A stretch of 64,000 nucleotides of DNA, from positions 1-64,000 of the forward strand of contig JANXCE010000005.1 in assembly GCA_025059715.1 (NCBI GenBank). The letters run 5' to 3'. Positions within the stretch are counted from its first letter, which is position 1. Each line of letters begins with the position of its first letter. Source of the stretch: Caldimicrobium sp. (GTDB taxonomy: Bacteria > Desulfobacterota > Thermodesulfobacteria > Thermodesulfobacteriales > Thermodesulfobacteriaceae). The position numbers were made by a program, and so were the translations under genes. Under the pieces are notes generated by a model. That model was not told the origin of the DNA. It did no database searches and saw only the letters and a list, made by a program, of their open reading frames with translations. Below, piece after piece: positions 1 through 64,000 of this stretch.

Positions 1-294
1 GCTAACTCACTGAGCCTCTTTTCTGTCTCTTTTTGTGCCTCGGCTAACTCTTTTAATTTCTCATCGGTTCTCTTTTGCGCCTCGGCTAACTCACTGAGCC
101 TCTTTTCTGTCTCTTTTTGTGCCTCGGCTAACTCTTTTAATTTCTCATCGGTTCTCTTTTGCGCCTCGGCTAACTCACTGAGCCTCTTTTCTGTCTCTTT
201 TTGTGCCTCGGCTAACTCTTTTAATTTCTCATCGGTTCTCTTTTGTGCCTCGGCTAACTCACTAACCTTCTTCTCCGTCTCTTTCTGCGCCTCG
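1..294 (-). repeat. 84-bp tandem repeat (two 42-bp half units) inside the coiled-coil gene
   Basis: Positions 1-84 and 85-168 are identical base for base. Positions 169-252 differ from them at one base (T for C at about 246). Each 84-bp unit is two related 42-bp halves, so each codes for 28 residues as two 14-residue motifs. The half unit at 253-294 is clearly diverged, and the similarity fades by about 310. The repeat keeps the reading frame. Confidence 0.95.
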
Positions 295-443
295 GCTAAC
301 TCCTTTACTATAGCCTTCAACTCATTGAAATCACTCGCCTTCACTAACTCGTCCAAAAAATCAAATAACTCCTCCAATACCTCCGCCTGCTCCGGGTTAA
401 AGACTTCCCTGATCTTTCTGATTAAAATCTTACCCCTCGCCAT
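1..443 (-). CDS. Coiled-coil repeat protein, N-terminal part (runs off left edge)
   Basis: Reading the minus strand from an ATG at 443 gives an open frame to the window edge, at least 147 codons. The first ~45 residues (start MARGKILIRKIREVF) are not repetitive. After that comes a 14-residue unit of the form ELAEAQK-[RE]-T-[DE]-[EK]-[KR]-L-x, repeated seven times in what is visible. The spacing of Leu and Ala, with abundant Glu and Lys, predicts a long parallel coiled coil. From family knowledge, such repeats are common in thermophile proteins (DUF3782-like) that carry a PD-(D/E)XK nuclease-like fold at the C terminus; that end is outside the window, so nuclease function is only a guess. No strong Shine-Dalgarno precedes the ATG. 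Confidence 0.75.
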   Translation of the reverse strand, partial: MARGKILIRKIREVFNPEQAEVLEELFDFLDELVKASDFNELKAIVKELAEAQKETEKKVSELAEAQKRTDEKLKELAEAQKETEKRLSELAEAQKRTDEKLKELAEAQKETEKRLSELAEAQKRTDEKLKELAEAQKETEKRLSEL

Positions 444-1158
444 AAATTAAACTTTATCCCTAAGTTTAGTTTTTTCAAGTTAAGTTTTTTCAAGCCTATT
501 GTCATACCAAGATGTGCTCTCTACAGCTTAAGAAGTGACTGGGTAATCTATGATCACGCCGAGAACATGTCCAGTGGTAATTTAAAATCTTCCAAGTAGT
601 TATAGCATAGTTATCTACCTTGCTTTTGTGAACCGTTTAGATTCATTAATCGAAATTACAACAAGACTCCGTAAATCGTCATGTTAAGCATCTCCAGGCG
701 AAAAATTACCAAAGAGGCTGATAAGAGTGGGATGCCCCGCAAATTTTGGACAATTAAAATGTTAGGGTTTGTTTTAAGGTCTTAGATTTGAACCCCATAT
801 TCCCTAAATATACACTCTAAATGTTCCGCTACCAATTTGCCTGTCAAACTAAAATCAACCTATGCCAGAGATACCTACAAAAAAACACATATCTGTTAAA
901 CCCCTCTTCCCTCCATAATCTTAATACCTTCTTATGGTTTACTCTGTAGCCCTTAAGCCACAAGTCAAAGTTGAAGGAGGGATAGACCATCTCTCAAGTA
1001 AAAAACTCAAGGAGAGAGCTTTTAGATAGGAGAGTTTTTTGTTTGTATTACAAGTTCTTTACAAGCTGGCAATTTTTTTTGAGTCTTGAGTTTTCGGTTT
1101 CAGGGACTTCTAATCTCTGGAGAGGCTCAACAGGATAGGCCTTTGTATTAGGCGATCC
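444..1158. other. Gene-free stretch, no recognisable feature
   Basis: All six frames are broken by stops here and no fragment was recognised. The only structure seen is an AT-rich 9-bp inverted repeat, 1000-1008 against 1032-1040, with a 23-nt loop and a T-run in the right arm. It looks a little like a terminator but has a weak stem. The stretch leads directly into an IS remnant at 1159, so it may be decayed mobile DNA. Confidence 0.5.
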
Positions 1159-1260
1159 AAGGGTGCATAGTGGTCTTGGGAATGTATCGCCTTTGGAGTG
1201 GATTTGTTATAAATTTCACGAGAATTCCCTTCAGTCTAAAAATCCTCTGGACTCATACAT
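1159..1260 (+). mobile_element. IS481-like remnant A: right end only
   Basis: This piece matches the right-hand ends of the remnants at 20.2, 50.4 and 56.5 kb. It codes, in a broken frame, for the end of a DDE transposase (S-G-L-G-N-V-S-P-L-E), followed by the conserved tail that reads GTCTAAAAATCC and GACTCATACA at the terminus. Nothing upstream matches the rest of the element. It lies 62 bp before the CBS-domain gene. Confidence 0.7.
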
Positions 1261-1322
1261 TTCTTCTTTTAAGTTCTTGATTAGGTGTTAAAATAAGCAA
1301 GCAAAGAGTAACGGAGGAGCCT

Positions 1323-1841
1323 ATGTGGAAGGCTAAGAAGGTTAGAGACCTAATGGTCTCTCTTAAGGAGTATCCCTCCATAAGGGAAACTCAATCTATA
1401 AAAGAGGCTTTTACCATTTTAAAGAAAAACTTTGAGGAGGGGCGAGGTTACAGAAGCATATTGGTTTTAGATGAGAAAAACCAATTAAAGGGTGTGCTCT
1501 CCATGATTGATCTTCTTAGGGCAGTAGAACCAAAATTTTTAAAGCTTTCCAAGCCTTCTGCCTATCAGGGATTGGTTCAGGATGACTCTACCCTTAGCAT
1601 TCTCTGGGAGGATCTCTTTTTTGAGGAGAGCCAAAAAGCCCTTCAAAGGCCTATCAAAGAGGTTCTTACTCCTATTAAAGCGGTAGTAACTCCAGAGGAC
1701 TCCCTGACCAAGGCCTGTTTTTTATTGGTATCCACAGATTCACGCATACTTCCAGTAATTGAAAGTGGAAAAGTAATTGGAGTCATTCGTCTTTTAGATG
1801 TTTTCAAGGAAATAAGTGAAGCGGTGTTGGAAGATCAATGA
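1323..1841 (+). CDS. Tandem CBS-domain protein
   Basis: The 172-residue protein consists almost only of two CBS domains, roughly residues 5-70 and 105-165. Both start with the usual R-D-L-M / K-E-V-L-T-P entry and contain V-L-D-E-K-N-Q-L-K-G-V-L and V-I-E-S-G-K-V-I-G-V-I strands. CBS pairs bind adenine nucleotides and switch a partner's activity. A clear GGAGG site (1312-1318) precedes the ATG. The anion transporter follows after 62 bp on the same strand, so it is the most likely partner, but this is inference from position. No catalytic domain is present. Confidence 0.88.
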   Translation: MWKAKKVRDLMVSLKEYPSIRETQSIKEAFTILKKNFEEGRGYRSILVLDEKNQLKGVLSMIDLLRAVEPKFLKLSKPSAYQGLVQDDSTLSILWEDLFFEESQKALQRPIKEVLTPIKAVVTPEDSLTKACFLLVSTDSRILPVIESGKVIGVIRLLDVFKEISEAVLEDQ

Positions 1842-1903
1842 AATTAAGGTAAAATAGCCCAATCACATTCAATATTGATTCCTTGAGTATTGAGGAGGGG
1901 GCT

Positions 1904-3397
1904 GTGACCAAGGAAATCAATTCAGGAGACATTTATCTAAGGCCCGAGAAAAGGAGAATCAACTGGAAGAGACTCTTTTTTATTTTACTGGGATTAGGAG
2001 TTTTTTTAGTAGTGTACTATTCACCACCGTGGAGTCCTGCGGTAGATCCAGCGGGAAATACCTTTCCTTTAACTCGTGAAGGAAAGGGAGCGATAGCTCT
2101 ATTCTTGCTTGCGGGAATTTGGTGGGTCTTTGAAGTTGTGCCCATTGGAATTACCTCCATCGCTATTGGAGTCTTTCAAGTCCTCTTTACTATTAGGCCA
2201 GCAAAAGAGGCCTTTAGGGATTTTACGGATCCTTCAGTAATGTTTATCTTTGGGTCTGTAGTTATAGGAATGGCTTTTACTAAAACAGGGCTCACTAAGC
2301 GGATTGCTTACAAAATGCTTGAGATTGTGGGAGAAAAAACTAATCTTATTCTCCTTGGGAGTTTGGTGATAACCGCAGGGCTTACCCATGTGATGGCCCA
2401 TACCGCAGTTGCCGCAACCGTGTTCCCTATCCTCTTAGCAATATATAGTCTTTATGGAGAGGGAGATAGAAGAACAAATTTTGGAAAAGCCCTTTTTATA
2501 GGTATGGCCTACTCTGCTGGGGCAGGAAGTATTGTTACCTTTTTAGGAGCAGCAAGGGGTCCAGCTGCTGCCGGCATGTTTAAAGAATTTACGGGTAGAG
2601 ATGTAGGCTTCTTTGAGTTAACCAAATACATGTTTGTGGTGGGATGGCTAATGGTTTTTTTGATCTGGCTCTATTTGATGTTAGTCCTTAAACCAGAAAA
2701 GCCTATAGTGAAGGGGCTAAGAGAGCGAGTAGCCAAGCTTTATAAGGAACTTGGACCAATTAAGCAGGAGGAATGGTTAGTTATTTTTATTGTTTTGGGA
2801 GTAGTGATTCTAATGGCCTTACAATCCGCAATCTCCCAATTCAGAGTTATAGATAGATCCGCTATCATATTGCTTTCAACTATAGCTTTCTTCATATTGG
2901 GAATTTTGACTTTAAGGGAATTAGAGGAAATCCCCTGGAACATTATTCTTCTTTTTAGTGGTGCTATGAGCTTAGGCTTCTGTCTTTGGAAGACAGGTGC
3001 CGCTCAGTGGATTGCAGTAAAATGGTTGGCACTCTTTAAGGATGCTCCTTGGATAGTTTTTGTAATGAGTGTGGCAACCTTGGTGTTAATTTTGACTAAT
3101 TTTATCATGAACGTAGCAGCTATAGCCATAACCTTACCGGTCTCTTTGGTGATAGCTAAGTATCTTAATGTGGCTCCAGAGGTTATTTTTTATGCCTCTC
3201 TGGTCACTTCTGGCATGCCCTTTTTGTTGCTCATTGGAGCAGCCCCCAATGCTATTGCCTATGGCTCCAATCAGTTTACACCTATGGAATTTTTTAAGCA
3301 CGGAATCCCTATGAGTTTCATTTTATTACTGGTGCTTGCTTTAGCTATTCTTACTTTATGGCCCCTCTTAGGAATGCCAATTTTGATAAAGAATTAA
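1904..3397 (+). CDS. DASS-family (SLC13-like) anion:sodium symporter
   Basis: This inner-membrane transporter of about 497 residues has 11-13 hydrophobic segments. The two re-entrant substrate regions of the family are visible: H-M-A-H-T-A-V-A-A-T in the first half, and N-F-I-M-N-V-A-A followed by G-A-A-P-N-A-I in the second. Family members import di/tricarboxylates or sulfate with Na+; the substrate cannot be read from the sequence, though sulfate or a C4 acid would suit an anaerobe. The GTG at 1904 is chosen because AGGAGG lies 5 nt upstream of it. A TTG 21 nt earlier is in frame but has no ribosome site. The CBS-domain gene just upstream may regulate it. Confidence 0.87.
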   Translation: MTKEINSGDIYLRPEKRRINWKRLFFILLGLGVFLVVYYSPPWSPAVDPAGNTFPLTREGKGAIALFLLAGIWWVFEVVPIGITSIAIGVFQVLFTIRPAKEAFRDFTDPSVMFIFGSVVIGMAFTKTGLTKRIAYKMLEIVGEKTNLILLGSLVITAGLTHVMAHTAVAATVFPILLAIYSLYGEGDRRTNFGKALFIGMAYSAGAGSIVTFLGAARGPAAAGMFKEFTGRDVGFFELTKYMFVVGWLMVFLIWLYLMLVLKPEKPIVKGLRERVAKLYKELGPIKQEEWLVIFIVLGVVILMALQSAISQFRVIDRSAIILLSTIAFFILGILTLRELEEIPWNIILLFSGAMSLGFCLWKTGAAQWIAVKWLALFKDAPWIVFVMSVATLVLILTNFIMNVAAIAITLPVSLVIAKYLNVAPEVIFYASLVTSGMPFLLLIGAAPNAIAYGSNQFTPMEFFKHGIPMSFILLLVLALAILTLWPLLGMPILIKN

Positions 3398-3439
3398 TTT
3401 TGAAATTAGAGCCCATAATAAAAGCCTTTTGGGCACAGC

Positions 3440-3467
3440 TTGAACTTCTGAGAAGTTAAAATATAAT
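3440..3467 (+). promoter_or_regulatory. Sigma-70-type promoter of the tRNA pair
   Basis: TTGAAC (3440-3445), a 16-nt spacer, then TATAAT (3462-3467) lie 11 nt before the first base of tRNA-Pro. The spacer carries a perfect palindrome-like stretch, AACTTCTGAGAAGTT, overlapping the -35 box. Confidence 0.75.
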
Positions 3468-3478
3468 GTTATTAGTGT

Positions 3479-3552
3479 CGGGGCGTAGCGCAGCCTGGCA
3501 GCGCACCTGCCTTGGGAGCAGGGGGTCGGCAGTTCAAATCTGCCCGCCCCGA
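3479..3552 (+). tRNA. tRNA-Pro (TGG)
   Basis: The gene folds as a 74-nt cloverleaf. The acceptor stem CGGGGCG (3479-3485) pairs with CGCCCCG (3545-3551), with A as discriminator. The anticodon stem CCTGC/GCAGG encloses loop CTTGGGA, giving anticodon TGG. The T-loop reads TTCAAAT. CCA is not encoded. Confidence 0.95.
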
Positions 3553-3557
3553 TTTTA

Positions 3558-3631
3558 GCGCCCGTAGCTCAACTGGATAGAGCATTGGACTACGAATCCA
3601 AAGGCTGGGGGTTCGAGTCCCTCCGGGCGCG
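3558..3631 (+). tRNA. tRNA-Arg (ACG)
   Basis: A 74-nt cloverleaf follows tRNA-Pro after 5 nt. The acceptor GCGCCCG pairs with CGGGCGC, and the discriminator is G. The anticodon stem TTGGA/TCCAA holds loop CTACGAA, so the anticodon is ACG, normally edited to ICG by TadA. The T-loop reads TTCGAGT. CCA is not encoded. A run of five T follows directly, which may end the transcript. Confidence 0.95.
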
Positions 3632-3723
3632 CTTTTTCTCTATCTGTTACCATTCAGTGCCTTGTTTTCTACTATTAACCACTAAATAGATAAAAACACC
3701 TATAATTTGCCTTACTTGGAAAA

Positions 3724-4536
3724 ATGAAATACCTAAAACCTACTCTCCTGATTCTGTCCTTATCCTTCTTTTCCTATCTATTTATTTACCCCTGGTTTAT
3801 TCCTATAGAATACCTTAAGAGGGAAAATCCTAAGTTGACCGCCATGATGCAACATAGACTTAAGGAATACGAAAGAAAGGGCAAATCCGTTAAAATTGTC
3901 CAGATTTGGGTGCCTCTAAATCGCATATCACCCTATCTTGTAAAGGCAGTTCTGATTGGAGAGGATGATAAGTTTTATAGACATTCTGGTTTTGACCTTG
4001 AGGCAATTCAAAGGGCAATTGAAAAAAATCTTCAAGCTGGGAAAATAAAATATGGTGGAAGCACCATCACTCAACAGACCGCTAAGAATCTCTTTCTGAG
4101 TCCTACAAAAAATCCCATAAGGAAAATTCAAGAGGCAATTTTGGCCTATCGCTTAGAGAGAAGCCTCACCAAAAGGAGAATTTTAGAGATATACCTAAAT
4201 ATTGCGGAGTGGGGTGAGGGCATCTTTGGTATTGAGGCAGCTTCAAGGTATTATTTTGGTAAGCCAGCCTATGCCCTAACTGCTTGGGAAGCCGCTCGGC
4301 TTTCCGCAGTGTTGCCAAACCCTATCAAATATAATCCCTTAAGTCAAGCTCCCTTTGTTGAAAACAGGGCAAAGTTAATCTACTTTATTATGAAAAAGCG
4401 AGGTATCGTGCAGGAGGAATATAGGGATATAGAAAGTAAACTGGATGTTGATAGTGATCGACAAGCAGGTGACCAGGATTTGAAATTTGAAAACTTTTCC
4501 ACCGAATTAAATAAAGAATCTCCTCCAGAGAACTAA
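3724..4536 (+). CDS. mtgA: Monofunctional peptidoglycan glycosyltransferase (GT51)
   Basis: The 270-residue protein polymerises lipid II into glycan strands at the outer face of the inner membrane. One N-terminal membrane anchor (about residues 5-25) is followed by a GT51 domain. Its motifs are clear: E-D-D-K-F-Y-R-H with the catalytic Glu near residue 80, G-G-S-T-I-T-Q-Q-T-A-K-N-L, the second Glu in R-R-I-L-E-I-Y-L-N, and W-G-E-G-I-F-G-I. There is no transpeptidase domain. A TATAAT box at 3701-3706 lies upstream but has no good -35. The gene ends convergently with the next one, with a 4-nt overlap of stops. Confidence 0.93.
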   Translation: MKYLKPTLLILSLSFFSYLFIYPWFIPIEYLKRENPKLTAMMQHRLKEYERKGKSVKIVQIWVPLNRISPYLVKAVLIGEDDKFYRHSGFDLEAIQRAIEKNLQAGKIKYGGSTITQQTAKNLFLSPTKNPIRKIQEAILAYRLERSLTKRRILEIYLNIAEWGEGIFGIEAASRYYFGKPAYALTAWEAARLSAVLPNPIKYNPLSQAPFVENRAKLIYFIMKKRGIVQEEYRDIESKLDVDSDRQAGDQDLKFENFSTELNKESPPEN

Positions 4537-5009
4537 AGAATTTCTTTATCTTTCATAACTTTCTCAAGGAGTTCTTGTTCCTCTTCTTTTCTTCTTAGAT
4601 ATAACTCCCAATCCACTTGTTTTTCAAAGAGGGCAACCTCCCTTCTAATCAAATTGAAGGGGAAATCCTCTCTGGATATGTAGGGAAGAGCCGCTTTAAA
4701 GAAGTTTTCTTTGATTTCCTCAAAGATTCTTCCCACTTCTGCTTCGGGAACAAAAGTTCTCTCCTTTCGGTAGCGATAGTAGAATTTCCCCTCAGTTTTT
4801 TCATAAAACTTTTCATAATAAAAACTATTTGAAAAATCATCTCGATCAGGAATTACCTCTATTTGAGCTAAGAAACCTACAAGCCATCTATCTCCCGCTA
4901 ATTTCCTGGAATAATTCCAGATTTCAAGGATTAATCCATTTCTTAAGGGAATTCTTTCGACGCATTTGGCATCCCAAATTATCTCTTCCGAGAGTCTTCG
5001 ATAGGTCAT
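4533..5009 (-). CDS. Hypothetical protein, 158 aa
   Basis: I do not recognise this family. The protein is soluble, has no signal peptide, and is rich in aromatic and charged residues (many Tyr, Phe, Glu, Arg). Its last 40 residues are a charged helix (Y-L-R-R-K-E-E-E-Q-E-L-L-E-K). The frame is intact, starts at ATG 5009, and stands alone on its strand between mtgA and the divergently transcribed pilY1, which supports it being a real gene. Confidence 0.65.
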   Translation of the reverse strand: MTYRRLSEEIIWDAKCVERIPLRNGLILEIWNYSRKLAGDRWLVGFLAQIEVIPDRDDFSNSFYYEKFYEKTEGKFYYRYRKERTFVPEAEVGRIFEEIKENFFKAALPYISREDFPFNLIRREVALFEKQVDWELYLRRKEEEQELLEKVMKDKEIL

Positions 5010-5112
5010 ACCTTGATGTGTCGGTAGCGCTTTATTTTGCTTTATGTTTACATTCCAATTTTAAAGTATATTATAAAATTAGAATCTGAACTATAAAGAC
5101 TTAAACATTACT

Positions 5113-8100
5113 ATGAATTTGTTTAAAAGAAGAATTTTCTTTTTTCTTATTTTAGTGATTTTGATTACTTTAAAAAAGGTCCCAAAAGGTGAGTCAAGTA
5201 TGTTTGATTATTGTTATGTGCCTCCTATGACCGGCCAAGTGGTCAAACCTAATGTGCTCTTTGTGATGGATTTTTCAGGTTCGATGCAATTTCCAGCCTA
5301 TGTGCCCTGTAACTTTAATGGTTATTCCCAAAATGTAGCCACTTGTGGCTCTATAAATGTTACTCAGCAAAGTTCTTGGAGATATGATCCTCAAAGAGAT
5401 TATTCAGGTTATTTTGATCCTCAGAAGTGCTATGAGTATACAGGAGGTTATTTTCAGGAGAAAAATTGTAATTGCCCTAATCGCATAGGCACAGCCTCTT
5501 GTATCTCTGGAAATTTACTAAACTGGATAACCACTACTCGTATTGATATCGCAAGATTAGTTCTTACGGGAGGTAAAAGCAGTTCCTCCGGAGGAAATAC
5601 CTTTTTAGATAGTGAGGGAGCTATCTATACTATCGATGAGCCAAGTCTTGGCTGTGCCTTTGTTATTACTGGGACCCAATCTGATTATAGAAGATTGACT
5701 ATTAGAAATCTTGGTTCAGCTCTTTGCCCTCTGGGGAATAATATAATTAACAATGCAAGGCTCAGAATAAGGGCCTCTGATCCCAGTTCTATAAGGGGTA
5801 TAATACATTCTTTTTGTGACACCACTGATTTAAACGGTCAAATAAACGAAAAGTGCCAACTAATAATGGAGTTCATGGTGTTTGCTGGTGATAACAGGTT
5901 TGGTGAAATAAGAGTTGGCAAGACAGCCACAATTTCCTCTCTAATTAGTGCCATAAACAACGAATTGCCCTACGGGGGAACACCTACAGGAGAAGCTCTG
6001 TGGGAAGCTTATGATTTTTATCTACAACATAATCAAAACAATTTTGAGGCAAATTCCGCTTATATTAATCGAAGAAATGGTAATGTGGATCTATATTATG
6101 ATGGCTCGGGAGGTAATGCTACACCTATTCCCTGTAGAAAGGGATTTGTCCTCTTGCTCTCCGATGGAGCCTGGAATGGAGCTGTAGACCCAGTAATACC
6201 TGCAAGAGTTATGGCCACCACAGATTTAAGAGCCGACCTTCCAGGAATTCAAAGAGTCCATACTTATGTTGTCTATGCTTACGGTGATGAAGACCCTGAT
6301 ACCCGTCTACAGGGAAGACAAGCTATGATTACTACTGCTATTTTTGGAGGCTTTGAAGACAGGGATAATAATAGGTTTCCCTATCCCTTTATAAATATAC
6401 AATATCCCTCCGGAAGTGGAACCTGTTCTAACTTAGATGGAACTTTACGAGTAAACATTCAAACTGCTAACACTACTTATTGCAATAGTCGGGGTGTTAG
6501 TTATCCGCTGAGTGTTTGTAATGCTACTGGAGTTTGGCATCAAGGTTGTTCGGAGTGGGATACCGCTCAAGGCAGTCCGAGAGATGGTACACCCCATAAC
6601 TTTTTTGAGGCGAATGATGCCCAGAGTTTAAAGAAATCCCTCTTGGAGGCCCTTTATGACATACTTCGCCGCGCATCTGCGGGAGCAACCGTAGTAACCC
6701 TCTCCCAGGAGGGAAGAACAGGTTCCTTCCTCTTACAGCCCTATTTCTTCCCAAAACTTATTAGTTCCGCAGGGGAGGTGTCGTGGATTGGCTCTCTTCG
6801 TGCTTTTTGGCTTGATGCCAAGGCAAGAATAAGAGAAGATGCCTTAACAAGATATATCCTCGATCTTCTCACCGATTTATGGCTTATTTTTGTTCCCTCT
6901 TCTCCTGAGCCAATGGTCTTTAAGATTACTAATGAAACCACCTGTGAGCATCAGAGATTCGAGGTCTTTGATCCAATTCCTATTTTTGATGTAGGTTGTC
7001 TCTTAGCGGAAAGAGACCCTGATACTCGGTTAATCTTGGCAAATTTTAACGGCACTTTAGCGGAGTTGGCCTCCAACGGGTATCGCCCTTTGTTAACAAC
7101 GCTCTGGAATACCACGGCAAACGCCTTTAGGTTACCTCAAATAAATAGCAATACTGCCTCTTGTATAGTCGATTATTTGTATGGAAAAAACCTAACTAAT
7201 TGTCCAGGAGGAGACAACACTTATATTAACAGATTGAGAACTGTAGATTTGAATAGCCTATGTAGGCTTGTTACTAATACCAGAGTTTGGAAATTAGGGG
7301 ATATCATTTATTCTAATCCTATTGTTGTATCAAATTTATATTATGAGTTAGAGACTTATCATCTGATTCATCATAATGAAACTTACCAAAGTTATACTAA
7401 CAGTTCTATTTATAGACAGCGAAATTCCTATGTAATCGTTGGAGCAAATGATGGTATGATTCATGCTTTTAGGATTGGTTGGTTAAAGTCTCAATCCACA
7501 GAAACCCAACCTTTAAGACTAATAGATGCCTTTAACAGAGAAACTTACGACTTGATTGGTAGAGAAGAGTGGGCCTTCATACCTTATAATGCCCTCCCTT
7601 ATTTGGTTTCTTATGGTAGAGGAGATTGGTGCCACATTTTTACCACAGACTTCAAGATATATGCGTTTGATGCACCTATTGGGGGACGCTGGAGGACGCT
7701 TCTTCTGGGGACGATGGGTTTTGGAGGAAATCCGCTCACCTTGGGTCTCTTAGGTAACTTTAGCTCTTCTATATTCCTCCTTGATTTGACAGATTGGCTT
7801 AATGGAAACTCTGAGAGACCCTCTCTTCTTTGGGAACGAGTTCTTCCCGACAGCACATTAACCTTATCAATACCTTTAGTAATAAAGAGGCATAACAATT
7901 GGCAGATTGTAATTGGAAGTGGGCCACTATCCGTAAGTGGTGGAGGCACTATGACTCGCGTTCAATATCCCGTAACCCCTAAGCTCTTTTTCTTTTCCCT
8001 AAATGGAACTTTACTTCAGGAGGTCCGAATACCGGGTGTTTTAAATCAAGCGGTAGGAGGTTTAAGTGCTATAGACATAAATAGGGACTATAACCATGAT

Positions 8101-8922
8101 TTTCTTTACTTTGGAACTTATAATCATACAAGTGGTCAAATTTATAGAGTTGATTTGAGAGGTTCTTCTCTTCTTATTCAACCAATTAACACTAATCCTC
8201 TCATAAGGGCTCCGGTATTCAGCGCCCCAGCCCTCACTCTTGATAATAATGACCAAGTTTGGGTTATCTTTGGAACCGGAACCTATTTTGGAAACGATCT
8301 GACTTTATCTTTCCCCAACTATTTGGTCGGAATAAAGGATATCTGTGCTACTAATAACACCTGTGGTATGTCTGTATATAACTTAGAGGATAAAACTAAC
8401 TTTTGTAATAATCCTACAAATTATAGTAGTGTCTTACTACAAAATACAACTCAAGCTACCTGTGAGTATGATTCAATTAATGGGACCATAGTAAAAAGGG
8501 ATAGGGGAATTGAGATGGGATATATCTATCCTGAGGTAAATCATGGGTGGTTTCATCAGTTGATGAGGCAAAATGAGCGTATTTTTTCTAATCCCTTAAT
8601 TTTTAGGGAAAGAGTTTTTGCTTTGTCCTTTACTCCTGTGTTAGATGTATGTGCCGTTGGTGGAAATACTTATTATTGGGATGTATGTTATGAGAGTGGA
8701 TGTCCCTGTAGGAGAGTAGGGATGGAAAATCCGGAACCAAGTAGATATTTAGCCCCTGGAGCTCCCCCTTTGGGTAAGGCCTTTCAAGTAGTTAAAACTG
8801 AGGCTGCAGGAGTGTTTATTTTTACTCAAACTTCTGCCTCAGGAGGACCTACCGGAATAGCTATTGAAGCACCCTCTTCACGAAATTTAAAGGGTTATTT
8901 CCTCCTATGGATCGAAAAGTAA
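5113..8922 (+). CDS. pilY1: PilY1-like type IV pilus tip adhesin/biogenesis protein
   Basis: This 1269-residue secreted protein starts with a signal peptide (hydrophobic stretch at about 9-21). A von Willebrand A-like part follows, with metal site D-F-S-G-S-M near residue 54. The C-terminal half has repeated W/G-rich strands of the PilC/PilY1 beta-propeller, including V-G-A-N-D-G-M-I-H-A-F-R. A Ca-binding-like loop D-I-N-R-D-Y-N-H-D sits near residue 986. In known systems PilY1 sits at the pilus tip with the minor pilins, primes assembly and binds surfaces. The protein is rich in Cys, suggesting disulfides outside the cell. It is first in the minor-pilin operon; the next gene starts 16 nt before its stop. 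A TTTACA/TATAAA pair with a long 19-nt spacer (5047-5077) may be the promoter. Confidence 0.9.
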   Translation: MNLFKRRIFFFLILVILITLKKVPKGESSMFDYCYVPPMTGQVVKPNVLFVMDFSGSMQFPAYVPCNFNGYSQNVATCGSINVTQQSSWRYDPQRDYSGYFDPQKCYEYTGGYFQEKNCNCPNRIGTASCISGNLLNWITTTRIDIARLVLTGGKSSSSGGNTFLDSEGAIYTIDEPSLGCAFVITGTQSDYRRLTIRNLGSALCPLGNNIINNARLRIRASDPSSIRGIIHSFCDTTDLNGQINEKCQLIMEFMVFAGDNRFGEIRVGKTATISSLISAINNELPYGGTPTGEALWEAYDFYLQHNQNNFEANSAYINRRNGNVDLYYDGSGGNATPIPCRKGFVLLLSDGAWNGAVDPVIPARVMATTDLRADLPGIQRVHTYVVYAYGDEDPDTRLQGRQAMITTAIFGGFEDRDNNRFPYPFINIQYPSGSGTCSNLDGTLRVNIQTANTTYCNSRGVSYPLSVCNATGVWHQGCSEWDTAQGSPRDGTPHNFFEANDAQSLKKSLLEALYDILRRASAGATVVTLSQEGRTGSFLLQPYFFPKLISSAGEVSWIGSLRAFWLDAKARIREDALTRYILDLLTDLWLIFVPSSPEPMVFKITNETTCEHQRFEVFDPIPIFDVGCLLAERDPDTRLILANFNGTLAELASNGYRPLLTTLWNTTANAFRLPQINSNTASCIVDYLYGKNLTNCPGGDNTYINRLRTVDLNSLCRLVTNTRVWKLGDIIYSNPIVVSNLYYELETYHLIHHNETYQSYTNSSIYRQRNSYVIVGANDGMIHAFRIGWLKSQSTETQPLRLIDAFNRETYDLIGREEWAFIPYNALPYLVSYGRGDWCHIFTTDFKIYAFDAPIGGRWRTLLLGTMGFGGNPLTLGLLGNFSSSIFLLDLTDWLNGNSERPSLLWERVLPDSTLTLSIPLVIKRHNNWQIVIGSGPLSVSGGGTMTRVQYPVTPKLFFFSLNGTLLQEVRIPGVLNQAVGGLSAIDINRDYNHDFLYFGTYNHTSGQIYRVDLRGSSLLIQPINTNPLIRAPVFSAPALTLDNNDQVWVIFGTGTYFGNDLTLSFPNYLVGIKDICATNNTCGMSVYNLEDKTNFCNNPTNYSSVLLQNTTQATCEYDSINGTIVKRDRGIEMGYIYPEVNHGWFHQLMRQNERIFSNPLIFRERVFALSFTPVLDVCAVGGNTYYWDVCYESGCPCRRVGMENPEPSRYLAPGAPPLGKAFQVVKTEAAGVFIFTQTSASGGPTGIAIEAPSSRNLKGYFLLWIEK

Positions 8923-9464
8923 GAGCATACACTCTCTTAGAATTGGTTACAATAATGCTTATTGGAATTTTAATAAGTTATTTGGCAGTTAACGAGATTA
9001 TCAATCATATTCAGGAAGCTCGTCTGAGAGAGGCTCATAACCAGTTACTGAGCGATTTGAATTATATAAAAAATCAGGCCTTAGTAACAGGACTTCCCTG
9101 GGGTTTGCGAGCCTGTGCTGGAGGAAGAGAGTATAAGATATTTATAGACCATGATTCAAATTGCAAAGATACCAGTGTTTCTTGTTCAGATTATGAGACC
9201 ACTAAGATATGTTTAAACATCTTAAATAAGGTTTGTTACAGTGATCAGGACTGTCTGAGTCAACAGGGTGCCTGTGTTCCGAGAAGTCTATATAATAAGT
9301 TGCCCCCAGGAATTACCTTTACTAACTCAAGTTATGTAGTTTTTAATAAATTAGGTTATGCCTTTAATTATCTATGTGGAAACGGTGAGGGAAGCTTTAT
9401 TCTCCAAAATACTAATAGAAAATTTATTACTATTAACATTAGTCGCACTGGAAGAATTAGGTGA
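8907..9464 (+). CDS. GspH/FimT-type minor pilin
   Basis: The protein has 185 residues. A short basic leader is followed by the prepilin core A-Y-T-L-L-E-L and a ~20-residue hydrophobic helix, as in class III signal peptides cut by PilD. The residue before the expected cut is Ala instead of the usual Gly; the conserved Glu at +5 is present. The globular part is GspH/FimT-like in length and has about nine Cys, many in a cluster near residues 85-125. It overlaps pilY1 by 16 nt and the next gene by 4 nt (GTGA), so the operon is translationally coupled. It probably belongs to the tip priming complex. Confidence 0.85.
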   Translation: MDRKVRAYTLLELVTIMLIGILISYLAVNEIINHIQEARLREAHNQLLSDLNYIKNQALVTGLPWGLRACAGGREYKIFIDHDSNCKDTSVSCSDYETTKICLNILNKVCYSDQDCLSQQGACVPRSLYNKLPPGITFTNSSYVVFNKLGYAFNYLCGNGEGSFILQNTNRKFITINISRTGRIR

Positions 9465-10006
9465 AATCAAAAAGGGAGGAAGGATATAATCTTATTGAAT
9501 TAGCTATAGCTTTAAGTATCATAATTATAATCTCTATAGGATTAGCCAGAAGTATTTATGAGCTTATTAGAGCCCAAAAGAGAACTCAACTTTTTAACAC
9601 AGCACGAATAATAACAGAAAGGTTAAGAAGTGAACTAAATGCCAAACCATATTCCTATTTTCAAAGTATAAACACAAATGACTTATATATGAATAATGCA
9701 ACCTGTGATTTACATGGAAACTGTTCCTTTGATATTGATAATTGCTACTTAGAAAGTAGATTTAGTTCGCGCAGAGGATGTTTACCAACTTTTCATTGCA
9801 CCTTTTGTTTTCATAACAGTAAACTTATCAGCACCAACAATGTAACTTGTTTCCATGGTTACCAATTTGATGTGGGGTTTAATATAGTTAGAATTGTAAG
9901 TGATTTAGGAGAGGTAGGTTATGGAGTATGTTTAAGGGTCTCCTTTAAAGAGCCTGGCTCCGAAAATATCCTGGACTATAGAGTGACGGTTGTGATTGGC
10001 TTTTAA
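9461..10006 (+). CDS. pilV: Minor pilin, PilV-like
   Basis: This 181-residue protein starts at GTG 9461 inside the preceding stop. The prepilin leader is short (K-S-K-R-E-E-G) and the cut site is G|Y-N-L-I-E-L with Glu at +5, followed by a hydrophobic helix. The C-terminal domain has about eight Cys. PilV-like proteins form the tip subcomplex with PilW, PilX and PilY1; the exact name is based on order and leader type, not on a search. Confidence 0.75.
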   Translation: MKSKREEGYNLIELAIALSIIIIISIGLARSIYELIRAQKRTQLFNTARIITERLRSELNAKPYSYFQSINTNDLYMNNATCDLHGNCSFDIDNCYLESRFSSRRGCLPTFHCTFCFHNSKLISTNNVTCFHGYQFDVGFNIVRIVSDLGEVGYGVCLRVSFKEPGSENILDYRVTVVIGF

Positions 10007-10022
10007 ACTGGGCTTCTTAGTA

Positions 10023-10982
10023 ATGTTAACTCGTAGAAGAGATAAAGTGAATTCAAGGATAAAGCTTAGTTATTTCTTACAGAAAGGTTATTCCATTTTA
10101 GAGTTATTAGTAGTTGTGTTTATAAGTCTTGTCCTATTCTCAGGTCTTTTTTCCTTATACTACAATCTTTTTAAGACGGAAAGAGAAAGTAGAATTGCCT
10201 TTAAGACTGAGCTTGACCTCCAGTCTCTACAGACCCAACTTCACAAAATTTTTACCGCTATTGGTTTTGGAATCCCCTTGAATTTTTTTAATACTCATAA
10301 TAGTTATTGTGCGGAAAATTATGTGCTCTCTAAAAATGAAACTCATCTGTGTTTTCTCTCGGTAGCACTGAGGCAAGCAGAATATAATGGATGTTGGTGG
10401 ATTTGTGAAGGGAATAATAGTTTAAGCTCTAAGGTTAGTTCTAAAACTTGGCTGGGTGGAAATTGTGAACTAAATTATAATCACCTTTTTCTCAGAATGA
10501 ACTCCCAGAGGAGTAACTACCAAGTTTTGAGAAATGTCCATCCTTGTAATAACGCAAATAACGGAGATATGGTTTTCTTTTTACATAAGAGTAGTATGAA
10601 TTTTCCAAGGGATTTTTGGATTAGGTTGGGGTTAAGTGTTACCAATGTGACACACTGTGCTCCAGGAACTAAAGACCTGGAGTTAAGGATAGGCAACGAC
10701 CCTCCTCAACCTTTGATCTCTTGTGTAGGAGACCTTAGAGTGCAGTTTATCACTAAGGAAGGAAATCTTGTGGATAGTATTCCCTCACTTGATTCTATAC
10801 ATGCTATTAGATATTGTCTTTTAATCCAGGTGAGTCCGCGATTGCAAGTCTCTGAGGAGTTACCCTCCTATTCTGAGAGATGTGGAGGTGTCTTTTTTGA
10901 CAATGCAATGTGGAAGTATTATAGATGGAGAGTCTTAGAGGAGGAAATAGTGTTATATAATCTCGTAGGTAGTTTATATTAG
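10023..10982 (+). CDS. pilW: Minor pilin, PilW-like
   Basis: The prepilin motif G|Y-S-I-L-E-L is followed by a hydrophobic helix and a large globular domain, as in PilW (319 residues here). A basic leader of ~22 residues precedes the cut if the ATG at 10023 is used; the frame is open further up to TTG 9996, but that would give an unusually long leader, so ATG is preferred. The mature domain contains about ten Cys. It sits directly before the PilX-like gene (stop and ATG adjoin). Confidence 0.77.
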   Translation: MLTRRRDKVNSRIKLSYFLQKGYSILELLVVVFISLVLFSGLFSLYYNLFKTERESRIAFKTELDLQSLQTQLHKIFTAIGFGIPLNFFNTHNSYCAENYVLSKNETHLCFLSVALRQAEYNGCWWICEGNNSLSSKVSSKTWLGGNCELNYNHLFLRMNSQRSNYQVLRNVHPCNNANNGDMVFFLHKSSMNFPRDFWIRLGLSVTNVTHCAPGTKDLELRIGNDPPQPLISCVGDLRVQFITKEGNLVDSIPSLDSIHAIRYCLLIQVSPRLQVSEELPSYSERCGGVFFDNAMWKYYRWRVLEEEIVLYNLVGSLY

Positions 10983-11417
10983 ATGAGGGGCCTATTGTTA
11001 AATTATAAGAAAAAGACCAGGGGTAGTGTGCTTTTTGTTGCCATTGTGTTTTCCCTTATGGGATTAATTCTTATAGCGGGATTGTTTATGGCCTATCAAA
11101 GGACTTTTAGGGTTATTTTTCCAATTAAAACTTATACCACAGTGAGAGAGGCGGTAAGTGGCACAACCCTTCTTTTGGCAAGTTATATCGATAATAGATA
11201 TTTTGAAGATCTAATCCTTGGCCAATGTAGGAATGGCTCAATAAAATATAGATTAACGGGGGTAACTAATTTTTTTGAGGCGCACTGGAAGGTATGTTTA
11301 GTTTCTGCCAATTTACAGCAGAATCCACGAATATATATTTACAGCTTAACCACTAATAGTTCGGGACCGAGAGGGGTCTTTTCCTCAATAGAGGCACTCT
11401 ACCGATTAGAGAGATAA
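10983..11417 (+). CDS. pilX: Minor pilin, PilX-like
   Basis: The 144-residue protein has the PilX type of N terminus: a basic leader, then G-S-V-L-F-V-A-I-V and a long hydrophobic helix, without the Glu5 that other pilins keep. That loss is normal for PilX proteins, which have only a short globular part, as here. It ends the pilY1-fimT-pilV-pilW-pilX operon; the next gene begins 12 nt later, so the transcript may continue. Confidence 0.75.
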   Translation: MRGLLLNYKKKTRGSVLFVAIVFSLMGLILIAGLFMAYQRTFRVIFPIKTYTTVREAVSGTTLLLASYIDNRYFEDLILGQCRNGSIKYRLTGVTNFFEAHWKVCLVSANLQQNPRIYIYSLTTNSSGPRGVFSSIEALYRLER

Positions 11418-11429
11418 TAGAGAGGATTT

Positions 11430-12530
11430 ATGTTCTTAGAGCTTCTGCACTCTCTCTCTCCCTTAACCTTTGAAAGATACATGGAACTTGCCTTGTATCA
11501 TCCCGATTATGGATATTATGCGCGGGGTAATGTGCCTGGCAAAAAGGGGGATTACATAACTTCTCCATGTATTCACAAAGCCTTTGGGGCAACCCTTGCT
11601 TTGCAAGCGATAGAGATTTTTGAACTATTAGGGAGGCCTAAAAATTTTGTTATATTGGAAATGGGAGCGGGAGCAGGTTATTTAGCTTTTGATTTACTGA
11701 GCTATCTCCGTTCCTATGGGCTATCATTTCCTTACTATATTGTTGAACCTTTCTTACCTCTTAAGGTCCTTCAAGAGGAGACTCTCTTACCCTTCAAAAA
11801 TCAAATAATCTGGGTTAAAAACTTAGAGGAACTTCCCCCCTTTGAGGGCCTTTTTATAGCTAACGAACTCTTTGATTCTCTACCAGTGCATCTTGTAGAG
11901 AGACATGAGGGAGATTTATGGGAGGTTTGGGTAGAATTCAACGGAGAAGAAGTGAGAGAATTTCTTGGTGAACTAAGTGAAGTTGAGGTGCTCTCTCGGG
12001 TATATCCCTATTTTGTAAGTTGGGAAGAGGGTTATAGAACGGAGGTATGCACTAAAGGGGAAGAAATCTACAAAATTTTAGCCCAAAAATTCTTGAAGGG
12101 GTTAATATTAATCATTGACTATGGTTATCCCAGAGATGACCTCTATCACCCCCAAAGAAAGAGGGGCACATTGCTCTGTTACTATCGTCATAGAATAGTT
12201 AAAAATCCCTATTTTAAGCCAGGCCATATTGACATAACTGCCCATGTGGACTTTACTTACCTAAAGGAATTAGGGGAAAGATATGGATTTATAAATTTAG
12301 GTTTTACCCAACAGGGAAGTTATCTTACCTCCTTAGGAATCGATAAGGTGTTTCAAGAGGTAGCTGAAGGAAGTATTAAAGATAAGGAAGCCTTAAAGAT
12401 GTTATTATTACCAGAAGGTTTAGGTCAGACCCACTGGGTATTAGCCCAGGGTAGATTCTACGGCTCTTCCTCTATTCCGAAGCTCAAAGGTTTTACCTTT
12501 AGCAATCGTTTGAGATTACTCCAGAGATGA
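11430..12530 (+). CDS. SAM-dependent methyltransferase, MidA/NDUFAF7 family (COG1565)
   Basis: The protein has 366 residues. The N-terminal F-E-R-Y-M-E-L-A-L-Y-H-P-D-Y-G-Y-Y is the hallmark of this family. The SAM loop appears as I-L-E-M-G-A-G-A-G-Y-L near residue 75, and F-I-A-N-E-L-F-D-S-L-P-V follows. In mitochondria the homologue methylates an Arg of complex I; bacterial targets are mostly unknown. The start ATG has AGAGG upstream. Its TGA overlaps the ATG of the next gene (ATGA). Confidence 0.88.
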   Translation: MFLELLHSLSPLTFERYMELALYHPDYGYYARGNVPGKKGDYITSPCIHKAFGATLALQAIEIFELLGRPKNFVILEMGAGAGYLAFDLLSYLRSYGLSFPYYIVEPFLPLKVLQEETLLPFKNQIIWVKNLEELPPFEGLFIANELFDSLPVHLVERHEGDLWEVWVEFNGEEVREFLGELSEVEVLSRVYPYFVSWEEGYRTEVCTKGEEIYKILAQKFLKGLILIIDYGYPRDDLYHPQRKRGTLLCYYRHRIVKNPYFKPGHIDITAHVDFTYLKELGERYGFINLGFTQQGSYLTSLGIDKVFQEVAEGSIKDKEALKMLLLPEGLGQTHWVLAQGRFYGSSSIPKLKGFTFSNRLRLLQR

Positions 12531-13657
12531 GTCCCTACCTTAAACTTGAAGAGCTTGGAAAAAGGATTGAATATACCTTTTTAAAACACATATTTGAAAG
12601 AAAAGATTGGGAGCTCTTTCTTGAAAGGGCAAAGACTTATCCCTTTAGAAGTATATGTGTGCCTCCACACTTAATCAAGGAGGCAAAAAGGGTTTTTCCT
12701 AAAAAGGTGGTTTCGGTGGCAGGTTTTCCTCTGGGGTTTCAACTGCTTGAGACTAAACTAAAGGAGATAGAGGATCTTTTCAAAGAGAGTGCAGAGGAAG
12801 TTGACTTTGTTATCAATCTCTCTTTTGTTAAGGCACGAAATAAAGAGGCCCTCTTAAGGGAATTGGAGTTAGTAAGAAAAATCTCAAAGGATAAAGTCAT
12901 AAAGGCTATTATTGAAACACCCTGGCTTAGGCCAGAGGAAATAGAGTTTGTGATTTCCCTACTTATGGCAACTGGAATAGACTATGTTAAGACCTCAACG
13001 GGTTTTTGGGGAAAGGCAACTACCTTGGAAGAAATAATCTTTTTGAAGAAATTATCTCAGGGAAGGATTAAAATAAAGGCTTCAGGGGGAATAAGGGATT
13101 TGGATACCGCATTAGCTTTTTTAGATGCAGGAGCGGATCTTATTGGCACCAGTAGTGGCTATGAAATTTTAAGGGAGTTGGAGACTAAAAGTGGAGAATT
13201 CCCAAGCCCTAAGGATGAAGTTGTTGATATTTATGTGGATGGCTGTTCCTTAGGGAATCCAGGACCAGGGGGTTATGGAATTATTATAAAAGATGGAAAT
13301 TCGGAGATAGTATTGTCTGGAGGAGAACCCTATACTACCAATAATCGTATGGAACTTTTGGCGGTTATCAAAGCTCTGGCCTATTTTAAAGAGCCAAAGA
13401 AAATCCGTATTCATAGCGATTCTGAGTATGTAATTAAGGGGGCCACAGAATGGCTACCAATTTGGGTGAAAAGGGGCTTTAAGGGTGCAAATGGTAAGAC
13501 CATTAAAAATGAAGACCTTTGGAGGGAATTAGCTCGTTGGCTTAAAATTCACCAAGTAATCTTTTCTAAGGTCTTAGCCCATGCAGGACACCCTGAGAAT
13601 GAAAGGGTTGACAGAATAGCTAAAGGAGAGGCCAAAAAGTGGAGGAAAAACTCTTAA
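12527..13657 (+). CDS. Fusion of deoxyribose-phosphate aldolase (DeoC) and ribonuclease HI
   Basis: One uninterrupted 376-residue frame holds two enzymes. Residues ~1-205 are a DeoC TIM barrel: V-D-F-V-I-N, I-I-E-T, the Schiff-base Lys in V-K-T-S-T-G-F and the relay Lys in I-K-A-S-G-G-I-R are all present. After a ~15-residue linker, residues ~222-370 are RNase HI: Y-V-D-G-C-S-L-G-N-P-G-P-G-G, N-N-R-M-E-L, H-S-D-S-E-Y-V and N-E-R-V-D supply the four acidic residues. Both active sites look intact. DeoC splits deoxyribose-5-phosphate; RNase HI cuts RNA in RNA-DNA hybrids. The two are normally separate genes. Coupled to neighbours on both sides by overlap. Confidence 0.92.
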   Translation: MSPYLKLEELGKRIEYTFLKHIFERKDWELFLERAKTYPFRSICVPPHLIKEAKRVFPKKVVSVAGFPLGFQLLETKLKEIEDLFKESAEEVDFVINLSFVKARNKEALLRELELVRKISKDKVIKAIIETPWLRPEEIEFVISLLMATGIDYVKTSTGFWGKATTLEEIIFLKKLSQGRIKIKASGGIRDLDTALAFLDAGADLIGTSSGYEILRELETKSGEFPSPKDEVVDIYVDGCSLGNPGPGGYGIIIKDGNSEIVLSGGEPYTTNNRMELLAVIKALAYFKEPKKIRIHSDSEYVIKGATEWLPIWVKRGFKGANGKTIKNEDLWRELARWLKIHQVIFSKVLAHAGHPENERVDRIAKGEAKKWRKNS

Positions 13658-14208
13658 TAGGAATTACTGGTGCAAGTGGAGCGGTATATGCTTGGAAGTT
13701 ATTAAAGATTTTGAAAGAGATTCCTGTTCGGGTTGAGGTTATAATAACCGAGGCAGGAAAACTGGTCTTTAAGCACGAATTGGAGAAGGACTGGATGGAA
13801 CTACATTCTCTTGCGGAGAGAGTGTATGAGGAGAGGGAGATTTCTGCACCTCCTGCAAGTGGATCTGCTCCTTATTGGGGTATGATAATAATTCCCTGTA
13901 GTATGGGGACCTTAGGAGGTCTTGCCTCTGGGCAAACGAGAAATCTTTTACTTAGAGCAGGTGATGTAGTTCTGAAGGAAAGAAAACCCCTGGTGCTCGT
14001 AGTTAGAGAGACACCCTTGAATCTTATCCATCTTCAAAACATGGTAACTCTTACTCTGGCGGGAGCAATAATTTTTCCTGCTATGCCAGGCTTTTACTCT
14101 AAGCCCAAGGATCTGGAAGGGCTCATAGAAAGCTTTGTTACAAGACTTCTTAGCTTTTTAAAACTTAAAGATTATACTCACCAATGGCAAGGCTTAGAGG
14201 ATGATTAA
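13639..14208 (+). CDS. ubiX: Flavin prenyltransferase UbiX
   Basis: The 189-residue protein makes prenylated FMN for UbiD-type decarboxylases. Motifs seen are G-I-T-G-A-S-G-A at the N terminus, the active-site S-M-G-T-L-G-G-L-A-S-G, and R-E-T-P-L-N-L-I-H-L-Q-N-M near residue 130. The GTG start at 13639 lies 19 nt inside the fusion gene upstream and has GGAG about 10 nt before it. No ubiD is in the window, so the client enzyme is elsewhere. Confidence 0.93.
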   Translation: MEEKLLIGITGASGAVYAWKLLKILKEIPVRVEVIITEAGKLVFKHELEKDWMELHSLAERVYEEREISAPPASGSAPYWGMIIIPCSMGTLGGLASGQTRNLLLRAGDVVLKERKPLVLVVRETPLNLIHLQNMVTLTLAGAIIFPAMPGFYSKPKDLEGLIESFVTRLLSFLKLKDYTHQWQGLEDD

Positions 14209-14237
14209 AATTTTTTCAAAGAGATGAAAATTTACCC

Positions 14238-14266
14238 TTGATATTTTCAAAAAATTAGTTTATAAA
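14238..14266 (+). promoter_or_regulatory. Sigma-70-type promoter before the GcvH-like gene
   Basis: TTGATA (14238-14243), a 17-nt spacer, then TATAAA (14261-14266), in a 112-nt gap upstream of the GcvH-like gene. It would drive that gene, fabD and the oxidoreductase subunits. A strong AAAGGAGG site follows before the ATG at 14321. Confidence 0.7.
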
Positions 14267-14320
14267 AAAACTGCACTTAGAAAGTAAGGTTAGAACTATT
14301 TTAATAAAGGAGGCTGGTCA

Positions 14321-14749
14321 ATGCGAATTCCCGAAGATCGTTTCTATACGGAAAATCATCTTTGGGTGAAAAAGGAGAAAAGGAAAATAGTAAAGGTAGG
14401 AATTACGGATTTTTTACTTACCCGTGATATTGAGATTATTAATGTGGATCTTCCAGAGGAGGGTGAAGAATACGAGAGGGATGACATCTTCGGAAGTATA
14501 GAAAGCGTGGAAGAGATGTATAATCTTGTTATGCCTGTTTCGGGAACAATAGTGAGTGTGAATGAGAAAGTGCTTGACAATGTGGATCTGGTTAATGATG
14601 ACCCCTATGAGGAAGGCTGGCTTGTTAAAATTGAGATGAGTAATCCTGCAGAGCTCGATGATCTCTTACCTCCAGAAGATTATGAACTCAAGATTTCCGA
14701 AGAATTCGAAGAAATTTTGCCTGAAAAAATTGCGGAAGAGGAAACTTAG
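14321..14749 (+). CDS. GcvH-like protein lacking the lipoyl-lysine
   Basis: The 142-residue protein aligns along its whole length with glycine-cleavage H protein: F-Y-T-E-N-H-L-W-V near the N terminus, V-G-I-T-D-F, V-D-L-P-E-E-G-E, and N-D-D-P-Y-E-E-G-W-L-V-K-I near residue 100. At the lipoylation hairpin, where H protein has E-S-V-K, this one reads G-S-I-E-S-V-E-E-M-Y (codon GAA, about residues 59-68). It therefore cannot carry lipoate at the usual site. An acidic tail of ~25 residues follows. No gcvT or gcvP is near; fabD follows with no gap. A structural or regulatory role is possible, but the function is unknown. Confidence 0.88.
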   Translation: MRIPEDRFYTENHLWVKKEKRKIVKVGITDFLLTRDIEIINVDLPEEGEEYERDDIFGSIESVEEMYNLVMPVSGTIVSVNEKVLDNVDLVNDDPYEEGWLVKIEMSNPAELDDLLPPEDYELKISEEFEEILPEKIAEEET

Positions 14750-15697
14750 ATGTTAGCTATTGTCTTTCCCGGACAGGGGTCTCAATATGTGGGGATGGGA
14801 TGGGAGTTTTATGATAGTTTTCTTAAGGTCAAGGAATTCTTTTTGAAAAGTGAGGAGATAACGGGTATCAAAGTAAGAAAACTTTGTTTTGAAGGACCAA
14901 TTGAAGAGCTCACTTTAACAGAAAATCTCCAGGTCTGTCTAACAATAGTGAATATATCTATTTTTGAGGTCTTAAAGGAAATTCTTGGAGATAGGCTTAC
15001 AAAGACTATAGCCTTTACCGCCGGGCATAGTTTAGGTGAATTTAGTGCCCTATATGCCAGTTCTATTTTGGATTTTGAGGATACCCTCCGGGCAGTTAAA
15101 AAGAGAGGAGAGCTCATGGCTAAGGTTTCTCCAAAAGAACCCTCAGGTATGTATGCCATAATTAACTTGCCTCTTAAAGATTTGAGAGATTTAGTTGAAC
15201 AGGCCAAAAGTTTAGTGGTAATTTCTAATTATAATTCTCCAAAGCAGTTTGTAATAAGTGGATTAGAACCAGCTCTTACCATGGTAGCAGATGAGGCGAA
15301 GAGATTAGGTGCTAAGGTAGTTAGACTAAAGGTTAGCGCAGGATTTCATAGTCCATTGATGGAAGAAGCACAGGGTGAATTTATAGATTTTTTAAAAGAT
15401 TTAAACTTTAGGGATCCTGAGATTCCCTTTGTGAGCTCTGTTACAGCCCAGGCAGAAACACAGGGAGGTGCCATAAAAGATTTGATCATGCGTCAAATAA
15501 CCTCTCCAGTTAGATGGATTGATACTATAAATTACATCTATGAAAGAGGAATAGGGATCTTTCTTGAAATTGGTCCAAAACAGGTATTAAAGGGACTTAT
15601 TTCACAAATACTTCAAGATAGACCCCATCAAATTTACAATTTGGAGAATCTAAAGGATTTACAAATTTTAAGGGAAGAAGTGCTAACTAAGATTTAA
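14750..15697 (+). CDS. fabD: Malonyl-CoA:ACP transacylase FabD
   Basis: The 315-residue enzyme transfers malonyl groups to ACP for fatty acid synthesis. It shows F-P-G-Q-G-S-Q at residues 6-12, the nucleophile Ser in A-G-H-S-L-G-E-F, and the catalytic His in A-G-F-H-S-P-L-M near residue 200. It starts directly after the GcvH-like stop. No other fab genes are adjacent; a ferredoxin gene follows after 10 nt. Confidence 0.94.
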   Translation: MLAIVFPGQGSQYVGMGWEFYDSFLKVKEFFLKSEEITGIKVRKLCFEGPIEELTLTENLQVCLTIVNISIFEVLKEILGDRLTKTIAFTAGHSLGEFSALYASSILDFEDTLRAVKKRGELMAKVSPKEPSGMYAIINLPLKDLRDLVEQAKSLVVISNYNSPKQFVISGLEPALTMVADEAKRLGAKVVRLKVSAGFHSPLMEEAQGEFIDFLKDLNFRDPEIPFVSSVTAQAETQGGAIKDLIMRQITSPVRWIDTINYIYERGIGIFLEIGPKQVLKGLISQILQDRPHQIYNLENLKDLQILREEVLTKI

Positions 15698-15707
15698 CTC
15701 CTTTGAT

Positions 15708-15920
15708 ATGAAAATAAAGATTTTAGAGGAGCGTTGTAAGGGATGTGGTCTATGTATAGAGTTTTGTCCTAAAAGGGCTCTGGTTCTATCAGACAGGAGG
15801 AATCTTCTGGGGTATAAAGTTGTAGGCTGGAATTCGCCTGAGAAGTGTAATCAATGTGGAATTTGTTATCTGATGTGTCCCGAGGTCGTCTTTGTGAGGG
15901 AGGAGGATTTTGAAGAGTAA
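15708..15920 (+). CDS. 2-oxoacid:ferredoxin oxidoreductase delta subunit (2[4Fe-4S] ferredoxin)
   Basis: The 70-residue ferredoxin has two cluster motifs, C-K-G-C-G-L-C-I-E-F-C-P and C-N-Q-C-G-I-C-Y-L-M-C-P. It is the first of four consecutive genes that together make a KorDABC/VorDBAC-type complex and overlaps the alpha gene by 11 nt. The subunit passes electrons from the thiamine active site to external ferredoxin. Confidence 0.88.
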   Translation: MKIKILEERCKGCGLCIEFCPKRALVLSDRRNLLGYKVVGWNSPEKCNQCGICYLMCPEVVFVREEDFEE

Positions 15921-16992
15921 AAGGATATTAGTGAAAGGGGTTGAAGCTATAGCCTTAGGGGCTTTAGCTGGTGGTTGTAATTGTTATTTTGGCTATCCTA
16001 TAACACCTCAAAATGAGATCCCTGAGTTAATGAGTGTGGAGCTTCCCAAGAGAGGGGGAGTATTTTTACAGGCGGAATCGGAGACCTCTGCTATTAACAT
16101 GGTTTTAGGAGCAAGTGCGGTGGGAGCACGTGCCATGACTAGTTCCTCCAGTCCAGGTATTTCTCTTATGAGTGAGGGTTTTTCCTATTTGATTGCCCTG
16201 GAGCTACCCTGTGTAATAGTAAATGTGATGAGAGGTGGTCCAGGGTTAGGTGGTATTGAGGCCTCTCAAGGAGATTATTTTCAAGCAGTAAAGGCACCAG
16301 GGCATGGCGATGGTAAATTTTTAGTGTTAGCTCCTTACTCCTGTAACGAGGCCTATGAATTAACCGCTAAAGCCTTTGAGTTAGCAGAAAAATACAGAAA
16401 TCCCGTTATGATTCTGTCTGACGCGATCTTGGGACAAATGAAAGAGCCCTTGACTTTAAAATCCCCAAAGATTAAAACCCTTGAAAAGGACGATTGGATT
16501 TTATCAGGAGCTAAGGATAGACCTGGTAGAGTAATAAAAAGCCTTTTCCTCGACTCCGCAGAGCTTGCAGAGAGGAATCTAAAACTAAAACAAAAATATC
16601 AAAAAATGGAAGTAGAGATTAAATTTGAAAGACTTGCAGAAGGATCAGAGGAACTGATTATAGTGGCCTTTGGTTCCATGGCCAGGATTTGCAAAGAAGC
16701 TGTATTTAATCTTCGGGCGAGGGGATATCCTGTAGGGTTCTTTAGGCCAATAACACTCTTTCCCTTTCCCAGAAAAGCCCTTTGTGAATTAGCGGAAAGT
16801 CATCAGAAAAGAAAAAAATTTCTTGTTGTTGAATTGAATTGTGGTCAAATGGTAGAGGATGTGGCAAGTGCCCTTTGCGGCAAAGGAGATATCCTGTCGC
16901 TTGCTTATCCCCCCAGTGTTTTGCCCTTTCCAGAGGATATTGAGAGGGAGATAATAAAATGTCTAAACCTTTCGACTTCCCTAAATGTCTAA
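15910..16992 (+). CDS. 2-oxoacid:ferredoxin oxidoreductase alpha subunit (Kor/Vor type)
   Basis: The 360-residue subunit has the pyrimidine-binding signature F-G-Y-P-I-T-P-Q-N-E-I-P-E, then A-E-S-E-T-S-A-I-N-M-V and S-S-S-S-P-G-I-S-L-M. This is the 2-oxoglutarate/branched-chain 2-oxoacid branch rather than pyruvate synthase. Which substrate it uses (2-oxoglutarate or 3-methyl-2-oxobutanoate, VorB) cannot be settled by eye. It starts at TTG 15910, with AGGAGG just upstream inside the ferredoxin gene, and overlaps the beta gene by 34 nt. Confidence 0.88.
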   Translation: MKSKRILVKGVEAIALGALAGGCNCYFGYPITPQNEIPELMSVELPKRGGVFLQAESETSAINMVLGASAVGARAMTSSSSPGISLMSEGFSYLIALELPCVIVNVMRGGPGLGGIEASQGDYFQAVKAPGHGDGKFLVLAPYSCNEAYELTAKAFELAEKYRNPVMILSDAILGQMKEPLTLKSPKIKTLEKDDWILSGAKDRPGRVIKSLFLDSAELAERNLKLKQKYQKMEVEIKFERLAEGSEELIIVAFGSMARICKEAVFNLRARGYPVGFFRPITLFPFPRKALCELAESHQKRKKFLVVELNCGQMVEDVASALCGKGDILSLAYPPSVLPFPEDIEREIIKCLNLSTSLNV

Positions 16993-17702
16993 AGAGAAAC
17001 ACCTTTCACTACTGTCCTGGATGTCACCATGGCATTGTTCATAGGTTAATCTGTGAAGTAATTGATGAGTTAAACTTAAAGGATAAGACCATAGGGCTTG
17101 CCTCGATTGGGTGTTCCTGTTTCTTGTATTTTTATATTGATGTAGACATATTAGAGGCTCCCCATGGAAGAGCTTGCTCGGTTGCCACAGGTATTAAAAG
17201 GATGCGTCCTGATTTGTTTGTATTTACCTATCAGGGAGATGGAGATTTTTCCGCTATCGGTCTTGGTGATAGCATACATGCTGCTTCCAGAGGAGAAAAA
17301 ATAACTGCTATTATGATTAACAATACTGTATACGGTATGACTGGAGGTCAGGTCTCTCCTACTACCCTTCTTTACCAAAAGACAACTACTACTCCCCTGG
17401 GGAGAGATCCCCAAAGGGAGGGCTATCCTCTAAAGGTTGCAGAGATTTTGGCCACTTTTGAAGCAGTTGCCTTCTGTGCCAGATCCGCAGTTAATAATCC
17501 TAAAAGGGTTAAAGAGACCAAAAATTATCTAAAAAAGGCCTTCAAGGCTCAACTGGAAAATAAAGGCTTTTCCTATGTAGAAATTTTGTCTTCCTGTCCT
17601 GTTAATTGGAGGATGGATGCAGTTAGTGCTAATTATCACGTAGATAAGCTCACAGAGGTTTATCCCTTAGGAATATTTAAGGAGTTACCACCAAAAAAGT
17701 GA
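16959..17702 (+). CDS. 2-oxoacid:ferredoxin oxidoreductase beta subunit
   Basis: This 247-residue subunit binds thiamine diphosphate: G-D-G-D-F and I-N-N-T-V-Y-G-M-T-G-G-Q give the Mg/TPP motif near residues 90-130. Cys in C-P-G-C-H-H-G and I-G-C-S-C are typical of the Kor/Vor beta chain. The 34-nt overlap with the alpha gene is kept because the first ten residues contain the conserved approach to C-P-G-C. It catalyses the CoA-dependent, reversible decarboxylation of a 2-oxoacid together with alpha, gamma and delta. Confidence 0.89.
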   Translation: MSKPFDFPKCLKRNTFHYCPGCHHGIVHRLICEVIDELNLKDKTIGLASIGCSCFLYFYIDVDILEAPHGRACSVATGIKRMRPDLFVFTYQGDGDFSAIGLGDSIHAASRGEKITAIMINNTVYGMTGGQVSPTTLLYQKTTTTPLGRDPQREGYPLKVAEILATFEAVAFCARSAVNNPKRVKETKNYLKKAFKAQLENKGFSYVEILSSCPVNWRMDAVSANYHVDKLTEVYPLGIFKELPPKK

Positions 17703-18274
17703 TGAGATTTGAAATTATTCTCTCAGGATTTGGCGGACAGGGTATTTTATTTGCAGGAAATCTGCTGGCTTTAGCTGGAATGTATCAGGGTTATCAAGTA
17801 AGTTTTTTACCCGTTTACGGTCCAGAGATGAGAGGAGGCACCTGCCATTGCACAGTGATTATCTCGGACCGAGAAATATCCTCTCCCTTAGTCAAAGAGC
17901 CAGGTTACCTTATTGTATTAAATCTACCTTCCTTTTTTAAATTTATACCCCGTTTAAGAAGTGGAGGGCTTGCTATAGTTAATTCAGATCTCGTAGAGAG
18001 AAGGGAAACAGAGGAGTTTCATAACTTAACCATGGATAAAGAAATTCTCTGGTTGCCTTTGAGTTCCCTTGCGGAACAGGCAGGCTCGCCTTTAGCCCTG
18101 AATATGTGTGCTATAGGAGCCTTTAATGGATTACTAAAGCTTTTTTCAGAGAAAATTTTTAAGAAAGCCTTAAGGGAAATGTTGGGGAAAGACAAAGCCC
18201 ATCTTTTTGAGGTAAATCGCAGGGCTTATTTAAAGGGTAAGTCAGCTATAAAAAACCTTAAAGAATCTATATGA
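17702..18274 (+). CDS. 2-oxoacid:ferredoxin oxidoreductase gamma subunit
   Basis: The protein starts M-R-F-E-I-I-L-S-G-F-G-G-Q-G, the conserved entry of gamma chains, and has P-V-Y-G-P-E-M-R-G-G-T-C near residue 40. ATG 17702 shares its A with the TGA of the beta gene; a GTG just before it is the alternative. The stop overlaps the next start (ATGA). The order delta-alpha-beta-gamma completes the complex. Confidence 0.88.
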   Translation: MRFEIILSGFGGQGILFAGNLLALAGMYQGYQVSFLPVYGPEMRGGTCHCTVIISDREISSPLVKEPGYLIVLNLPSFFKFIPRLRSGGLAIVNSDLVERRETEEFHNLTMDKEILWLPLSSLAEQAGSPLALNMCAIGAFNGLLKLFSEKIFKKALREMLGKDKAHLFEVNRRAYLKGKSAIKNLKESI

Positions 18275-18711
18275 AAGCGGTGATTCAAAGGGTTAAGTGG
18301 GCAAGGGTGTTAATAGATGGGAGGGTTCTTTCTAAGATTTCCCAAGGTCTCTTGGTATTGCTTTGTGTAGAAAAGGGGGATAATGAGAAAATCTTAGCAT
18401 GGATGGCAGATAAGTTGGCAAACTTGCGGATTTTTCCTGACGAAAAGGGGAAGTTTAACTTGAGTGTAAGGGACCTTAACGGTGAAATATTATTGGTTTC
18501 TAATTTTACCATTTGTGGAGAACTAAAAAAAGGCACAAGGCCAAGTTTTCACCTGGCGGAGGATCCCTCAATTGCTCAAACACTTTTTGACAAACTTTGT
18601 CAAATCCTCACTGAAAGGGGACTTACTGTCAAAACAGGCCTCTTTGGTGCCCACATGGAAATTGAATTACTTAATGATGGCCCAGTAACTATAGTTCTAA
18701 GTAAAAATTAG
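18271..18711 (+). CDS. dtd: D-aminoacyl-tRNA deacylase Dtd
   Basis: The 146-residue protein has the full Dtd layout: M-K-A-V-I-Q-R-V at the start, S-N-F-T-I near residue 77 (Q replaced by N in the usual S-Q-F-T), K-G-T-R-P-S-F, and N-D-G-P-V-T-I with the cis Gly-Pro of the active site. It removes D-amino acids from mischarged tRNA. It is the last gene of the cluster; about 1.6 kb of decayed DNA follows. Confidence 0.93.
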   Translation: MKAVIQRVKWARVLIDGRVLSKISQGLLVLLCVEKGDNEKILAWMADKLANLRIFPDEKGKFNLSVRDLNGEILLVSNFTICGELKKGTRPSFHLAEDPSIAQTLFDKLCQILTERGLTVKTGLFGAHMEIELLNDGPVTIVLSKN

Positions 18712-19592
18712 GCTCACCCCTTTAGGTCTTTTTCTTATTCATAAAAGAGATGGCTTCTATAAAACCGCTTTGCACCTGTTTAAGGAAGATACATTAAAGA
18801 AGAGCAAGTTCCTCCAGGCACTATCATAGTTTACAAAGATAGGAAAAACAATAGCAGAAAACATGTGCATCATCAAAGGTTTCAAACCATAAGAGTAAAG
18901 TCCAACCTTTAAAGGCAGGTCAAGAGGCTCGCGAAATATACCACAAAATTTTTTGCAAAAGAGAAGGGAAATCCTGTTTACCTGCCAGTGACCCTTCAAT
19001 AATATTTTCATTTCAAAGATGAAAAAAACTAACCCTTTTGGTTCAAATACCAGAAAAGAGGAGGATAAAACTTGCAAAAGAGCTAAAGAAGAAAAACCTT
19101 AAACTATCAGCTGGATAGCCATTGACCTTGAGATGATGTATCCTTTTGTTATGGATAGAGAGCCTCTGTTGGAAAAGACTTTACTTGAAGGTCAGAGAAT
19201 CTACAGAGAGGATAGCCTAATTTCAGACAAACCTACAAAGGCGGAGAATAAAGCCTTTGGAAAGTATGAAATACTGGAAAGTGAAAACTCTTTTAAAGGG
19301 AAGTGATAGGAGGTTTACAGACCTCCAAAGAATAATCTTTGGAAAGCCTTAGATATTTTTTCAAAGGGATGATTATAAACCAGTTTTCCAAGGTAGTTCA
19401 GGGAGTGCTTGTAAGGGTTGGGTTTAGAGGGATAAAGAAAAAGCTCAAAATAATTAAAGGAGAAGGGGGACATATTAGCGGTATTCAGTGGGTGATACAA
19501 TTTATGTGCCCTGAAGAAGGCCCTCGTGGTATGAAGGCTTTTTGTGGTCAGGCACGGGGCTTGATTTTCAGGAATGGGGAGGTTTTTGGATA
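18712..19592. other. Decayed stretch without recognisable genes
   Basis: Only short broken frames are present. Some runs look as if once coding (for example around 19340-19590), but no fragment could be assigned to a family. They are unlike the transposase that follows at 19593. The stretch may be the remains of another mobile element or of a lost gene. Confidence 0.5.
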
Positions 19593-20311
19593 CATCAAAG
19601 ACTTAAAAATATTACAAAGACCCGAAGCAATCAAAGATGCATCCCAAATAAAAAAAGTCGCCCCTTTTATATCCAAACCGAAGGCAACCAAGAGGAAATG
19701 CTCAGGGTGATGGGGAAGGAGGTAGTAGATTTTATCCCGAGTTAGAGGAGAGAACCTCCTCGCATAGGCAAGGAAAAGCTTAAGCCTTTGGTGGATAGAT
19801 TTTGCAGAAAGAGGGATATATATAAGGTATTTGAAAGAAAAAGGGGCACTTCGAGAGGAGGCAGTGAAGAAGCCTTAGTTTCTATTGAAAACGGGAAGGT
19901 TTATTGAGAGGGAGAAGAGGAAGCAAAAGATGTGGCTGGTAGATTTGGATTTTCCTATGAAGAGTAGTCATTTATCGAGTAGCATTGGGAGGGACTTTTG
20001 GAGTAAGTTTAAGGTAAAAGCTCCTTTTCAAGATAAGAGGGGTATGTTTTTAGATAAGGGGTGTGCAGACTGATAATGGGAGTGAGTTTTTAGGAGAATT
20101 TGCGAAGGAGCTTGAGAGAGAGGATGGGTATGTATAGAGATTTAACAGGACATTGGAAGGAGGAGTTTATAGAGCATAGAGAGTTTATGGAGGCATTTGG
20201 TATTATACGGAGAGGGTGCAAAGTGGTCTTGGGAATGTATCGCCCTTGGAGAGGATTTGTTATAAATTTTATGAGAATTCCCCTCAGTCTAAAATCATAT
20301 GGACTTATACA
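19593..20311 (+). mobile_element. IS481-like remnant B (internally deleted, many stops)
   Basis: Across several frames this piece encodes the parts of a DDE transposase: E-E-M-L near 19695 in the helix-turn-helix part, L-S-S-S-I-G-R-D-F-W near 19970, D-N-G-S-E-F-L-G-E-F near 20074, R-F-N-R-T-L-E near 20135, and S-G-L-G-N-V-S-P-L-E near 20225. Stops and frameshifts are frequent. It lacks the left terminal repeat. It shares two internal deletions with copy C at 50.3-51.1 kb. Its right end lies 5 bp before the promoter of rplU. Confidence 0.8.
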
Positions 20312-20316
20312 AGTGC

Positions 20317-20344
20317 TTGACAAAGCCAAAAATTGCTATATCTT
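20317..20344 (+). promoter_or_regulatory. Sigma-70-type promoter of rplU-rpmA
   Basis: TTGACA (20317-20322), a 16-nt spacer, then TATCTT (20339-20344), 32 nt before the rplU start. It begins just beyond the end of IS remnant B. Confidence 0.6.
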
Positions 20345-20376
20345 TAGGGAGTAAATTGGTATTTAGGAGGGATAAA

Positions 20377-20688
20377 GTGTTTGCGGTTATTAGAACCGGA
20401 GGGAAACAGTATGTAGTTAAGCCTGGAGATCGTCTCAGAGTTGAAAAGTTAGAGGGAAAGCCAGGTGATCTCTTGGAAATAAGGGATGTCTTATTGGTAG
20501 CAACAGAGGGAAGGTTAGAGGTTGGTAGGCCAACATTAAATGAAGCGGCGGTTAAGGTGGAAATAATTGAGCAAGGTAGGGCTCCTAAAGTAATAGTCTT
20601 TAAAAAGAAGCCAAAAAAGGGATATAAGAGAAAAAAGGGTCATCGTCAATATTTTACCACTATTGAAATAAAAGAAATTAAGATTTGA
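20377..20688 (+). CDS. rplU: 50S ribosomal protein L21
   Basis: The 103-residue protein reads [13 protein letters not shown] at the start and ends with the basic [12 protein letters not shown] stretch of L21. The GTG at 20377 is chosen because AGGAGG stands 7 nt before it and the conserved sequence starts there. The frame stays open 78 nt further upstream, but that part is not L21. It binds 23S rRNA and is paired with rpmA as usual. Confidence 0.95.
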
Positions 20689-20701
20689 GGGGGAGACAGA
20701 C

Positions 20702-20953
20702 ATGGCTCATAAGAAAGCAGGCGGGTCTTCTCGAAATGGTAGGGATTCAGAGGCTAAGCGTTTAGGTGTAAAAAGGTTTGGAGGGCAAAGGGTTAAAGCA
20801 GGAGAAGTCTTAGTAAGACAAAGAGGGACTAAATTTCACCCAGGTTTTAATGTGGGACTTGGAAAAGATTATACTATTTTTTCTAAAATTGATGGTATAG
20901 TCAAATTTGAAAGTAGAAAGGGAAAAACGGTAGTAAGTGTCTATCCTGTTTAG
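20702..20953 (+). CDS. rpmA: 50S ribosomal protein L27
   Basis: The 83-residue protein starts [16 protein letters not shown], the classical L27 N terminus reaching the peptidyl-transferase centre, and has no cleavable leader of the Firmicute type. It follows rplU by 13 nt. Confidence 0.97.
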
Positions 20954-20988
20954 GGAATAGTAATTTTAACTCTTTTAGGTATTAAGCA

Positions 20989-21041
20989 CGTCTAAGGGAA
21001 GGGTGCCCTCAATAGGGGTTAGGTTTTATCCACCTTAGACG
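20989..21041 (+). promoter_or_regulatory. Candidate structured leader of rpsB
   Basis: The gap before rpsB holds a perfect 9-bp stem, CGTCTAAGG (20989-20997) with CCTTAGACG (21033-21041). Inside it, GGGT/ATCC and CCCT-CAAT-AGGG can pair, giving a nested hairpin. No T-run follows, so it is not a plain terminator. S2 genes often carry autoregulatory leaders; this role is inferred from position and structure. Confidence 0.5.
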
Positions 21042-21069
21042 GAAGATTAAACCCAGGGGAGGTCAAAGG

Positions 21070-21912
21070 ATGAGTCATATTACTATGAAACAACTTTTGG
21101 AAGCAGGGGTTCACTTTGGGCATCAAACTCGAAGGTGGAATCCTAAGATGAAGCCCTTCATTTTTGGGGAAAGAAATGGGATTCACATAATAGATCTTCA
21201 ACAAACCCTTAAGTATTTTGAAATAGCCTATGAGTTTGCTCAGAGTGTAACCTCAGAAGGAGGTAAGATTCTCTTTGTGGGCACCAAAAAGCAAGCTCAA
21301 GATGCTATAAAAGAGGAAGCCACAAGATGTGGTATGCCCTTTGTTAATTTCCGTTGGCTTGGTGGAACTTTAACTAATTTTCGTACCATTAGACAAAGTG
21401 TTGAAAAATTGAAAAGACTTGAGAGTTGGTTTGCGGATGGGACTATTGAGAGATTTCCTAAAAAAGAGCGTTTAAAATTGGAAAGATTAAAAATGAAGTT
21501 AGAGAGAAACTTAGAGGGTATAAAGAATATGGATTCTTTACCTCAGGCTCTTTTTGTGGTAGATCCCGTTTATGAAGAAATTGCAGTAAAAGAGGCCAGA
21601 AAGCTTGGAATCCCAATTATTGCCATAACCGATACTAATTGTGATCCTGACCTGATTGACTATATCATTCCGGGAAACGATGATGCTATCAGAGCGGTAA
21701 AATTAATTACTTCTAAAATCGCTGATGCCTGTATTGAGGGACAGGAAATTTATAAAGAAAAGATGGTAGCCCTTGCGGATAAAGAGGTTACCTTTGAGGA
21801 AGAGATGCTAAAAGCGGAGGAGGAAAAAGCGGAGGATATACTCCAGAAGATCCTTGCGGAAGAAGAGAGAGATATAATCTTTGAGGAAGAGGCGGAAAGA
21901 CTTTTAGAGTAG
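21070..21912 (+). CDS. rpsB: 30S ribosomal protein S2
   Basis: The 280-residue protein has [22 protein letters not shown] at the start, [10 protein letters not shown] in the middle, and D-T-N-C-D-P near residue 195. The C terminus is extended by ~45 very acidic residues (E-E-E-A-E-R-L-L-E), longer than in E. coli. A GGGGAGG site precedes the ATG. First gene of the rpsB-tsf-pyrH-frr-uppS-cdsA string. Confidence 0.97.
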
Positions 21913-21944
21913 GAATAAGAATAACCCCATAGGAGGATAAAATT

Positions 21945-22541
21945 ATGAGTCAAATATCTCTGGATTTAATAAAGCAGTTGAGAGAGAGGACTGCTGCTGG
22001 TTTTAGTGATTGTAAAAAGGCCTTAGAAGAGGCAGGTGGTGATATTGAGAGGGCTATTGATATTCTTCGCAAGAAAGGTCTTGCTATAGCCTCTAAAAGA
22101 GCAGGAAAGGAGGCTAAAGAAGGAATAATTAGTGCCTATATTCATGCCAATAAAAAGATTGGGGTTTTGGTAGAGATTAATTGCGAAACGGATTTTGTCG
22201 CAAGAACTCAGGAGTTTCAGGACTTTGCCTATAATGTGGCTATGCAAATAGCTGCAACTTCGCCAATCTGTGTCCGTAGGGAGGAGATGCCTCAGGAGAT
22301 CTTAGAGAGAGAAAAGAGAATTTATGAGGAACAATTAAGAGAACAAGGTAAACCTGAAAATGTAATTCCCAAAATTTTAGAGGGAAAGTTAGAAAAATTT
22401 TATAAAGAGGTTGTTCTATTGGAGCAGCCTTACATAAAGAATCCAGAGATTACGATTCAAGATCTTCTTAATGAGCTTATTGCTAAAACAGGAGAAAAAA
22501 TTCTAATAAGAAGATTTGTGCGATTTCAAGTTGGAGAATAG
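21945..22541 (+). CDS. tsf: Translation elongation factor Ts
   Basis: The 198-residue form is the short EF-Ts, as in Thermus. The N-terminal UBA part reads L-R-E-R-T-A-A-G-F-S-D-C-K-K-A-L, followed by E-I-N-C-E-T-D-F-V-A-R. It recharges EF-Tu with GTP. A GGAGG site stands 8 nt before the ATG. The stop is 2 nt from the pyrH start. Confidence 0.96.
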   Translation: MSQISLDLIKQLRERTAAGFSDCKKALEEAGGDIERAIDILRKKGLAIASKRAGKEAKEGIISAYIHANKKIGVLVEINCETDFVARTQEFQDFAYNVAMQIAATSPICVRREEMPQEILEREKRIYEEQLREQGKPENVIPKILEGKLEKFYKEVVLLEQPYIKNPEITIQDLLNELIAKTGEKILIRRFVRFQVGE

Positions 22542-22543
22542 GA

Positions 22544-23266
22544 TTGAGTGACTCGGGTATTCAATACAAAAGGATTCTTCTTAAACTATCAGGGGAAGCC
22601 CTCTTAGGAAAGAAAGAATTTGGCATAGATCAACAAGTTCTTCATTCCATAGCAGAAGAACTAAGGGAGATACATTCTCTTGGGGTTGAGGTTGCTATAG
22701 TAATTGGAGGTGGTAATATTTTTAGAGGGGTTGCGGGTGAAAGATTAGGAATAAATCGGGCGCGAGCAGATTATATGGGTATGCTTGCTACTCTTATAAA
22801 CGCCCTTGCTTTACAAGATACCTTAGAGAAAAAGGGTGTTCCAGTGAGAACTATGTCCGCTTTAGAGATAATTGAAATTGCGGAGACCTATGTTAGAGAA
22901 AAGGCTCTTAGACATTTAGAAAAAGGTAGAATGCTTATTTTAGCCTGTGGGACGGGAAATCCCTTTTTTACTACCGACACTGCCTCCACTCTTCGGGCTC
23001 TTGAGCTTCAAGCAGAAATTCTTATGAAGGCTACCAAAGTTGATGGCATCTATGAGCGGGACCCCATTCAAGATCCCACAGCTAAAAAATTCGAAGAAAT
23101 AACCTATGATGAGGTCCTTCAAAGGAATTTAAAAGTCATGGATGCCACGGCCTTTTCTTTAGCTAAGGATAATGGCCTTCCGATTTTAATTTTTAACATC
23201 TTAAATTATGGAAACATCAAAAAAGCAGTTTTGGGCGAAAAAATAGGAACCATTGTCAGGCTCTAA
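22544..23266 (+). CDS. pyrH: UMP kinase
   Basis: The 240-residue bacterial UMP kinase phosphorylates UMP to UDP. It has K-L-S-G-E-A-L near residue 14, V-I-G-G-G-N-I-F-R-G and the family-typical T-G-N-P-F-F-T-T-D-T. It starts at TTG 22544, 2 nt after tsf, with GGAGAATAGGA upstream. Later ATGs would cut the nucleotide-binding strand. Confidence 0.96.
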   Translation: MSDSGIQYKRILLKLSGEALLGKKEFGIDQQVLHSIAEELREIHSLGVEVAIVIGGGNIFRGVAGERLGINRARADYMGMLATLINALALQDTLEKKGVPVRTMSALEIIEIAETYVREKALRHLEKGRMLILACGTGNPFFTTDTASTLRALELQAEILMKATKVDGIYERDPIQDPTAKKFEEITYDEVLQRNLKVMDATAFSLAKDNGLPILIFNILNYGNIKKAVLGEKIGTIVRL

Positions 23267-23283
23267 TGGGGAGGGGATGATAT

Positions 23284-23838
23284 ATGAAGGAGGTAATAGA
23301 TGAGGTAAAAAAAAGAATGCAAAAAACTATTCATACTCTAAAGGAAGAATTTTCTCATATAAGAACCTCAAGAGCCTCAATTAGTCTACTTGAGGGTATC
23401 AAAGTGGATTGTTATGGTCAAAAGCTACCAATACCACAAATTGCTACTGTAAATATAGTAGAAGGGAAGGTCTTGGTAATTCAACCCTGGGATTTAAGTT
23501 TGTTAAAAGAAATAGAGAAGGCCATTCAAAAATCCGATTTAGGAATTAATCCTACCAGTGATGGTAAAACCATAAAACTTGTTATTCCGCCACTGACCGA
23601 GGAGAGGAGGAAGGAACTCGTAAAGGTGGTTCATAAAATGGCGGAGGAGGCTCGGATTGCTATAAGGAATCTTCGTCGAGAAGCCTTAGAAAAATTTAAA
23701 ACTGCTAAGAAAAATAAAGAAATCTCGGAAGATGATTACCACAAACTGGAGAAGGAAGTGCAAAAAATCCACGATGAATTTATAAAAAATGTAGATAAAC
23801 TTCTTACAGAGAAAGAGAAAGAAATTTTAACTCTCTAA
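23284..23838 (+). CDS. frr: Ribosome recycling factor
   Basis: The 184-residue protein carries the RRF pattern: I-R-T-S-R-A-S near residue 30, P-I-P-Q-I-A-T-V-N and, near residue 105, L-T-E-E-R-R-K-E-L-V-K. It splits post-termination ribosomes with EF-G. A GGGGAGGGG purine run precedes the ATG. Only 1 nt separates its stop from uppS. Confidence 0.97.
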   Translation: MKEVIDEVKKRMQKTIHTLKEEFSHIRTSRASISLLEGIKVDCYGQKLPIPQIATVNIVEGKVLVIQPWDLSLLKEIEKAIQKSDLGINPTSDGKTIKLVIPPLTEERRKELVKVVHKMAEEARIAIRNLRREALEKFKTAKKNKEISEDDYHKLEKEVQKIHDEFIKNVDKLLTEKEKEILTL

Positions 23839-23839
23839 G

Positions 23840-24577
23840 ATGTCTCCTTCTATTTCTGATATTGATGTCACAAAGCTTCCTCGTCATGTGGCTATTATTA
23901 TGGATGGAAATGGAAGATGGGCTAAAAAGCAAGGACTTCCTCGTATTATGGGGCATAGAAAGGGGGTCGAAGTTGCAAGAAAGATAGTTATAAAGGCAAG
24001 AGAACTTGGTATACCATACTTAACCCTTTTTGCCTTTTCAAAGGAAAACTGGCAAAGACCAAAAATGGAAGTGGAGACATTACTTGCTCTTCTTGGAGAG
24101 TATTTAGAAAAAGAGTTACCTCTTTTAAAAGAAAAGGCTATTTCCCTTAGGGTGATAGGAGATATAGAGGATTTTCCCATAGATTTACAAAGACGGATTA
24201 AAGAAGTAGAAGAGGCAACCTCTTCTTTAAAGGAGATGACCCTTGTTTTGGCTTTGAGTTACAGTGGAAGAAGTGAGATCTTGAGGGCGGTGAGATTAAT
24301 TATAGAAGAGTCTCAGATGAAAGGGCTTCATCCTGGAGCTATAATGGAAGAGGATTTAAGAAAATTCTTTTATATCCCTGATCTTCCGGATCCGGATCTT
24401 TTAATAAGAACCAGTGGTGAACTTAGAATATCTAATTTCTTTCTCTATCAAATCGCCTATACGGAGTTATATTTTACTGAACTTCTATGGCCAGAGTTTA
24501 CCGAGGAAGAGTTTACCAAGGCTATATTGGATTTTCAACGAAGAGAAAGGCGATTTGGTAGAGTTTATGAATTTTAG
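23840..24577 (+). CDS. uppS: Isoprenyl (undecaprenyl) diphosphate synthase
   Basis: The 245-residue cis-prenyltransferase makes the lipid carrier for peptidoglycan and LPS. It shows I-I-M-D-G-N-G-R-W-A-K-K near residue 20, F-A-F-S-K-E-N-W-Q-R-P, and R-T-S-G-E-L-R-I-S-N-F close to the C terminus. The next gene overlaps it by 11 nt. Confidence 0.96.
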   Translation: MSPSISDIDVTKLPRHVAIIMDGNGRWAKKQGLPRIMGHRKGVEVARKIVIKARELGIPYLTLFAFSKENWQRPKMEVETLLALLGEYLEKELPLLKEKAISLRVIGDIEDFPIDLQRRIKEVEEATSSLKEMTLVLALSYSGRSEILRAVRLIIEESQMKGLHPGAIMEEDLRKFFYIPDLPDPDLLIRTSGELRISNFFLYQIAYTELYFTELLWPEFTEEEFTKAILDFQRRERRFGRVYEF

Positions 24578-25364
24578 CTTTCTAAAGAGAACACTTTCCG
24601 CTATAATTTTATTTCCCCTGTTAATTTTTATTGTCCTTAAAGGAAGCTTATCTTTAATAATAGGGATTGCGCTTGTTGTACTCATTCTTTGTTGGTTTGA
24701 GTGGATCAAACTTTTTGATTTCCCTTTAAAGTACTTCCTATGGGGAGGAATTATCCTTTTAGGTGCTCTAATAGCCCTACCACTTATTGCTCTTCCTTTT
24801 GTATTTTTTTTTATGTTATTTTTTTCTTTTTTGCCCTTTCTTTTCTATTTTGAAAGGGAGAGTTTCTCTGTGGACTTTTTTCCCCTTGTGGGAGGACTTT
24901 TTTATTTAATGTTGGGCTTCTTACCGATCATTATGTTGGCAGAAAAATACCCAAGGGAATATCTTGTTTTTTTCTTTTCTGTGGTGTTTGCAACCGACAC
25001 CGGAGCCTATCTTGTGGGTAAGGTCTTCGGTAGAACTCCCTTTTTTGCTAAAATTTCTCCAAAAAAAACTTGGGAAGGATTTTTAGGGGGTGTGTTTTTT
25101 GCCCTTTTAACAAGCCTGCTCCTACAAAAGATTCTCTTTCTTTGGAGTATATCTATTTCTCTAATAATTGGCTTTGTTTTAGCAATAACTGAAGCATGTG
25201 GTGATCTCTTTGAGTCTGCGGTAAAGAGAGCGGTAGGGAAAAAGGACTCAGGAGCCCTCATTCCTGGACATGGAGGTCTCCTTGATAGAATAGATGGTGT
25301 GTTGTTTGCATCGCCCTGTTTTCTCTTCAGTGTTGAGGCACTCAAAAATGGAATTCTCAATTGA
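24567..25364 (+). CDS. cdsA: Phosphatidate cytidylyltransferase
   Basis: The enzyme (265 residues) makes CDP-diacylglycerol in the inner membrane. Seven or so hydrophobic segments are followed by the CdsA signature: S-P-K-K-T-W-E-G, then G-H-G-G-L-L-D-R-I-D-G near the C terminus. The ATG at 24567, overlapping uppS, is preferred over an upstream ATG in the same frame (24414) because the latter adds 51 residues unlike CdsA. Confidence 0.93.
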   Translation: MNFSFLKRTLSAIILFPLLIFIVLKGSLSLIIGIALVVLILCWFEWIKLFDFPLKYFLWGGIILLGALIALPLIALPFVFFFMLFFSFLPFLFYFERESFSVDFFPLVGGLFYLMLGFLPIIMLAEKYPREYLVFFFSVVFATDTGAYLVGKVFGRTPFFAKISPKKTWEGFLGGVFFALLTSLLLQKILFLWSISISLIIGFVLAITEACGDLFESAVKRAVGKKDSGALIPGHGGLLDRIDGVLFASPCFLFSVEALKNGILN

Positions 25365-25956
25365 CTGGGCTTATGAGTTATTAAGAGAAGAAGGCGTTCC
25401 TTCCCATATAATAAGACACTCCGAAAAGGTTGCTTTGATTTCACTATGTTTAGGTTGTTTACTCAAAGAAAGGGGAAATTCTTTAGATATTAAAGCCCTT
25501 ACTTTAGCAGGTCTTCTTCACGATATAAAAAAGTTTTCCAGTATTAAAACAGGAGAAAATCATGCCTTAGCGGGATATAAATTGATGAAGAATTTAGGCT
25601 TTGAGAGAATTGGGGAGATAATTTATGCCCACATTTATTTAAAAGCTCCCAAACCAGGCTCTCCAATAAGCGAAGAGGAGATAGTTTTTTATGCAGACAA
25701 AAGGGTAATGCATGATAGGATTGTAAATTTAAAGGAAAGATTCCAAGACTTAGAAAGGAGATATGGAAGGACTCTCAGGGCTATTATTAGAATGCGTTTA
25801 CTTGAGGAGATGACTCTACTTTTAGAGAGAAGGATCTTTAGAAATTTAGAGATTTCGCCAGACATAATATTGAAGTTAAACGAAATACAGGAGGTACGGA
25901 GTGTCCTCGAGAGGCTCTTTGAGAATTGCCCTGATAGCTGGAGGCAACTCTTCTGA
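25348..25956 (+). CDS. HD-domain phosphohydrolase-like protein
   Basis: The 202-residue protein has an HD domain of the HDIG type: I-I-R-H-S-E-K-V near residue 23, the metal-binding A-G-L-L-H-D-I-K-K near residue 55, and further His (E-N-H-A-L-A-G, A-H-I-Y). Such proteins hydrolyse nucleotides or phosphoesters; the substrate is unknown. ATG 25348, overlapping cdsA by 17 nt, is preferred over an ATG at 25294. It overlaps ddl by 56 nt. In many bacteria dxr follows cdsA; here this gene and ddl take that place. Confidence 0.82.
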   Translation: MEFSIDWAYELLREEGVPSHIIRHSEKVALISLCLGCLLKERGNSLDIKALTLAGLLHDIKKFSSIKTGENHALAGYKLMKNLGFERIGEIIYAHIYLKAPKPGSPISEEEIVFYADKRVMHDRIVNLKERFQDLERRYGRTLRAIIRMRLLEEMTLLLERRIFRNLEISPDIILKLNEIQEVRSVLERLFENCPDSWRQLF

Positions 25957-26830
25957 AAGAGAGGTATCTCTTAAGGGCGCAAAAGCGGTTGAAAAGGCTT
26001 TACTTGAATTAGGGCATGTGGTAGAGTTTTACGATCCGGCCTTTGATCTAAAGAAATTAGTCTCTCGCTCTTCGGAGATTGATTTAGCCTTTCTTGTAAT
26101 CCACGGTCCAGGGGGAGAGGATGGCACATTGCAGGGATTCTTAGAAATGCTTGGAATTCCCTATCAGGGAGCTGGAGTTTTAGGCAGTGCCTTAGCTGTG
26201 CATAAAGGTATTGCCAAAATTTTATATCAACAAGCAGGATTACCTGTTCCAAAGGGAAAGTGTTTTTCTAAGGAGGAAGGATTAAAAAACATAAGAGATT
26301 ATGCTTTCTCCTTGGGCCTTCCTTTGGTGGTAAAACCTGCTAAACAAGGTTCAAGTATTGGTCTGTCCTTGATTAAAAAATTGGAGGATCTTGAGGAAGC
26401 CTTAGAAATAGCCTTTTTGCAAGATGATGAGATTCTCGTTGAAGAATATATCAAAGGTAGAGAAATGACGGTGGGCATTCTTGATGATAAACCCCTGCCT
26501 GTAGTAGAAATAATTCCCCAGGGAGAATATTTTACCTATGAGACTAAATACACACCGGGCATGGCGGAAGAGATCTGTCCTGCAAGGATTAGCCCTGAAT
26601 TAACTTTAAAGGCTCAAACCTATGGTTTAAAAGCCCACAAAGCCCTTTATCTGAGACATTACAGCAGAACGGATCTTATTTTGAAAGATGAAGAATTTTA
26701 TGTATTAGAGACAAATACTATCCCCGGGATGACGGAGACCAGTTTATTACCCCTTGCGGCTAAAGTGGCAGGGTATTCCTTTAGGGAGTTAGTGGCAAAA
26801 TTAATTTGGCTTGCCTTAAGCAAAGGTTAA
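25901..26830 (+). CDS. ddl: D-alanine--D-alanine ligase
   Basis: The 309-residue ATP-grasp enzyme shows A-L-I-A-G-G-N-S-S-E-R-E-V-S-L-K-G, H-G-P-G-G-E-D-G-T-L-Q-G, V-V-K-P-A-K-Q-G-S-S-I-G and E-T-N-T-I-P-G-M-T near the C terminus. The start GTG 25901 has AGGAGG 6 nt upstream, inside the HD gene. It makes the dipeptide end of the peptidoglycan stem. The stop overlaps the convergent next gene by 4 nt. Confidence 0.95.
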   Translation: MSSRGSLRIALIAGGNSSEREVSLKGAKAVEKALLELGHVVEFYDPAFDLKKLVSRSSEIDLAFLVIHGPGGEDGTLQGFLEMLGIPYQGAGVLGSALAVHKGIAKILYQQAGLPVPKGKCFSKEEGLKNIRDYAFSLGLPLVVKPAKQGSSIGLSLIKKLEDLEEALEIAFLQDDEILVEEYIKGREMTVGILDDKPLPVVEIIPQGEYFTYETKYTPGMAEEICPARISPELTLKAQTYGLKAHKALYLRHYSRTDLILKDEEFYVLETNTIPGMTETSLLPLAAKVAGYSFRELVAKLIWLALSKG

Positions 26831-27219
26831 CGAAGATAGAAGCCATTGCGAAGTTTTTCCGCTTCAAGGCCTATGTATAAAGCAGATTCTTTAAATAGAA
26901 ATTTGAGCCCCCCTTCAGGCAAGGTTTCCGCAATCTTTTCCATTTCATAAGCCTGGCTTAATAGCAGATCCCCAATAGTTGCGGAGGTGCTGAAATTCAA
27001 ATCTAATTTAGTGATTCGATCCAGAAGAGCTAAGGAAGAGTCCAACTTTTCTGAAAGATATTTTAGCTTTTCATTTTCCGCCTGCTTTAAGAAATCAGCT
27101 CGTTCCAATTCTAAAAGGGCATTTTTTAAATAAGCTTCAAAGACTTTATTTTCCTGCTTGGAAATGGAGCCAGAGGTGTTAAAATTAAGCTCAAAATGAA
27201 ACTTGGTATCAATCTTCAT
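26827..27219 (-). CDS. Hypothetical protein, 130 aa
   Basis: I do not recognise a family. The 130-residue protein is soluble and mostly helical, with Leu/Glu/Lys-rich heptad-like stretches (about 25-75). A site AGGGAG stands 9 nt before ATG 27219. The gene lies head-to-head with the BON lipoprotein gene, whose start is only 16 nt away, and tail-to-tail with ddl. Confidence 0.65.
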   Translation of the reverse strand: MKIDTKFHFELNFNTSGSISKQENKVFEAYLKNALLELERADFLKQAENEKLKYLSEKLDSSLALLDRITKLDLNFSTSATIGDLLLSQAYEMEKIAETLPEGGLKFLFKESALYIGLEAEKLRNGFYLR

Positions 27220-27234
27220 GGGAGGTTTCTCCCT

Positions 27235-27858
27235 ATGATATATTTTAAGTTATTTATCGGAAATAGTAAAGTAAGTTTTAAAATTTTCAAGAACCTCTGC
27301 CTGGGTATCTTTTTAAGTATTTTTCTTTCTGGCTGTGGTTGGGTGTTAGTCGGAGGTGGAGCCTACGAAGGCTACAAGGTAGCTACTGATCCAAGAACTA
27401 TAGGAACGCAGGTTGATGATGCTATTATAACAACTAAGATAAAAGCTAAACTTGTTGAAGATCCACTAACCAAGGCGAGAAAGATTGATGTGGACACAGT
27501 GAATGGTGTAGTTACTCTAACAGGTTTTGTTGATAGTGAAGAAGAAATTAGAAGAGCAATAGAGATTGCCCAGTCGGTTCCTGGGGTTAAAAAAGTAGTA
27601 AATAATCTTAAAGTCGGGAAACGAGGCCTTAAAGGGTATATCTCTGATAAAAAGATAACCGCACGAATAAAGGCTAAGTTTATAGCCGATCCCGAAATAA
27701 AGGCACTCTCCATTGATGTGGATACCCTAAACGGAGTGGTCACCTTAACTGGAGTTGTTAAAAGAGAAGAACAAAGAAGAAGAGCAGTAGAGTTAGCAAA
27801 AACCGTAGAGGGGGTTAGAGAAGTAATAGTTAATATCCTTGTCAAAGGAGACAAGTAA
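27235..27858 (+). CDS. Lipoprotein with two BON domains
   Basis: The start ATG 27235 has GGGAGG 9 nt upstream. An N-terminal hydrophobic stretch ends in a lipobox, F-L-S-G-C (Cys near residue 34), so the protein is probably a lipoprotein. Two BON domains follow, each with an I-D-V-D-T-[VL]-N-G-V-V-T-L-T-G core (near residues 90 and 165). BON proteins such as OsmY/DolP act at the envelope and bind anionic phospholipid. About 208 residues in all. An ATG 39 nt upstream is in frame but inside the divergent gene. Confidence 0.87.
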   Translation: MIYFKLFIGNSKVSFKIFKNLCLGIFLSIFLSGCGWVLVGGGAYEGYKVATDPRTIGTQVDDAIITTKIKAKLVEDPLTKARKIDVDTVNGVVTLTGFVDSEEEIRRAIEIAQSVPGVKKVVNNLKVGKRGLKGYISDKKITARIKAKFIADPEIKALSIDVDTLNGVVTLTGVVKREEQRRRAVELAKTVEGVREVIVNILVKGDK

Positions 27859-27894
27859 ATACTTAGGCAAGCCAGGGGGAATCAAAGAGAGTAG

Positions 27895-28824
27895 TTATAG
27901 AATTGGGTCTTTTTTGAAGAATTTTCCCTGATAAAGTTTCCTTTCTTTCATATTTTTTTCAATTTCCCTCATTACTCTATTTTTGTATAATAACCAAAGA
28001 GGACCAAGAAGCCCTTGCCTTGGGGGATCTGAAGTAAGCCTATGTATTATCGTTGAGGGAGATAACAGGCTGAGTGATGTTGCTACAAGATTAGCATACT
28101 CTTCAAGGGTTAAAGCTTTAATTTTTTCTTCCTGATAAAGATTAGCTAAAGGGGTGTTTTCAAGGACATAGAGGGCATGAAACTTTATTCCCTCAGGCTG
28201 AAGTTCTGCTACAGTTTTTACTGTATCAAGCATCATTTCTTTCGTTTCTCCTGGCAAGCCAAAGATAAGGTGAATACACACAGGAATGTTACTCTCTTTT
28301 AACAAAAAGAAGGCATTTAGAAAATCTTTAAATGTGTGACCACGATTTATTAATCTAAGAGTCTTATCATGTTTACTTTGTAAGCCCAATTCTACCCATA
28401 GATAATAACCCCTTTCTTGATAGCTTTTTAAAAGGTTGATTATTTCAGGACTAACACAATCGGGTCTTGTTCCTATAGCTAAACCGACCACATCTGAAAA
28501 GTTTAAAATAGTGTCGTAGAGCTCTTTTAATTTCTCTATGGGAGCATAGGTGTTACTAAAACTTTGAAAATAGGCGATAAACTTTTTATAGCCCCTTTGC
28601 TTCAAACGCTCTCTGAAAAATTCGAGCTGTTCTTTTAGAGAAAGTTTTGAAGCAAGACCCGTTCCAGAACCTCTTGAATCACAGTAAATACAGCCTCCCT
28701 TTCCCTTGCGTCCATCTCTATTAGGACAGGTTAATCCTGCATCCAAGGGTATCTTTTTAACTTTTTCTCCAAATTTTTTCTCTAAATGTTCCTTTAGACT
28801 GTAATAGGTTCCTTCATACCTCAT
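27895..28824 (-). CDS. Radical SAM protein, TIGR01212/YhcC family
   Basis: The 309-residue protein has the cluster motif in the form T-C-P-N-R-D-G then G-G-C-I-Y-C-D (residues ~28-50), typical of this family. It also has Y-F-Q-S-F-S-N-T-Y-A-P, L-A-I-G-T-R-P-D-C and E-L-G-L-Q-S. Function is not established for most members. It follows the exporter permease gene by 8 nt on the same strand, so it may share that transcript, though a functional link is not evident. Confidence 0.88.
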   Translation of the reverse strand: MRYEGTYYSLKEHLEKKFGEKVKKIPLDAGLTCPNRDGRKGKGGCIYCDSRGSGTGLASKLSLKEQLEFFRERLKQRGYKKFIAYFQSFSNTYAPIEKLKELYDTILNFSDVVGLAIGTRPDCVSPEIINLLKSYQERGYYLWVELGLQSKHDKTLRLINRGHTFKDFLNAFFLLKESNIPVCIHLIFGLPGETKEMMLDTVKTVAELQPEGIKFHALYVLENTPLANLYQEEKIKALTLEEYANLVATSLSLLSPSTIIHRLTSDPPRQGLLGPLWLLYKNRVMREIEKNMKERKLYQGKFFKKDPIL

Positions 28825-28832
28825 AAAACATC

Positions 28833-30044
28833 CTATAAACCCTTTAAAAGAATTGCAGGATCAATTTTGCTAGCCTTATAAGCAGGGTATATGCCAGAGA
28901 GCAATCCAAAAAATATGGTTAAACCAGTAGATACTATTATTGGCTTCCAGGGTAAAACCAAGGGATACTTTAAAAGGGGAAGAAATACAAGTATTCCCAG
29001 CAAACCTATAAACAATCCTATGAAACCTCCCCATAAGCTGATGACCATACTTTCGATCAAAAACTGTTTTAGAATTGCCCTTCTACTTGCTCCACACGCA
29101 AGTCTTAAACCTATTTCCCTTCTTCGTTCATTCACAGAGAGAAGCATAATAGCAGTAACTCCTAAGCTACCTACTATTAGACAAAGTATAGAAATACTTT
29201 GAACTAAACTAGAAAACAAAGAAGAGGCCTCTGTTCGAAATTTGAGAATATCTTCCGCTTTAATAATATTAAAGCCCTTCTCCTTGGGAGAGACTCGGTG
29301 TCTTTTTAACAGGATTTCATCAACCTGTTTTTCAATTAGGGGAACTAACTCGGGTTTATATACTGAGATAAAAATACCTGAAATGTAATCTACATTAAAT
29401 AGAGCGGACATCGCTGTAGTTATAGGAATGAGCACCTGATCGTCTTGATCCTGGTTGCTGGCATCTACCCCGATGGGCTCTAAGACCCCTATTACAGTGA
29501 AAGGTAGTTTGTTGATAAGAATGTGCTGTCCCTCTGCTTTTTCCTCTCCAAAGAGTTCCCTTTTCACTTTGTAACCTAAGATTGCCACCTTTTTGAATCC
29601 CGTTACTTCATCTTTCAAAAAGTTTCTTCCTTCTATAAGAGAAAACTTTCTAAGTTTGATATACTCCTCATTTACTCCCTGCACTACCGTTGAAATATTT
29701 TTTCCTAAGTATCTGACTATAGAACTCCCTGTATATAGGGGAGATATAAGTTGTATAGCGGAGATTTTTCTCAAAGCTTGAGCATCTTCTAATTTTAAAG
29801 CTGTAGTTTGTTCGGCTTGAATAGCCCTGCCTGCTCTTACTCTGGCTTGACCAGAGACTACCATAAGTATTTCAGGACCAAAGGTTTCTATTTCTTGCAT
29901 GGTTTTGACTTTGGCAGATTCTCCAAAGGTGTTCATTACCAAAAGCGCAGAAACTCCAATAATGATGCCCAGAACTGAGAGAAAAAGTCTTAACTTTTTA
30001 TAAAAGATACCGCCAAAGGAAAGTTTAAGAGTAATTAAAGTCAT
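28833..30044 (-). CDS. ABC transporter permease, MacB/FtsX type (second)
   Basis: The 403-residue protein has one N-terminal membrane helix, a large periplasmic MacB-PCD domain (~45-270), and three helices at the C terminus with the FtsX motif E-R-R-R-E-I-G-L-R-L-A-C-G-A. It ends S-K-I-D-P-A-I-L-L-K-G-L. It overlaps the first permease gene by 4 nt (ATGA). Together the two permeases probably form a heterodimer powered by the adjacent ATPase. Confidence 0.88.
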   Translation of the reverse strand: MTLITLKLSFGGIFYKKLRLFLSVLGIIIGVSALLVMNTFGESAKVKTMQEIETFGPEILMVVSGQARVRAGRAIQAEQTTALKLEDAQALRKISAIQLISPLYTGSSIVRYLGKNISTVVQGVNEEYIKLRKFSLIEGRNFLKDEVTGFKKVAILGYKVKRELFGEEKAEGQHILINKLPFTVIGVLEPIGVDASNQDQDDQVLIPITTAMSALFNVDYISGIFISVYKPELVPLIEKQVDEILLKRHRVSPKEKGFNIIKAEDILKFRTEASSLFSSLVQSISILCLIVGSLGVTAIMLLSVNERRREIGLRLACGASRRAILKQFLIESMVISLWGGFIGLFIGLLGILVFLPLLKYPLVLPWKPIIVSTGLTIFFGLLSGIYPAYKASKIDPAILLKGL

Positions 30045-31246
30045 AACCCTTTTAAAAGTATAGCAGGATCAATGCGGGAAGCTTTAAAGGCAGGAAAAAT
30101 ACTAAAAATTATACAAGTAATCAGAGAAAAGGTGAGACTCAGTAAAAAGGTGCCCCAAGAAAAGAGAGGTTTGAGGGGTGTTAGGAGGGATAAAAGATAC
30201 ATAAGCCCTATGCTCAGAGCCCATCCCATGGCTCCACTAACTATCGCTAAAAGTAAGGCACTAAACATATAATGCAGAATAATGTGCTTGGGTTTGGCAC
30301 CTACCGCAATTCTTAAGGCAATTACACCCGCCTTTTCTTCTACACTTGCAGTCATAAGATTCATAATAATAACACCACTTATTATTAAACTTATAAGGGC
30401 AATAACGAGGAGAAAGGCACTTAAAGTCTTAGAAGTGGCAGTGTGTCTTGCCACCACCATCTCGGGCGTCACAATCCGAAAATCGTCTGGAGCTATTCCA
30501 TAGAGCTTATGTCTCTCTCTAAGAAGTTTTCTGATTGTTTTCTCTGCTAAATTAATGGAAGTATCTTCATAGAGGATTATCTTAATCCCTCTTAAGTGCT
30601 TTTGGTTGAATATTCTCTTTTGAGCGGTAGTTAGGGGCACAAAAATTCTCTCATCCAGAGGAAAATGACCTAAGGAGCCCTTTTTTTCTAAAATCCCAAT
30701 CACGAGGTAAAATTGTCCTTGAATTTTGATCCATTCTCCAACTAAATTCAAACCTCCCCATTTTCTTGCAACATCATACCCAAGAACTACCACTTTGTTA
30801 TTATTTTTTACATCTTCCTCGTTGAAAAATCTTCCTTTCAGAATATTCCAATTATTTGCCTTTAAATATATAGGTAGAACTCCATCAAGCCTTAATTTCT
30901 CCGCCTTTTCTTTATAAGAAACTTCTACCAAGCCTCCGGTAAATGGGGAACTCATTTTTACGAACCCAAGTCTCTCAATGGCATAAACATCCTCCATAAC
31001 CAAAGTATCCGTCCTTGTTGTTGTAAGCCCCATCACTCTTGAGCCACCAGCTAAAACTAACAGTGCATCTTTACCAAAGTTAAGATTTGCTAAGGTGTCT
31101 AAGATTTGTTTTTCCGCAGACTTCCCTAAGGCATAAATGGTGTTAAGGGCAGTTAAACTGAAAACCAAGGCTAAAGTAATGAAGAAGAGATTAATCTTAT
31201 TAGAGAGAAGTTCCCTTAGGATTTCCTTTAAAAGTAGTTTAGTCAT
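30041..31246 (-). CDS. ABC transporter permease, MacB/FtsX type (first)
   Basis: This 401-residue protein has the same layout as its neighbour: one N-terminal helix, a periplasmic domain, and three C-terminal helices. The FtsX motif reads E-K-A-G-V-I-A-L-R-I-A-V-G-A, and the ending S-R-I-D-P-A-I-L-L-K-G-L is almost identical to that of the second permease. The pair likely arose by duplication. Gap to the ATPase gene: 14 nt. Confidence 0.88.
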   Translation of the reverse strand: MTKLLLKEILRELLSNKINLFFITLALVFSLTALNTIYALGKSAEKQILDTLANLNFGKDALLVLAGGSRVMGLTTTRTDTLVMEDVYAIERLGFVKMSSPFTGGLVEVSYKEKAEKLRLDGVLPIYLKANNWNILKGRFFNEEDVKNNNKVVVLGYDVARKWGGLNLVGEWIKIQGQFYLVIGILEKKGSLGHFPLDERIFVPLTTAQKRIFNQKHLRGIKIILYEDTSINLAEKTIRKLLRERHKLYGIAPDDFRIVTPEMVVARHTATSKTLSAFLLVIALISLIISGVIIMNLMTASVEEKAGVIALRIAVGAKPKHIILHYMFSALLLAIVSGAMGWALSIGLMYLLSLLTPLKPLFSWGTFLLSLTFSLITCIIFSIFPAFKASRIDPAILLKGL

Positions 31247-31260
31247 ACTATTTTAAATCA

Positions 31261-31935
31261 TTATTCTATAAAAAGCCCATCTTTTAAAATTTTAATTCTA
31301 TTAGCTCTCTTGGCAACTTCGGAGTCATGAGTTACTATAATGATAGTTAGGCCTTCTTTATTTAACTCTGTCAAGATGTCCATAACTTCTCTGCTACTCT
31401 GAGAATCAAGATTACCGGTAGGTTCATCCGCAAGTAATAGGGAAGGGTTATTTATCAGGGCCCGGGCTATGGCTACTCTTTGCTGTTGACCGCCGGATAA
31501 CTCTGCAGGCTTTAAATTAATATGGTTTTTTAAACCTAATCTATCCAAAAGGCCTTGCGCCCGGTAAATATCCTCTTGATCTATTTTACCTCTATATAAA
31601 AGGGGTAACAACACATTCTCTTGAGCAGTAGCCCAAGGGATTAGGTGAAAGGCTTGAAATACGAAACCTATCTTTTCATTTCTCAATTTAGCTAATTCAT
31701 TGGTAGAGAGAGTGCTAACCTCTCTATTCTCAAATAGATAACTACCGGAAGTGGGTCTATCTAACAAACCTATGATGTTTAATAATGTAGATTTACCACC
31801 ACCTGAAGGTCCCATGATGGCTAAAAATTCTCCCTTTTCCACTTCTAAGTTAATACCTTTCAGAATCTCGTAAATAACCTTTCCAGATTGAAAGGTTTTT
31901 TTAATCTCCCTTAACTGAAGAAGAATTTTACTCAA
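31261..31935 (-). CDS. ABC transporter ATP-binding protein (MacB/LolD type)
   Basis: The 224-residue ATPase contains Walker A G-P-S-G-G-G-K-S-T, the signature L-S-G-G-Q-Q-Q-R-V, Walker B L-L-L-A-D-E-P-T-G-N-L-D and the H-loop V-T-H-D. It starts at TTG 31935 with GGAGTG upstream, 3 nt after the stop of the adaptor gene. Free-standing ATPase plus two permeases resembles LolCDE and split MacB systems. Confidence 0.93.
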   Translation of the reverse strand: MSKILLQLREIKKTFQSGKVIYEILKGINLEVEKGEFLAIMGPSGGGKSTLLNIIGLLDRPTSGSYLFENREVSTLSTNELAKLRNEKIGFVFQAFHLIPWATAQENVLLPLLYRGKIDQEDIYRAQGLLDRLGLKNHINLKPAELSGGQQQRVAIARALINNPSLLLADEPTGNLDSQSSREVMDILTELNKEGLTIIIVTHDSEVAKRANRIKILKDGLFIE

Positions 31936-31938
31936 ATT

Positions 31939-33156
31939 TTACCACACTCCTACGGTGTCACCCTCCGAGAGCCCTTCTAATACCTCTGTCTTGCCTCTAC
32001 TCTCCCAACCAGTTTTGATGAATTTCTTTTCCCAGGAGTCACCTTTTTTGAGCATAACAAAGGTTCTACCTTGAGAATCAATCTTGACAGCCCCTGAAGG
32101 GACAACAAGAACACCTTCTTTTTTTCCAGCAACAATGGTCACTTGAGCGGTCATCTCTGGACGAAGTAGGTTACGGTAGGGAGTTAGAATATCTAGCACC
32201 GTATCATAGAAAACTACATTGTTCTTAATAATTGCCCCTGGATAAATAGTGCGCACCTTGGCATTAAAAAGCTTATCAGGAAAAGCATCTACTCTAAAAA
32301 AAGCTTCTAAACCTGGTTTTACCTTTCCAATATCAGTTTCGTCAATGTAACAATGAACCTCTAAACGAGATAGATCAATTACAGTGATAAAAGTTGGAGC
32401 ATTTAAGCCTGCAATTACCGTTTCACCTTGTTGGGTGGTAACCTCTGAGACATACCCTGAAATAGGGGAATAAACAAAGGCATAATTGAGTTTAACCTTT
32501 GCTTCCTCTAATTGTCTTTTAGTTGCCTCAATTTGAGCTCTGGCACTTTCAAGCTCCTTTTCGAACTCTGCTTCAAGGGCTCTAAGTTTAGCCCTTTCCG
32601 CTTCCAACTGATTTTTTTTGACCTCTTTGTCTCTTTCAATTTTTTCTAATTCTGTCCTGGAAATCAACCCCTCTCGGTAAAGATTAGCAAATCTTTGATA
32701 GTCTCGGTCCAATTGATTGAGTTCTACCTGTAAAGCCTGTATTGTTTTTAATTGAGATTTGATTTTTTCTGGATATACCGCTTTAATTTTTTCCCATTGA
32801 CTTTGGGCCTGCTTGTATTCAAACTCATATCTTTCTACTTGATTTTTGAGGTCCCGATGTTCAATAACTGCAATAAGCTGTCCCTTTTTGACAAAATCTC
32901 CTTGTTTAACGAAGAGATGTTCAACTTTTCCCGAAATCCTTGCTCCTACCTTTACTTGCGCTCCTACTTGAGGTTTAATCGCCCCGGTTGCGGATACTTC
33001 TAAGAAGATCTCCCCTCTCTCCACCACTGCAGTTCTTTGTGGTATCGGAGTTTTCTCTTTTTTGTCTTTTTTATCCTTAGGATTTTGACAACTAATAAAA
33101 AAAAATAAAAAAGTTATCCCAATCAATAAATAAGTTTTAGATTTTTTGAGGTTCAT
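31939..33156 (-). CDS. Periplasmic adaptor (MacA/HlyD-type membrane fusion protein)
   Basis: The 405-residue protein begins with a lipoprotein-like signal (L-F-F-F-I-S-C, Cys near 23). A lipoyl/barrel-sandwich half motif is followed by a long Glu/Lys/Gln-rich coiled-coil hairpin (~100-220), the second half motif (V-Y-S-P-I-S-G-Y-V-S-E-V) and a beta-barrel. It links the inner-membrane ABC unit to the TolC-like channel. It starts 2 nt after the TolC-like stop. Confidence 0.9.
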   Translation of the reverse strand: MNLKKSKTYLLIGITFLFFFISCQNPKDKKDKKEKTPIPQRTAVVERGEIFLEVSATGAIKPQVGAQVKVGARISGKVEHLFVKQGDFVKKGQLIAVIEHRDLKNQVERYEFEYKQAQSQWEKIKAVYPEKIKSQLKTIQALQVELNQLDRDYQRFANLYREGLISRTELEKIERDKEVKKNQLEAERAKLRALEAEFEKELESARAQIEATKRQLEEAKVKLNYAFVYSPISGYVSEVTTQQGETVIAGLNAPTFITVIDLSRLEVHCYIDETDIGKVKPGLEAFFRVDAFPDKLFNAKVRTIYPGAIIKNNVVFYDTVLDILTPYRNLLRPEMTAQVTIVAGKKEGVLVVPSGAVKIDSQGRTFVMLKKGDSWEKKFIKTGWESRGKTEVLEGLSEGDTVGVW

Positions 33157-33158
33157 CT

Positions 33159-34445
33159 TTAGATTCCAGGAATTTCGCCAGTAACCCTTTTAAGTTGATA
33201 ATAATTAAATATAAGATCAAACTTTGAATTGGTAAACTGTGTCCTTGCCTGAGATAATCTTGCCAATATAGTAGTTACATCCACAATACTGGCTAAGCCA
33301 TTTTCGTATTTTTTTCGAACCAATCTATAGTCTTCTTCCATTTTAGTTAGAAGAGCTCTGGAAACTGATAAATTTTCTCGGGAAGTTAGAAATACATTAT
33401 AGGCGGTAAAAACCTCCTCTTGAATTTGGAGTTCAAGGGATCTTTTTTCTAAGTGTTTTTTCTCCAAGGTTGCTCTTTCCTTTTGGAGTTTGGAGGGTGT
33501 AGAAAATCCTGTAAATAGAGGAAAGTTAATTCTGATGCCCGCTAAGAATTGATAATTTTGAGTGGGAAAGAAGTTCTTATCTTGTCGGTAATAACTGGTA
33601 AAAAGATCTATAGTTGGGAAATATTCACCACGCACACTGTTTATTCTTTCCCTTTGAGCTTGAATCTCTCTCTCTTTATACTTTATCTCTGGTCTAAGTT
33701 TTAAGGCTTTATCTATGTGTTGCGAGAGAGGAATTATTTCAATATCATTAAAATCAAGAGGTTGGAACTCGTAAGCATCAATTTGGGTAAGATTTTCATT
33801 CAATAAAAGTAACACCTTTGCCTTGGCTATATCTGCGGAATATTTGTAATTAGTTACCTTAAATTCCGCTTCCTTTAGTCTTGCCTCCGCATCTAAAACA
33901 TCCGCATAGGGTGATAGACCCAATTCATATCTCCTCTGAGCAAGTCTTAATAAGGTCTTAGCATCTTCTAAGTCTGCCAAGGATGCTTCAAGTAAGGCCC
34001 TTTGTTTAAAATAGTTTATGTAATTTCTAATTACCATAAGGGATATCTCAAGGATTTTATGGCGAATATTCTCATCCTGAGCATAGAGATAATGAATAGC
34101 CTCTTTAAAAGAAAAATAAGTAGAAAACCCAGAAAAAATATTCCATGTAAAAGTAGGACCAAAGAGATGACTATCCCTGGTTGGTAGGTTTTTCCCTAAA
34201 TCTCTTCTCTCAAAGGTGTAGCTCAAGTAAAGCTTAGGAAAAAACTCCGCTCTTATTAAGCTTTTTTGAAAAAAAAACTCTTCTTTTTGTTTTAAGGCTA
34301 TACTTATTTGTATATTTGATTTTAACGCTCTCTCTATGGTATCCCTTAAACTAAGGATCTCCTTTGCTAAGCAAGAAATATTTAAAAAGTGACTAACAAT
34401 TAGAGCAAGAAAACAAATTTTAAAGATAAACAGTCCCTTTAGCAA
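33159..34445 (-). CDS. TolC-family outer-membrane efflux protein
   Basis: The 428-residue protein has a signal peptide (about residues 1-27) and two TolC repeats with long amphipathic helices, e.g. R-R-Y-E-L-G-L-S-P-Y-A-D-V-L-D-A and K-Y-E-N-G-L-A-S-I-V-D-V. It forms the outer-membrane exit duct. The frame begins at TTG 34445; no ATG is available before the signal peptide. First gene of the exporter operon (TolC, adaptor, ATPase, two permeases). Confidence 0.9.
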   Translation of the reverse strand: MLKGLFIFKICFLALIVSHFLNISCLAKEILSLRDTIERALKSNIQISIALKQKEEFFFQKSLIRAEFFPKLYLSYTFERRDLGKNLPTRDSHLFGPTFTWNIFSGFSTYFSFKEAIHYLYAQDENIRHKILEISLMVIRNYINYFKQRALLEASLADLEDAKTLLRLAQRRYELGLSPYADVLDAEARLKEAEFKVTNYKYSADIAKAKVLLLLNENLTQIDAYEFQPLDFNDIEIIPLSQHIDKALKLRPEIKYKEREIQAQRERINSVRGEYFPTIDLFTSYYRQDKNFFPTQNYQFLAGIRINFPLFTGFSTPSKLQKERATLEKKHLEKRSLELQIQEEVFTAYNVFLTSRENLSVSRALLTKMEEDYRLVRKKYENGLASIVDVTTILARLSQARTQFTNSKFDLIFNYYQLKRVTGEIPGI

Positions 34446-34493
34446 ACCACTTTTCTCTTATATCAAAAGTTTCTATGGAAGTGACTACTTACA

Positions 34494-34522
34494 AATATAC
34501 CTCGTTATTTGTCAAGAGTCAA
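34494..34522 (-). promoter_or_regulatory. Sigma-70-type promoter of the exporter operon
   Basis: Read on the minus strand: TTGACT (34522-34517), a 17-nt spacer, then TATATT (34499-34494), ~50 nt upstream of the TolC-like start. It lies in the 94-nt gap after the DnaJ-like gene. Confidence 0.65.
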
Positions 34523-34539
34523 CAGGATCTATTTTGTCT

Positions 34540-35451
34540 TTAAAGACCCAAGTTTTTCAATTTCTCTAAAAGTTCTTTTTGCTCTGAGGTCAACTTGGAA
34601 GGGATCTTAGGAAAGAGTACCACAAATAAGTCCCCTCTTCCAGCTCCCTGAGGAAGTCCTAAACCCTTTAGACGTAGTTTGGCTCCGGGTTTGGTTAAGG
34701 TGGGAACCTTAGTTCTTACTCTCTTTCCGTCTGGTGTGGTAATTTCAATTTCGCCTCCAAGAAAGAAAGTAGTCATAGGAATCTCGGTTTCCATTTGAAG
34801 GTTGCCATTTTCTATCTTAACTCCCTTAGGTAGATTTAGGGAAACTTTCAAATAATACTCTCTAACTCTGTTTCCGCTCTTCTTTTTTACCTTAAGAATT
34901 TCCCCATCTCTAATTCCAGAGGGAATTTTTACCTTTAGTCTTTCATAGGTTCCGGGAATAAGAATCTCCTTTTCTGCTCCGTAGAGAAGTTCTTCTAAGG
35001 TTATTGGAAGCTCCACTTGATAAGTTTCATAAACTTCACCAAAGGGTGAATAGGCTTCCTCACCAAAAGTTGTTCTAAAAAGATTTCCAAACAGGTCTCC
35101 TAAGTCAAAGGTATAAACCCTTTCCCCTCTCTTGCCTTTTCTAAAAAAAGAGGAAAGATCAATGCCAATATCCTTGAAAATATTTTCAAAATCGAAGTTT
35201 TTAAAGATATCCTCTTGGGTATATCGCCTCTCAAATTCCGCTGAGCCATACATGTCATAGAGCTTTCTTTTTTCAGGGTCAGAGAGAACCGCATAGGCCT
35301 CGTTGATCTCTTTAAATTTTTCTTCTGCTTCTTTATTTCCCTTATTTCTATCAGGATGATATTTCATTGCTAATCTTCTGTATGCTTTTTTAATTTCCTC
35401 TTGAGTAGCATTTCTTGGAATACCAAGTATAGCATAATAATCTTTGGGCAT
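34540..35451 (-). CDS. DnaJ-type co-chaperone (CbpA-like, no zinc finger)
   Basis: The 303-residue protein has a J domain (residues 4-70) with the H-P-D motif in M-K-Y-H-P-D-R-N. A Phe-rich linker (~75-130) leads to two C-terminal substrate-binding barrels ending near residue 295. The Cys-rich zinc finger of DnaJ is absent, as in CbpA. It stimulates DnaK ATPase. No dnaK or grpE is nearby. GGGAGGG precedes the ATG. Confidence 0.92.
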
Positions 35452-35490
35452 ATTAGACTACCCTCCCTTACCTCTGGGTCTTTATCATTA

Positions 35491-35518
35491 AATATAGGTC
35501 TTATAAATGTAAAATCAA
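35491..35518 (-). promoter_or_regulatory. Sigma-70-type promoter of the DnaJ-like gene
   Basis: On the minus strand: TTGATT (35518-35513), a 16-nt spacer, then TATATT (35496-35491), ~40 nt before the start codon. No CIRCE element or sigma-32-type box was seen. The divergent TtcA-like gene must use the same ~125-nt gap. Confidence 0.6.
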
Positions 35519-35576
35519 TAATTTAAGCTTTATGGGGAGCTTGTCTCTTTTGACAGATTTCATTATATTATTGTCT

Positions 35577-36344
35577 ATGAATCTTTATCACCGAATTCGC
35601 AAACTTATCGGTAAGGCTATTTTTGGATTCGAACTAATTCAAAAAGGAGATACTCTTCTAATTGCACTCTCCGGTGGAGAAGACAGTCTTGTGGTTACCC
35701 ACTTTTTAAGTGAGTGGCGTTATTATTATAACACTGAACTAAATTTGTATGCCATTCATTTGGATATGGGATTTCCTAAAGAGGAAAGGGCCTACGAGGA
35801 GGGTGTAAAATATTTGGAAAAGTTCTGCGAGGAGAGAGGGATTAAATTTCTCTTTGATAAGATTCCAGCTGGGAAATTAGCTATTGAGGCGGATTCCACA
35901 AAGGAGACTTCTCCCTGTTTTATATGTTCTTGGAATAGAAGAAAGTATCTTTTTAATTTGGCGGAAAAGCTAAAAATTTCTAAAATCGTCTTTGGACACC
36001 ATCAAGATGATGTCATAACCACCTTTTTCTTAAATGTGTTTTATTGCGGTGAAATTTCAACTATTCTACCCATACAGAGTATGTTCAAAGGAACGCTTTA
36101 TCTTATACGGCCTCTATATTTTGTGCCAAAGGAGATGATATCACGCTTTGTGTCTCAAAGGGGTTGGCCAATTTTACCTAATCCTTGCCCCTTTTCTCAA
36201 ACTACTAAAAGAGCCTTTTGGAATAATTATTTGAAGGAAAATATCTTTGCCCTTGATCCTATCCTTAAGAAAAATCTTTTCTCCGCTCTATTTAATGTTA
36301 ACTTGACTTACTTACCTCAAAAACCTAAAAAGGAAAGAAACTAA
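35577..36344 (+). CDS. TtcA-family ATP-dependent tRNA thiolase-like protein
   Basis: The protein (~255 residues) has the PP-loop S-G-G-E-D-S-L near residue 37, two Cys in S-P-C-F-I-C-S-W-N-R-R (TtcA C-x-x-C), F-G-H-H-Q-D-D, and a third Cys in P-N-P-C-P-F. These are the features of tRNA 2-thiocytidine synthetases that use a [4Fe-4S] cluster. The ATG at 35577 fits the usual N terminus; an ATG at 35532 is in frame but adds 15 residues and neither has a clear ribosome site. The gene ends 6 nt before the convergent waaA. Confidence 0.85.
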   Translation: MNLYHRIRKLIGKAIFGFELIQKGDTLLIALSGGEDSLVVTHFLSEWRYYYNTELNLYAIHLDMGFPKEERAYEEGVKYLEKFCEERGIKFLFDKIPAGKLAIEADSTKETSPCFICSWNRRKYLFNLAEKLKISKIVFGHHQDDVITTFFLNVFYCGEISTILPIQSMFKGTLYLIRPLYFVPKEMISRFVSQRGWPILPNPCPFSQTTKRAFWNNYLKENIFALDPILKKNLFSALFNVNLTYLPQKPKKERN

Positions 36345-36350
36345 AAAGCG

Positions 36351-37610
36351 TTATATTAAAAATTTCCTAAGAAGTTCTATTGTTTTATCAGTAGCTCCTC
36401 TTTTTTCTAACCATAATTGATACCCTGTTGAGGCTATCCTTTGAGCAGATTCAGGATGCTCTAATAACTCCCTAAGAGTTTTACTCAGATCTGTGGCGGT
36501 AACCCTTAAAATTCCACCCTTTCTCACAAATTCCTCTACAAAGGGGAAATTTTCTGTATATGGTCCTACTATTACCGGTTTATTCCAGTAAAGAGCCTCA
36601 AGGGGATTTTGTCCACCATGAGGAATGAAACTTCCTCCAATCACCGCTATGTCACAAATTCTATAAAGGGAACCAAGAAGTCCCATCCTGTCCACAAGTA
36701 AAACTATTCTTTTTTTATCAATCTTCTCGGTTGCCTCTATTTTGCTATATCTCAAAAAGCCAATTTTATTGGTAAGGTTATTTATAATTAATTTTTCCAC
36801 TTCCTCAAATCGCTGGGGATGTCTTGGAACCAATATAAGAGTTCCCTCCGCTACAACTTCTAAAAAGGCTTTAAGGAGATATTCTTCTTCTGGGGCATGG
36901 GTGCTTCCTCCGATTATTATGGGCCTCTTCAGATGTTGTAGTTCAGGAAAAGGTTTTTCTTCAAGAGAGAGATCAAATTTTAGATTTCCAGTAACAAAAA
37001 TTCGTTCCTGATTGACGCCTAAAGAAATGAAATATTCCTTATATAGCTCCTCTTGCACTGCAAGGAAAGTTAATTTTTGCAAAAGGGGCTTAAAGAAAAA
37101 ACGAAATTTGTAGTATCTTTTAAAGGAATTTGGGCTAAGTCTTCCGTTTATCAAGACAACAGGTATGTGCTGCGAGACAACCGAGATAAGGTTGGGCCAA
37201 ATTTCTGTCTCTGCTATAATTAAAGCCCTTGGATTTATCCTATTTAAGAAGTTTTTTAGGGCAAATTTTAGATCAAAGGGAAGATAAAATACTCTTACAC
37301 CCAGGTTACCGTATGCTTTCTCCGCAACCTCTTTTCCCGTATCGGTCACCGTGGTTAAGATAAGATTGTATTGGGACTTTAACCTCTGGATTAAGTTATT
37401 TAAGGCAAGGATTTCTCCTACTGACACTCCATGAAGCCATAATAGTGGGTTTTCGTTTTCCAAAGAAGGTTTTTCTATAAGGCCCAATTTTTCCTTCAGC
37501 CATCGTTTGCGAAGTGAAGGAGGTCTTTTAAAATACTCCACTCCTAACCATAGAAGCATAGAGAAAAGATAAAGGAAACTATAGCAAGTCCCAAGGAACA
37601 TATGGCTCAT
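36351..37610 (-). CDS. waaA: 3-deoxy-D-manno-octulosonic acid (KDO) transferase
   Basis: The 419-residue GT-B enzyme adds KDO to lipid A at the cytoplasmic face of the inner membrane. It has an N-terminal membrane anchor, K-R-P-P-S-L-R-K-R, the catalytic Glu in H-G-V-S-V-G-E, I-A-E-T-E-I-W-P-N, and the C-terminal G-G-S-F-I-P-H-G-G-Q-N-P-L-E-A. It shows that the cell makes LPS. Its start lies 32 nt inside pgeF; an ATG 9 nt later is the alternative. Confidence 0.94.
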   Translation of the reverse strand: MSHMFLGTCYSFLYLFSMLLWLGVEYFKRPPSLRKRWLKEKLGLIEKPSLENENPLLWLHGVSVGEILALNNLIQRLKSQYNLILTTVTDTGKEVAEKAYGNLGVRVFYLPFDLKFALKNFLNRINPRALIIAETEIWPNLISVVSQHIPVVLINGRLSPNSFKRYYKFRFFFKPLLQKLTFLAVQEELYKEYFISLGVNQERIFVTGNLKFDLSLEEKPFPELQHLKRPIIIGGSTHAPEEEYLLKAFLEVVAEGTLILVPRHPQRFEEVEKLIINNLTNKIGFLRYSKIEATEKIDKKRIVLLVDRMGLLGSLYRICDIAVIGGSFIPHGGQNPLEALYWNKPVIVGPYTENFPFVEEFVRKGGILRVTATDLSKTLRELLEHPESAQRIASTGYQLWLEKRGATDKTIELLRKFLI

Positions 37611-38262
37611 GACCTATGAGGGCGATCTGAGTGAAGGTATAATTTTTATCCCTGCGAAAACTATGGTATTTATCCTCACAGTGGGTGCATTCAAGAGATA
37701 TCCAAAGATTCTCTTCAGGAATACCACATAGTAAGGCCTGATACTTATTGAGAGCTGAGAGATCTAAATAGTAGAAACCTCCTTTGGTTATCAAGAAGGG
37801 TTCTCTTCTAAAAGGTTGGTCCAATTGTCCCCAAACCTCTTCACCAACCTTGTAACAGAGACTTTGTATGTGGGGACCAAAACTAATGACTATATCTTGA
37901 GGATGAATCTTAAGGGAAATTATTTTTTTTAGGGTTTTATAGAGTATACCTTTAAGAGTACCCCTCCAGCCTGCGTGCACTGCGGAAATAACTCTGCCTT
38001 TCTTGTCTCCGATTAGAATGGGCACACAATCCGCACTCTGAATACCTATCAAAACTCCCCTTTCTAAGGATATTACTCCATCTGCCTCTTCAACGGAGCA
38101 TAACTTAAGACCATTTAATATTTGCACCCGATCAGAGTGAATCTGTTTAGGAAAATAGATCTTTTTCTTAAGCCCTTCTTCCACTAAGATCTTAGGTATC
38201 CTTTCGCTAAAAAAGCCCATTATATTATACTTTTTAAATATCTCTGGTTGATGAAATCTCAT
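37579..38262 (-). CDS. pgeF: Peptidoglycan editing factor PgeF (YfiH/laccase-domain)
   Basis: The 227-residue protein shows S-A-D-C-V-P-I-L, H-A-G-W-R-G-T, and the late Cys/His set in C-T-H-C-E-D-K-Y-H-S-F-R-R-D: the metal ligands of the family. In E. coli the enzyme prevents L-Ser incorporation into the peptidoglycan stem. The start overlaps the stop of rdgB (ATGA). Confidence 0.92.
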   Translation of the reverse strand: MRFHQPEIFKKYNIMGFFSERIPKILVEEGLKKKIYFPKQIHSDRVQILNGLKLCSVEEADGVISLERGVLIGIQSADCVPILIGDKKGRVISAVHAGWRGTLKGILYKTLKKIISLKIHPQDIVISFGPHIQSLCYKVGEEVWGQLDQPFRREPFLITKGGFYYLDLSALNKYQALLCGIPEENLWISLECTHCEDKYHSFRRDKNYTFTQIALIGHEPYVPWDLL

Positions 38263-38897
38263 AACTTTTCTTCTTGTAATTCTTTTATTTCTTTTAGAAA
38301 AAGGGGAAGCTTTTCTTTTAAATCTTTTAGGGCTTTAGCTCTATGACTTAATTGATTTTTAATTTCCAAGGGTAGTTCCGCTGCGGTTTTTTGGAAGGAG
38401 AAATCACTTACTAAAAACACTGGATCATAACCAAAGCCAAAACTTCCCCTTGGTTGCAAGGAGATCCTTCCGTCCCAGAACCCCTCGGTGTAAATAAATC
38501 TGCCTGTGGGATGATAGCAAACAATAACACAAACAAAACGAGCCTGTCTCTTTTCTTCGGGAACATCTTTGAGGAGATTGAGAAGTTTTTTTATATTATC
38601 TTCATCCGTTGCTGCTGGTCCTGCAAATCTTGCGGATAATATTCCTGGAGCTCCATCCAAGACCTCTACTTCTAAACCGGAATCGTCCGCAAGAGTAAGT
38701 AACCCTGTGTGTTCAGCATAATATTTGGCTTTAATTAAAGCATTTTCTAGAAAGGTTTTTCCTGTCTCTAAGGGAGGAGGGATATTAGGATAATCTTCTA
38801 AACTCTTAATCTCTAAGTCTATGTCCCTTAGAACTTCAGTAATTTCCCTGATTTTACCCTTATTTGTAGTTCCAATCAGTAAACCGGCTTTACTCAC
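38259..38897 (-). CDS. rdgB: XTP/dITP diphosphatase (RdgB/HAM1)
   Basis: The ~212-residue enzyme removes ITP and XTP from the nucleotide pool. Visible motifs: G-T-T-N-K-G-K near the start, A-D-D-S-G-L-E-V, P-G-I-L-S-A-R-F-A-G, S-F-G-F-G-Y-D-P-V-F and S-H-R-A-K-A-L near the end. GTG 38897 is chosen; a TTG one codon earlier is also possible. It overlaps rph by 8 nt. Confidence 0.93.
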   Translation of the reverse strand: MSKAGLLIGTTNKGKIREITEVLRDIDLEIKSLEDYPNIPPPLETGKTFLENALIKAKYYAEHTGLLTLADDSGLEVEVLDGAPGILSARFAGPAATDEDNIKKLLNLLKDVPEEKRQARFVCVIVCYHPTGRFIYTEGFWDGRISLQPRGSFGFGYDPVFLVSDFSFQKTAAELPLEIKNQLSHRAKALKDLKEKLPLFLKEIKELQEEKL

Positions 38898-39600
38898 CAA
38901 GGGCCTCTTTTTGTCTTCTTATAAGAGTGGTGATTCCCTTCCAGGCTAAGTCTTTCATTTGAGTAAGCTCTTCCCAGGTAAATAATCCCTTTTCCGCTCC
39001 TGCTTGTATTTCTACTATTCTTCCCATCTCGGTCATGAAGAAGTTGGCATCAACCTCTGCTAACTGATCTTCTTCGTAATCTAAGTCTAAATAGAAATCA
39101 TTTCCAATTTTTCCTACACTCACTCCTGCCACATATTCCTTAATAGGATCTTCCTCTAAGAGACCCCTTTCTTTTAGTTTTTTAAAGGCTAATTTTAGAG
39201 CTATAAAAGAACCAATAACCGAGGCAGTCCTGGTGCCTCCATCCGCATTTATTACATCACAGTCTATCCAAAGGGTCCTTTCTCCGAGTTTTGATAAGTC
39301 CGTAATAGCTCTAAGAACTCTTCCAATAAGTCTCTGTATCTCCAAGGATCGCCCCTTTCGGGTAAGAATTTCTCTGGGAGTGCGCTCTAAAGTAGCTCCA
39401 GGTAAAAGGGCATACTCTGCTGTGATCCACCCAGTTCCAGAACCCTTCAAAAATGAAGGCACCCTTTCCTCTAAGCTTACAGTGCATAAGACCATGGTTT
39501 TGCCTAATTCAATTAAAACTGAACTTAAGGCATTGGAAGTAAACTCTAAGGTTATTTTAAGGGGTCTAAGTTCATCTTTAGTTCTTTTGTTTTTTCTCAT
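38890..39600 (-). CDS. rph: Ribonuclease PH
   Basis: The 236-residue phosphorolytic enzyme trims tRNA 3' ends. It has D-E-L-R-P-L-K-I at the start, G-W-I-T-A-E-Y-A-L-L-P-G-A-T, R-L-I-G-R-V-L-R-A and D-C-D-V-I-N-A-D-G-G-T-R-T-A. It overlaps the polyferredoxin gene by 23 nt and rdgB by 8 nt; rph-rdgB pairing is common. Confidence 0.96.
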   Translation of the reverse strand: MRKNKRTKDELRPLKITLEFTSNALSSVLIELGKTMVLCTVSLEERVPSFLKGSGTGWITAEYALLPGATLERTPREILTRKGRSLEIQRLIGRVLRAITDLSKLGERTLWIDCDVINADGGTRTASVIGSFIALKLAFKKLKERGLLEEDPIKEYVAGVSVGKIGNDFYLDLDYEEDQLAEVDANFFMTEMGRIVEIQAGAEKGLFTWEELTQMKDLAWKGITTLIRRQKEALGE

Positions 39601-40507
39601 ACCTTAAAACTCCTAAGGATAAATTGATTTGGTATTTCTGAGGGAGGTAGTAAAGAGTTCTTTCAAGGCCTATGGCCTTAGTGGGACACAATTCTAAACA
39701 TTGAAGACATCTGATACATTCAACTCCGTTGAGTTCCTTAGGTAAGGTTAAATTCATAGGACACACCCTTTCACAGAGAGAACATTGGTTGCAGGCCCTC
39801 TCATTCCATCTCAGTTGCCATATACTAAACCTATTAAACAATCCATAAAGTAATCCCAAGGGACAGAGATTTTTACAAAAGAATCTGATATCAATCACGC
39901 ATAATAGGATTATTATTATAAAGATAAGCGTTTTTAAAAGAAATACTTTACCAATTAGCTGAGTTAATTCGGGTTTAAGGGGAAAATTGAAATAGCCTGC
40001 CTCTAAAGTTCCAGCGGGACAGAAATATTTGCAATACCAAAGAATTCCGTAACCCAGTTCGGTGAGGAAAAGTGCTGGAAAGAGAAATACGAAAAAGATA
40101 AGAAAAAAATGTTTTAAATATTTTTGGGAACGCTTGGGAAGATCTAAAGATTTTTTGGGAAAGGGAAGTTTATAAATTAGATCTTGCAGGAAGCCAAAAG
40201 GACAAAGCCAGCCACAGATAAAGCGTCCAAAAAAGAGACTAAAAAGCAAAAGTGTTCCCAAGAGATAAAAAAACACCTTTATAATTTGTTCTAAGGTAAG
40301 AACTCTTAGGGAAATCATAAGTTGCTGAAGTGCCCCTAAAGGACAAGAAAAAAGAGCTGCTGGACAAGAATAACAATTTAGTCCCGGAGCACAGTAACCT
40401 TTAAGAGGCCCAGTGTAAAGATTGCCAGTAAATAAAAAGCCTCCATAACCGTTGTGAATAATGGTAGAAAAAGTTTGAGTAATTTTTCTTAATTTAAAAA
40501 TTTTCAT
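39578..40507 (-). CDS. Membrane polyferredoxin, NapH/CcoG/RnfC-like 4Fe-4S protein
   Basis: The 309-residue protein has about five membrane helices. Cys sets lie in C-G-W-L-C-P-F-G near residue 95, C-K-Y-F-C-P-A-G near 165, and two cytoplasmic ferredoxin motifs, C-N-Q-C-S-L-C-E-R-V-C-P and C-I-R-C-L-Q-C-L-E-L-C-P, near 240-275. Similar proteins move electrons between membrane quinols or periplasmic partners and cytoplasmic ones. The small CXXC gene upstream overlaps its start, which suggests joint action. Confidence 0.87.
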   Translation of the reverse strand: MKIFKLRKITQTFSTIIHNGYGGFLFTGNLYTGPLKGYCAPGLNCYSCPAALFSCPLGALQQLMISLRVLTLEQIIKVFFYLLGTLLLFSLFFGRFICGWLCPFGFLQDLIYKLPFPKKSLDLPKRSQKYLKHFFLIFFVFLFPALFLTELGYGILWYCKYFCPAGTLEAGYFNFPLKPELTQLIGKVFLLKTLIFIIIILLCVIDIRFFCKNLCPLGLLYGLFNRFSIWQLRWNERACNQCSLCERVCPMNLTLPKELNGVECIRCLQCLELCPTKAIGLERTLYYLPQKYQINLSLGVLRYEKKQKN

Positions 40508-40649
40508 TTTCTTCTAAACCCATACAGGATAGGCAAAGGACACTTCCTCGCGATTGTATAAAGTGATGTCCAGAGGATAAACCTAATAGGAGACACATTA
40601 AGGCTATAATCCAAAGAAGAAGCGGTATATATTTTAAAAAGTCTTTCAT
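40494..40649 (-). CDS. Small CXXC membrane protein (CD1871A-like), 51 aa
   Basis: An intact 51-codon frame starts at ATG 40649, overlapping the glmM stop (ATGA), and ends 14 nt inside the polyferredoxin gene. The protein has one membrane helix (residues ~7-24) and a tail with G-S-V-L-C-L-S-C-M-G-L. This helix-plus-C-x-x-C-[IM]-G layout matches the small CXXC proteins named CD1871A family, often found beside membrane polyferredoxins and thioredoxin-like genes. The pair of overlaps on both sides argues strongly for a real gene. Function unknown; a thiol redox or metal role is a guess. Confidence 0.75.
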   Translation of the reverse strand: MKDFLKYIPLLLWIIALMCLLLGLSSGHHFIQSRGSVLCLSCMGLEENENF

Positions 40650-41998
40650 GTGAGGTGACGGCGTAAATAGTCCGCAATTTCTTCCGCTATTGTTTGGGCT
40701 AAGCTAAAATCTTGAGCTTCAACCATGACTCTATATTTAGGTTCTGTGCCTGAAGGTCTCACTAAAACTCTGCCTTTATTACCAAGTTTTTCCTCTATAA
40801 GTTTTAATTTGGCAGAAAGCCCTGGTATTGCCTCTAAGGGTTTTTTTTCTTTAGTCTTGATATTAATAAGAACTTGAGGTAATTTTTCGAAGAGGGGATA
40901 ATATTCGGAGAGTTTTTTTTGTTCTTCAACTAAGATAGAGATTAATCGGAGGGCACAGAGAAGCCCATCCCCTGTAGTGCTTTTATCCAAAAATATTATG
41001 TGACCGGAGGTTTCTCCCCCAATTAGAGCATTTTTCATTCTCATCTGTTGAACTACATATCTATCTCCCACCGAAGTTCTCAAGAGAGTTAGACCTTCCT
41101 TTTCGAGAAAGAGTTCTAACCCTTTATTTGTCATCACAGTACCTACTATAAAAGGAGATTTTAAGAGTGCCCTTTTTTTCAAGTAGTGACAGAAGAGGGC
41201 CAAGAGATCATCTCCATCCCATAGAGTTCCCTTGTCATCAAGAACAACGATTCGATCTCCATCTCCATCCAAAGCAATGGCTATATCTAAGCCTTTGTTA
41301 AGTAAAATTTCTTTGATGTTTTCTGGATAGAGGGCTCCACAATTATCATTAATATTGAGCCCGTTTGGTTGACAGCCAGTGGAAAAAACTTGAGCTCCCA
41401 GTTCCTCTAAAATCATAGGTCCTATTTGATAGCAGGCACCATGGGCACAATCAATCCCCACTTTAAGTCCTTCAAAATTAAGGTGTGGTGGCACTACACC
41501 CTTGAGGTGGACTGCATATCTCCCCAAGGCATCTTTTATCCTATAGGTCCTTCCTATGTCCTTTTTAAAAGCCCTTACCTCTTTAAAAGTCTCATCGAAA
41601 ATCAATTTTTCAATTTTTTCTTCTAATTCATCAGATAGTTTAAACCCTTGGGAGTCAAAGATTTTTATTCCATTGTCAAAATAGGGATTATGAGATGCGG
41701 ATATGACTATCCCTGCATCCGCTCTCATATCCCTGGTTAGAAAAGCTATCCCTGGGGTAGGAAGTGGGCCGATTAAATAAACTGAGGCTCCCATGGAACA
41801 TAACCCTGCGGTTAAAGCACTTTCAAAAAGATATCCTGAAAGCCTTGTGTCTTTTCCAATTAGAACTTTGTTTACATGGTAAGAACTATTTTTAAATACA
41901 TAACCTATAGCCCTTCCTACTTGCAAGGCAATCTCCGGAGTCATAGGGAAGATATTAGCTTCACCTCGAATACCATCCGTCCCAAATAGCCTTTTCAT
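40646..41998 (-). CDS. glmM: Phosphoglucosamine mutase
   Basis: The 450-residue enzyme converts glucosamine-6-P to glucosamine-1-P for UDP-GlcNAc. It shows R-L-F-G-T-D-G-I-R-G-E-A-N at the start, the phospho-Ser loop I-S-A-S-H-N-P-Y near residue 100, the Mg loop D-G-D-G-D-R, and R-P-S-G-T-E-P-K-Y-R at the C terminus. It lies downstream of cdaA-cdaR, as in Firmicutes, where GlmM binds and inhibits CdaA. Confidence 0.96.
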   Translation of the reverse strand: MKRLFGTDGIRGEANIFPMTPEIALQVGRAIGYVFKNSSYHVNKVLIGKDTRLSGYLFESALTAGLCSMGASVYLIGPLPTPGIAFLTRDMRADAGIVISASHNPYFDNGIKIFDSQGFKLSDELEEKIEKLIFDETFKEVRAFKKDIGRTYRIKDALGRYAVHLKGVVPPHLNFEGLKVGIDCAHGACYQIGPMILEELGAQVFSTGCQPNGLNINDNCGALYPENIKEILLNKGLDIAIALDGDGDRIVVLDDKGTLWDGDDLLALFCHYLKKRALLKSPFIVGTVMTNKGLELFLEKEGLTLLRTSVGDRYVVQQMRMKNALIGGETSGHIIFLDKSTTGDGLLCALRLISILVEEQKKLSEYYPLFEKLPQVLINIKTKEKKPLEAIPGLSAKLKLIEEKLGNKGRVLVRPSGTEPKYRVMVEAQDFSLAQTIAEEIADYLRRHLT

Positions 41999-42015
41999 GG
42001 AATCCTCTGCTAAAA

Positions 42016-42639
42016 TCAGGGATAGAGGTAGATAATTTTAACGCTATTCGGATGAACTTCAATAACCTTAGGAGGTGTTTTGAGCTTAACTTCTAAGACT
42101 TTGTTTTCTCTTAGAGTGTCTGGGTCTATTGCCTCAGTATAAACCTCTTCAATTTCCTTTATTTCTTCCCAAAAACCTTTTATAGATACCATGGAGGGCT
42201 TTAACATAACCCTCATAGTTTGATATCTCTGTTTTTGGTCTTCAATCAAACTCAGTTTGACTGGAACTTTTTTTTGTGAAAATTTCTTGATGACTAAGGT
42301 CAAATAAACCGGAGAAATTTCCTTTACTTTTATAGAGGAGGGCAGATTAATCTTTTCAATAGGTATTCTTATTTGATGGGCTCCTGGGGAATATTTTTCT
42401 AAATCTATCTCAATTTCTAATTTGTCTTTTTCAAGATTTCTTAGTTGACTTCTCGTGGCAGTAATTTTAACAGAAATAGTAGAGGGATTAATTTCTACAA
42501 AAAAATCTTTACTATAACTATTTTTATACTTAATTGGTATTTCAAGAGTTTTTTCTATAGGTTTACCCCAGACTACCAGATACCATAATGTTGCGGAGAT
42601 TAGGAAAGCCAGAACTTTTAGCTTATGTTCCCTTTTCAA
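42016..42639 (-). CDS. cdaR: YbbR-domain protein (CdaR-like)
   Basis: The 207-residue protein has an N-terminal membrane anchor (K-V-L-A-F-L-I-S-A-T-L-W-Y) and YbbR-type beta-rich repeats outside. CdaR proteins regulate the c-di-AMP cyclase CdaA. It starts at TTG 42639, which overlaps the cdaA stop (TTGA), so it is translationally coupled. Confidence 0.85.
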   Translation of the reverse strand: MKREHKLKVLAFLISATLWYLVVWGKPIEKTLEIPIKYKNSYSKDFFVEINPSTISVKITATRSQLRNLEKDKLEIEIDLEKYSPGAHQIRIPIEKINLPSSIKVKEISPVYLTLVIKKFSQKKVPVKLSLIEDQKQRYQTMRVMLKPSMVSIKGFWEEIKEIEEVYTEAIDPDTLRENKVLEVKLKTPPKVIEVHPNSVKIIYLYP

Positions 42640-43466
42640 GGCCTTGCTTCCCTTTTAATTCTTTTCCACCAGGGAGATTTGGTTTCAAAACCTAAGAGTT
42701 GAGAAAGAATTTTTCTTAAAGTAGCGGGAGTAATATCTCTGTTTATTTTTCCTCCTACTGCCAAGGAGATTTGACCTCTCTCTTCAGAGACGATAACTGC
42801 TACCGCATCAGTAATTTCTGTTATTCCAAGACCAGCCCGATGTCTTGTTCCCAAATCCTTAGCTATATCAGGATTGGTGGAGAGAGGTAAAACAACCCCA
42901 GCTGCTAAAAGCTTTCCTCCACTAATTATAACTGCTCCATCATGAAGAGGCGATTTGGGATTAAAAACGCTGAGCAGTAGTTCTTCAGAGATTTTGGCAT
43001 CAAGAGGCACCGATCCTTCTAAATAATCCTTGAGACTAATTTCCCTCTCAAACACAATAAGTGCGCCTATCTTTTTCTCCGCCATAATACTTACTGCTTT
43101 AACTACTTCTTCTAAGCCATAGGAGTATTCCGCTTGAATTTTGGTAAAGGGCACTGTTCCAATATGAGCCAGGGCTCTCCTAATATCATCTTGAAATAGA
43201 ATAATTATAAGAATCAAAATGGAAGACAAAAAGGTATGTAACAGCCAGTTTAAGGCTAAGAGTTGAAAAATTTCGGAGAAAAAGTATAAAAAAACTAATA
43301 TACTAAGTCCCGCAACTATTTGTAAAGCTCTGGTGCCCTGAATTAATAATAAAATGTAATAGATAATGAAACTTACTATGAGGATATCAAGAAGGTCACT
43401 AATTCTTAGAGCTTTAAAAAATTCTAATATCTGGTGGTGATTAACAGCCAAGTTCTCTATTTCCAA
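42636..43466 (-). CDS. cdaA: Diadenylate cyclase CdaA
   Basis: The 276-residue protein makes c-di-AMP from ATP. Three N-terminal membrane helices (about 28-105) are followed by a DisA_N domain with H-D-G-A-V-I-I, G-T-R-H-R-A-G-L-G and V-S-E-E-R-G-Q-I-S. The family's active residues (D-G-A and R-H-R) are intact. The frame begins at TTG 43466 inside folP; a later TTG is possible. Confidence 0.92.
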   Translation of the reverse strand: MEIENLAVNHHQILEFFKALRISDLLDILIVSFIIYYILLLIQGTRALQIVAGLSILVFLYFFSEIFQLLALNWLLHTFLSSILILIIILFQDDIRRALAHIGTVPFTKIQAEYSYGLEEVVKAVSIMAEKKIGALIVFEREISLKDYLEGSVPLDAKISEELLLSVFNPKSPLHDGAVIISGGKLLAAGVVLPLSTNPDIAKDLGTRHRAGLGITEITDAVAVIVSEERGQISLAVGGKINRDITPATLRKILSQLLGFETKSPWWKRIKREARP

Positions 43467-44298
43467 GAAGGTATTTAAAGGTTTCTAAGGCATCTTTAAC
43501 GAGAGAGACTCTGTGAACCCTTAAAAAATGAACTCCTTGAAGATAGCTAAAGAGAGCAACCCCTACAGTCCCCGCATCTCTCTCCTTGGGTGGTTTCTGA
43601 ATAATCTCACCAATAAAGGCTTTTCTTGAGGGGCCCAAGAGTAAGGGTCTATTAAATTCTTTAAATTCCTTTAAGTTTTTTAAAATTGTTATGTTATGCT
43701 GAAAGGTCTTACCAAAGCCAATACCTGGATCTATGATTATTTTCTCAAAGGACACTCCCTTAGTAGTAAGCCAATCAATTCTCTCCTTAAAATAATTTTT
43801 CATTTCCTCTAATAAATTGTCATAATGGGGGTTTATCTGCATGTCCTGAGGCGTGCCCTTTATATGCATTAGAACATAAGGACAATTAAAATCTTTTAGA
43901 ACATCAACTATCTTAGGCTCATATTGTGCCCCAGATATATCGTTCACCATATCCGCTCCTTTTGATAGGGCAAGTTCCGCAACTTTGGCCTTGTAAGTAT
44001 CAATAGAAATGATAGCCTCGGGAAAATGTTCTCTTATAGCCTTAATTACAGGGATAACTCTTTTAATCTCCTCGTCTTCAGGAACTGGTTTAGCAAAGGG
44101 TCTTGTTGACTCCCCTCCAATATCAAGAATCAGGGCTCCCTCAGCCAAAAGGGCTTCCGCTTTCTCAAGCGCTTGTTTCACTGTGAGCGCTTCTCCTCCA
44201 TCTGAAAAAGAATCAGGCGTAACATTAATGATCCCCATTAAGTAGGGACAATCTTTCCAATCTAAGCTATATTTTCCAACTTGTAAAGGAGGGAGCAT
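43441..44298 (-). CDS. folP: Dihydropteroate synthase
   Basis: The 285-residue folate enzyme has G-I-I-N-V-T-P-D-S-F-S-D-G-G near residue 22, D-I-G-G-E-S-T-R-P, and D-P-G-I-G-F-G-K-T near 190. It sits between ftsH and cdaA, a neighbourhood found in several bacterial phyla. It overlaps cdaA by 26 nt. Confidence 0.96.
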   Translation of the reverse strand: MLPPLQVGKYSLDWKDCPYLMGIINVTPDSFSDGGEALTVKQALEKAEALLAEGALILDIGGESTRPFAKPVPEDEEIKRVIPVIKAIREHFPEAIISIDTYKAKVAELALSKGADMVNDISGAQYEPKIVDVLKDFNCPYVLMHIKGTPQDMQINPHYDNLLEEMKNYFKERIDWLTTKGVSFEKIIIDPGIGFGKTFQHNITILKNLKEFKEFNRPLLLGPSRKAFIGEIIQKPPKERDAGTVGVALFSYLQGVHFLRVHRVSLVKDALETFKYLLGNRELGC

Positions 44299-44309
44299 TT
44301 AACTAAAAA

Positions 44310-46103
44310 CTAACTTTGTTGTAAAAGTAACTTAAATCTTTCCGCATCAATTGTTTCTTCTTCTAAAAGAGTTTTAGCCACTAAATGAAGTTTGTCGATA
44401 TAACGATTTATGATCTCCTTTGCTTTTTCATAACAGCTTTGAATAATTTCTTTGGCCTCCATGTCTATCAGCTTGGCAGTCTCTTCGGAGTAGTCTTTTA
44501 TTTGGAAGAGCTCCTTACCTAAGAAGATTGGTTCATCAGATTTGCCATAGGTAAGGGGTCCAAGATATTTGCTCATGCCGAACTCGCAGATCATTCTTTT
44601 GGCTATGAAAGTGGCCTTTTTTAAGTCATCTTTTGCTCCAGTGCTTAATTTCTGAAATACCGTCTCCTCGCTTACTCTTCCGCCAAGAAGAACTGTGATC
44701 TTTTTGTAAAGATAGTCTTCTGTGTAGATATGTCGATCATCAAGGGGTAATTGCTGGGTTACACCTAAGGCTTGTCCCCTTGGAATTATGCTTATTTTAT
44801 GAACTGGATCAGGATCAGGAAGATAGTAAGCAACTAATGCATGACCGGCTTCATGATAGGCAATTATCTTTCTTTCCTCCTCGGTGAGAGCTAACCCCCT
44901 CCTCTCTTTACCCATAAGTATTTTATCCTTTGCTTCTTCAATGTCTTCCATTTCTATAAATTCTTTACCTTTCCGCGCAGCATTAAGGGCAGCCTCATTC
45001 ATGAGATTTTCTAAATTGGCACCAGTAAACCCAGGTGTTCCTTTAGCGATAGCCATCAGATCTACATTTGGAGCTAATTTATATTTCTGGGCATAGAGAT
45101 TGAGAATAGCTAATCTTCCATGGACATCCGGTGGAGGGACAACAACTTGTCTATCGAATCTACCCGGACGAAGTAAGGCCATGTCTAATATATCAGGCCT
45201 GTTAGTAGCCGCAATGACTACTATGCCTTCCGCTGTATCGAAACCATCCATTTCCACCAGAAGTTGATTAAGGGTTTGTTCCCTTTCATCGTGGCCTCCT
45301 CCTAAGCCTGCACCTCTCATCCTTCCCACCGCATCAATCTCATCAATAAATATGATACAGGGTGCATGTTGTTTGGCTTGAGAAAAAAGATCCCTTACTC
45401 TGGCTGCACCAACACCTACAAACATCTCCACAAAATCAGATCCGCTAATGCTAAAAAAGGGCACTCCCGCTTCTCCTGCAATAGCCTTTGCTAAAAGAGT
45501 TTTACCGGTGCCTGGAGGTCCAACTAATAGAATACCTTTAGGTATGCGAGCACCAAGCTTGGTAAATTTCTGAGGATTTTTAAGAAATTCCACTACCTCC
45601 TGAAGTTCCTCCTTTGCCTCTTCAACTCCTGCTACATCTTTAAAGGTTACTTTGCTTTCTCCCTCTTTGATGAGTTTGGCTCTGGATTTAGCAAAGGAAA
45701 AGGGCCTATTGCCCGGTTGCATTTGGCGAATGAAAAGAATCCATAAAAATATGAGAATAATAAAGGGCAACCAAGAAATTAAAAAAGTGGTGATCCAGCT
45801 ACTCTGAGCTTCAGGTTTTACACTAATCTTTACTCCCTGTTCTTTTAATAAAGTAAAAAGATCTCTATCTTCAGGCAAAATATAAGTTACAAAATCCCTT
45901 CCATTCAGAAGTTTTCCCGTTACTTTTTTACCTTCAACTATAATTTCCCTAATTTCTCCTTGTTGTACTTTTTCTAAAAATTCAGTGTAGCTCAGATTAA
46001 GAGAGGAGTATAATATAGAGTCCGTAAATAAAAAATTGTAGGCGATTAACACAAAAACACCCAATAAAATCCAAATGAACAAACCTTTAAACATATCTTT
46101 CAT
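44310..46103 (-). CDS. ftsH: ATP-dependent zinc metalloprotease FtsH
   Basis: The 597-residue membrane protease has two helices (about 9-28 and 105-125) around a periplasmic domain. Then come Walker A G-P-P-G-T-G-K-T, Walker [12 protein letters not shown], the SRH region and the zinc site H-E-A-G-H. It degrades damaged and short-lived membrane proteins. GGGAGG lies 9 nt before the ATG; tilS is 78 nt upstream. Confidence 0.97.
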
Positions 46104-46181
46104 TCCATCAAGCCTCCCTTTAAGTTCTTTAGTGAGAAGGATTAATCTTTATTAGAAAATTTATATCAACTTTAGATAAAA

Positions 46182-47549
46182 TCAATCTTGTGGGAATAGT
46201 TCTAACAAAAGTATGGCTTCTGTGTCCTCTTTAATTAAAAATTGAGGATGAACATAAGTATTCCATATACCTATAATTTGATTGTCTTTTTCGATCACTA
46301 ATAAATTATCTCGGAGGTAAAGGGGAATCTTTTTTTCCTGAAGATATTTTTTTAACTTTTTATGCCCCACACCGGGTATATATATCCTATCACCAGGTTT
46401 TCTCTTTCTAATTACAAATGGAAAAGGAGTTTTTTGGGCAGATAATTGGAAATTATTTGGATTTTGAGGTGGTCTTTTTTCTTTATTTATTATAACTACC
46501 TTTAGCTTCCCTTGAGGTATGGAATAGATTCCTTCCTCAAGTATTTTCCTTTCAAAATAGGGTATGGTAAAGACCTTTTTGGTAATTCTAACATAACCTG
46601 GACCTCGATAAGCCAGAAATTTTCCCGGTAAATAAACCGGCCCTTTAGTTTGTTTGATTACTAAACTTTCCATAGCTAAAATATGTCTGGAAGTAACTCT
46701 AAATAGAGGAATACCTGCCTCTTTAAAAGCAAGAAAATAGATTCGCCTTCTAATAACCGAAGAAAGTCTTTTTAGTTCAGAAACGCGCAACAACAAATCT
46801 TCTTCCCAATAGGATTTTAAATTTTGATAATTCTCTAAAGCCTGCCTCTCAATAAATTCTTCCTCTTCTCCTATGAGAATGACAGTTTTTCTTAAGGTCT
46901 CTTTGATCTTGGGAGTAAAGTTTTTTTCCAGAAAGGGAATCAATAGATGTCTTATTTTATTTCGGGGAATGCGAAGATCTCTATTTGTAGGGTCTTCTCT
47001 CCAAGTCAGATTTCTCAATTTGGCAAAGTTTCTAATTTCCTCTTTACTTACGAAAAGAAAGGGCCTCACAATGAGATCCTCTCTTTTAATAGGAATCCCT
47101 GCTAACCCCCTTTTGCCAGTTCCTCTAATAAGTTTTAACAGAACTTCCTCTATAAGATCATCAAGGTGATGAGCAAGGGCTATTCGATGTATGTCATATT
47201 TTTTAGAAAGATGATACCATAAAGCATATCTTAATTCTCTACCAGCCATTTCAAGACTTAATCCCTCTCTTTTTGCATATAAAGTAACAGGAGAGGCAGA
47301 GTAAAAAAAAGGAAGATTCCGTTCCTTGCAAAATTGATATACAAAAAGGGCATCTTTATAGGAATCCTTTCTTATCTTATGATCATAATGGGAGACAAAA
47401 ATTTTAAAATCCCACTCTTTTCTTAACAAGTAAAGAGTCTCTAAAAGAGTTATAGAGTCGAGTCCTGAGGATACACCTACTAAAATTCTATCCCCCTTTT
47501 GAAAAAGACCGTGTTCTAAAATGGTTCTTTTAATCTTTTTTAAAAACAA
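46182..47549 (-). CDS. tilS: tRNA(Ile) lysidine synthetase TilS
   Basis: The 455-residue enzyme makes lysidine at C34 of tRNA-Ile2. The N-terminal PP-loop reads V-S-S-G-L-D-S rather than the usual S-G-G-x-D-S. The H-H-L-D-D motif and the W-x-E-D-P-T-N sequence are typical. The C-terminal TilS domain (R-K-R-K-P-G-D-R-I, K-L-K-K-Y-L-Q-E) is present. It starts at TTG 47549, overlapping the upstream gene by 20 nt. Confidence 0.92.
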   Translation of the reverse strand: MFLKKIKRTILEHGLFQKGDRILVGVSSGLDSITLLETLYLLRKEWDFKIFVSHYDHKIRKDSYKDALFVYQFCKERNLPFFYSASPVTLYAKREGLSLEMAGRELRYALWYHLSKKYDIHRIALAHHLDDLIEEVLLKLIRGTGKRGLAGIPIKREDLIVRPFLFVSKEEIRNFAKLRNLTWREDPTNRDLRIPRNKIRHLLIPFLEKNFTPKIKETLRKTVILIGEEEEFIERQALENYQNLKSYWEEDLLLRVSELKRLSSVIRRRIYFLAFKEAGIPLFRVTSRHILAMESLVIKQTKGPVYLPGKFLAYRGPGYVRITKKVFTIPYFERKILEEGIYSIPQGKLKVVIINKEKRPPQNPNNFQLSAQKTPFPFVIRKRKPGDRIYIPGVGHKKLKKYLQEKKIPLYLRDNLLVIEKDNQIIGIWNTYVHPQFLIKEDTEAILLLELFPQD

Positions 47550-48273
47550 GTTTTAGAATATCCTTAGAGGTTTCTCGATGACTTTCGTAAGCTCTTTGGG
47601 CTAATTTTTTTAAATCTGTATAAATTTTTTCGATTTTTAAAGGTTCTTCGTACGCTTCCATAAGATCAGATGGTTTAGAGAAGGTAGATATTTTCATAGT
47701 GGAAGAGAGTTCCTGATAGACTTTATCTTTTGCCTCTATAGCCCCAATGTCTGGGGTTTTATCTTCAAGCCTACCAATAAAGGCTAAAATCTGGCTGAGA
47801 TCATGTTTCTTATAAAAAAGTTCTGTTTCCGCTTTCAAGTTTGCATAGAACTTTTCAGCCCCTATTAGGGCATTTTTATAGCTTTTGTAAGCATCTATTA
47901 GATCCTGATAAATTTCAATAAAAAGCTTAATAAATTTAGTTTTTGAGGTAAATCCAAAGGGCTTTTTTTCAAGTTTTTTAAATAGGGTTTTCCTTAAGTT
48001 TGCAGATTCACTAAATTGCGGTGAATAAAATTTACTTAGAGGAAAATGGGTGATTTTTTCAAATTCTTCAATGAGATCTTTATTTTCAAGCATGAGAATG
48101 AGCCTTTTAGCATTCAAGATTAAGTTTTTTTCTTTTTCCGTTAATCCCTGAAGCATGTCCTTATATTCAAGCCAGCCTTGTTCTAAGGCTATTCTTTGGG
48201 AAAAATACTCCTCTGCAATTTCCTTTTTTACTTCCCTACTTAGAGCCTCTGCTATTTCATCCCAGGACTTCAT
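47530..48273 (-). CDS. Hypothetical protein, 247 aa
   Basis: I do not recognise a family. The protein is soluble and helical, with many Lys/Glu and few Cys or Gly; several stretches could form coiled coils. It lies 3 nt after the DUF342 gene and overlaps tilS, so it is part of the same operon. Its start (ATG 48273) is unambiguous. Confidence 0.72.
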   Translation of the reverse strand: MKSWDEIAEALSREVKKEIAEEYFSQRIALEQGWLEYKDMLQGLTEKEKNLILNAKRLILMLENKDLIEEFEKITHFPLSKFYSPQFSESANLRKTLFKKLEKKPFGFTSKTKFIKLFIEIYQDLIDAYKSYKNALIGAEKFYANLKAETELFYKKHDLSQILAFIGRLEDKTPDIGAIEAKDKVYQELSSTMKISTFSKPSDLMEAYEEPLKIEKIYTDLKKLAQRAYESHRETSKDILKLVFKKD

Positions 48274-48276
48274 ATA

Positions 48277-49707
48277 CTATCTGCTAATTTTAATTTCGGC
48301 TTCCTCCAAATAAAAGGTTACTGGACCAGCAATTTCCTCATTTGAAGTGTATGTTTGATCGGCAATTCCTAATATAACATTAGGATAAACCCTATTTAGA
48401 ACTTTAATAGTTGCTTTTCTCAATTCTCTAAGATTATCCTTGAATAATTTTGTTTTTTCTAAGACCTCGCCTAAATTTTTTTCTATTTTTTCTTTTTCTC
48501 TAAAAAGCTTCTCTAAGATTTTTTCTTTTTCCTTTGTTAGTCTATTTTCTTTCTTCAATTTATTTGCTAAATCAATTCCGTAAAGAATCCTCTTAAGGGT
48601 TTCCTTAAATGTTATTTCTTTTTTTATTAAATGCAAATATTCTTTAACTATTTCTGGTTTATACCCTGCCATGATTTCAGTTTTAGTCTGAGCCACATGT
48701 CCAATAATTTTGGCATTAATGTTACCTGTAACTTTTACTACTCCACCATATATTATTCCTTTTCCTTCCGTAGCAATTAAATTCCCGTTTACGAAAGTGT
48801 CAGAAAACACAAGATAGTCTCTAACTGTCAAATTGCCGTTTATTACCAGTTTAGCGAATTCTACACCTCTAATATAGGCATCCCCCTTTATTATTATTGT
48901 GGTCTCTTCTCCTCTGATTATCCCATCGCAGTGAAAAAACCCCTCTACTTCCACGCGGGTTTTGTTTTCTGTGCAACCCTTTAATTCTAGATTTCCCTTA
49001 CAGGTTACAGTGAATCCAAATTTTATGTCACCCTGAATGATCAATTTATCACCGATAAAATGAACATTACCTGTGAAATAGTCAACATTACCTTTTAGAG
49101 TAAATTCTGGCAATATTTCGAGTTTCCCACCAGTATAGGTGAGAACTCCTGCTCTTTTAGCTTTAATGAAATTGTCCTTTTCATCGAGATATACATTACT
49201 TCCTAATTCAAAGGTCTTTTTCTCCTTTAAAACTGGTGGTTCTATCGGATCGCCCCAAATGTTTACTCCAGGGGTGGGTGGAATAGAGGGGAACCATTGC
49301 GCAACAGCCTCTTCCGCCTCCGCACAAATTATCCTTTGAAATCTCTCTCTTAAATCTTCACATTGTAAATTAGGCTCATTCTCCATACTACTACAAATAA
49401 TGCGCTCAAATTTTGGTAGGAGTTTTATACTCTCAGGGCTGCCCTCCTTTGGTGGGTGTCCCTGGGCAATTACAAGACTACCATTAATTTCCTTAGGAAA
49501 ATCTAATAGAAATTTTATTCCTTGGGATTGAAGAAAATCCTTTATAATGGGCCAATCCTCAAGAAATTTTTCATATTGCTCACGAGAGATTTTGGGAGAT
49601 TCTATATATAGATAGTAATCATCTGGACTAACTTTAAAAACATATTCTTTAAAAAGGATTCCAATCTCTTTTGCTTCCTTACGATCTATAAAGTGTTCTT
49701 TTTCCAA
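48277..49707 (-). CDS. FapA/DUF342-type polymer-forming protein
   Basis: The 476-residue protein contains a right-handed beta-helix of short Val/Ile/Gly repeats (residues ~180-350: L-K-G-N-V-D-Y-F-T-G-N-V, G-D-I-K-F-G-F, I-K-G-D-A-Y-I-R-G-V) and a C-terminal coiled coil (~360-440). This is the DUF342 (FapA) architecture, reported to affect flagellar or polar protein assembly. No flagellar genes are here, so another envelope role is possible. It starts at TTG 49707, inside plsY. Confidence 0.82.
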   Translation of the reverse strand: MEKEHFIDRKEAKEIGILFKEYVFKVSPDDYYLYIESPKISREQYEKFLEDWPIIKDFLQSQGIKFLLDFPKEINGSLVIAQGHPPKEGSPESIKLLPKFERIICSSMENEPNLQCEDLRERFQRIICAEAEEAVAQWFPSIPPTPGVNIWGDPIEPPVLKEKKTFELGSNVYLDEKDNFIKAKRAGVLTYTGGKLEILPEFTLKGNVDYFTGNVHFIGDKLIIQGDIKFGFTVTCKGNLELKGCTENKTRVEVEGFFHCDGIIRGEETTIIIKGDAYIRGVEFAKLVINGNLTVRDYLVFSDTFVNGNLIATEGKGIIYGGVVKVTGNINAKIIGHVAQTKTEIMAGYKPEIVKEYLHLIKKEITFKETLKRILYGIDLANKLKKENRLTKEKEKILEKLFREKEKIEKNLGEVLEKTKLFKDNLRELRKATIKVLNRVYPNVILGIADQTYTSNEEIAGPVTFYLEEAEIKISR

Positions 49708-50294
49708 GTTTTTTCTTCACCCTTTAATAGCCTTTTGATATTCTCTTTATGCTTATATATTATTAATACGGATAAAACTGCGGCACAATAAAAATATTCA
49801 ACAGGGTACTTAAAAATATAGATTAAGATAGGTAGTGAAAGCATGGCTATAATGGAGCCTAAGGATACAAATCCCGAGAAATATACTAAAGGGAAGAAAA
49901 ATAACAAAGATCCAAGCATAGCTTTAGGGGTAAGAACAAGAAAGGTTCCAATAGTGGTGGCCACTCCTTTACCACCTTGAAATTTTAAAAAAACAGAAAA
50001 GAGGTGTCCAGTCACTGCAAAAAAGGCTACTCCTGCATAAAGTTGAGGATTCTCCATAAAACCTTGGGAAGAAAAAATTTTTACGCAATAAAGAGCAAGA
50101 AGTCCCTTACCAGCATCCCCTATAAAAGTAACAATTCCCCATTTTTTACCTAAGAGCCGAGCTACATTGGTTGCACCAGGATTTTTACTTCCCTCTTTTC
50201 GTGGATCTTTTCCCTGAGGAAGACTAACGATTAAAGCAAAGGGTATTGACCCCAATAAATAGGATAAGATATAATAAATAATTTTAGAATCCAT
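49686..50294 (-). CDS. plsY: Acyl-phosphate glycerol-3-phosphate acyltransferase PlsY
   Basis: The 202-residue membrane enzyme starts phospholipid synthesis from acyl-phosphate. Motifs: G-S-I-P-F-A near the start, G-S-K-N-P-G-A-T-N-V-A-R, F-Q-G-G-K-G-V-A-T. About five helices. First gene of the long minus-strand string; IS remnant C lies 43 bp upstream of its start. Confidence 0.95.
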   Translation of the reverse strand: MDSKIIYYILSYLLGSIPFALIVSLPQGKDPRKEGSKNPGATNVARLLGKKWGIVTFIGDAGKGLLALYCVKIFSSQGFMENPQLYAGVAFFAVTGHLFSVFLKFQGGKGVATTIGTFLVLTPKAMLGSLLFFFPLVYFSGFVSLGSIIAMLSLPILIYIFKYPVEYFYCAAVLSVLIIYKHKENIKRLLKGEEKTWKKNTL

Positions 50295-50336
50295 ATTATA
50301 TTATTATAACCACTTTTAAGAAATAAGTAAAGAAAT

Positions 50337-51140
50337 TGTATGAGTCCATATGATTTTAGACTGAGGGGAATTCTTGTTAAATTTATAACAAATTCACTCC
50401 AAAGGCGATACATTCCCAAGACCACTATGCACCCTCTCCGCGTATTATACCACATCAAGTTCCTCATAAGCTCTCTATACTCAATAAACTCCTCTTCCTC
50501 CAATGTTCTGTTAAACCTCTCTACATACCCATTCCATCTCCCTCAAGCTCCTTCGCATATTCCCCTAAAAAACTCACTCCCAAAGTCTCTCCGCACGCCC
50601 CTTATCTCAAAAGAAGCTTCCGCCTTAAACTTACTCCAAAAGTCCCTCCCACTTTTGCTCGATAAATGACTACTTTTTATGAGCAAATCCAAATCCACTG
50701 TCATCCCCCTCAATAAACCTATCCCTCCTACCAAAACTAAAACTTCTTCACTGCCTCCTCTCAAGGAAATCCCCTCTCTTTCAAATACTTTATAATCCTT
50801 CCAATCGTAGATACTGCTACCAAAGCTATACCCCTCTCCCTACAAAATCTATCCACCAAAGGCTTAAGCTTTTCCTTGCCCATGCGAGGATGTTCTCTCC
50901 TGTAATCCAGCATAAACTCTATTACCTCCTTTGCCACTTCTTTGAGCATTTCCTCTTTGGTCAATAGTTGCTTTGGTGCCAAAGGAGTTGTGAAATTCGA
51001 TGACCTTTAGTCTAAAGGCGACTTCTTTTCTTTGGGATACATCTTTATTGCTTCAAGTCTTTGTAGCATTTCTAAGTCTTATTTTTAAGTCTTTGATGGG
51101 AGAAGGGGTTAGTGAGAAGCTAAAAAGACCTTGAACTCAA
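50337..51140 (-). mobile_element. IS481-like remnant C, with both terminal repeats
   Basis: This ~800-bp copy keeps both ends: TGAGTCCATATGATTTTAG at 50341-50359, and the matching TGAGTTCAAGGTCTTTTTAG on the minus strand at 51139-51120. The transposase reads in broken frames on the minus strand: helix-turn-helix part at 50761-50982, L-S-S-K-S-G-R-D-F-W and G-S-E-F near 50590-50660, and Y-N-T-R-R then G-N-V-S-P-L-E near 50415-50455. It is too short for a whole transposase and shares two internal gaps with copy B. It fills the gap between plsY and pilQ. Confidence 0.82.
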
Positions 51141-51166
51141 GTAGGGGGGAGGGGGAATTAAAGGAA

Positions 51167-52990
51167 TTAATAGTCTATACCAGGTATTTCCACTGAGACA
51201 ATTCTTGGGGTGATAAAGACCATAAGTTCTGTTTTTTCCGAAACCCTTTCCTTTTTCTTGAAAAGTTCCCCTAAACTTGGTATCCTCGAAAGCCCGGGCA
51301 CTTGATCTAAATTTTCTCCCAAATCCTTAGTTTTTATGCCTCCAATAACTAAGGTGTCACCACTATTTATAAGGACCCTTGTTTTAGCATATCTGGTCAA
51401 TAGGGCGGGAACCCCTTGCACTACTCTACTCCAATCAGGAGTGCTTTTTTCAATCTCGACATCTAAGTTTAATCTGTTATCTGGTGTAACATGGGGAGTT
51501 ACCTTAAGTCTTAGCACCGCATCAATAAATTGGGTTGTCGCTACACCATATTGATTAAGCTGTAAATAGGGGATTTTATATCCCTGTTTTATCTCCGCAT
51601 CTTGATGGTCAAGGGTCAAAATTTTGGGTCTAGCAAAGACTCTGGCTATTCCCTGAGTCTCCATCGCAGATAGTTCCGCATCAAGAAGAAGAACACTCCT
51701 TCCAATATGCCCGAAAATAAAACCAATATTAGTTGAACCAGCTACACCTAAATCAACCAGGGCACCAGCTGGAATAGAAATAGTAACATTGGAACTTCCT
51801 GGTCCGTATCCTCCAGGATAGGTGTAGCTTACACTCCCAGGAGATTTTGTTGTGCCTCTACCTATACCCAAGAGAGTATGTTCGGTGCCTCTATAGGCAG
51901 TTCCACCCCATCTTATACCCAAGCGATGGGCATATGTATCCTGAATTTCTACAATACGAGCCTCAATTAGAACCTGCTTCGTTGGTTTATCTATTTCTCT
52001 AATAATCTTTTCAATTTCCGCTAAATTTTTTTCCGTATCCTTTATAATTAACATATTAGAATGGGGTTCAAAGGTTATTTTCCCGTCTCCGGCAATAATC
52101 TCCTTAATTTTAGATACAATAGTATCTCCTTTGATATACTTTAATTGAAAGGTTTTAGTAGTTAGGGGGCCTTTTTCCTGAATGTCTTTGAGAGAAGTAA
52201 GATAGTCCTTATATTTATCACTTTCCGTCTTTATTTCCTCTAAGGGAGCAATCCTCATAACATTTCCAAGAGACATCATACCAAGGCCATAATTAGCTAA
52301 AATTACATCCAAAATCAGATCCCAGGGCACCTGTTTAACTTTAAGCGTTATATTTCCCTTTACTTTATCGCTAACCACTATGTTTATATTTCCCACTTCA
52401 GCTAAGACACGAAAGACTGCATGCAAGTCCGCTTCCTGAAAATCAACGGAGATAGGTGGGCCTACATATCTTTTAGTGAAAGGCAATTGAAGAGGTGCTG
52501 GAGAGGTTGTAAAGGGTAAGTGATACTTTGGTAGCTCTATGATATCCATAGGGGAAGTGGTAATTTGGGTTCCCTTTACTACCGCCATTACAGGTTTAGT
52601 CTCCTTTTCCCATAGGAGGTCGATAAAGAGCTTATTTTCATAAGTAGTAGCTTTAAAATTGAAATCTTTGAGAGTAATAATTTCTATAATTAATTTTTCT
52701 TTTTCGTATAAAACATTAAACTCTTGGAATAGATCTTTGGGAAAAGTTTTTAACCAATCAGTAGTTTTAATGGTGACCCTTGGGAATTTAATTGTTAACT
52801 TTTTATCTTCTTTAGATACTTCATATTCAGGTTTTGAGGTAAACTCAAAAATGAGTTTTTCACTTGGTTTATCTATATAATATGCAGTAATTAAAATATT
52901 TTTTCCAGCATAAAGCTTATTAATATGAAACAACAGAGTAAACAAAACGAAAATGTAGTTTATAATAAAGACATACTTATATTTCATCAT
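51167..52990 (-). CDS. pilQ: Type IV pilus secretin PilQ
   Basis: The 607-residue protein has a signal peptide, an AMIN-type N-terminal domain, an STN-like domain (about 200-260), an N-domain and the secretin barrel with V-L-I-E-A-R-I-V-E-I and R-V-F-A-R-P-K-I-L-T-L. It forms the outer-membrane gate of the pilus. Last gene of the pilMNOPQ operon; remnant C lies 26 bp downstream. Confidence 0.95.
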   Translation of the reverse strand: MMKYKYVFIINYIFVLFTLLFHINKLYAGKNILITAYYIDKPSEKLIFEFTSKPEYEVSKEDKKLTIKFPRVTIKTTDWLKTFPKDLFQEFNVLYEKEKLIIEIITLKDFNFKATTYENKLFIDLLWEKETKPVMAVVKGTQITTSPMDIIELPKYHLPFTTSPAPLQLPFTKRYVGPPISVDFQEADLHAVFRVLAEVGNINIVVSDKVKGNITLKVKQVPWDLILDVILANYGLGMMSLGNVMRIAPLEEIKTESDKYKDYLTSLKDIQEKGPLTTKTFQLKYIKGDTIVSKIKEIIAGDGKITFEPHSNMLIIKDTEKNLAEIEKIIREIDKPTKQVLIEARIVEIQDTYAHRLGIRWGGTAYRGTEHTLLGIGRGTTKSPGSVSYTYPGGYGPGSSNVTISIPAGALVDLGVAGSTNIGFIFGHIGRSVLLLDAELSAMETQGIARVFARPKILTLDHQDAEIKQGYKIPYLQLNQYGVATTQFIDAVLRLKVTPHVTPDNRLNLDVEIEKSTPDWSRVVQGVPALLTRYAKTRVLINSGDTLVIGGIKTKDLGENLDQVPGLSRIPSLGELFKKKERVSEKTELMVFITPRIVSVEIPGIDY

Positions 52991-52991
52991 A

Positions 52992-53453
52992 TTATAGCTT
53001 CTCCTTTTTTAGAGTAATCTTTCTTGTTTTTTTAGTTTTAACCCCCAAAATGTTTACTACTGTGTCTTCAATTATTAGATAATCAGGTCCAATTTCCTTT
53101 ATAAGGGATGTTCCTAATTTATCACCGACCTTTACAATAAAACCTTTTTTGGTTGGATCTTGTAAGAGGGCTATCCTTCTATCCTTTTTTTGTATAATAC
53201 CCACTAACTCAAGAGGTATAGTTTCTTCCTTTTGGGCTAATAGTTTGTAAGTCTGGGGTGTAATAAAGGGGTTTGGTACTTTATTAACATCAATGGTATA
53301 AATTTCCTTGGCTAAAGTCCCTTTCCATTTTTCAAGTTCTTCATCTTGAATGACTACAGGTTGAGGTTTTATAGGTTCTTCCTTAACTTCTCTGGCTTTT
53401 TGACAGGTGAATAATAAAAGGGAAAGACTCAATAATAGGAGGGTGCCTTTCAT
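52992..53453 (-). CDS. pilP: Type IV pilus lipoprotein PilP
   Basis: The 153-residue protein has a lipobox, L-L-L-F-T-C (Cys 17), a flexible Lys/Glu/Pro linker, and a C-terminal beta domain with L-V-G-I-I-Q-K-K-D-R-R-I-A-L-L. PilP links PilNO to PilQ. It starts inside the pilO stop (ATGA) and ends 1 nt before pilQ. Confidence 0.9.
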   Translation of the reverse strand: MKGTLLLLSLSLLLFTCQKAREVKEEPIKPQPVVIQDEELEKWKGTLAKEIYTIDVNKVPNPFITPQTYKLLAQKEETIPLELVGIIQKKDRRIALLQDPTKKGFIVKVGDKLGTSLIKEIGPDYLIIEDTVVNILGVKTKKTRKITLKKEKL

Positions 53454-54052
53454 GGATTATCTCTTTTTTCTATGACTTCGCCTGTATATTTATAGGTAAT
53501 AAAATTGGCTTTAATGGTCAATTTATCATCCTTTTCTGAGGTTATTATTTCCAGACTGTTTAATTTAACAAGTCTTGCTAATCTTTCTACTTCATTGAGA
53601 AATTTTAAAGTATTAGTGAAGGATCCCTTAATATGAAGATCAAAGGGAATAATGTTATAGTAGTTTCTTTTTTCCTCCCCACGAGGTGTAAAGGTAAGGA
53701 TTTCTAAACCATTTCTTTTAGCTAACATTGAGACATCCTTCAGTAGTTGAGGAATCTCCTGTTCGGTGGGAAGAATTTGTTTGACCTCTTCTAAAAAGAG
53801 TTTTCGCTGTTTTATTTGGGCCTCTACTCCTTTTTCTCTCTTGACAAAGCCTTCAAGTTTGGCGATCTCAAGCTCCAGTTTTTTAATATCTTCCTGCAAA
53901 ATTTTGATTTTATTCCTGGCAGGTTCGTAGTAAAATTTAAAGAACAAAAATGCAGGCCCAATGAAAGTAACGATAAAAAGTAACACTTTTTCCCTGCGAG
54001 AACTTGTTTGTTCCCAATTCTTGAGTTTGTCTATTATAGTCTTGAGTTTCAT
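53450..54052 (-). CDS. pilO: Type IV pilus inner-membrane protein PilO
   Basis: The 200-residue protein has a short cytoplasmic N terminus, one membrane helix (~24-41), a coiled coil (~48-90) and a ferredoxin-like C-terminal domain (F-D-L-H-I-K-G-S-F-T-N-T-L-K-F-L). PilO pairs with PilN in the alignment complex. Confidence 0.92.
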   Translation of the reverse strand: MKLKTIIDKLKNWEQTSSRREKVLLFIVTFIGPAFLFFKFYYEPARNKIKILQEDIKKLELEIAKLEGFVKREKGVEAQIKQRKLFLEEVKQILPTEQEIPQLLKDVSMLAKRNGLEILTFTPRGEEKRNYYNIIPFDLHIKGSFTNTLKFLNEVERLARLVKLNSLEIITSEKDDKLTIKANFITYKYTGEVIEKRDNP

Positions 54053-54601
54053 TTAAAAACTAACCTCTAATTCAAATTCTATTAATTTAAGATCACCTAT
54101 TGTTTTTTGTTGGGCTGTCTTTAGGTTTAATGCTTTAATCACTTCTTTATTATTTTCAAGATTTTGCAGATAAAGAGCCAAAAAATCCATGTCTAAACCA
54201 ATACCTTTTATATAAGCTTTGGAATTATCTAATTTGAGGTTACTGAAAAGGAGTTTAGAAGCTGGCACATCTCTTAACACATTAGCAAGATTTTTGAGGT
54301 TTTTACCTTGGGCATCCCTTAATGTCAAAATAATCTCAATCCTCTTTTTGATTTCTTCATTCTCTCTCTCCATCTCTTTGACCTTTATCGCTATCCTTTT
54401 ATAGTCTTCCAAAATCACCTCTTTTTGTTTCTTTTCTTGAATAAGAGAAGTTATTTTATTATGAGTAGTATAAAAAAGAAAGGTCAAAAATGTAAGCAAA
54501 AATAATAAGAGAGATATATAAACTTTTAGGAATATAAGAGAAATTTCTCTAGCTTCAGGTGACACCTTCTCCTTGGGTAAGAGATTAAATTTTATTATCA
54601 T
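54053..54601 (-). CDS. pilN: Type IV pilus inner-membrane protein PilN
   Basis: The 182-residue protein begins I-K-F-N-L-L-P, the conserved peptide that docks into PilM. A membrane helix (~25-47), coiled coil and fimbrial assembly domain follow. It lies between pilM (4-nt gap) and pilO (no gap). Confidence 0.93.
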   Translation of the reverse strand: MIIKFNLLPKEKVSPEAREISLIFLKVYISLLLFLLTFLTFLFYTTHNKITSLIQEKKQKEVILEDYKRIAIKVKEMERENEEIKKRIEIILTLRDAQGKNLKNLANVLRDVPASKLLFSNLKLDNSKAYIKGIGLDMDFLALYLQNLENNKEVIKALNLKTAQQKTIGDLKLIEFELEVSF

Positions 54602-54605
54602 AACT

Positions 54606-55652
54606 TTATATAAATTCCTTTACTGCTGTAGCAATAGCTAAAACGCCTTGGCTGTTTATGTCTCGTAGATAATTCTTGTCTATGTGTTCTGAAATCTTAA
54701 GCTTATTTTCTATCCTTATTTCATTTACCTCAGACTTTAATAGTTCTGAAAATATTTTATGGATATTTGGTATTTTAGCTCCACCTCCTATGAGATAAAA
54801 TACCTTTGGATTTAAATCATATTTAGATCTTACAATTTCTATACCATATTTTATTTCTTCAGTGATTTTTTTAATATATTCTTTATATGCGTCTTTAATT
54901 TTGTTTCTTGTTTGATCTTCTGGTGGTGAGTGTATATATTTATCTATTGTATCTGAAGTTAATTTGAGATCTCTTTGAAGGTTTTTTTTGAAATCTTTAA
55001 ATCCTAAGTTGAATAGTTCTCTTATATAAATGGGAGTTTCTTTATTTGAGAAATATAATTTTACTTTTTCATTACCCCAATCAATTATAACTCTATCTTC
55101 CGGACCATATAGAAATTCTAAGAAATTATGCAAAGTTACAAAATCCGCATCAATACTAAGCAACTTAATATTTAAATCTAAAAAGACATTTTTTATTTTT
55201 TCTATATTCTCTTTTTTGGATACAAGATAATAAACTTTATACATTGCTTGTTCAGGTATTATAAAATAACTGTAATAAACATCTTCAAGCTTATAGGGAA
55301 TTTCATCGTTAATTTGTTTTTCAATCATTTCATTAGATGTAAGATGTGGTATTGAAAATTTTCCATATATAGTAATTTCATAGGGTATGGATAAATGAGC
55401 ATTAGTAGTTTCAGGATGAAAATTCAATAGAAGATTTTTTAAATTTGCTTTAAGATGCTGTTCATCGGTAATTATTTGATTAATTATAGTATTTTCAAAG
55501 GTCTTTGCCTGGGCAAATCCCTTTAATAAGATTTTGTTTTCATAACTTGTTACTTCGGCAACTTTGAGGGAATAGGTGCCTAAGTCCCAACCTAAGTAAG
55601 ATATACTTCTAAGGTTATGAAAAATCTTTGAAATTGTTTCAACAATTTTCAT
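54606..55652 (-). CDS. pilM: Type IV pilus cytoplasmic ATPase-like protein PilM
   Basis: The 348-residue actin-like protein shows L-G-W-D-L-G-T-Y-S-L-K-V-A-E near the start, V-I-D-W-G-N-E in the middle and the nucleotide-loop Y-L-I-G-G-G-A-K-I near residue 290. It holds PilN at the membrane. First pil gene of the operon; base composition here is more AT-rich than in its neighbours. Confidence 0.92.
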   Translation of the reverse strand: MKIVETISKIFHNLRSISYLGWDLGTYSLKVAEVTSYENKILLKGFAQAKTFENTIINQIITDEQHLKANLKNLLLNFHPETTNAHLSIPYEITIYGKFSIPHLTSNEMIEKQINDEIPYKLEDVYYSYFIIPEQAMYKVYYLVSKKENIEKIKNVFLDLNIKLLSIDADFVTLHNFLEFLYGPEDRVIIDWGNEKVKLYFSNKETPIYIRELFNLGFKDFKKNLQRDLKLTSDTIDKYIHSPPEDQTRNKIKDAYKEYIKKITEEIKYGIEIVRSKYDLNPKVFYLIGGGAKIPNIHKIFSELLKSEVNEIRIENKLKISEHIDKNYLRDINSQGVLAIATAVKEFI

Positions 55653-55674
55653 GTGTCAAGATTATTTGTAATAG

Positions 55675-56394
55675 CTATGAACTCCAAAATTCTTCAATTA
55701 AATTTTTTATTTTTTCTATAAGTTTTGCTGCCAGTAATTGGCCCTTTTGAGGGGTAGCCCTTTGAGGATCTCCCCAAATTCCAGAATTCCAAAAACTATT
55801 TTTGTCTCTTACAATGTGAAACCGGGGAAATTTAGGATAGTCTTGGTAAGACCTTTCCAAGTTTTTAACTAAATCCTTTTTCAAGTATAACATTAAGGAA
55901 GTTTCCCATTCTCCTGCATGGGAGTCCTCTTCCATTAAGCCCAAGACAGAAAGGTCTTCCTTTAACAGGCTATAGATATCGGCGACTAAGAATTTAGTAT
56001 CTTTAAATTCTTCTATGAAATTTTCCGCTGTATCAATAAGAAAGGCGTTATGGGTTCCTCCTGCATGTCCGGAAAGTATTATAAAGTTTTTAAGTCCCTG
56101 ACGATAAAAACTATAAAGTATATCTCTCAGAAGGGACTTTAAGGTTTCACCTCTGATACTAATGGTTCCAGGTAAGTCTCGAGTGCTCCTACAAACCCCA
56201 AAGTATAGGGGTGGTGCTAAGAATATGGGTAGATCTTCAATCAATGTCTTGCAGATTTCATAGATAGTATAGAGATCGGTAGCTAAGGGAAGATGGGGTC
56301 CATGTGCCTCAATAGAGCCAACAGGAATAATCACACTTTTAACTTTTTGAGAAAGTCTTGCAAATTCCTCTGAGGTCATAGTCTCCATCAACAT
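55675..56394 (-). CDS. Creatininase-family amidohydrolase
   Basis: The protein (~239 residues) shows the family metal motifs: P-V-G-S-I-E-A-H-G-P-H-L-P near residue 25, S-G-H-A-G-G-T-H-N near 115, and D-S-H-A-G-E-W-E-T-S near 160. Relatives include creatininase, FAPy deformylases and MftE-like peptidases; the substrate here is unknown. ATG 56394 fits the usual N terminus, but an ATG at 56379 with GGAG 4-5 nt upstream is also good. It precedes pilM by 22 nt on the same strand. Confidence 0.85.
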   Translation of the reverse strand: MLMETMTSEEFARLSQKVKSVIIPVGSIEAHGPHLPLATDLYTIYEICKTLIEDLPIFLAPPLYFGVCRSTRDLPGTISIRGETLKSLLRDILYSFYRQGLKNFIILSGHAGGTHNAFLIDTAENFIEEFKDTKFLVADIYSLLKEDLSVLGLMEEDSHAGEWETSLMLYLKKDLVKNLERSYQDYPKFPRFHIVRDKNSFWNSGIWGDPQRATPQKGQLLAAKLIEKIKNLIEEFWSS

Positions 56395-56436
56395 CAAGTA
56401 GTAGTTTATCAGCAAACTTGAATTTTTAAAGGAGGA

Positions 56437-57027
56437 TGTATAAGTCTATAGAATTTTGGACTGAAGGGAATTCTCGTTAAATTTATGACAAATCCACTCC
56501 AAAGGCGATACCACCCCAAACCCAAAACTTACTCCAAAAGCCCCTCCCAATGCTACTCGATAAATGACTATTCTTCATAGGCAAATCCAAATTTACTATC
56601 CGCCACCACCTCCTCTTCTCTCTTTATAAACCTTCCCGTCAGCTATAAAAATTAAAGCTTCTACACTACCTCTCTTCAAACTTACCCCCTTTCTTTCAGA
56701 TACCTTATAATCATTCCAATCGTAGATACGGACATAAGGGTACACCTCTCTCCCCACAAAATCTATCCACCAAGGGTTTAAGCCTCTTTTTCCCTGTATG
56801 CAAGGATGTTCTCTCTTGTAACTCAGGATAGATTCTATTACCTCCTGTGGCCACCTCTTTGAGCATTTCCTCTTTGGTCAATCTGTGGCTTTGGTGCCAA
56901 AGGAGTTGTGAAATTCGATGACCTTTAGTCTAAAGGCGACTTCATTTCTTTGGGATGCATCTTTGATTACTTCAAGTCTTTGCAGTATTTTTAAGTCTTT
57001 TTCCTTCTAAAAAAGACCTTGAACTTA
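56437..57027 (-). mobile_element. IS481-like remnant D
   Basis: Both ends match copy C: TAAGTCTATAGAATTTTGG at the right, and TAAGTTCAAGGTCTTTTTTAG on the minus strand at the left. The internal part matches the helix-turn-helix region and the L-S-S-S-I-G block. The stretch coding for the catalytic D-N-G-S-E-F part through to the C-terminal end is missing by a junction near 56513-56520. All frames are broken. It separates the creatininase/pil operon from mfd. Confidence 0.78.
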
Positions 57028-57094
57028 TGTAGAGAGAATTTAAATTGAACCTGAACAGAGTGCCTAAGGGTGGTAATGAGAAGATTGGGTTGAT

Positions 57095-60000
57095 ATGAGA
57101 TTTGTAGGAGTTAATCCTTCATTTTTAGGGTATCTTCTTGCCAAAGATTACGAAAATCTGATTGGAAAAAGGCATCTTTTGGCCATTTTTCCAGAACAAG
57201 AGCAGGCTAAGGACTTTTTGCAGAGTTTTCGGATTTTTTCTAAGGATACTACTTTAAAGACGGCCCTCTATCCCTCCTTTGATCTCCCTCCCTTCAGTGA
57301 AAGTATCTCCCTTGATGAGGGTGAAAGAGAGCGCCTGAAAATTCTTTGGGAATTAACGGAAACCTCTATAATTGCCTTTGAGATCAGAAGTTTTTTTAGA
57401 AAAACTATTAGAAGAGAAGATTTAAAAAATGCCTATTTATATCTTGTCCTTGGTGAAAAAATAGATAGAGAGTCCTTTATAGAGGATCTTTTACTTTTAG
57501 GATATGAGAGAGTAGGCGTAGTTAAATCATCTGGTGAATTTACAGTAAAGGGAGCAGTTCTTGACTTGTTCAGCCCACAATATTCATATCCGATAAGAAT
57601 AGAGTTCTTTGGCCAAGAAATAACAAATTTGAAGTTTTTTGACCCCTTGTCTCAGAGAAGCGTTGGTTATACTCAGGAAGCAATAATTTTGCCTGCTAAG
57701 GAACTTTTTTTCCCCAGAGATATCCAAAGGATCTATAAGAACATCTTAAGTTTTAGAGGTAGAATTTCGGAGCTTCGAATTTCCCAGTTGATACAGATGA
57801 TTGAAAGTAAAGTTATTTTGGAAAATCCGGAATTTCTCTTACCGCTTGTTTTTCAGGATTTGATCTTAGTGCCAGAAAATTTCTCTGCTTCTGAGAGAGC
57901 TTTTTTAATTTATGAAAAGGAAACTTTAGAGAAAAAAATTGACGCCCTTTGGGATAGATTATACCATCATGCTATGAAGGCAAGAGCAAGAGAAAAATTG
58001 ATATTTGAAGAGGAGAAACTTTATGCCACAAAGGAGGAAATAAAATCTCTCTGGAAGCAAGGTTATACTATAGAAGCCTCAGAGCTCCCTGTAAAGGAGA
58101 AGTTCTCAGAGTCTTTTTCTCTCACAAAGATTGATTTGAATTGGAAATCTGCCAAAACATCCATAGACATCGCCTTTGATTATCTAATTAATATGCTGGA
58201 GGAAGGTTATAGGATTTATGTAGCTATTTCTGATGAGAAAAATAGAGATGCCATGCTTGATGGACTAAAATATAGAGGTATCACTGCTCTTGAAAATCTA
58301 AAATTCGTCAAGGGAGAATTGAGAGAGGGTTTTGTTTATGAAAGGGAGAGACTTTTATTAACCTCTGATTTTGAGCTTTTTGGTAAAAGAAGCCTTAAAG
58401 GGGGTTCTTACAAGGTTCAAGGTAAATCTAAAGGTTACTTTAGGAGATATGATGAATTAAAGCCTGGAGATTTTGTAGTCCACAAGACCTATGGTATTGG
58501 TAGATTTCAGGGTTTAGTTTTTCTCAAAGTTGACAGCTTTGAGGGAGAATTTTTACAAGTAGAATATCTTGGAGGAGACAGGCTTTACCTTCCTGTGACT
58601 CGGTTGAATGAGCTTTACCCTTATATAGGAGTAGAGGATAAAGAACCTCAGTTAGACAAGCTCGGTAAATTAACCTTTTTAAAGAAAAGAAAAGAAGTTG
58701 AAAAGAGGTTGACTGAGGTTGTCGAGGAAATCTTGCGATTATACGCGGAACGAAAGACCATTAAGAGTTATTCTTTGCCATTTCCGGGTTTAGCCTATGC
58801 CCAGTTTGCAAATAGTTTCCCTTATGAGGAAACACCGGATCAACTTTCCGCTATTCAGGATGTAATTGAAGATCTTACCTCGCCAAAGGCTATGGAAAGA
58901 CTGGTAGTGGGAGATGTGGGTTTTGGTAAAACTGAGGTAGCCCTTAGAGCTATTTTTATAACCGCTTACGCAGGAAAACAGGCGGCAGTTCTAACTCCTA
59001 CTACTCTTTTGGCAGAGCAACACTACAGAAATTTTAAAGAAAGACTGGAGCCTTTTAACATAAAGGTTGGCATCCTCTCAAGGCTGCGAAGTGAAAGAGA
59101 AATGCGGGAGACTCTTCAAGGTATTAGGGAAGGCACTATAAAAGTGATTATTGGGACTCATAGGCTTCTCTCTAAGGACGTGATCTTTAATGATCTTGGC
59201 TTACTTGTCATTGATGAAGAACATAAATTTGGAGTTAAACAAAAGGAGCGATTGAAACAATTTAAGAAATCTGTAAAAGTACTAAGTTTATCTGCAACTC
59301 CTATACCTCGTAGTCTCCAACTGAGTTTACTGGGTATTTTTGATCTTTCCCTTATTGAAACTCCACCTCTTGGAAGAAAGACCATAAAGACTGTGTTGGC
59401 TAAATTTGATTCGGAGTTAATAAAGACAGCGATAGAAGAGGAACTCTCAAGGGGAGGACAAATTTATTTTGTGCATCCCAGAATTCAGGGATTAGCCACC
59501 TTAGCTCAGTATTTAAAGAGGTTAGTGCCCCAGGCTCGGGTAGAGATGATTCATGGACAGATGGAAGAGGAAAGGCTGGAAAAGGTTCTGTATAAATTTC
59601 TCAACAAAGAAATAGATCTTTTGGTTTGCACACCTATAATTGGGAGTGGAATAGATGTTCCTACCGCAAATACTATTTTTATTAACCGAGCTGATATCTT
59701 TGGACTTGCGGACCTATATCAATTGAGGGGAAGAGTAGGAAGGGGAAATGAACAAGCTTATTGTTATCTTTTAGTGCCTGACTTGAAGACTATTTCTGAG
59801 GGGGCTCAAAAGAGGCTAAAGGCTTTAATGCAATTTGTAGAGATAGGTTCTGGTTTTAGACTTTCTTTAAGTGATCTCAAAATAAGGGGTGCAGGAGAAC
59901 TTCTTGGTATTAATCAATCTGGCCATATTAATAAAGTGGGCTATGAGTTGTATTTAGAATTACTTGAAAATACTATACGCCAGCTAAAAGGAGAGAAAAT

Positions 60001-60448
60001 TGAAACCTGGGAGCCAGAAATAAAGCTAAAGCTCTCCGCCTATATTCCTCCTTCTTACATTCCAGAAACAGAGGAGAGATTAAATCTATATAGAGAATTG
60101 GTTTTGTTGAGCTCTTTAGAAGAACTCGAGGATTTTCAAGCCTTCCTATTAGATAAGTATGGCCCTATACCATTGGAAGTAGAGAATTTACTGAGAATTC
60201 AGAGACTAAAACTCTTTATGAAGGATCTTAGGATCTTTTCTGTAGAAGAGAAAGGTAAGGCAGTTCAACTTATGCTTGGCAACCTTGAACTTTTGCCTTC
60301 CCTGAAGAAATTAAGCCGTTTTAATTCTATTGAAATCTTTAAAGTGAAGGAGGACAAAGATAGGGCTTATGTATATTTAAATTTAAAAGGCAATGAAAGG
60401 CCCTTGGATCTTCTGCTAAAGGTGTGTGATTATTTAAGTGGTTTATAG
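57095..60448 (+). CDS. mfd: Transcription-repair coupling factor Mfd
   Basis: The 1117-residue protein removes stalled RNA polymerase and recruits UvrA. It has a UvrB-like N-terminal part (F-P-E-Q-E-Q-A, L-Y-P-S-F-D), the RNAP-interacting domain starting P-G-D-F-V-V-H-K-T-Y-G-I-G near residue 455, then translocase motifs: G-D-V-G-F-G-K-T-E-V-A, D-E-E-H-K-F-G-V, L-R-G-R-V-G-R, and a C-terminal TRCF domain. The ATG is preceded by a weak purine site. It ends 1 nt before the convergent PilZ-like gene. Confidence 0.96.
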   Translation: MRFVGVNPSFLGYLLAKDYENLIGKRHLLAIFPEQEQAKDFLQSFRIFSKDTTLKTALYPSFDLPPFSESISLDEGERERLKILWELTETSIIAFEIRSFFRKTIRREDLKNAYLYLVLGEKIDRESFIEDLLLLGYERVGVVKSSGEFTVKGAVLDLFSPQYSYPIRIEFFGQEITNLKFFDPLSQRSVGYTQEAIILPAKELFFPRDIQRIYKNILSFRGRISELRISQLIQMIESKVILENPEFLLPLVFQDLILVPENFSASERAFLIYEKETLEKKIDALWDRLYHHAMKARAREKLIFEEEKLYATKEEIKSLWKQGYTIEASELPVKEKFSESFSLTKIDLNWKSAKTSIDIAFDYLINMLEEGYRIYVAISDEKNRDAMLDGLKYRGITALENLKFVKGELREGFVYERERLLLTSDFELFGKRSLKGGSYKVQGKSKGYFRRYDELKPGDFVVHKTYGIGRFQGLVFLKVDSFEGEFLQVEYLGGDRLYLPVTRLNELYPYIGVEDKEPQLDKLGKLTFLKKRKEVEKRLTEVVEEILRLYAERKTIKSYSLPFPGLAYAQFANSFPYEETPDQLSAIQDVIEDLTSPKAMERLVVGDVGFGKTEVALRAIFITAYAGKQAAVLTPTTLLAEQHYRNFKERLEPFNIKVGILSRLRSEREMRETLQGIREGTIKVIIGTHRLLSKDVIFNDLGLLVIDEEHKFGVKQKERLKQFKKSVKVLSLSATPIPRSLQLSLLGIFDLSLIETPPLGRKTIKTVLAKFDSELIKTAIEEELSRGGQIYFVHPRIQGLATLAQYLKRLVPQARVEMIHGQMEEERLEKVLYKFLNKEIDLLVCTPIIGSGIDVPTANTIFINRADIFGLADLYQLRGRVGRGNEQAYCYLLVPDLKTISEGAQKRLKALMQFVEIGSGFRLSLSDLKIRGAGELLGINQSGHINKVGYELYLELLENTIRQLKGEKIETWEPEIKLKLSAYIPPSYIPETEERLNLYRELVLLSSLEELEDFQAFLLDKYGPIPLEVENLLRIQRLKLFMKDLRIFSVEEKGKAVQLMLGNLELLPSLKKLSRFNSIEIFKVKEDKDRAYVYLNLKGNERPLDLLLKVCDYLSGL

Positions 60449-60449
60449 A

Positions 60450-61274
60450 TCATTGATTGAGATCCTCTCTTAGTAAATTCCAAAGGGATTCTTTGATACT
60501 GGTAATGAAGGTAAAGTGTAGGAAAATTTCATCTTTTTCTTGACTCAGCCATCGAAGATGGCAAAAGAGTGCAAATTTTATTAATTTTGTAGAAATTAAA
60601 TTAAATTTAACATAGAAAACATTAAATTTATCTTGTAAGACTGGAAAGTTTGTAACTTTGACTGCTAAACCACCTCTGGAGATATTTCTTAGTTCGCCAA
60701 CTAATAAGGTTTTTTGAATGTACTTTTTAAATTTTTCATCAATGTTGTGGTTTGCGTTAAGTACTAAATCGTAGAGGTGAATTTCTGAAAGAGAGGAATA
60801 GTTCTCTTCCGAGGCATTACATTCCCGGAGGAGGGTATAATCAGGAGTTTGAAGAATTTCATTTATGTATGACTCAGACAGAAGGGATAGAAACACAGGG
60901 ACCTTTTGCTTTATATTAAAGCGTTCTTCTGTTCTTGGATCCTGTAGGGTGATGGTATATCCATTTTCTTCAATCTGGGTAATTTTACATATAAATACGT
61001 ATCTCCTTTCCTCAAATGGTAAAATAAGAAGAACTAACTCTTGTAGTTTAAAATTGGGTAAATCCTGATTTTTTGCAAGAAAGATATTTCTGTCGTCAAT
61101 TATCTTAAGATTAGGTTTATAAATTTTACTTTCATAAAGTAGTATAAAGTTGTGGAGGTAATTTGAGATATTGTTGTATATGTGGATAGGAAGTCTTCTT
61201 AAAGAATTAAGAGAGATATTTTGACTCAGCACCCTTTCTTTTATCTTTGTAGAGAGATTAATTTTTTCTTTCAT
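60450..61274 (-). CDS. PilZ-like domain protein
   Basis: The 274-residue protein has no signal peptide. Two short patterns recall c-di-GMP-binding PilZ domains: R-T-E-E-R-F (R-x-x-x-R) near residue 114, and N-I-S-R-G-G-L near residue 198. The two lie far apart, unusual for a single PilZ domain, so the call is moderate. It starts in the stop of the helicase gene (ATGA), so it is co-transcribed with it. A role in pilus or motility control is possible but not shown. Confidence 0.62.
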   Translation of the reverse strand: MKEKINLSTKIKERVLSQNISLNSLRRLPIHIYNNISNYLHNFILLYESKIYKPNLKIIDDRNIFLAKNQDLPNFKLQELVLLILPFEERRYVFICKITQIEENGYTITLQDPRTEERFNIKQKVPVFLSLLSESYINEILQTPDYTLLRECNASEENYSSLSEIHLYDLVLNANHNIDEKFKKYIQKTLLVGELRNISRGGLAVKVTNFPVLQDKFNVFYVKFNLISTKLIKFALFCHLRWLSQEKDEIFLHFTFITSIKESLWNLLREDLNQ

Positions 61275-63385
61275 AGTAATTTCTCCAATTGAGTATATTT
61301 AAGATGTAGTAAAGTGGGGCCTTTGTTAATAAAATTAACCTTTATTTTTTCCCCTAATACCTCTAATACTTCGCCTTCTCCAAAGTGAGGATGTTTCACC
61401 AGATCTCCCACTTTATATAGAGTGGAATTTAGGATATGCTCAGACCTAAGAGGAGTCTCCTCTTTAGAGAATTGATTTTTAAGGGTTATTTCGCTATAAA
61501 GATAGGGAGGGATTTCTTTGAGGAATCTTGAGGGCTTAGCAATACCTTTTCCCTCCCCCGGAATGTAGACCGTTAGAGGAGCAATTAGAAAAAGTTGTTC
61601 CCTTGCCCTTGTTACTGCTACATAAAAAAGTCTTCTTTCTTCTTCTAATTCTTCTTCATTGTGCAAACTGTAAAGAGAGGGAAATCTTCCCTCAATAAGG
61701 GAAATAATGAATACAGTATGCCATTCTAACCCTTTTGCGGAATGGATAGTAGATAGTATTAGGGGATCTTCATCAAGGACTTTATCTTCAAGTTCAGTAA
61801 TTTCAAAGGGTTCCAATATAAGGTCGGTTAAAAACTCCTCTAGGGTAAGGTATTTTTCCGAAAGGGAAAAAAGTCCCTCTATGTCTCTCAATCTCTTAGT
61901 GTAATCTTCGTAGTAAATTCTTTGAAAAATGGGTTCATAAAATTCCCAGATTTGTCCTAAGAGACTCGTTGGAGTTTCTAAATTATGAGTTAACTCTTGA
62001 TATAAACTGAGGAATCTCTTAAGCTCTTGGGAGGGAGAAAGCAGGATTATCTTAGAAAATCCTGAATGATTAGGTTCTCTCTTTAAGAGGTTTAAGATTT
62101 TCTCCACAGTTCTTGGTCCTATTCCCTCTAACAAAAGGAGAACTCTATTCCAGGAAATATAATCTCTTGGATTTAAAATGATTTTGAGAAAGGAAAGGAG
62201 ATCCTTTATGTGGGCAGACTCTAAAAGTTTTAATCCACCATACTTTATAAAGGGAATTCCCCTTTTAGTTAGCTCTACTTCTAAATCATAGGAATGATAA
62301 GCGGAGCGAAAAAGAACCGCTATTTGGGAAAGTTTTAACCCCTTTTCTCTCAATTCTAAGACTTTGTCCGCTATAAATTGGCTGGATTCTGTTTCATCTT
62401 TTGCCCTAAGGAGATAGGGTTTTTCCCCCTTCTTTTTCTCAGTAAATAGAGTTTTGGTATATTTCCATTTAGAATTTGCTATAATAACATTAGCTAAATC
62501 TAATATAGCCTGAGTACTCCTGTAATTCTGTTCAAGTTTTATAATTTTAGTTCCCCTAAAGAGCTTGGGAAAATCTAATATATTTTTGAAGTTAGCTCCT
62601 CTGAAACCATATATACTCTGAGAATCATCTCCTACCACCATGACATTTTGGTGAGTCTCCCCCATGTATTTTACTATCTCTCCTTGGATATAATTAGTAT
62701 CTTGATACTCGTCAACCATGATAAATTCAAAACGCCTCCCTACTTCCTCTCTCACTGTAGGAAAGTTTTTTAATATGGTTAACCAGTTTACCAAGAGGTC
62801 GTCATAATCCATTAATTGGTATTCTTTTTTATAATTTTGATATTCCACAAAGAGTTTTTCGATTTCTGGCAAAAATTCTAAAAATTGAGGATAGTCCTTG
62901 GCTAATATCTCTGAAAGAGGTTTAACTTGATTGATATATTTGCTGTATATTCCTGCCAAGGTTTGTTTCGTAGGAAAGCGTTTCTTTTGATCTGTAAATC
63001 CAAGGCTGTTTTTGATGAGGTTAAGCAAATCTTCCATGTCTCCTCTATCAAGTAAAGTAAAGTTTCTTTCATACCCTAAAAGATGTCCATATTGTCTTAA
63101 TAAGAGATTACATATAGAGTGAAAGGTTCCTCCAGTAATCTGATCCACATTTCCTTTGAGAAGAGAGCCTGCACGGTTTATCATTTCTCTTGCTGCTCTT
63201 CTGGTAAAGGTGAGAAGGAGTATCCCTTCTGGAGATACCCCTTGAGCGACCAAATAAGCCATTCTGCAAACTAAAGTCTTAGTTTTTCCTGAACCAGCCC
63301 CCGCAATAACAAGAAGAGGTCCCTCTACAGATTCTACTGCCTCTCTTTGTGCGGGATTAAGATCGGATAAAAAATCTAACTTCAT
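61271..63385 (-). CDS. UvrD/PcrA-type ATP-dependent DNA helicase
   Basis: The 704-residue superfamily-1 helicase shows G-A-G-S-G-K-T-K-T at residue ~31, L-L-T-F-T-R-R-A-A-R-E-M, D-E-Y-Q-D-T-N, L-E-Q-N-Y-R-S, S-T-I-H-S-A-K-G-L-E-W and V-A-V-T-R-A-R-E-Q-L. A PcrA-like C-terminal domain (G-D-L-V-K-H-P-H-F-G-E-G) is present. It unwinds DNA 3'-5' in repair; mfd close by is also a repair translocase. Confidence 0.94.
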   Translation of the reverse strand: MKLDFLSDLNPAQREAVESVEGPLLVIAGAGSGKTKTLVCRMAYLVAQGVSPEGILLLTFTRRAAREMINRAGSLLKGNVDQITGGTFHSICNLLLRQYGHLLGYERNFTLLDRGDMEDLLNLIKNSLGFTDQKKRFPTKQTLAGIYSKYINQVKPLSEILAKDYPQFLEFLPEIEKLFVEYQNYKKEYQLMDYDDLLVNWLTILKNFPTVREEVGRRFEFIMVDEYQDTNYIQGEIVKYMGETHQNVMVVGDDSQSIYGFRGANFKNILDFPKLFRGTKIIKLEQNYRSTQAILDLANVIIANSKWKYTKTLFTEKKKGEKPYLLRAKDETESSQFIADKVLELREKGLKLSQIAVLFRSAYHSYDLEVELTKRGIPFIKYGGLKLLESAHIKDLLSFLKIILNPRDYISWNRVLLLLEGIGPRTVEKILNLLKREPNHSGFSKIILLSPSQELKRFLSLYQELTHNLETPTSLLGQIWEFYEPIFQRIYYEDYTKRLRDIEGLFSLSEKYLTLEEFLTDLILEPFEITELEDKVLDEDPLILSTIHSAKGLEWHTVFIISLIEGRFPSLYSLHNEEELEEERRLFYVAVTRAREQLFLIAPLTVYIPGEGKGIAKPSRFLKEIPPYLYSEITLKNQFSKEETPLRSEHILNSTLYKVGDLVKHPHFGEGEVLEVLGEKIKVNFINKGPTLLHLKYTQLEKLL

Positions 63386-63456
63386 CTCTCACTAACTCGT
63401 CTTTGAATTTAGGCATAATTTTAACATGAACCTTTAACTGCACAAATATTTAATAA

Positions 63457-63485
63457 TTGACAAATCTATTAAGAATGTGTATTTT
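63457..63485 (+). promoter_or_regulatory. Sigma-70-type promoter of the right-edge gene
   Basis: TTGACA (63457-63462), a 17-nt spacer, then TATTTT (63480-63485), 26 nt before the ATG at 63512. The gap of 126 bp also has to hold the promoter of the divergent helicase gene. Confidence 0.65.
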
Positions 63486-63511
63486 TTATTGTAAAAAAAC
63501 TGGGAGGCCCT

Positions 63512-64000
63512 ATGGGGGAGGAAATAAGAAGTACCTTAGAGATCGCTTTAGAAAAAGCGGAGAAAATAGGTAAAGCCTCTAAAGAAGAATTAGAATGGGA
63601 GAAACATAAAGAGGTGATATTAAGTTATGTGGGAAAATATTTAAAAAACGAAATAGACAACTTGGGAACAGAGTTAAACAATTACTGGAGAGCTTTTCCT
63701 AAGGATATCCAAAAGAACCTTCTAAGATTAACCGTAGAAACACTCTTAAAAAACATCACCCTTCCCAGAGAAGAATATCATCTAAAGGAAAGTCAGAGAA
63801 TTTTTTTAACTCTTAAAGATCTTCTTAGGACTGTTCCTAAAGTAGATCAACTTTTTAAGGAGGCAGAGAAACTTCTAAAGGAATATCTTCATCATAAGAA
63901 AGCTCTTTATCAGGAGTTGGTAAAAAAATTTTCTTCAGGATTGAGTGCATTAGAGAGAGCTGTTTCTGAACAAGTAGGTGCAAAGGTAAGACTTTCTCCT
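63512..64000 (+). CDS. Conserved hypothetical protein, N-terminal 163 residues (runs off right edge)
   Basis: The frame is open from ATG 63512 to the window edge, with GGGAGG 6 nt upstream. The product begins M-G-E-E-I-R-S-T-L-E-I-A-L-E-K-A and is helical and charged throughout. The start resembles uncharacterised proteins common in sulfate-reducing bacteria, but I cannot assign a function. Confidence 0.75.
   Translation, partial: MGEEIRSTLEIALEKAEKIGKASKEELEWEKHKEVILSYVGKYLKNEIDNLGTELNNYWRAFPKDIQKNLLRLTVETLLKNITLPREEYHLKESQRIFLTLKDLLRTVPKVDQLFKEAEKLLKEYLHHKKALYQELVKKFSSGLSALERAVSEQVGAKVRLSP

Follow-up and report, generated by a model that had tools for sequence, protein, structure and literature searches.

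A single open reading frame in Caldimicrobium sp. joins a deoxyribose-phosphate aldolase (DeoC) to an RNase HI. The best explanation, to which we assign a probability of about 0.7, is that this gene would produce two independent enzymes on one chain, through a single joining of neighboring operon genes that was then kept by co-expression or drift. As part of that explanation, the product would be one polypeptide with two complete, separately folded predicted enzymes. The DeoC-RNase HI pairing runs through most of an order, and the relatives provide a natural experiment in which one locus is found fused, with DeoC eroded, with DeoC cleanly removed, or with both halves gone. These four states make the functional link of an odd two-enzyme fusion testable from sequence, and the answer obtained in this way leans to no.

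The fusion gene and its operon neighbors

The gene lies at 12527–13657 on the forward strand of the window (the whole 64,000-nucleotide stretch analyzed) and encodes 376 aa in an open frame from ATG to TAA. Its DeoC domain (12560–13168, forward strand; residues 12–214) matched TIGR00126 at 155.2 bits, against an equivalog cut-off of 117.3, over positions 4–209 of the 211 in the model. A linker of 17 residues (13169–13219, forward strand; residues 215–231) leads into the RNase HI domain (13220–13648, forward strand; residues 232–374), which matched NF001236/PRK00203 at 173.2 bits (equivalog cut-off, 160; model positions 4–146 of 151). Pfam and NCBIfam calls concurred on these two domains, and the nearest solved structures by sequence were 1mzh for DeoC and variants of Escherichia coli RNase HI. 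An AlphaFold model built from the single sequence had a mean pLDDT of 47 and was too poor for use.

The DeoC catalytic residues are D93, K155 (the Schiff-base lysine), and K184, corresponding to E. coli D102, K167, and K201, while the RNase HI half has all of its metal ligands, D238, E276, D298, and D362, along with the active-site H352. The first-pass annotation had described one unbroken frame holding a full DeoC and then a full RNase HI, with both catalytic sets visible. Both statements hold, as each half exceeds its equivalog cut-off and every one of these residues is conserved without exception in the 24 fused homologues. Residues 200–225, where a frameshift or stop had been raised as a possible refutation, contain neither, and no internal stop was present in any of the 24 fused genomes.

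The fusion gene overlaps an upstream gene for a SAM-dependent methyltransferase (PF02636, here called MidA; 11430–12530, forward strand) by 4 nt and a downstream gene for the flavin prenyltransferase UbiX (13639–14208, forward strand) by 19 nt, and it therefore sits in a tight operon. Because of the 4-nt overlap, translation of MidA and the fusion gene is probably coupled. The association with ubiX extends to every genome with this RNase HI, fused or stand-alone, as ubiX is the next gene in 35 of 35. Directly upstream of the operon, a cluster at 5113–11417 of the window encodes a large PilY1-like protein together with four pilin-like products, one of which has weak GspH matches; the remaining names were assigned by eye.

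Distribution and loss of the DeoC half

We surveyed 41 genomes from three families of one order, the only order in the class as sampled; the hosts are heat-loving sulfur bacteria. A full-length, stop-free fusion was present in 24 of the 41, spanning two families and eight genera, with 43–63% identity to the window protein. Loss of the fused form from all close relatives, which the first-pass annotation had named as a possible refutation, is not what is seen: within the window genus, two other members carry the fusion and three are without the DeoC half. A named carrier, Thermodesulfobacterium geofontis ZAV-08 (L016), belongs to the same family as the window genome, and its locus was the only one returned by a broad genome scan with the fusion protein, a scan that finds close relatives only. 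Eleven genomes had the RNase HI half only, one (G025, of the third family) had a stand-alone DeoC, and five had no match, four of these being 64–81% complete. G019, a complete genome with no match, was considered as a case of loss and rejected, since UbiX lies at a contig end.

Because the window derives from a draft in 80 contigs, one might suspect that the assembly or the frame is wrong in this one genome. The probability of such an error is negligible, because the same open fusion is found in 24 genomes of the order, closed genomes included (single-contig assemblies G010, G015, and G027), and the catalytic residues are invariant in both halves. In 395 genomes sampled from the phylum, no fusion was detected outside the order, in any of the other classes, nor did any record from plasmids, phages, or viral contigs cover both halves. 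Long open frames at other RNase HI matches in the phylum were considered as DeoC fusions and rejected; most are GC-rich read-through, and two kinds are different fusions. These sequence comparisons show the fusion to be real, old, and vertically inherited in the order.

All 11 stand-alone RNase HI genes occupy the same place before UbiX, in genomes with no DeoC match anywhere. In the RNase HI tree, the order's copies, whether fused or stand-alone, form one clade (96/91), with the stand-alone copies nested within the fused ones, which indicates that they descend from the fusion. On the rpoB tree, from which G005, G032, G034, and G035 were omitted as their assemblies have no full rpoB, the fused and stand-alone states require at least three changes, or about seven losses if the fusion had a single origin.

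Four states of the locus could be distinguished. The window, G003, G015, and G021 have MidA, the DeoC-RNase HI fusion, and UbiX in that order. The closed genome G001 has an eroded DeoC between MidA and RNase HI, followed by UbiX. In G017 and G024, nothing separates MidA from RNase HI ahead of UbiX, and in G017, the RNase HI start comes directly after the MidA stop. Lastly, both halves are missing from G415 (L101, 5388–7108), where MidA and UbiX are about 75 nt apart on one contig; this genome is 70% complete, and a second RNase HI elsewhere in it is possible.

The gap between MidA and RNase HI in G001 is collinear with DeoC, as can be followed in a central stretch (ELAYLPNLIYLKS versus ELDYVPNIIHIKS), around the Schiff-base lysine (ITTSMDFVK versus IDTGIDFVK), and in the DeoC tail (YEILSEME versus YEILRELE). 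Compared against the G005 DeoC, the gap scored 62 as protein (shuffle maximum, 51; 0/500) and 37 as DNA (shuffle maximum, 33; 0/500), though by protein score, the remnant is significant against only one of three reference DeoCs and is weaker against those of G000 and G003. Two further loci merit mention. At a contig end in G006 (L039), a stand-alone RNase HI frame stays open to the end of the contig, with about 29 upstream residues unlike the DeoC tail, and another N-terminal partner may exist there. The G021 genome encodes, in addition to the fusion, another RNase HI-like protein near 5000–5500 of L027 that is divergent (38% identity).

Probable independence of the two halves

Across the 24 fusions, mean pairwise identity was 51% for DeoC, 63% for RNase HI, and 26% for the linker (16 columns). 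In five close pairs, dN was well below dS in both domains, with dN/dS of about 0.05–0.28 for DeoC and 0.02–0.07 for RNase HI; the looser DeoC values belong to the Thermodesulfobacterium group, which also has DeoC losses. Both domains are, on these estimates, under purifying selection, and the linker is variable. In 7 of the 24 fusions, the stretch from the DeoC GTS motif to the first aspartate of RNase HI contains no ATG, GTG, or TTG, so a single chain is the only expected product in those seven. No conserved internal start codon was found in the linker region across the 24, and internal starts for separate RNase HI synthesis, a candidate we considered, were rejected as a general feature.

Taken together as a proposed history, neighboring deoC and rnhA would have become one frame, once, in an ancestor shared by two of the three families in the order. 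The resulting chain, with DeoC at the N-terminus and RNase HI at the C-terminus and both presumed to be working enzymes, would have been maintained through co-expression or by drift, and neither half would hand a metabolite to the other. It would have been passed on vertically and then broken repeatedly by in-place loss of DeoC, with RNase HI kept. The two halves most likely act independently of each other, since RNase HI has been retained in several relatives that have lost the aldolase half. Of the two possibilities offered in the first-pass annotation, a neutral fusion maintained through co-expression fits best with purifying selection on both domains, a variable linker, and halves that are separable in evolution. 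Two observations count against independence. The fusion has outlived deep divergence (24 genomes at the identities given above), which could mean some benefit, and every DeoC that remains in the two fused families is part of a fusion, with no fission into two genes seen there.

Pathway context bears on the other possibility offered, that the fusion couples hybrid removal to deoxynucleotide salvage. DeoC splits or makes deoxyribose 5-phosphate, interconverting it with glyceraldehyde 3-phosphate and acetaldehyde, whereas RNase HI cleaves RNA that is hybridized to DNA. Because RNase HI releases RNA pieces and no deoxyribose 5-phosphate, established chemistry gives the two enzymes no common intermediate, in agreement with the earlier remark that they have no obvious common pathway. 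The usual routes to the DeoC substrate are a DeoA-type phosphorylase, DeoB, and Rcl. Over their family cut-offs, the DeoA-type pyrimidine nucleoside phosphorylase, the DeoB phosphopentomutase, and the Rcl-type deoxyribosidase were each found in 0 of 41 genomes, though a phosphopentomutase other than DeoB may be present. As all 41 genomes encode PF01048 phosphorylase-family proteins, a purine route to deoxyribose 1-phosphate with an unrecognised mutase is possible. RNase HII was found in 40 of 41 genomes, and RNase HI is therefore not the sole RNase H.

Under such coupling, DeoC would use up deoxyribose phosphate from nucleic-acid turnover where RNase HI acts. Both enzymes do deal with nucleic-acid components, and the PF01048 proteins could allow some deoxyribose 1-phosphate to form. 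We nevertheless consider coupling very improbable, and this part of the first-pass annotation was not supported: there is no deoxyribose 5-phosphate in what RNase HI releases, the three usual supply enzymes were absent over cut-off, and at least 11 genomes lost DeoC while RNase HI stayed.

The most interesting alternative to independent enzymes is a platform role for an oligomeric DeoC. Since DERA enzymes assemble as dimers or tetramers, several RNase HI domains would be brought together by the fusion, which could raise stability or hybrid binding at high temperature. The position of RNase HI at the DeoC C-terminus and the conservation of the fusion over two families are consistent with this arrangement, as is the oligomeric nature of the DERA family, but a scaffold would not need the DeoC catalytic residues that are kept in 24 of 24 fusions, and DeoC has been lost repeatedly, within the same genera, with RNase HI kept. 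We regard the platform as unlikely. Still less credence goes to a fusion that is functional as a unit, in which an active oligomeric DeoC gathers RNase HI domains and ties hybrid removal to the level of deoxyribose phosphate or acetaldehyde, the link being lost only in RNase HII-reliant lineages. With two independent enzymes on one chain as the preferred reading, this family calls for caution when "Rosetta stone" reasoning is applied to fusions. Its combination of a thermostable DERA and an RNase HI in one chain could also serve protein engineering as a scaffold.

Comparison with known fusions

DeoC-RNase HI is apparently a domain pairing not described before, and we found no earlier description in the open-access literature; it is of an already known kind, in which RNase HI is joined to an unrelated enzyme. 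Like other DeoC/DERA proteins (TIGR00126), the DeoC half is full-length with the catalytic aspartate and two lysines and is nearest to 1mzh, but it differs in its C-terminal RNase HI and in an order with no DeoA or DeoB partner genes. The RNase HI half is likewise full-length, with the D-E-D-D set and active-site histidine of bacterial rnhA products (NF001236). Whereas those occur stand-alone or with a hybrid-binding domain, here the N-terminal addition is DeoC. Where RNase HI has an N-terminal dsRNA/hybrid-binding domain, the extension binds substrate (PMC1950709). Both types have an N-terminal extension, but in the fusion it is a separate predicted enzyme, and its N-terminal half matched no hybrid-binding family in domain profile searches.

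Fusion of RNase HI to other domains seems to occur readily in the phylum. Two genomes of one family in the same phylum as the window, G312 (L125, 983–2503) and G097 (L126), have a Pol I-type 5′-3′ exonuclease fused to RNase HI in a 506-residue frame (PF02739, 6e-46; PF01367, 9e-31; PF00075, 6e-37). A functional fusion is more plausible here than for DeoC-RNase HI, because both activities fit one job, RNA primer removal. In G370 (L048, frame around 1501–1950), RNase HI is followed in one frame by a flavin-reductase-like domain (PF01613, 4.8e-37).

The closest parallel is the RNase HI-CobC (acid phosphatase) fusion of Actinomycetales, represented by MSMEG_4305, Rv2228c, and SCO2299 (PMC7466739; PMC1950709). 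The fusion protein described here is not a member of that family: NF005567, the model for bifunctional RNase H/acid phosphatase, scored 23.8 against a cut-off of 326, through the RNase H part only, and a family profile search found no CobC/phosphatase domain. In Mycolicibacterium smegmatis, the two domains of RNase HI-CobC are functionally dissociated in vivo; RNase HI function hardly changed when the partner domain was taken off, and drift was put forward as the explanation (PMC7466739). Both systems pair RNase HI with an unrelated metabolic enzyme, are limited to one bacterial order, and have purifying selection on both domains, slower evolution of RNase HI, and a highly variable linker. Functional interdependence is not needed in RNase HI-CobC and is probably not needed in DeoC-RNase HI. 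They differ in that RNase HI is N-terminal to CobC in Actinomycetales and C-terminal to DeoC here, and in that the linker is about 17 residues here and 24–162 in RNase HI-CobC. Unlike RNase HI-CobC, the DeoC-RNase HI locus makes in-place loss of the partner visible.
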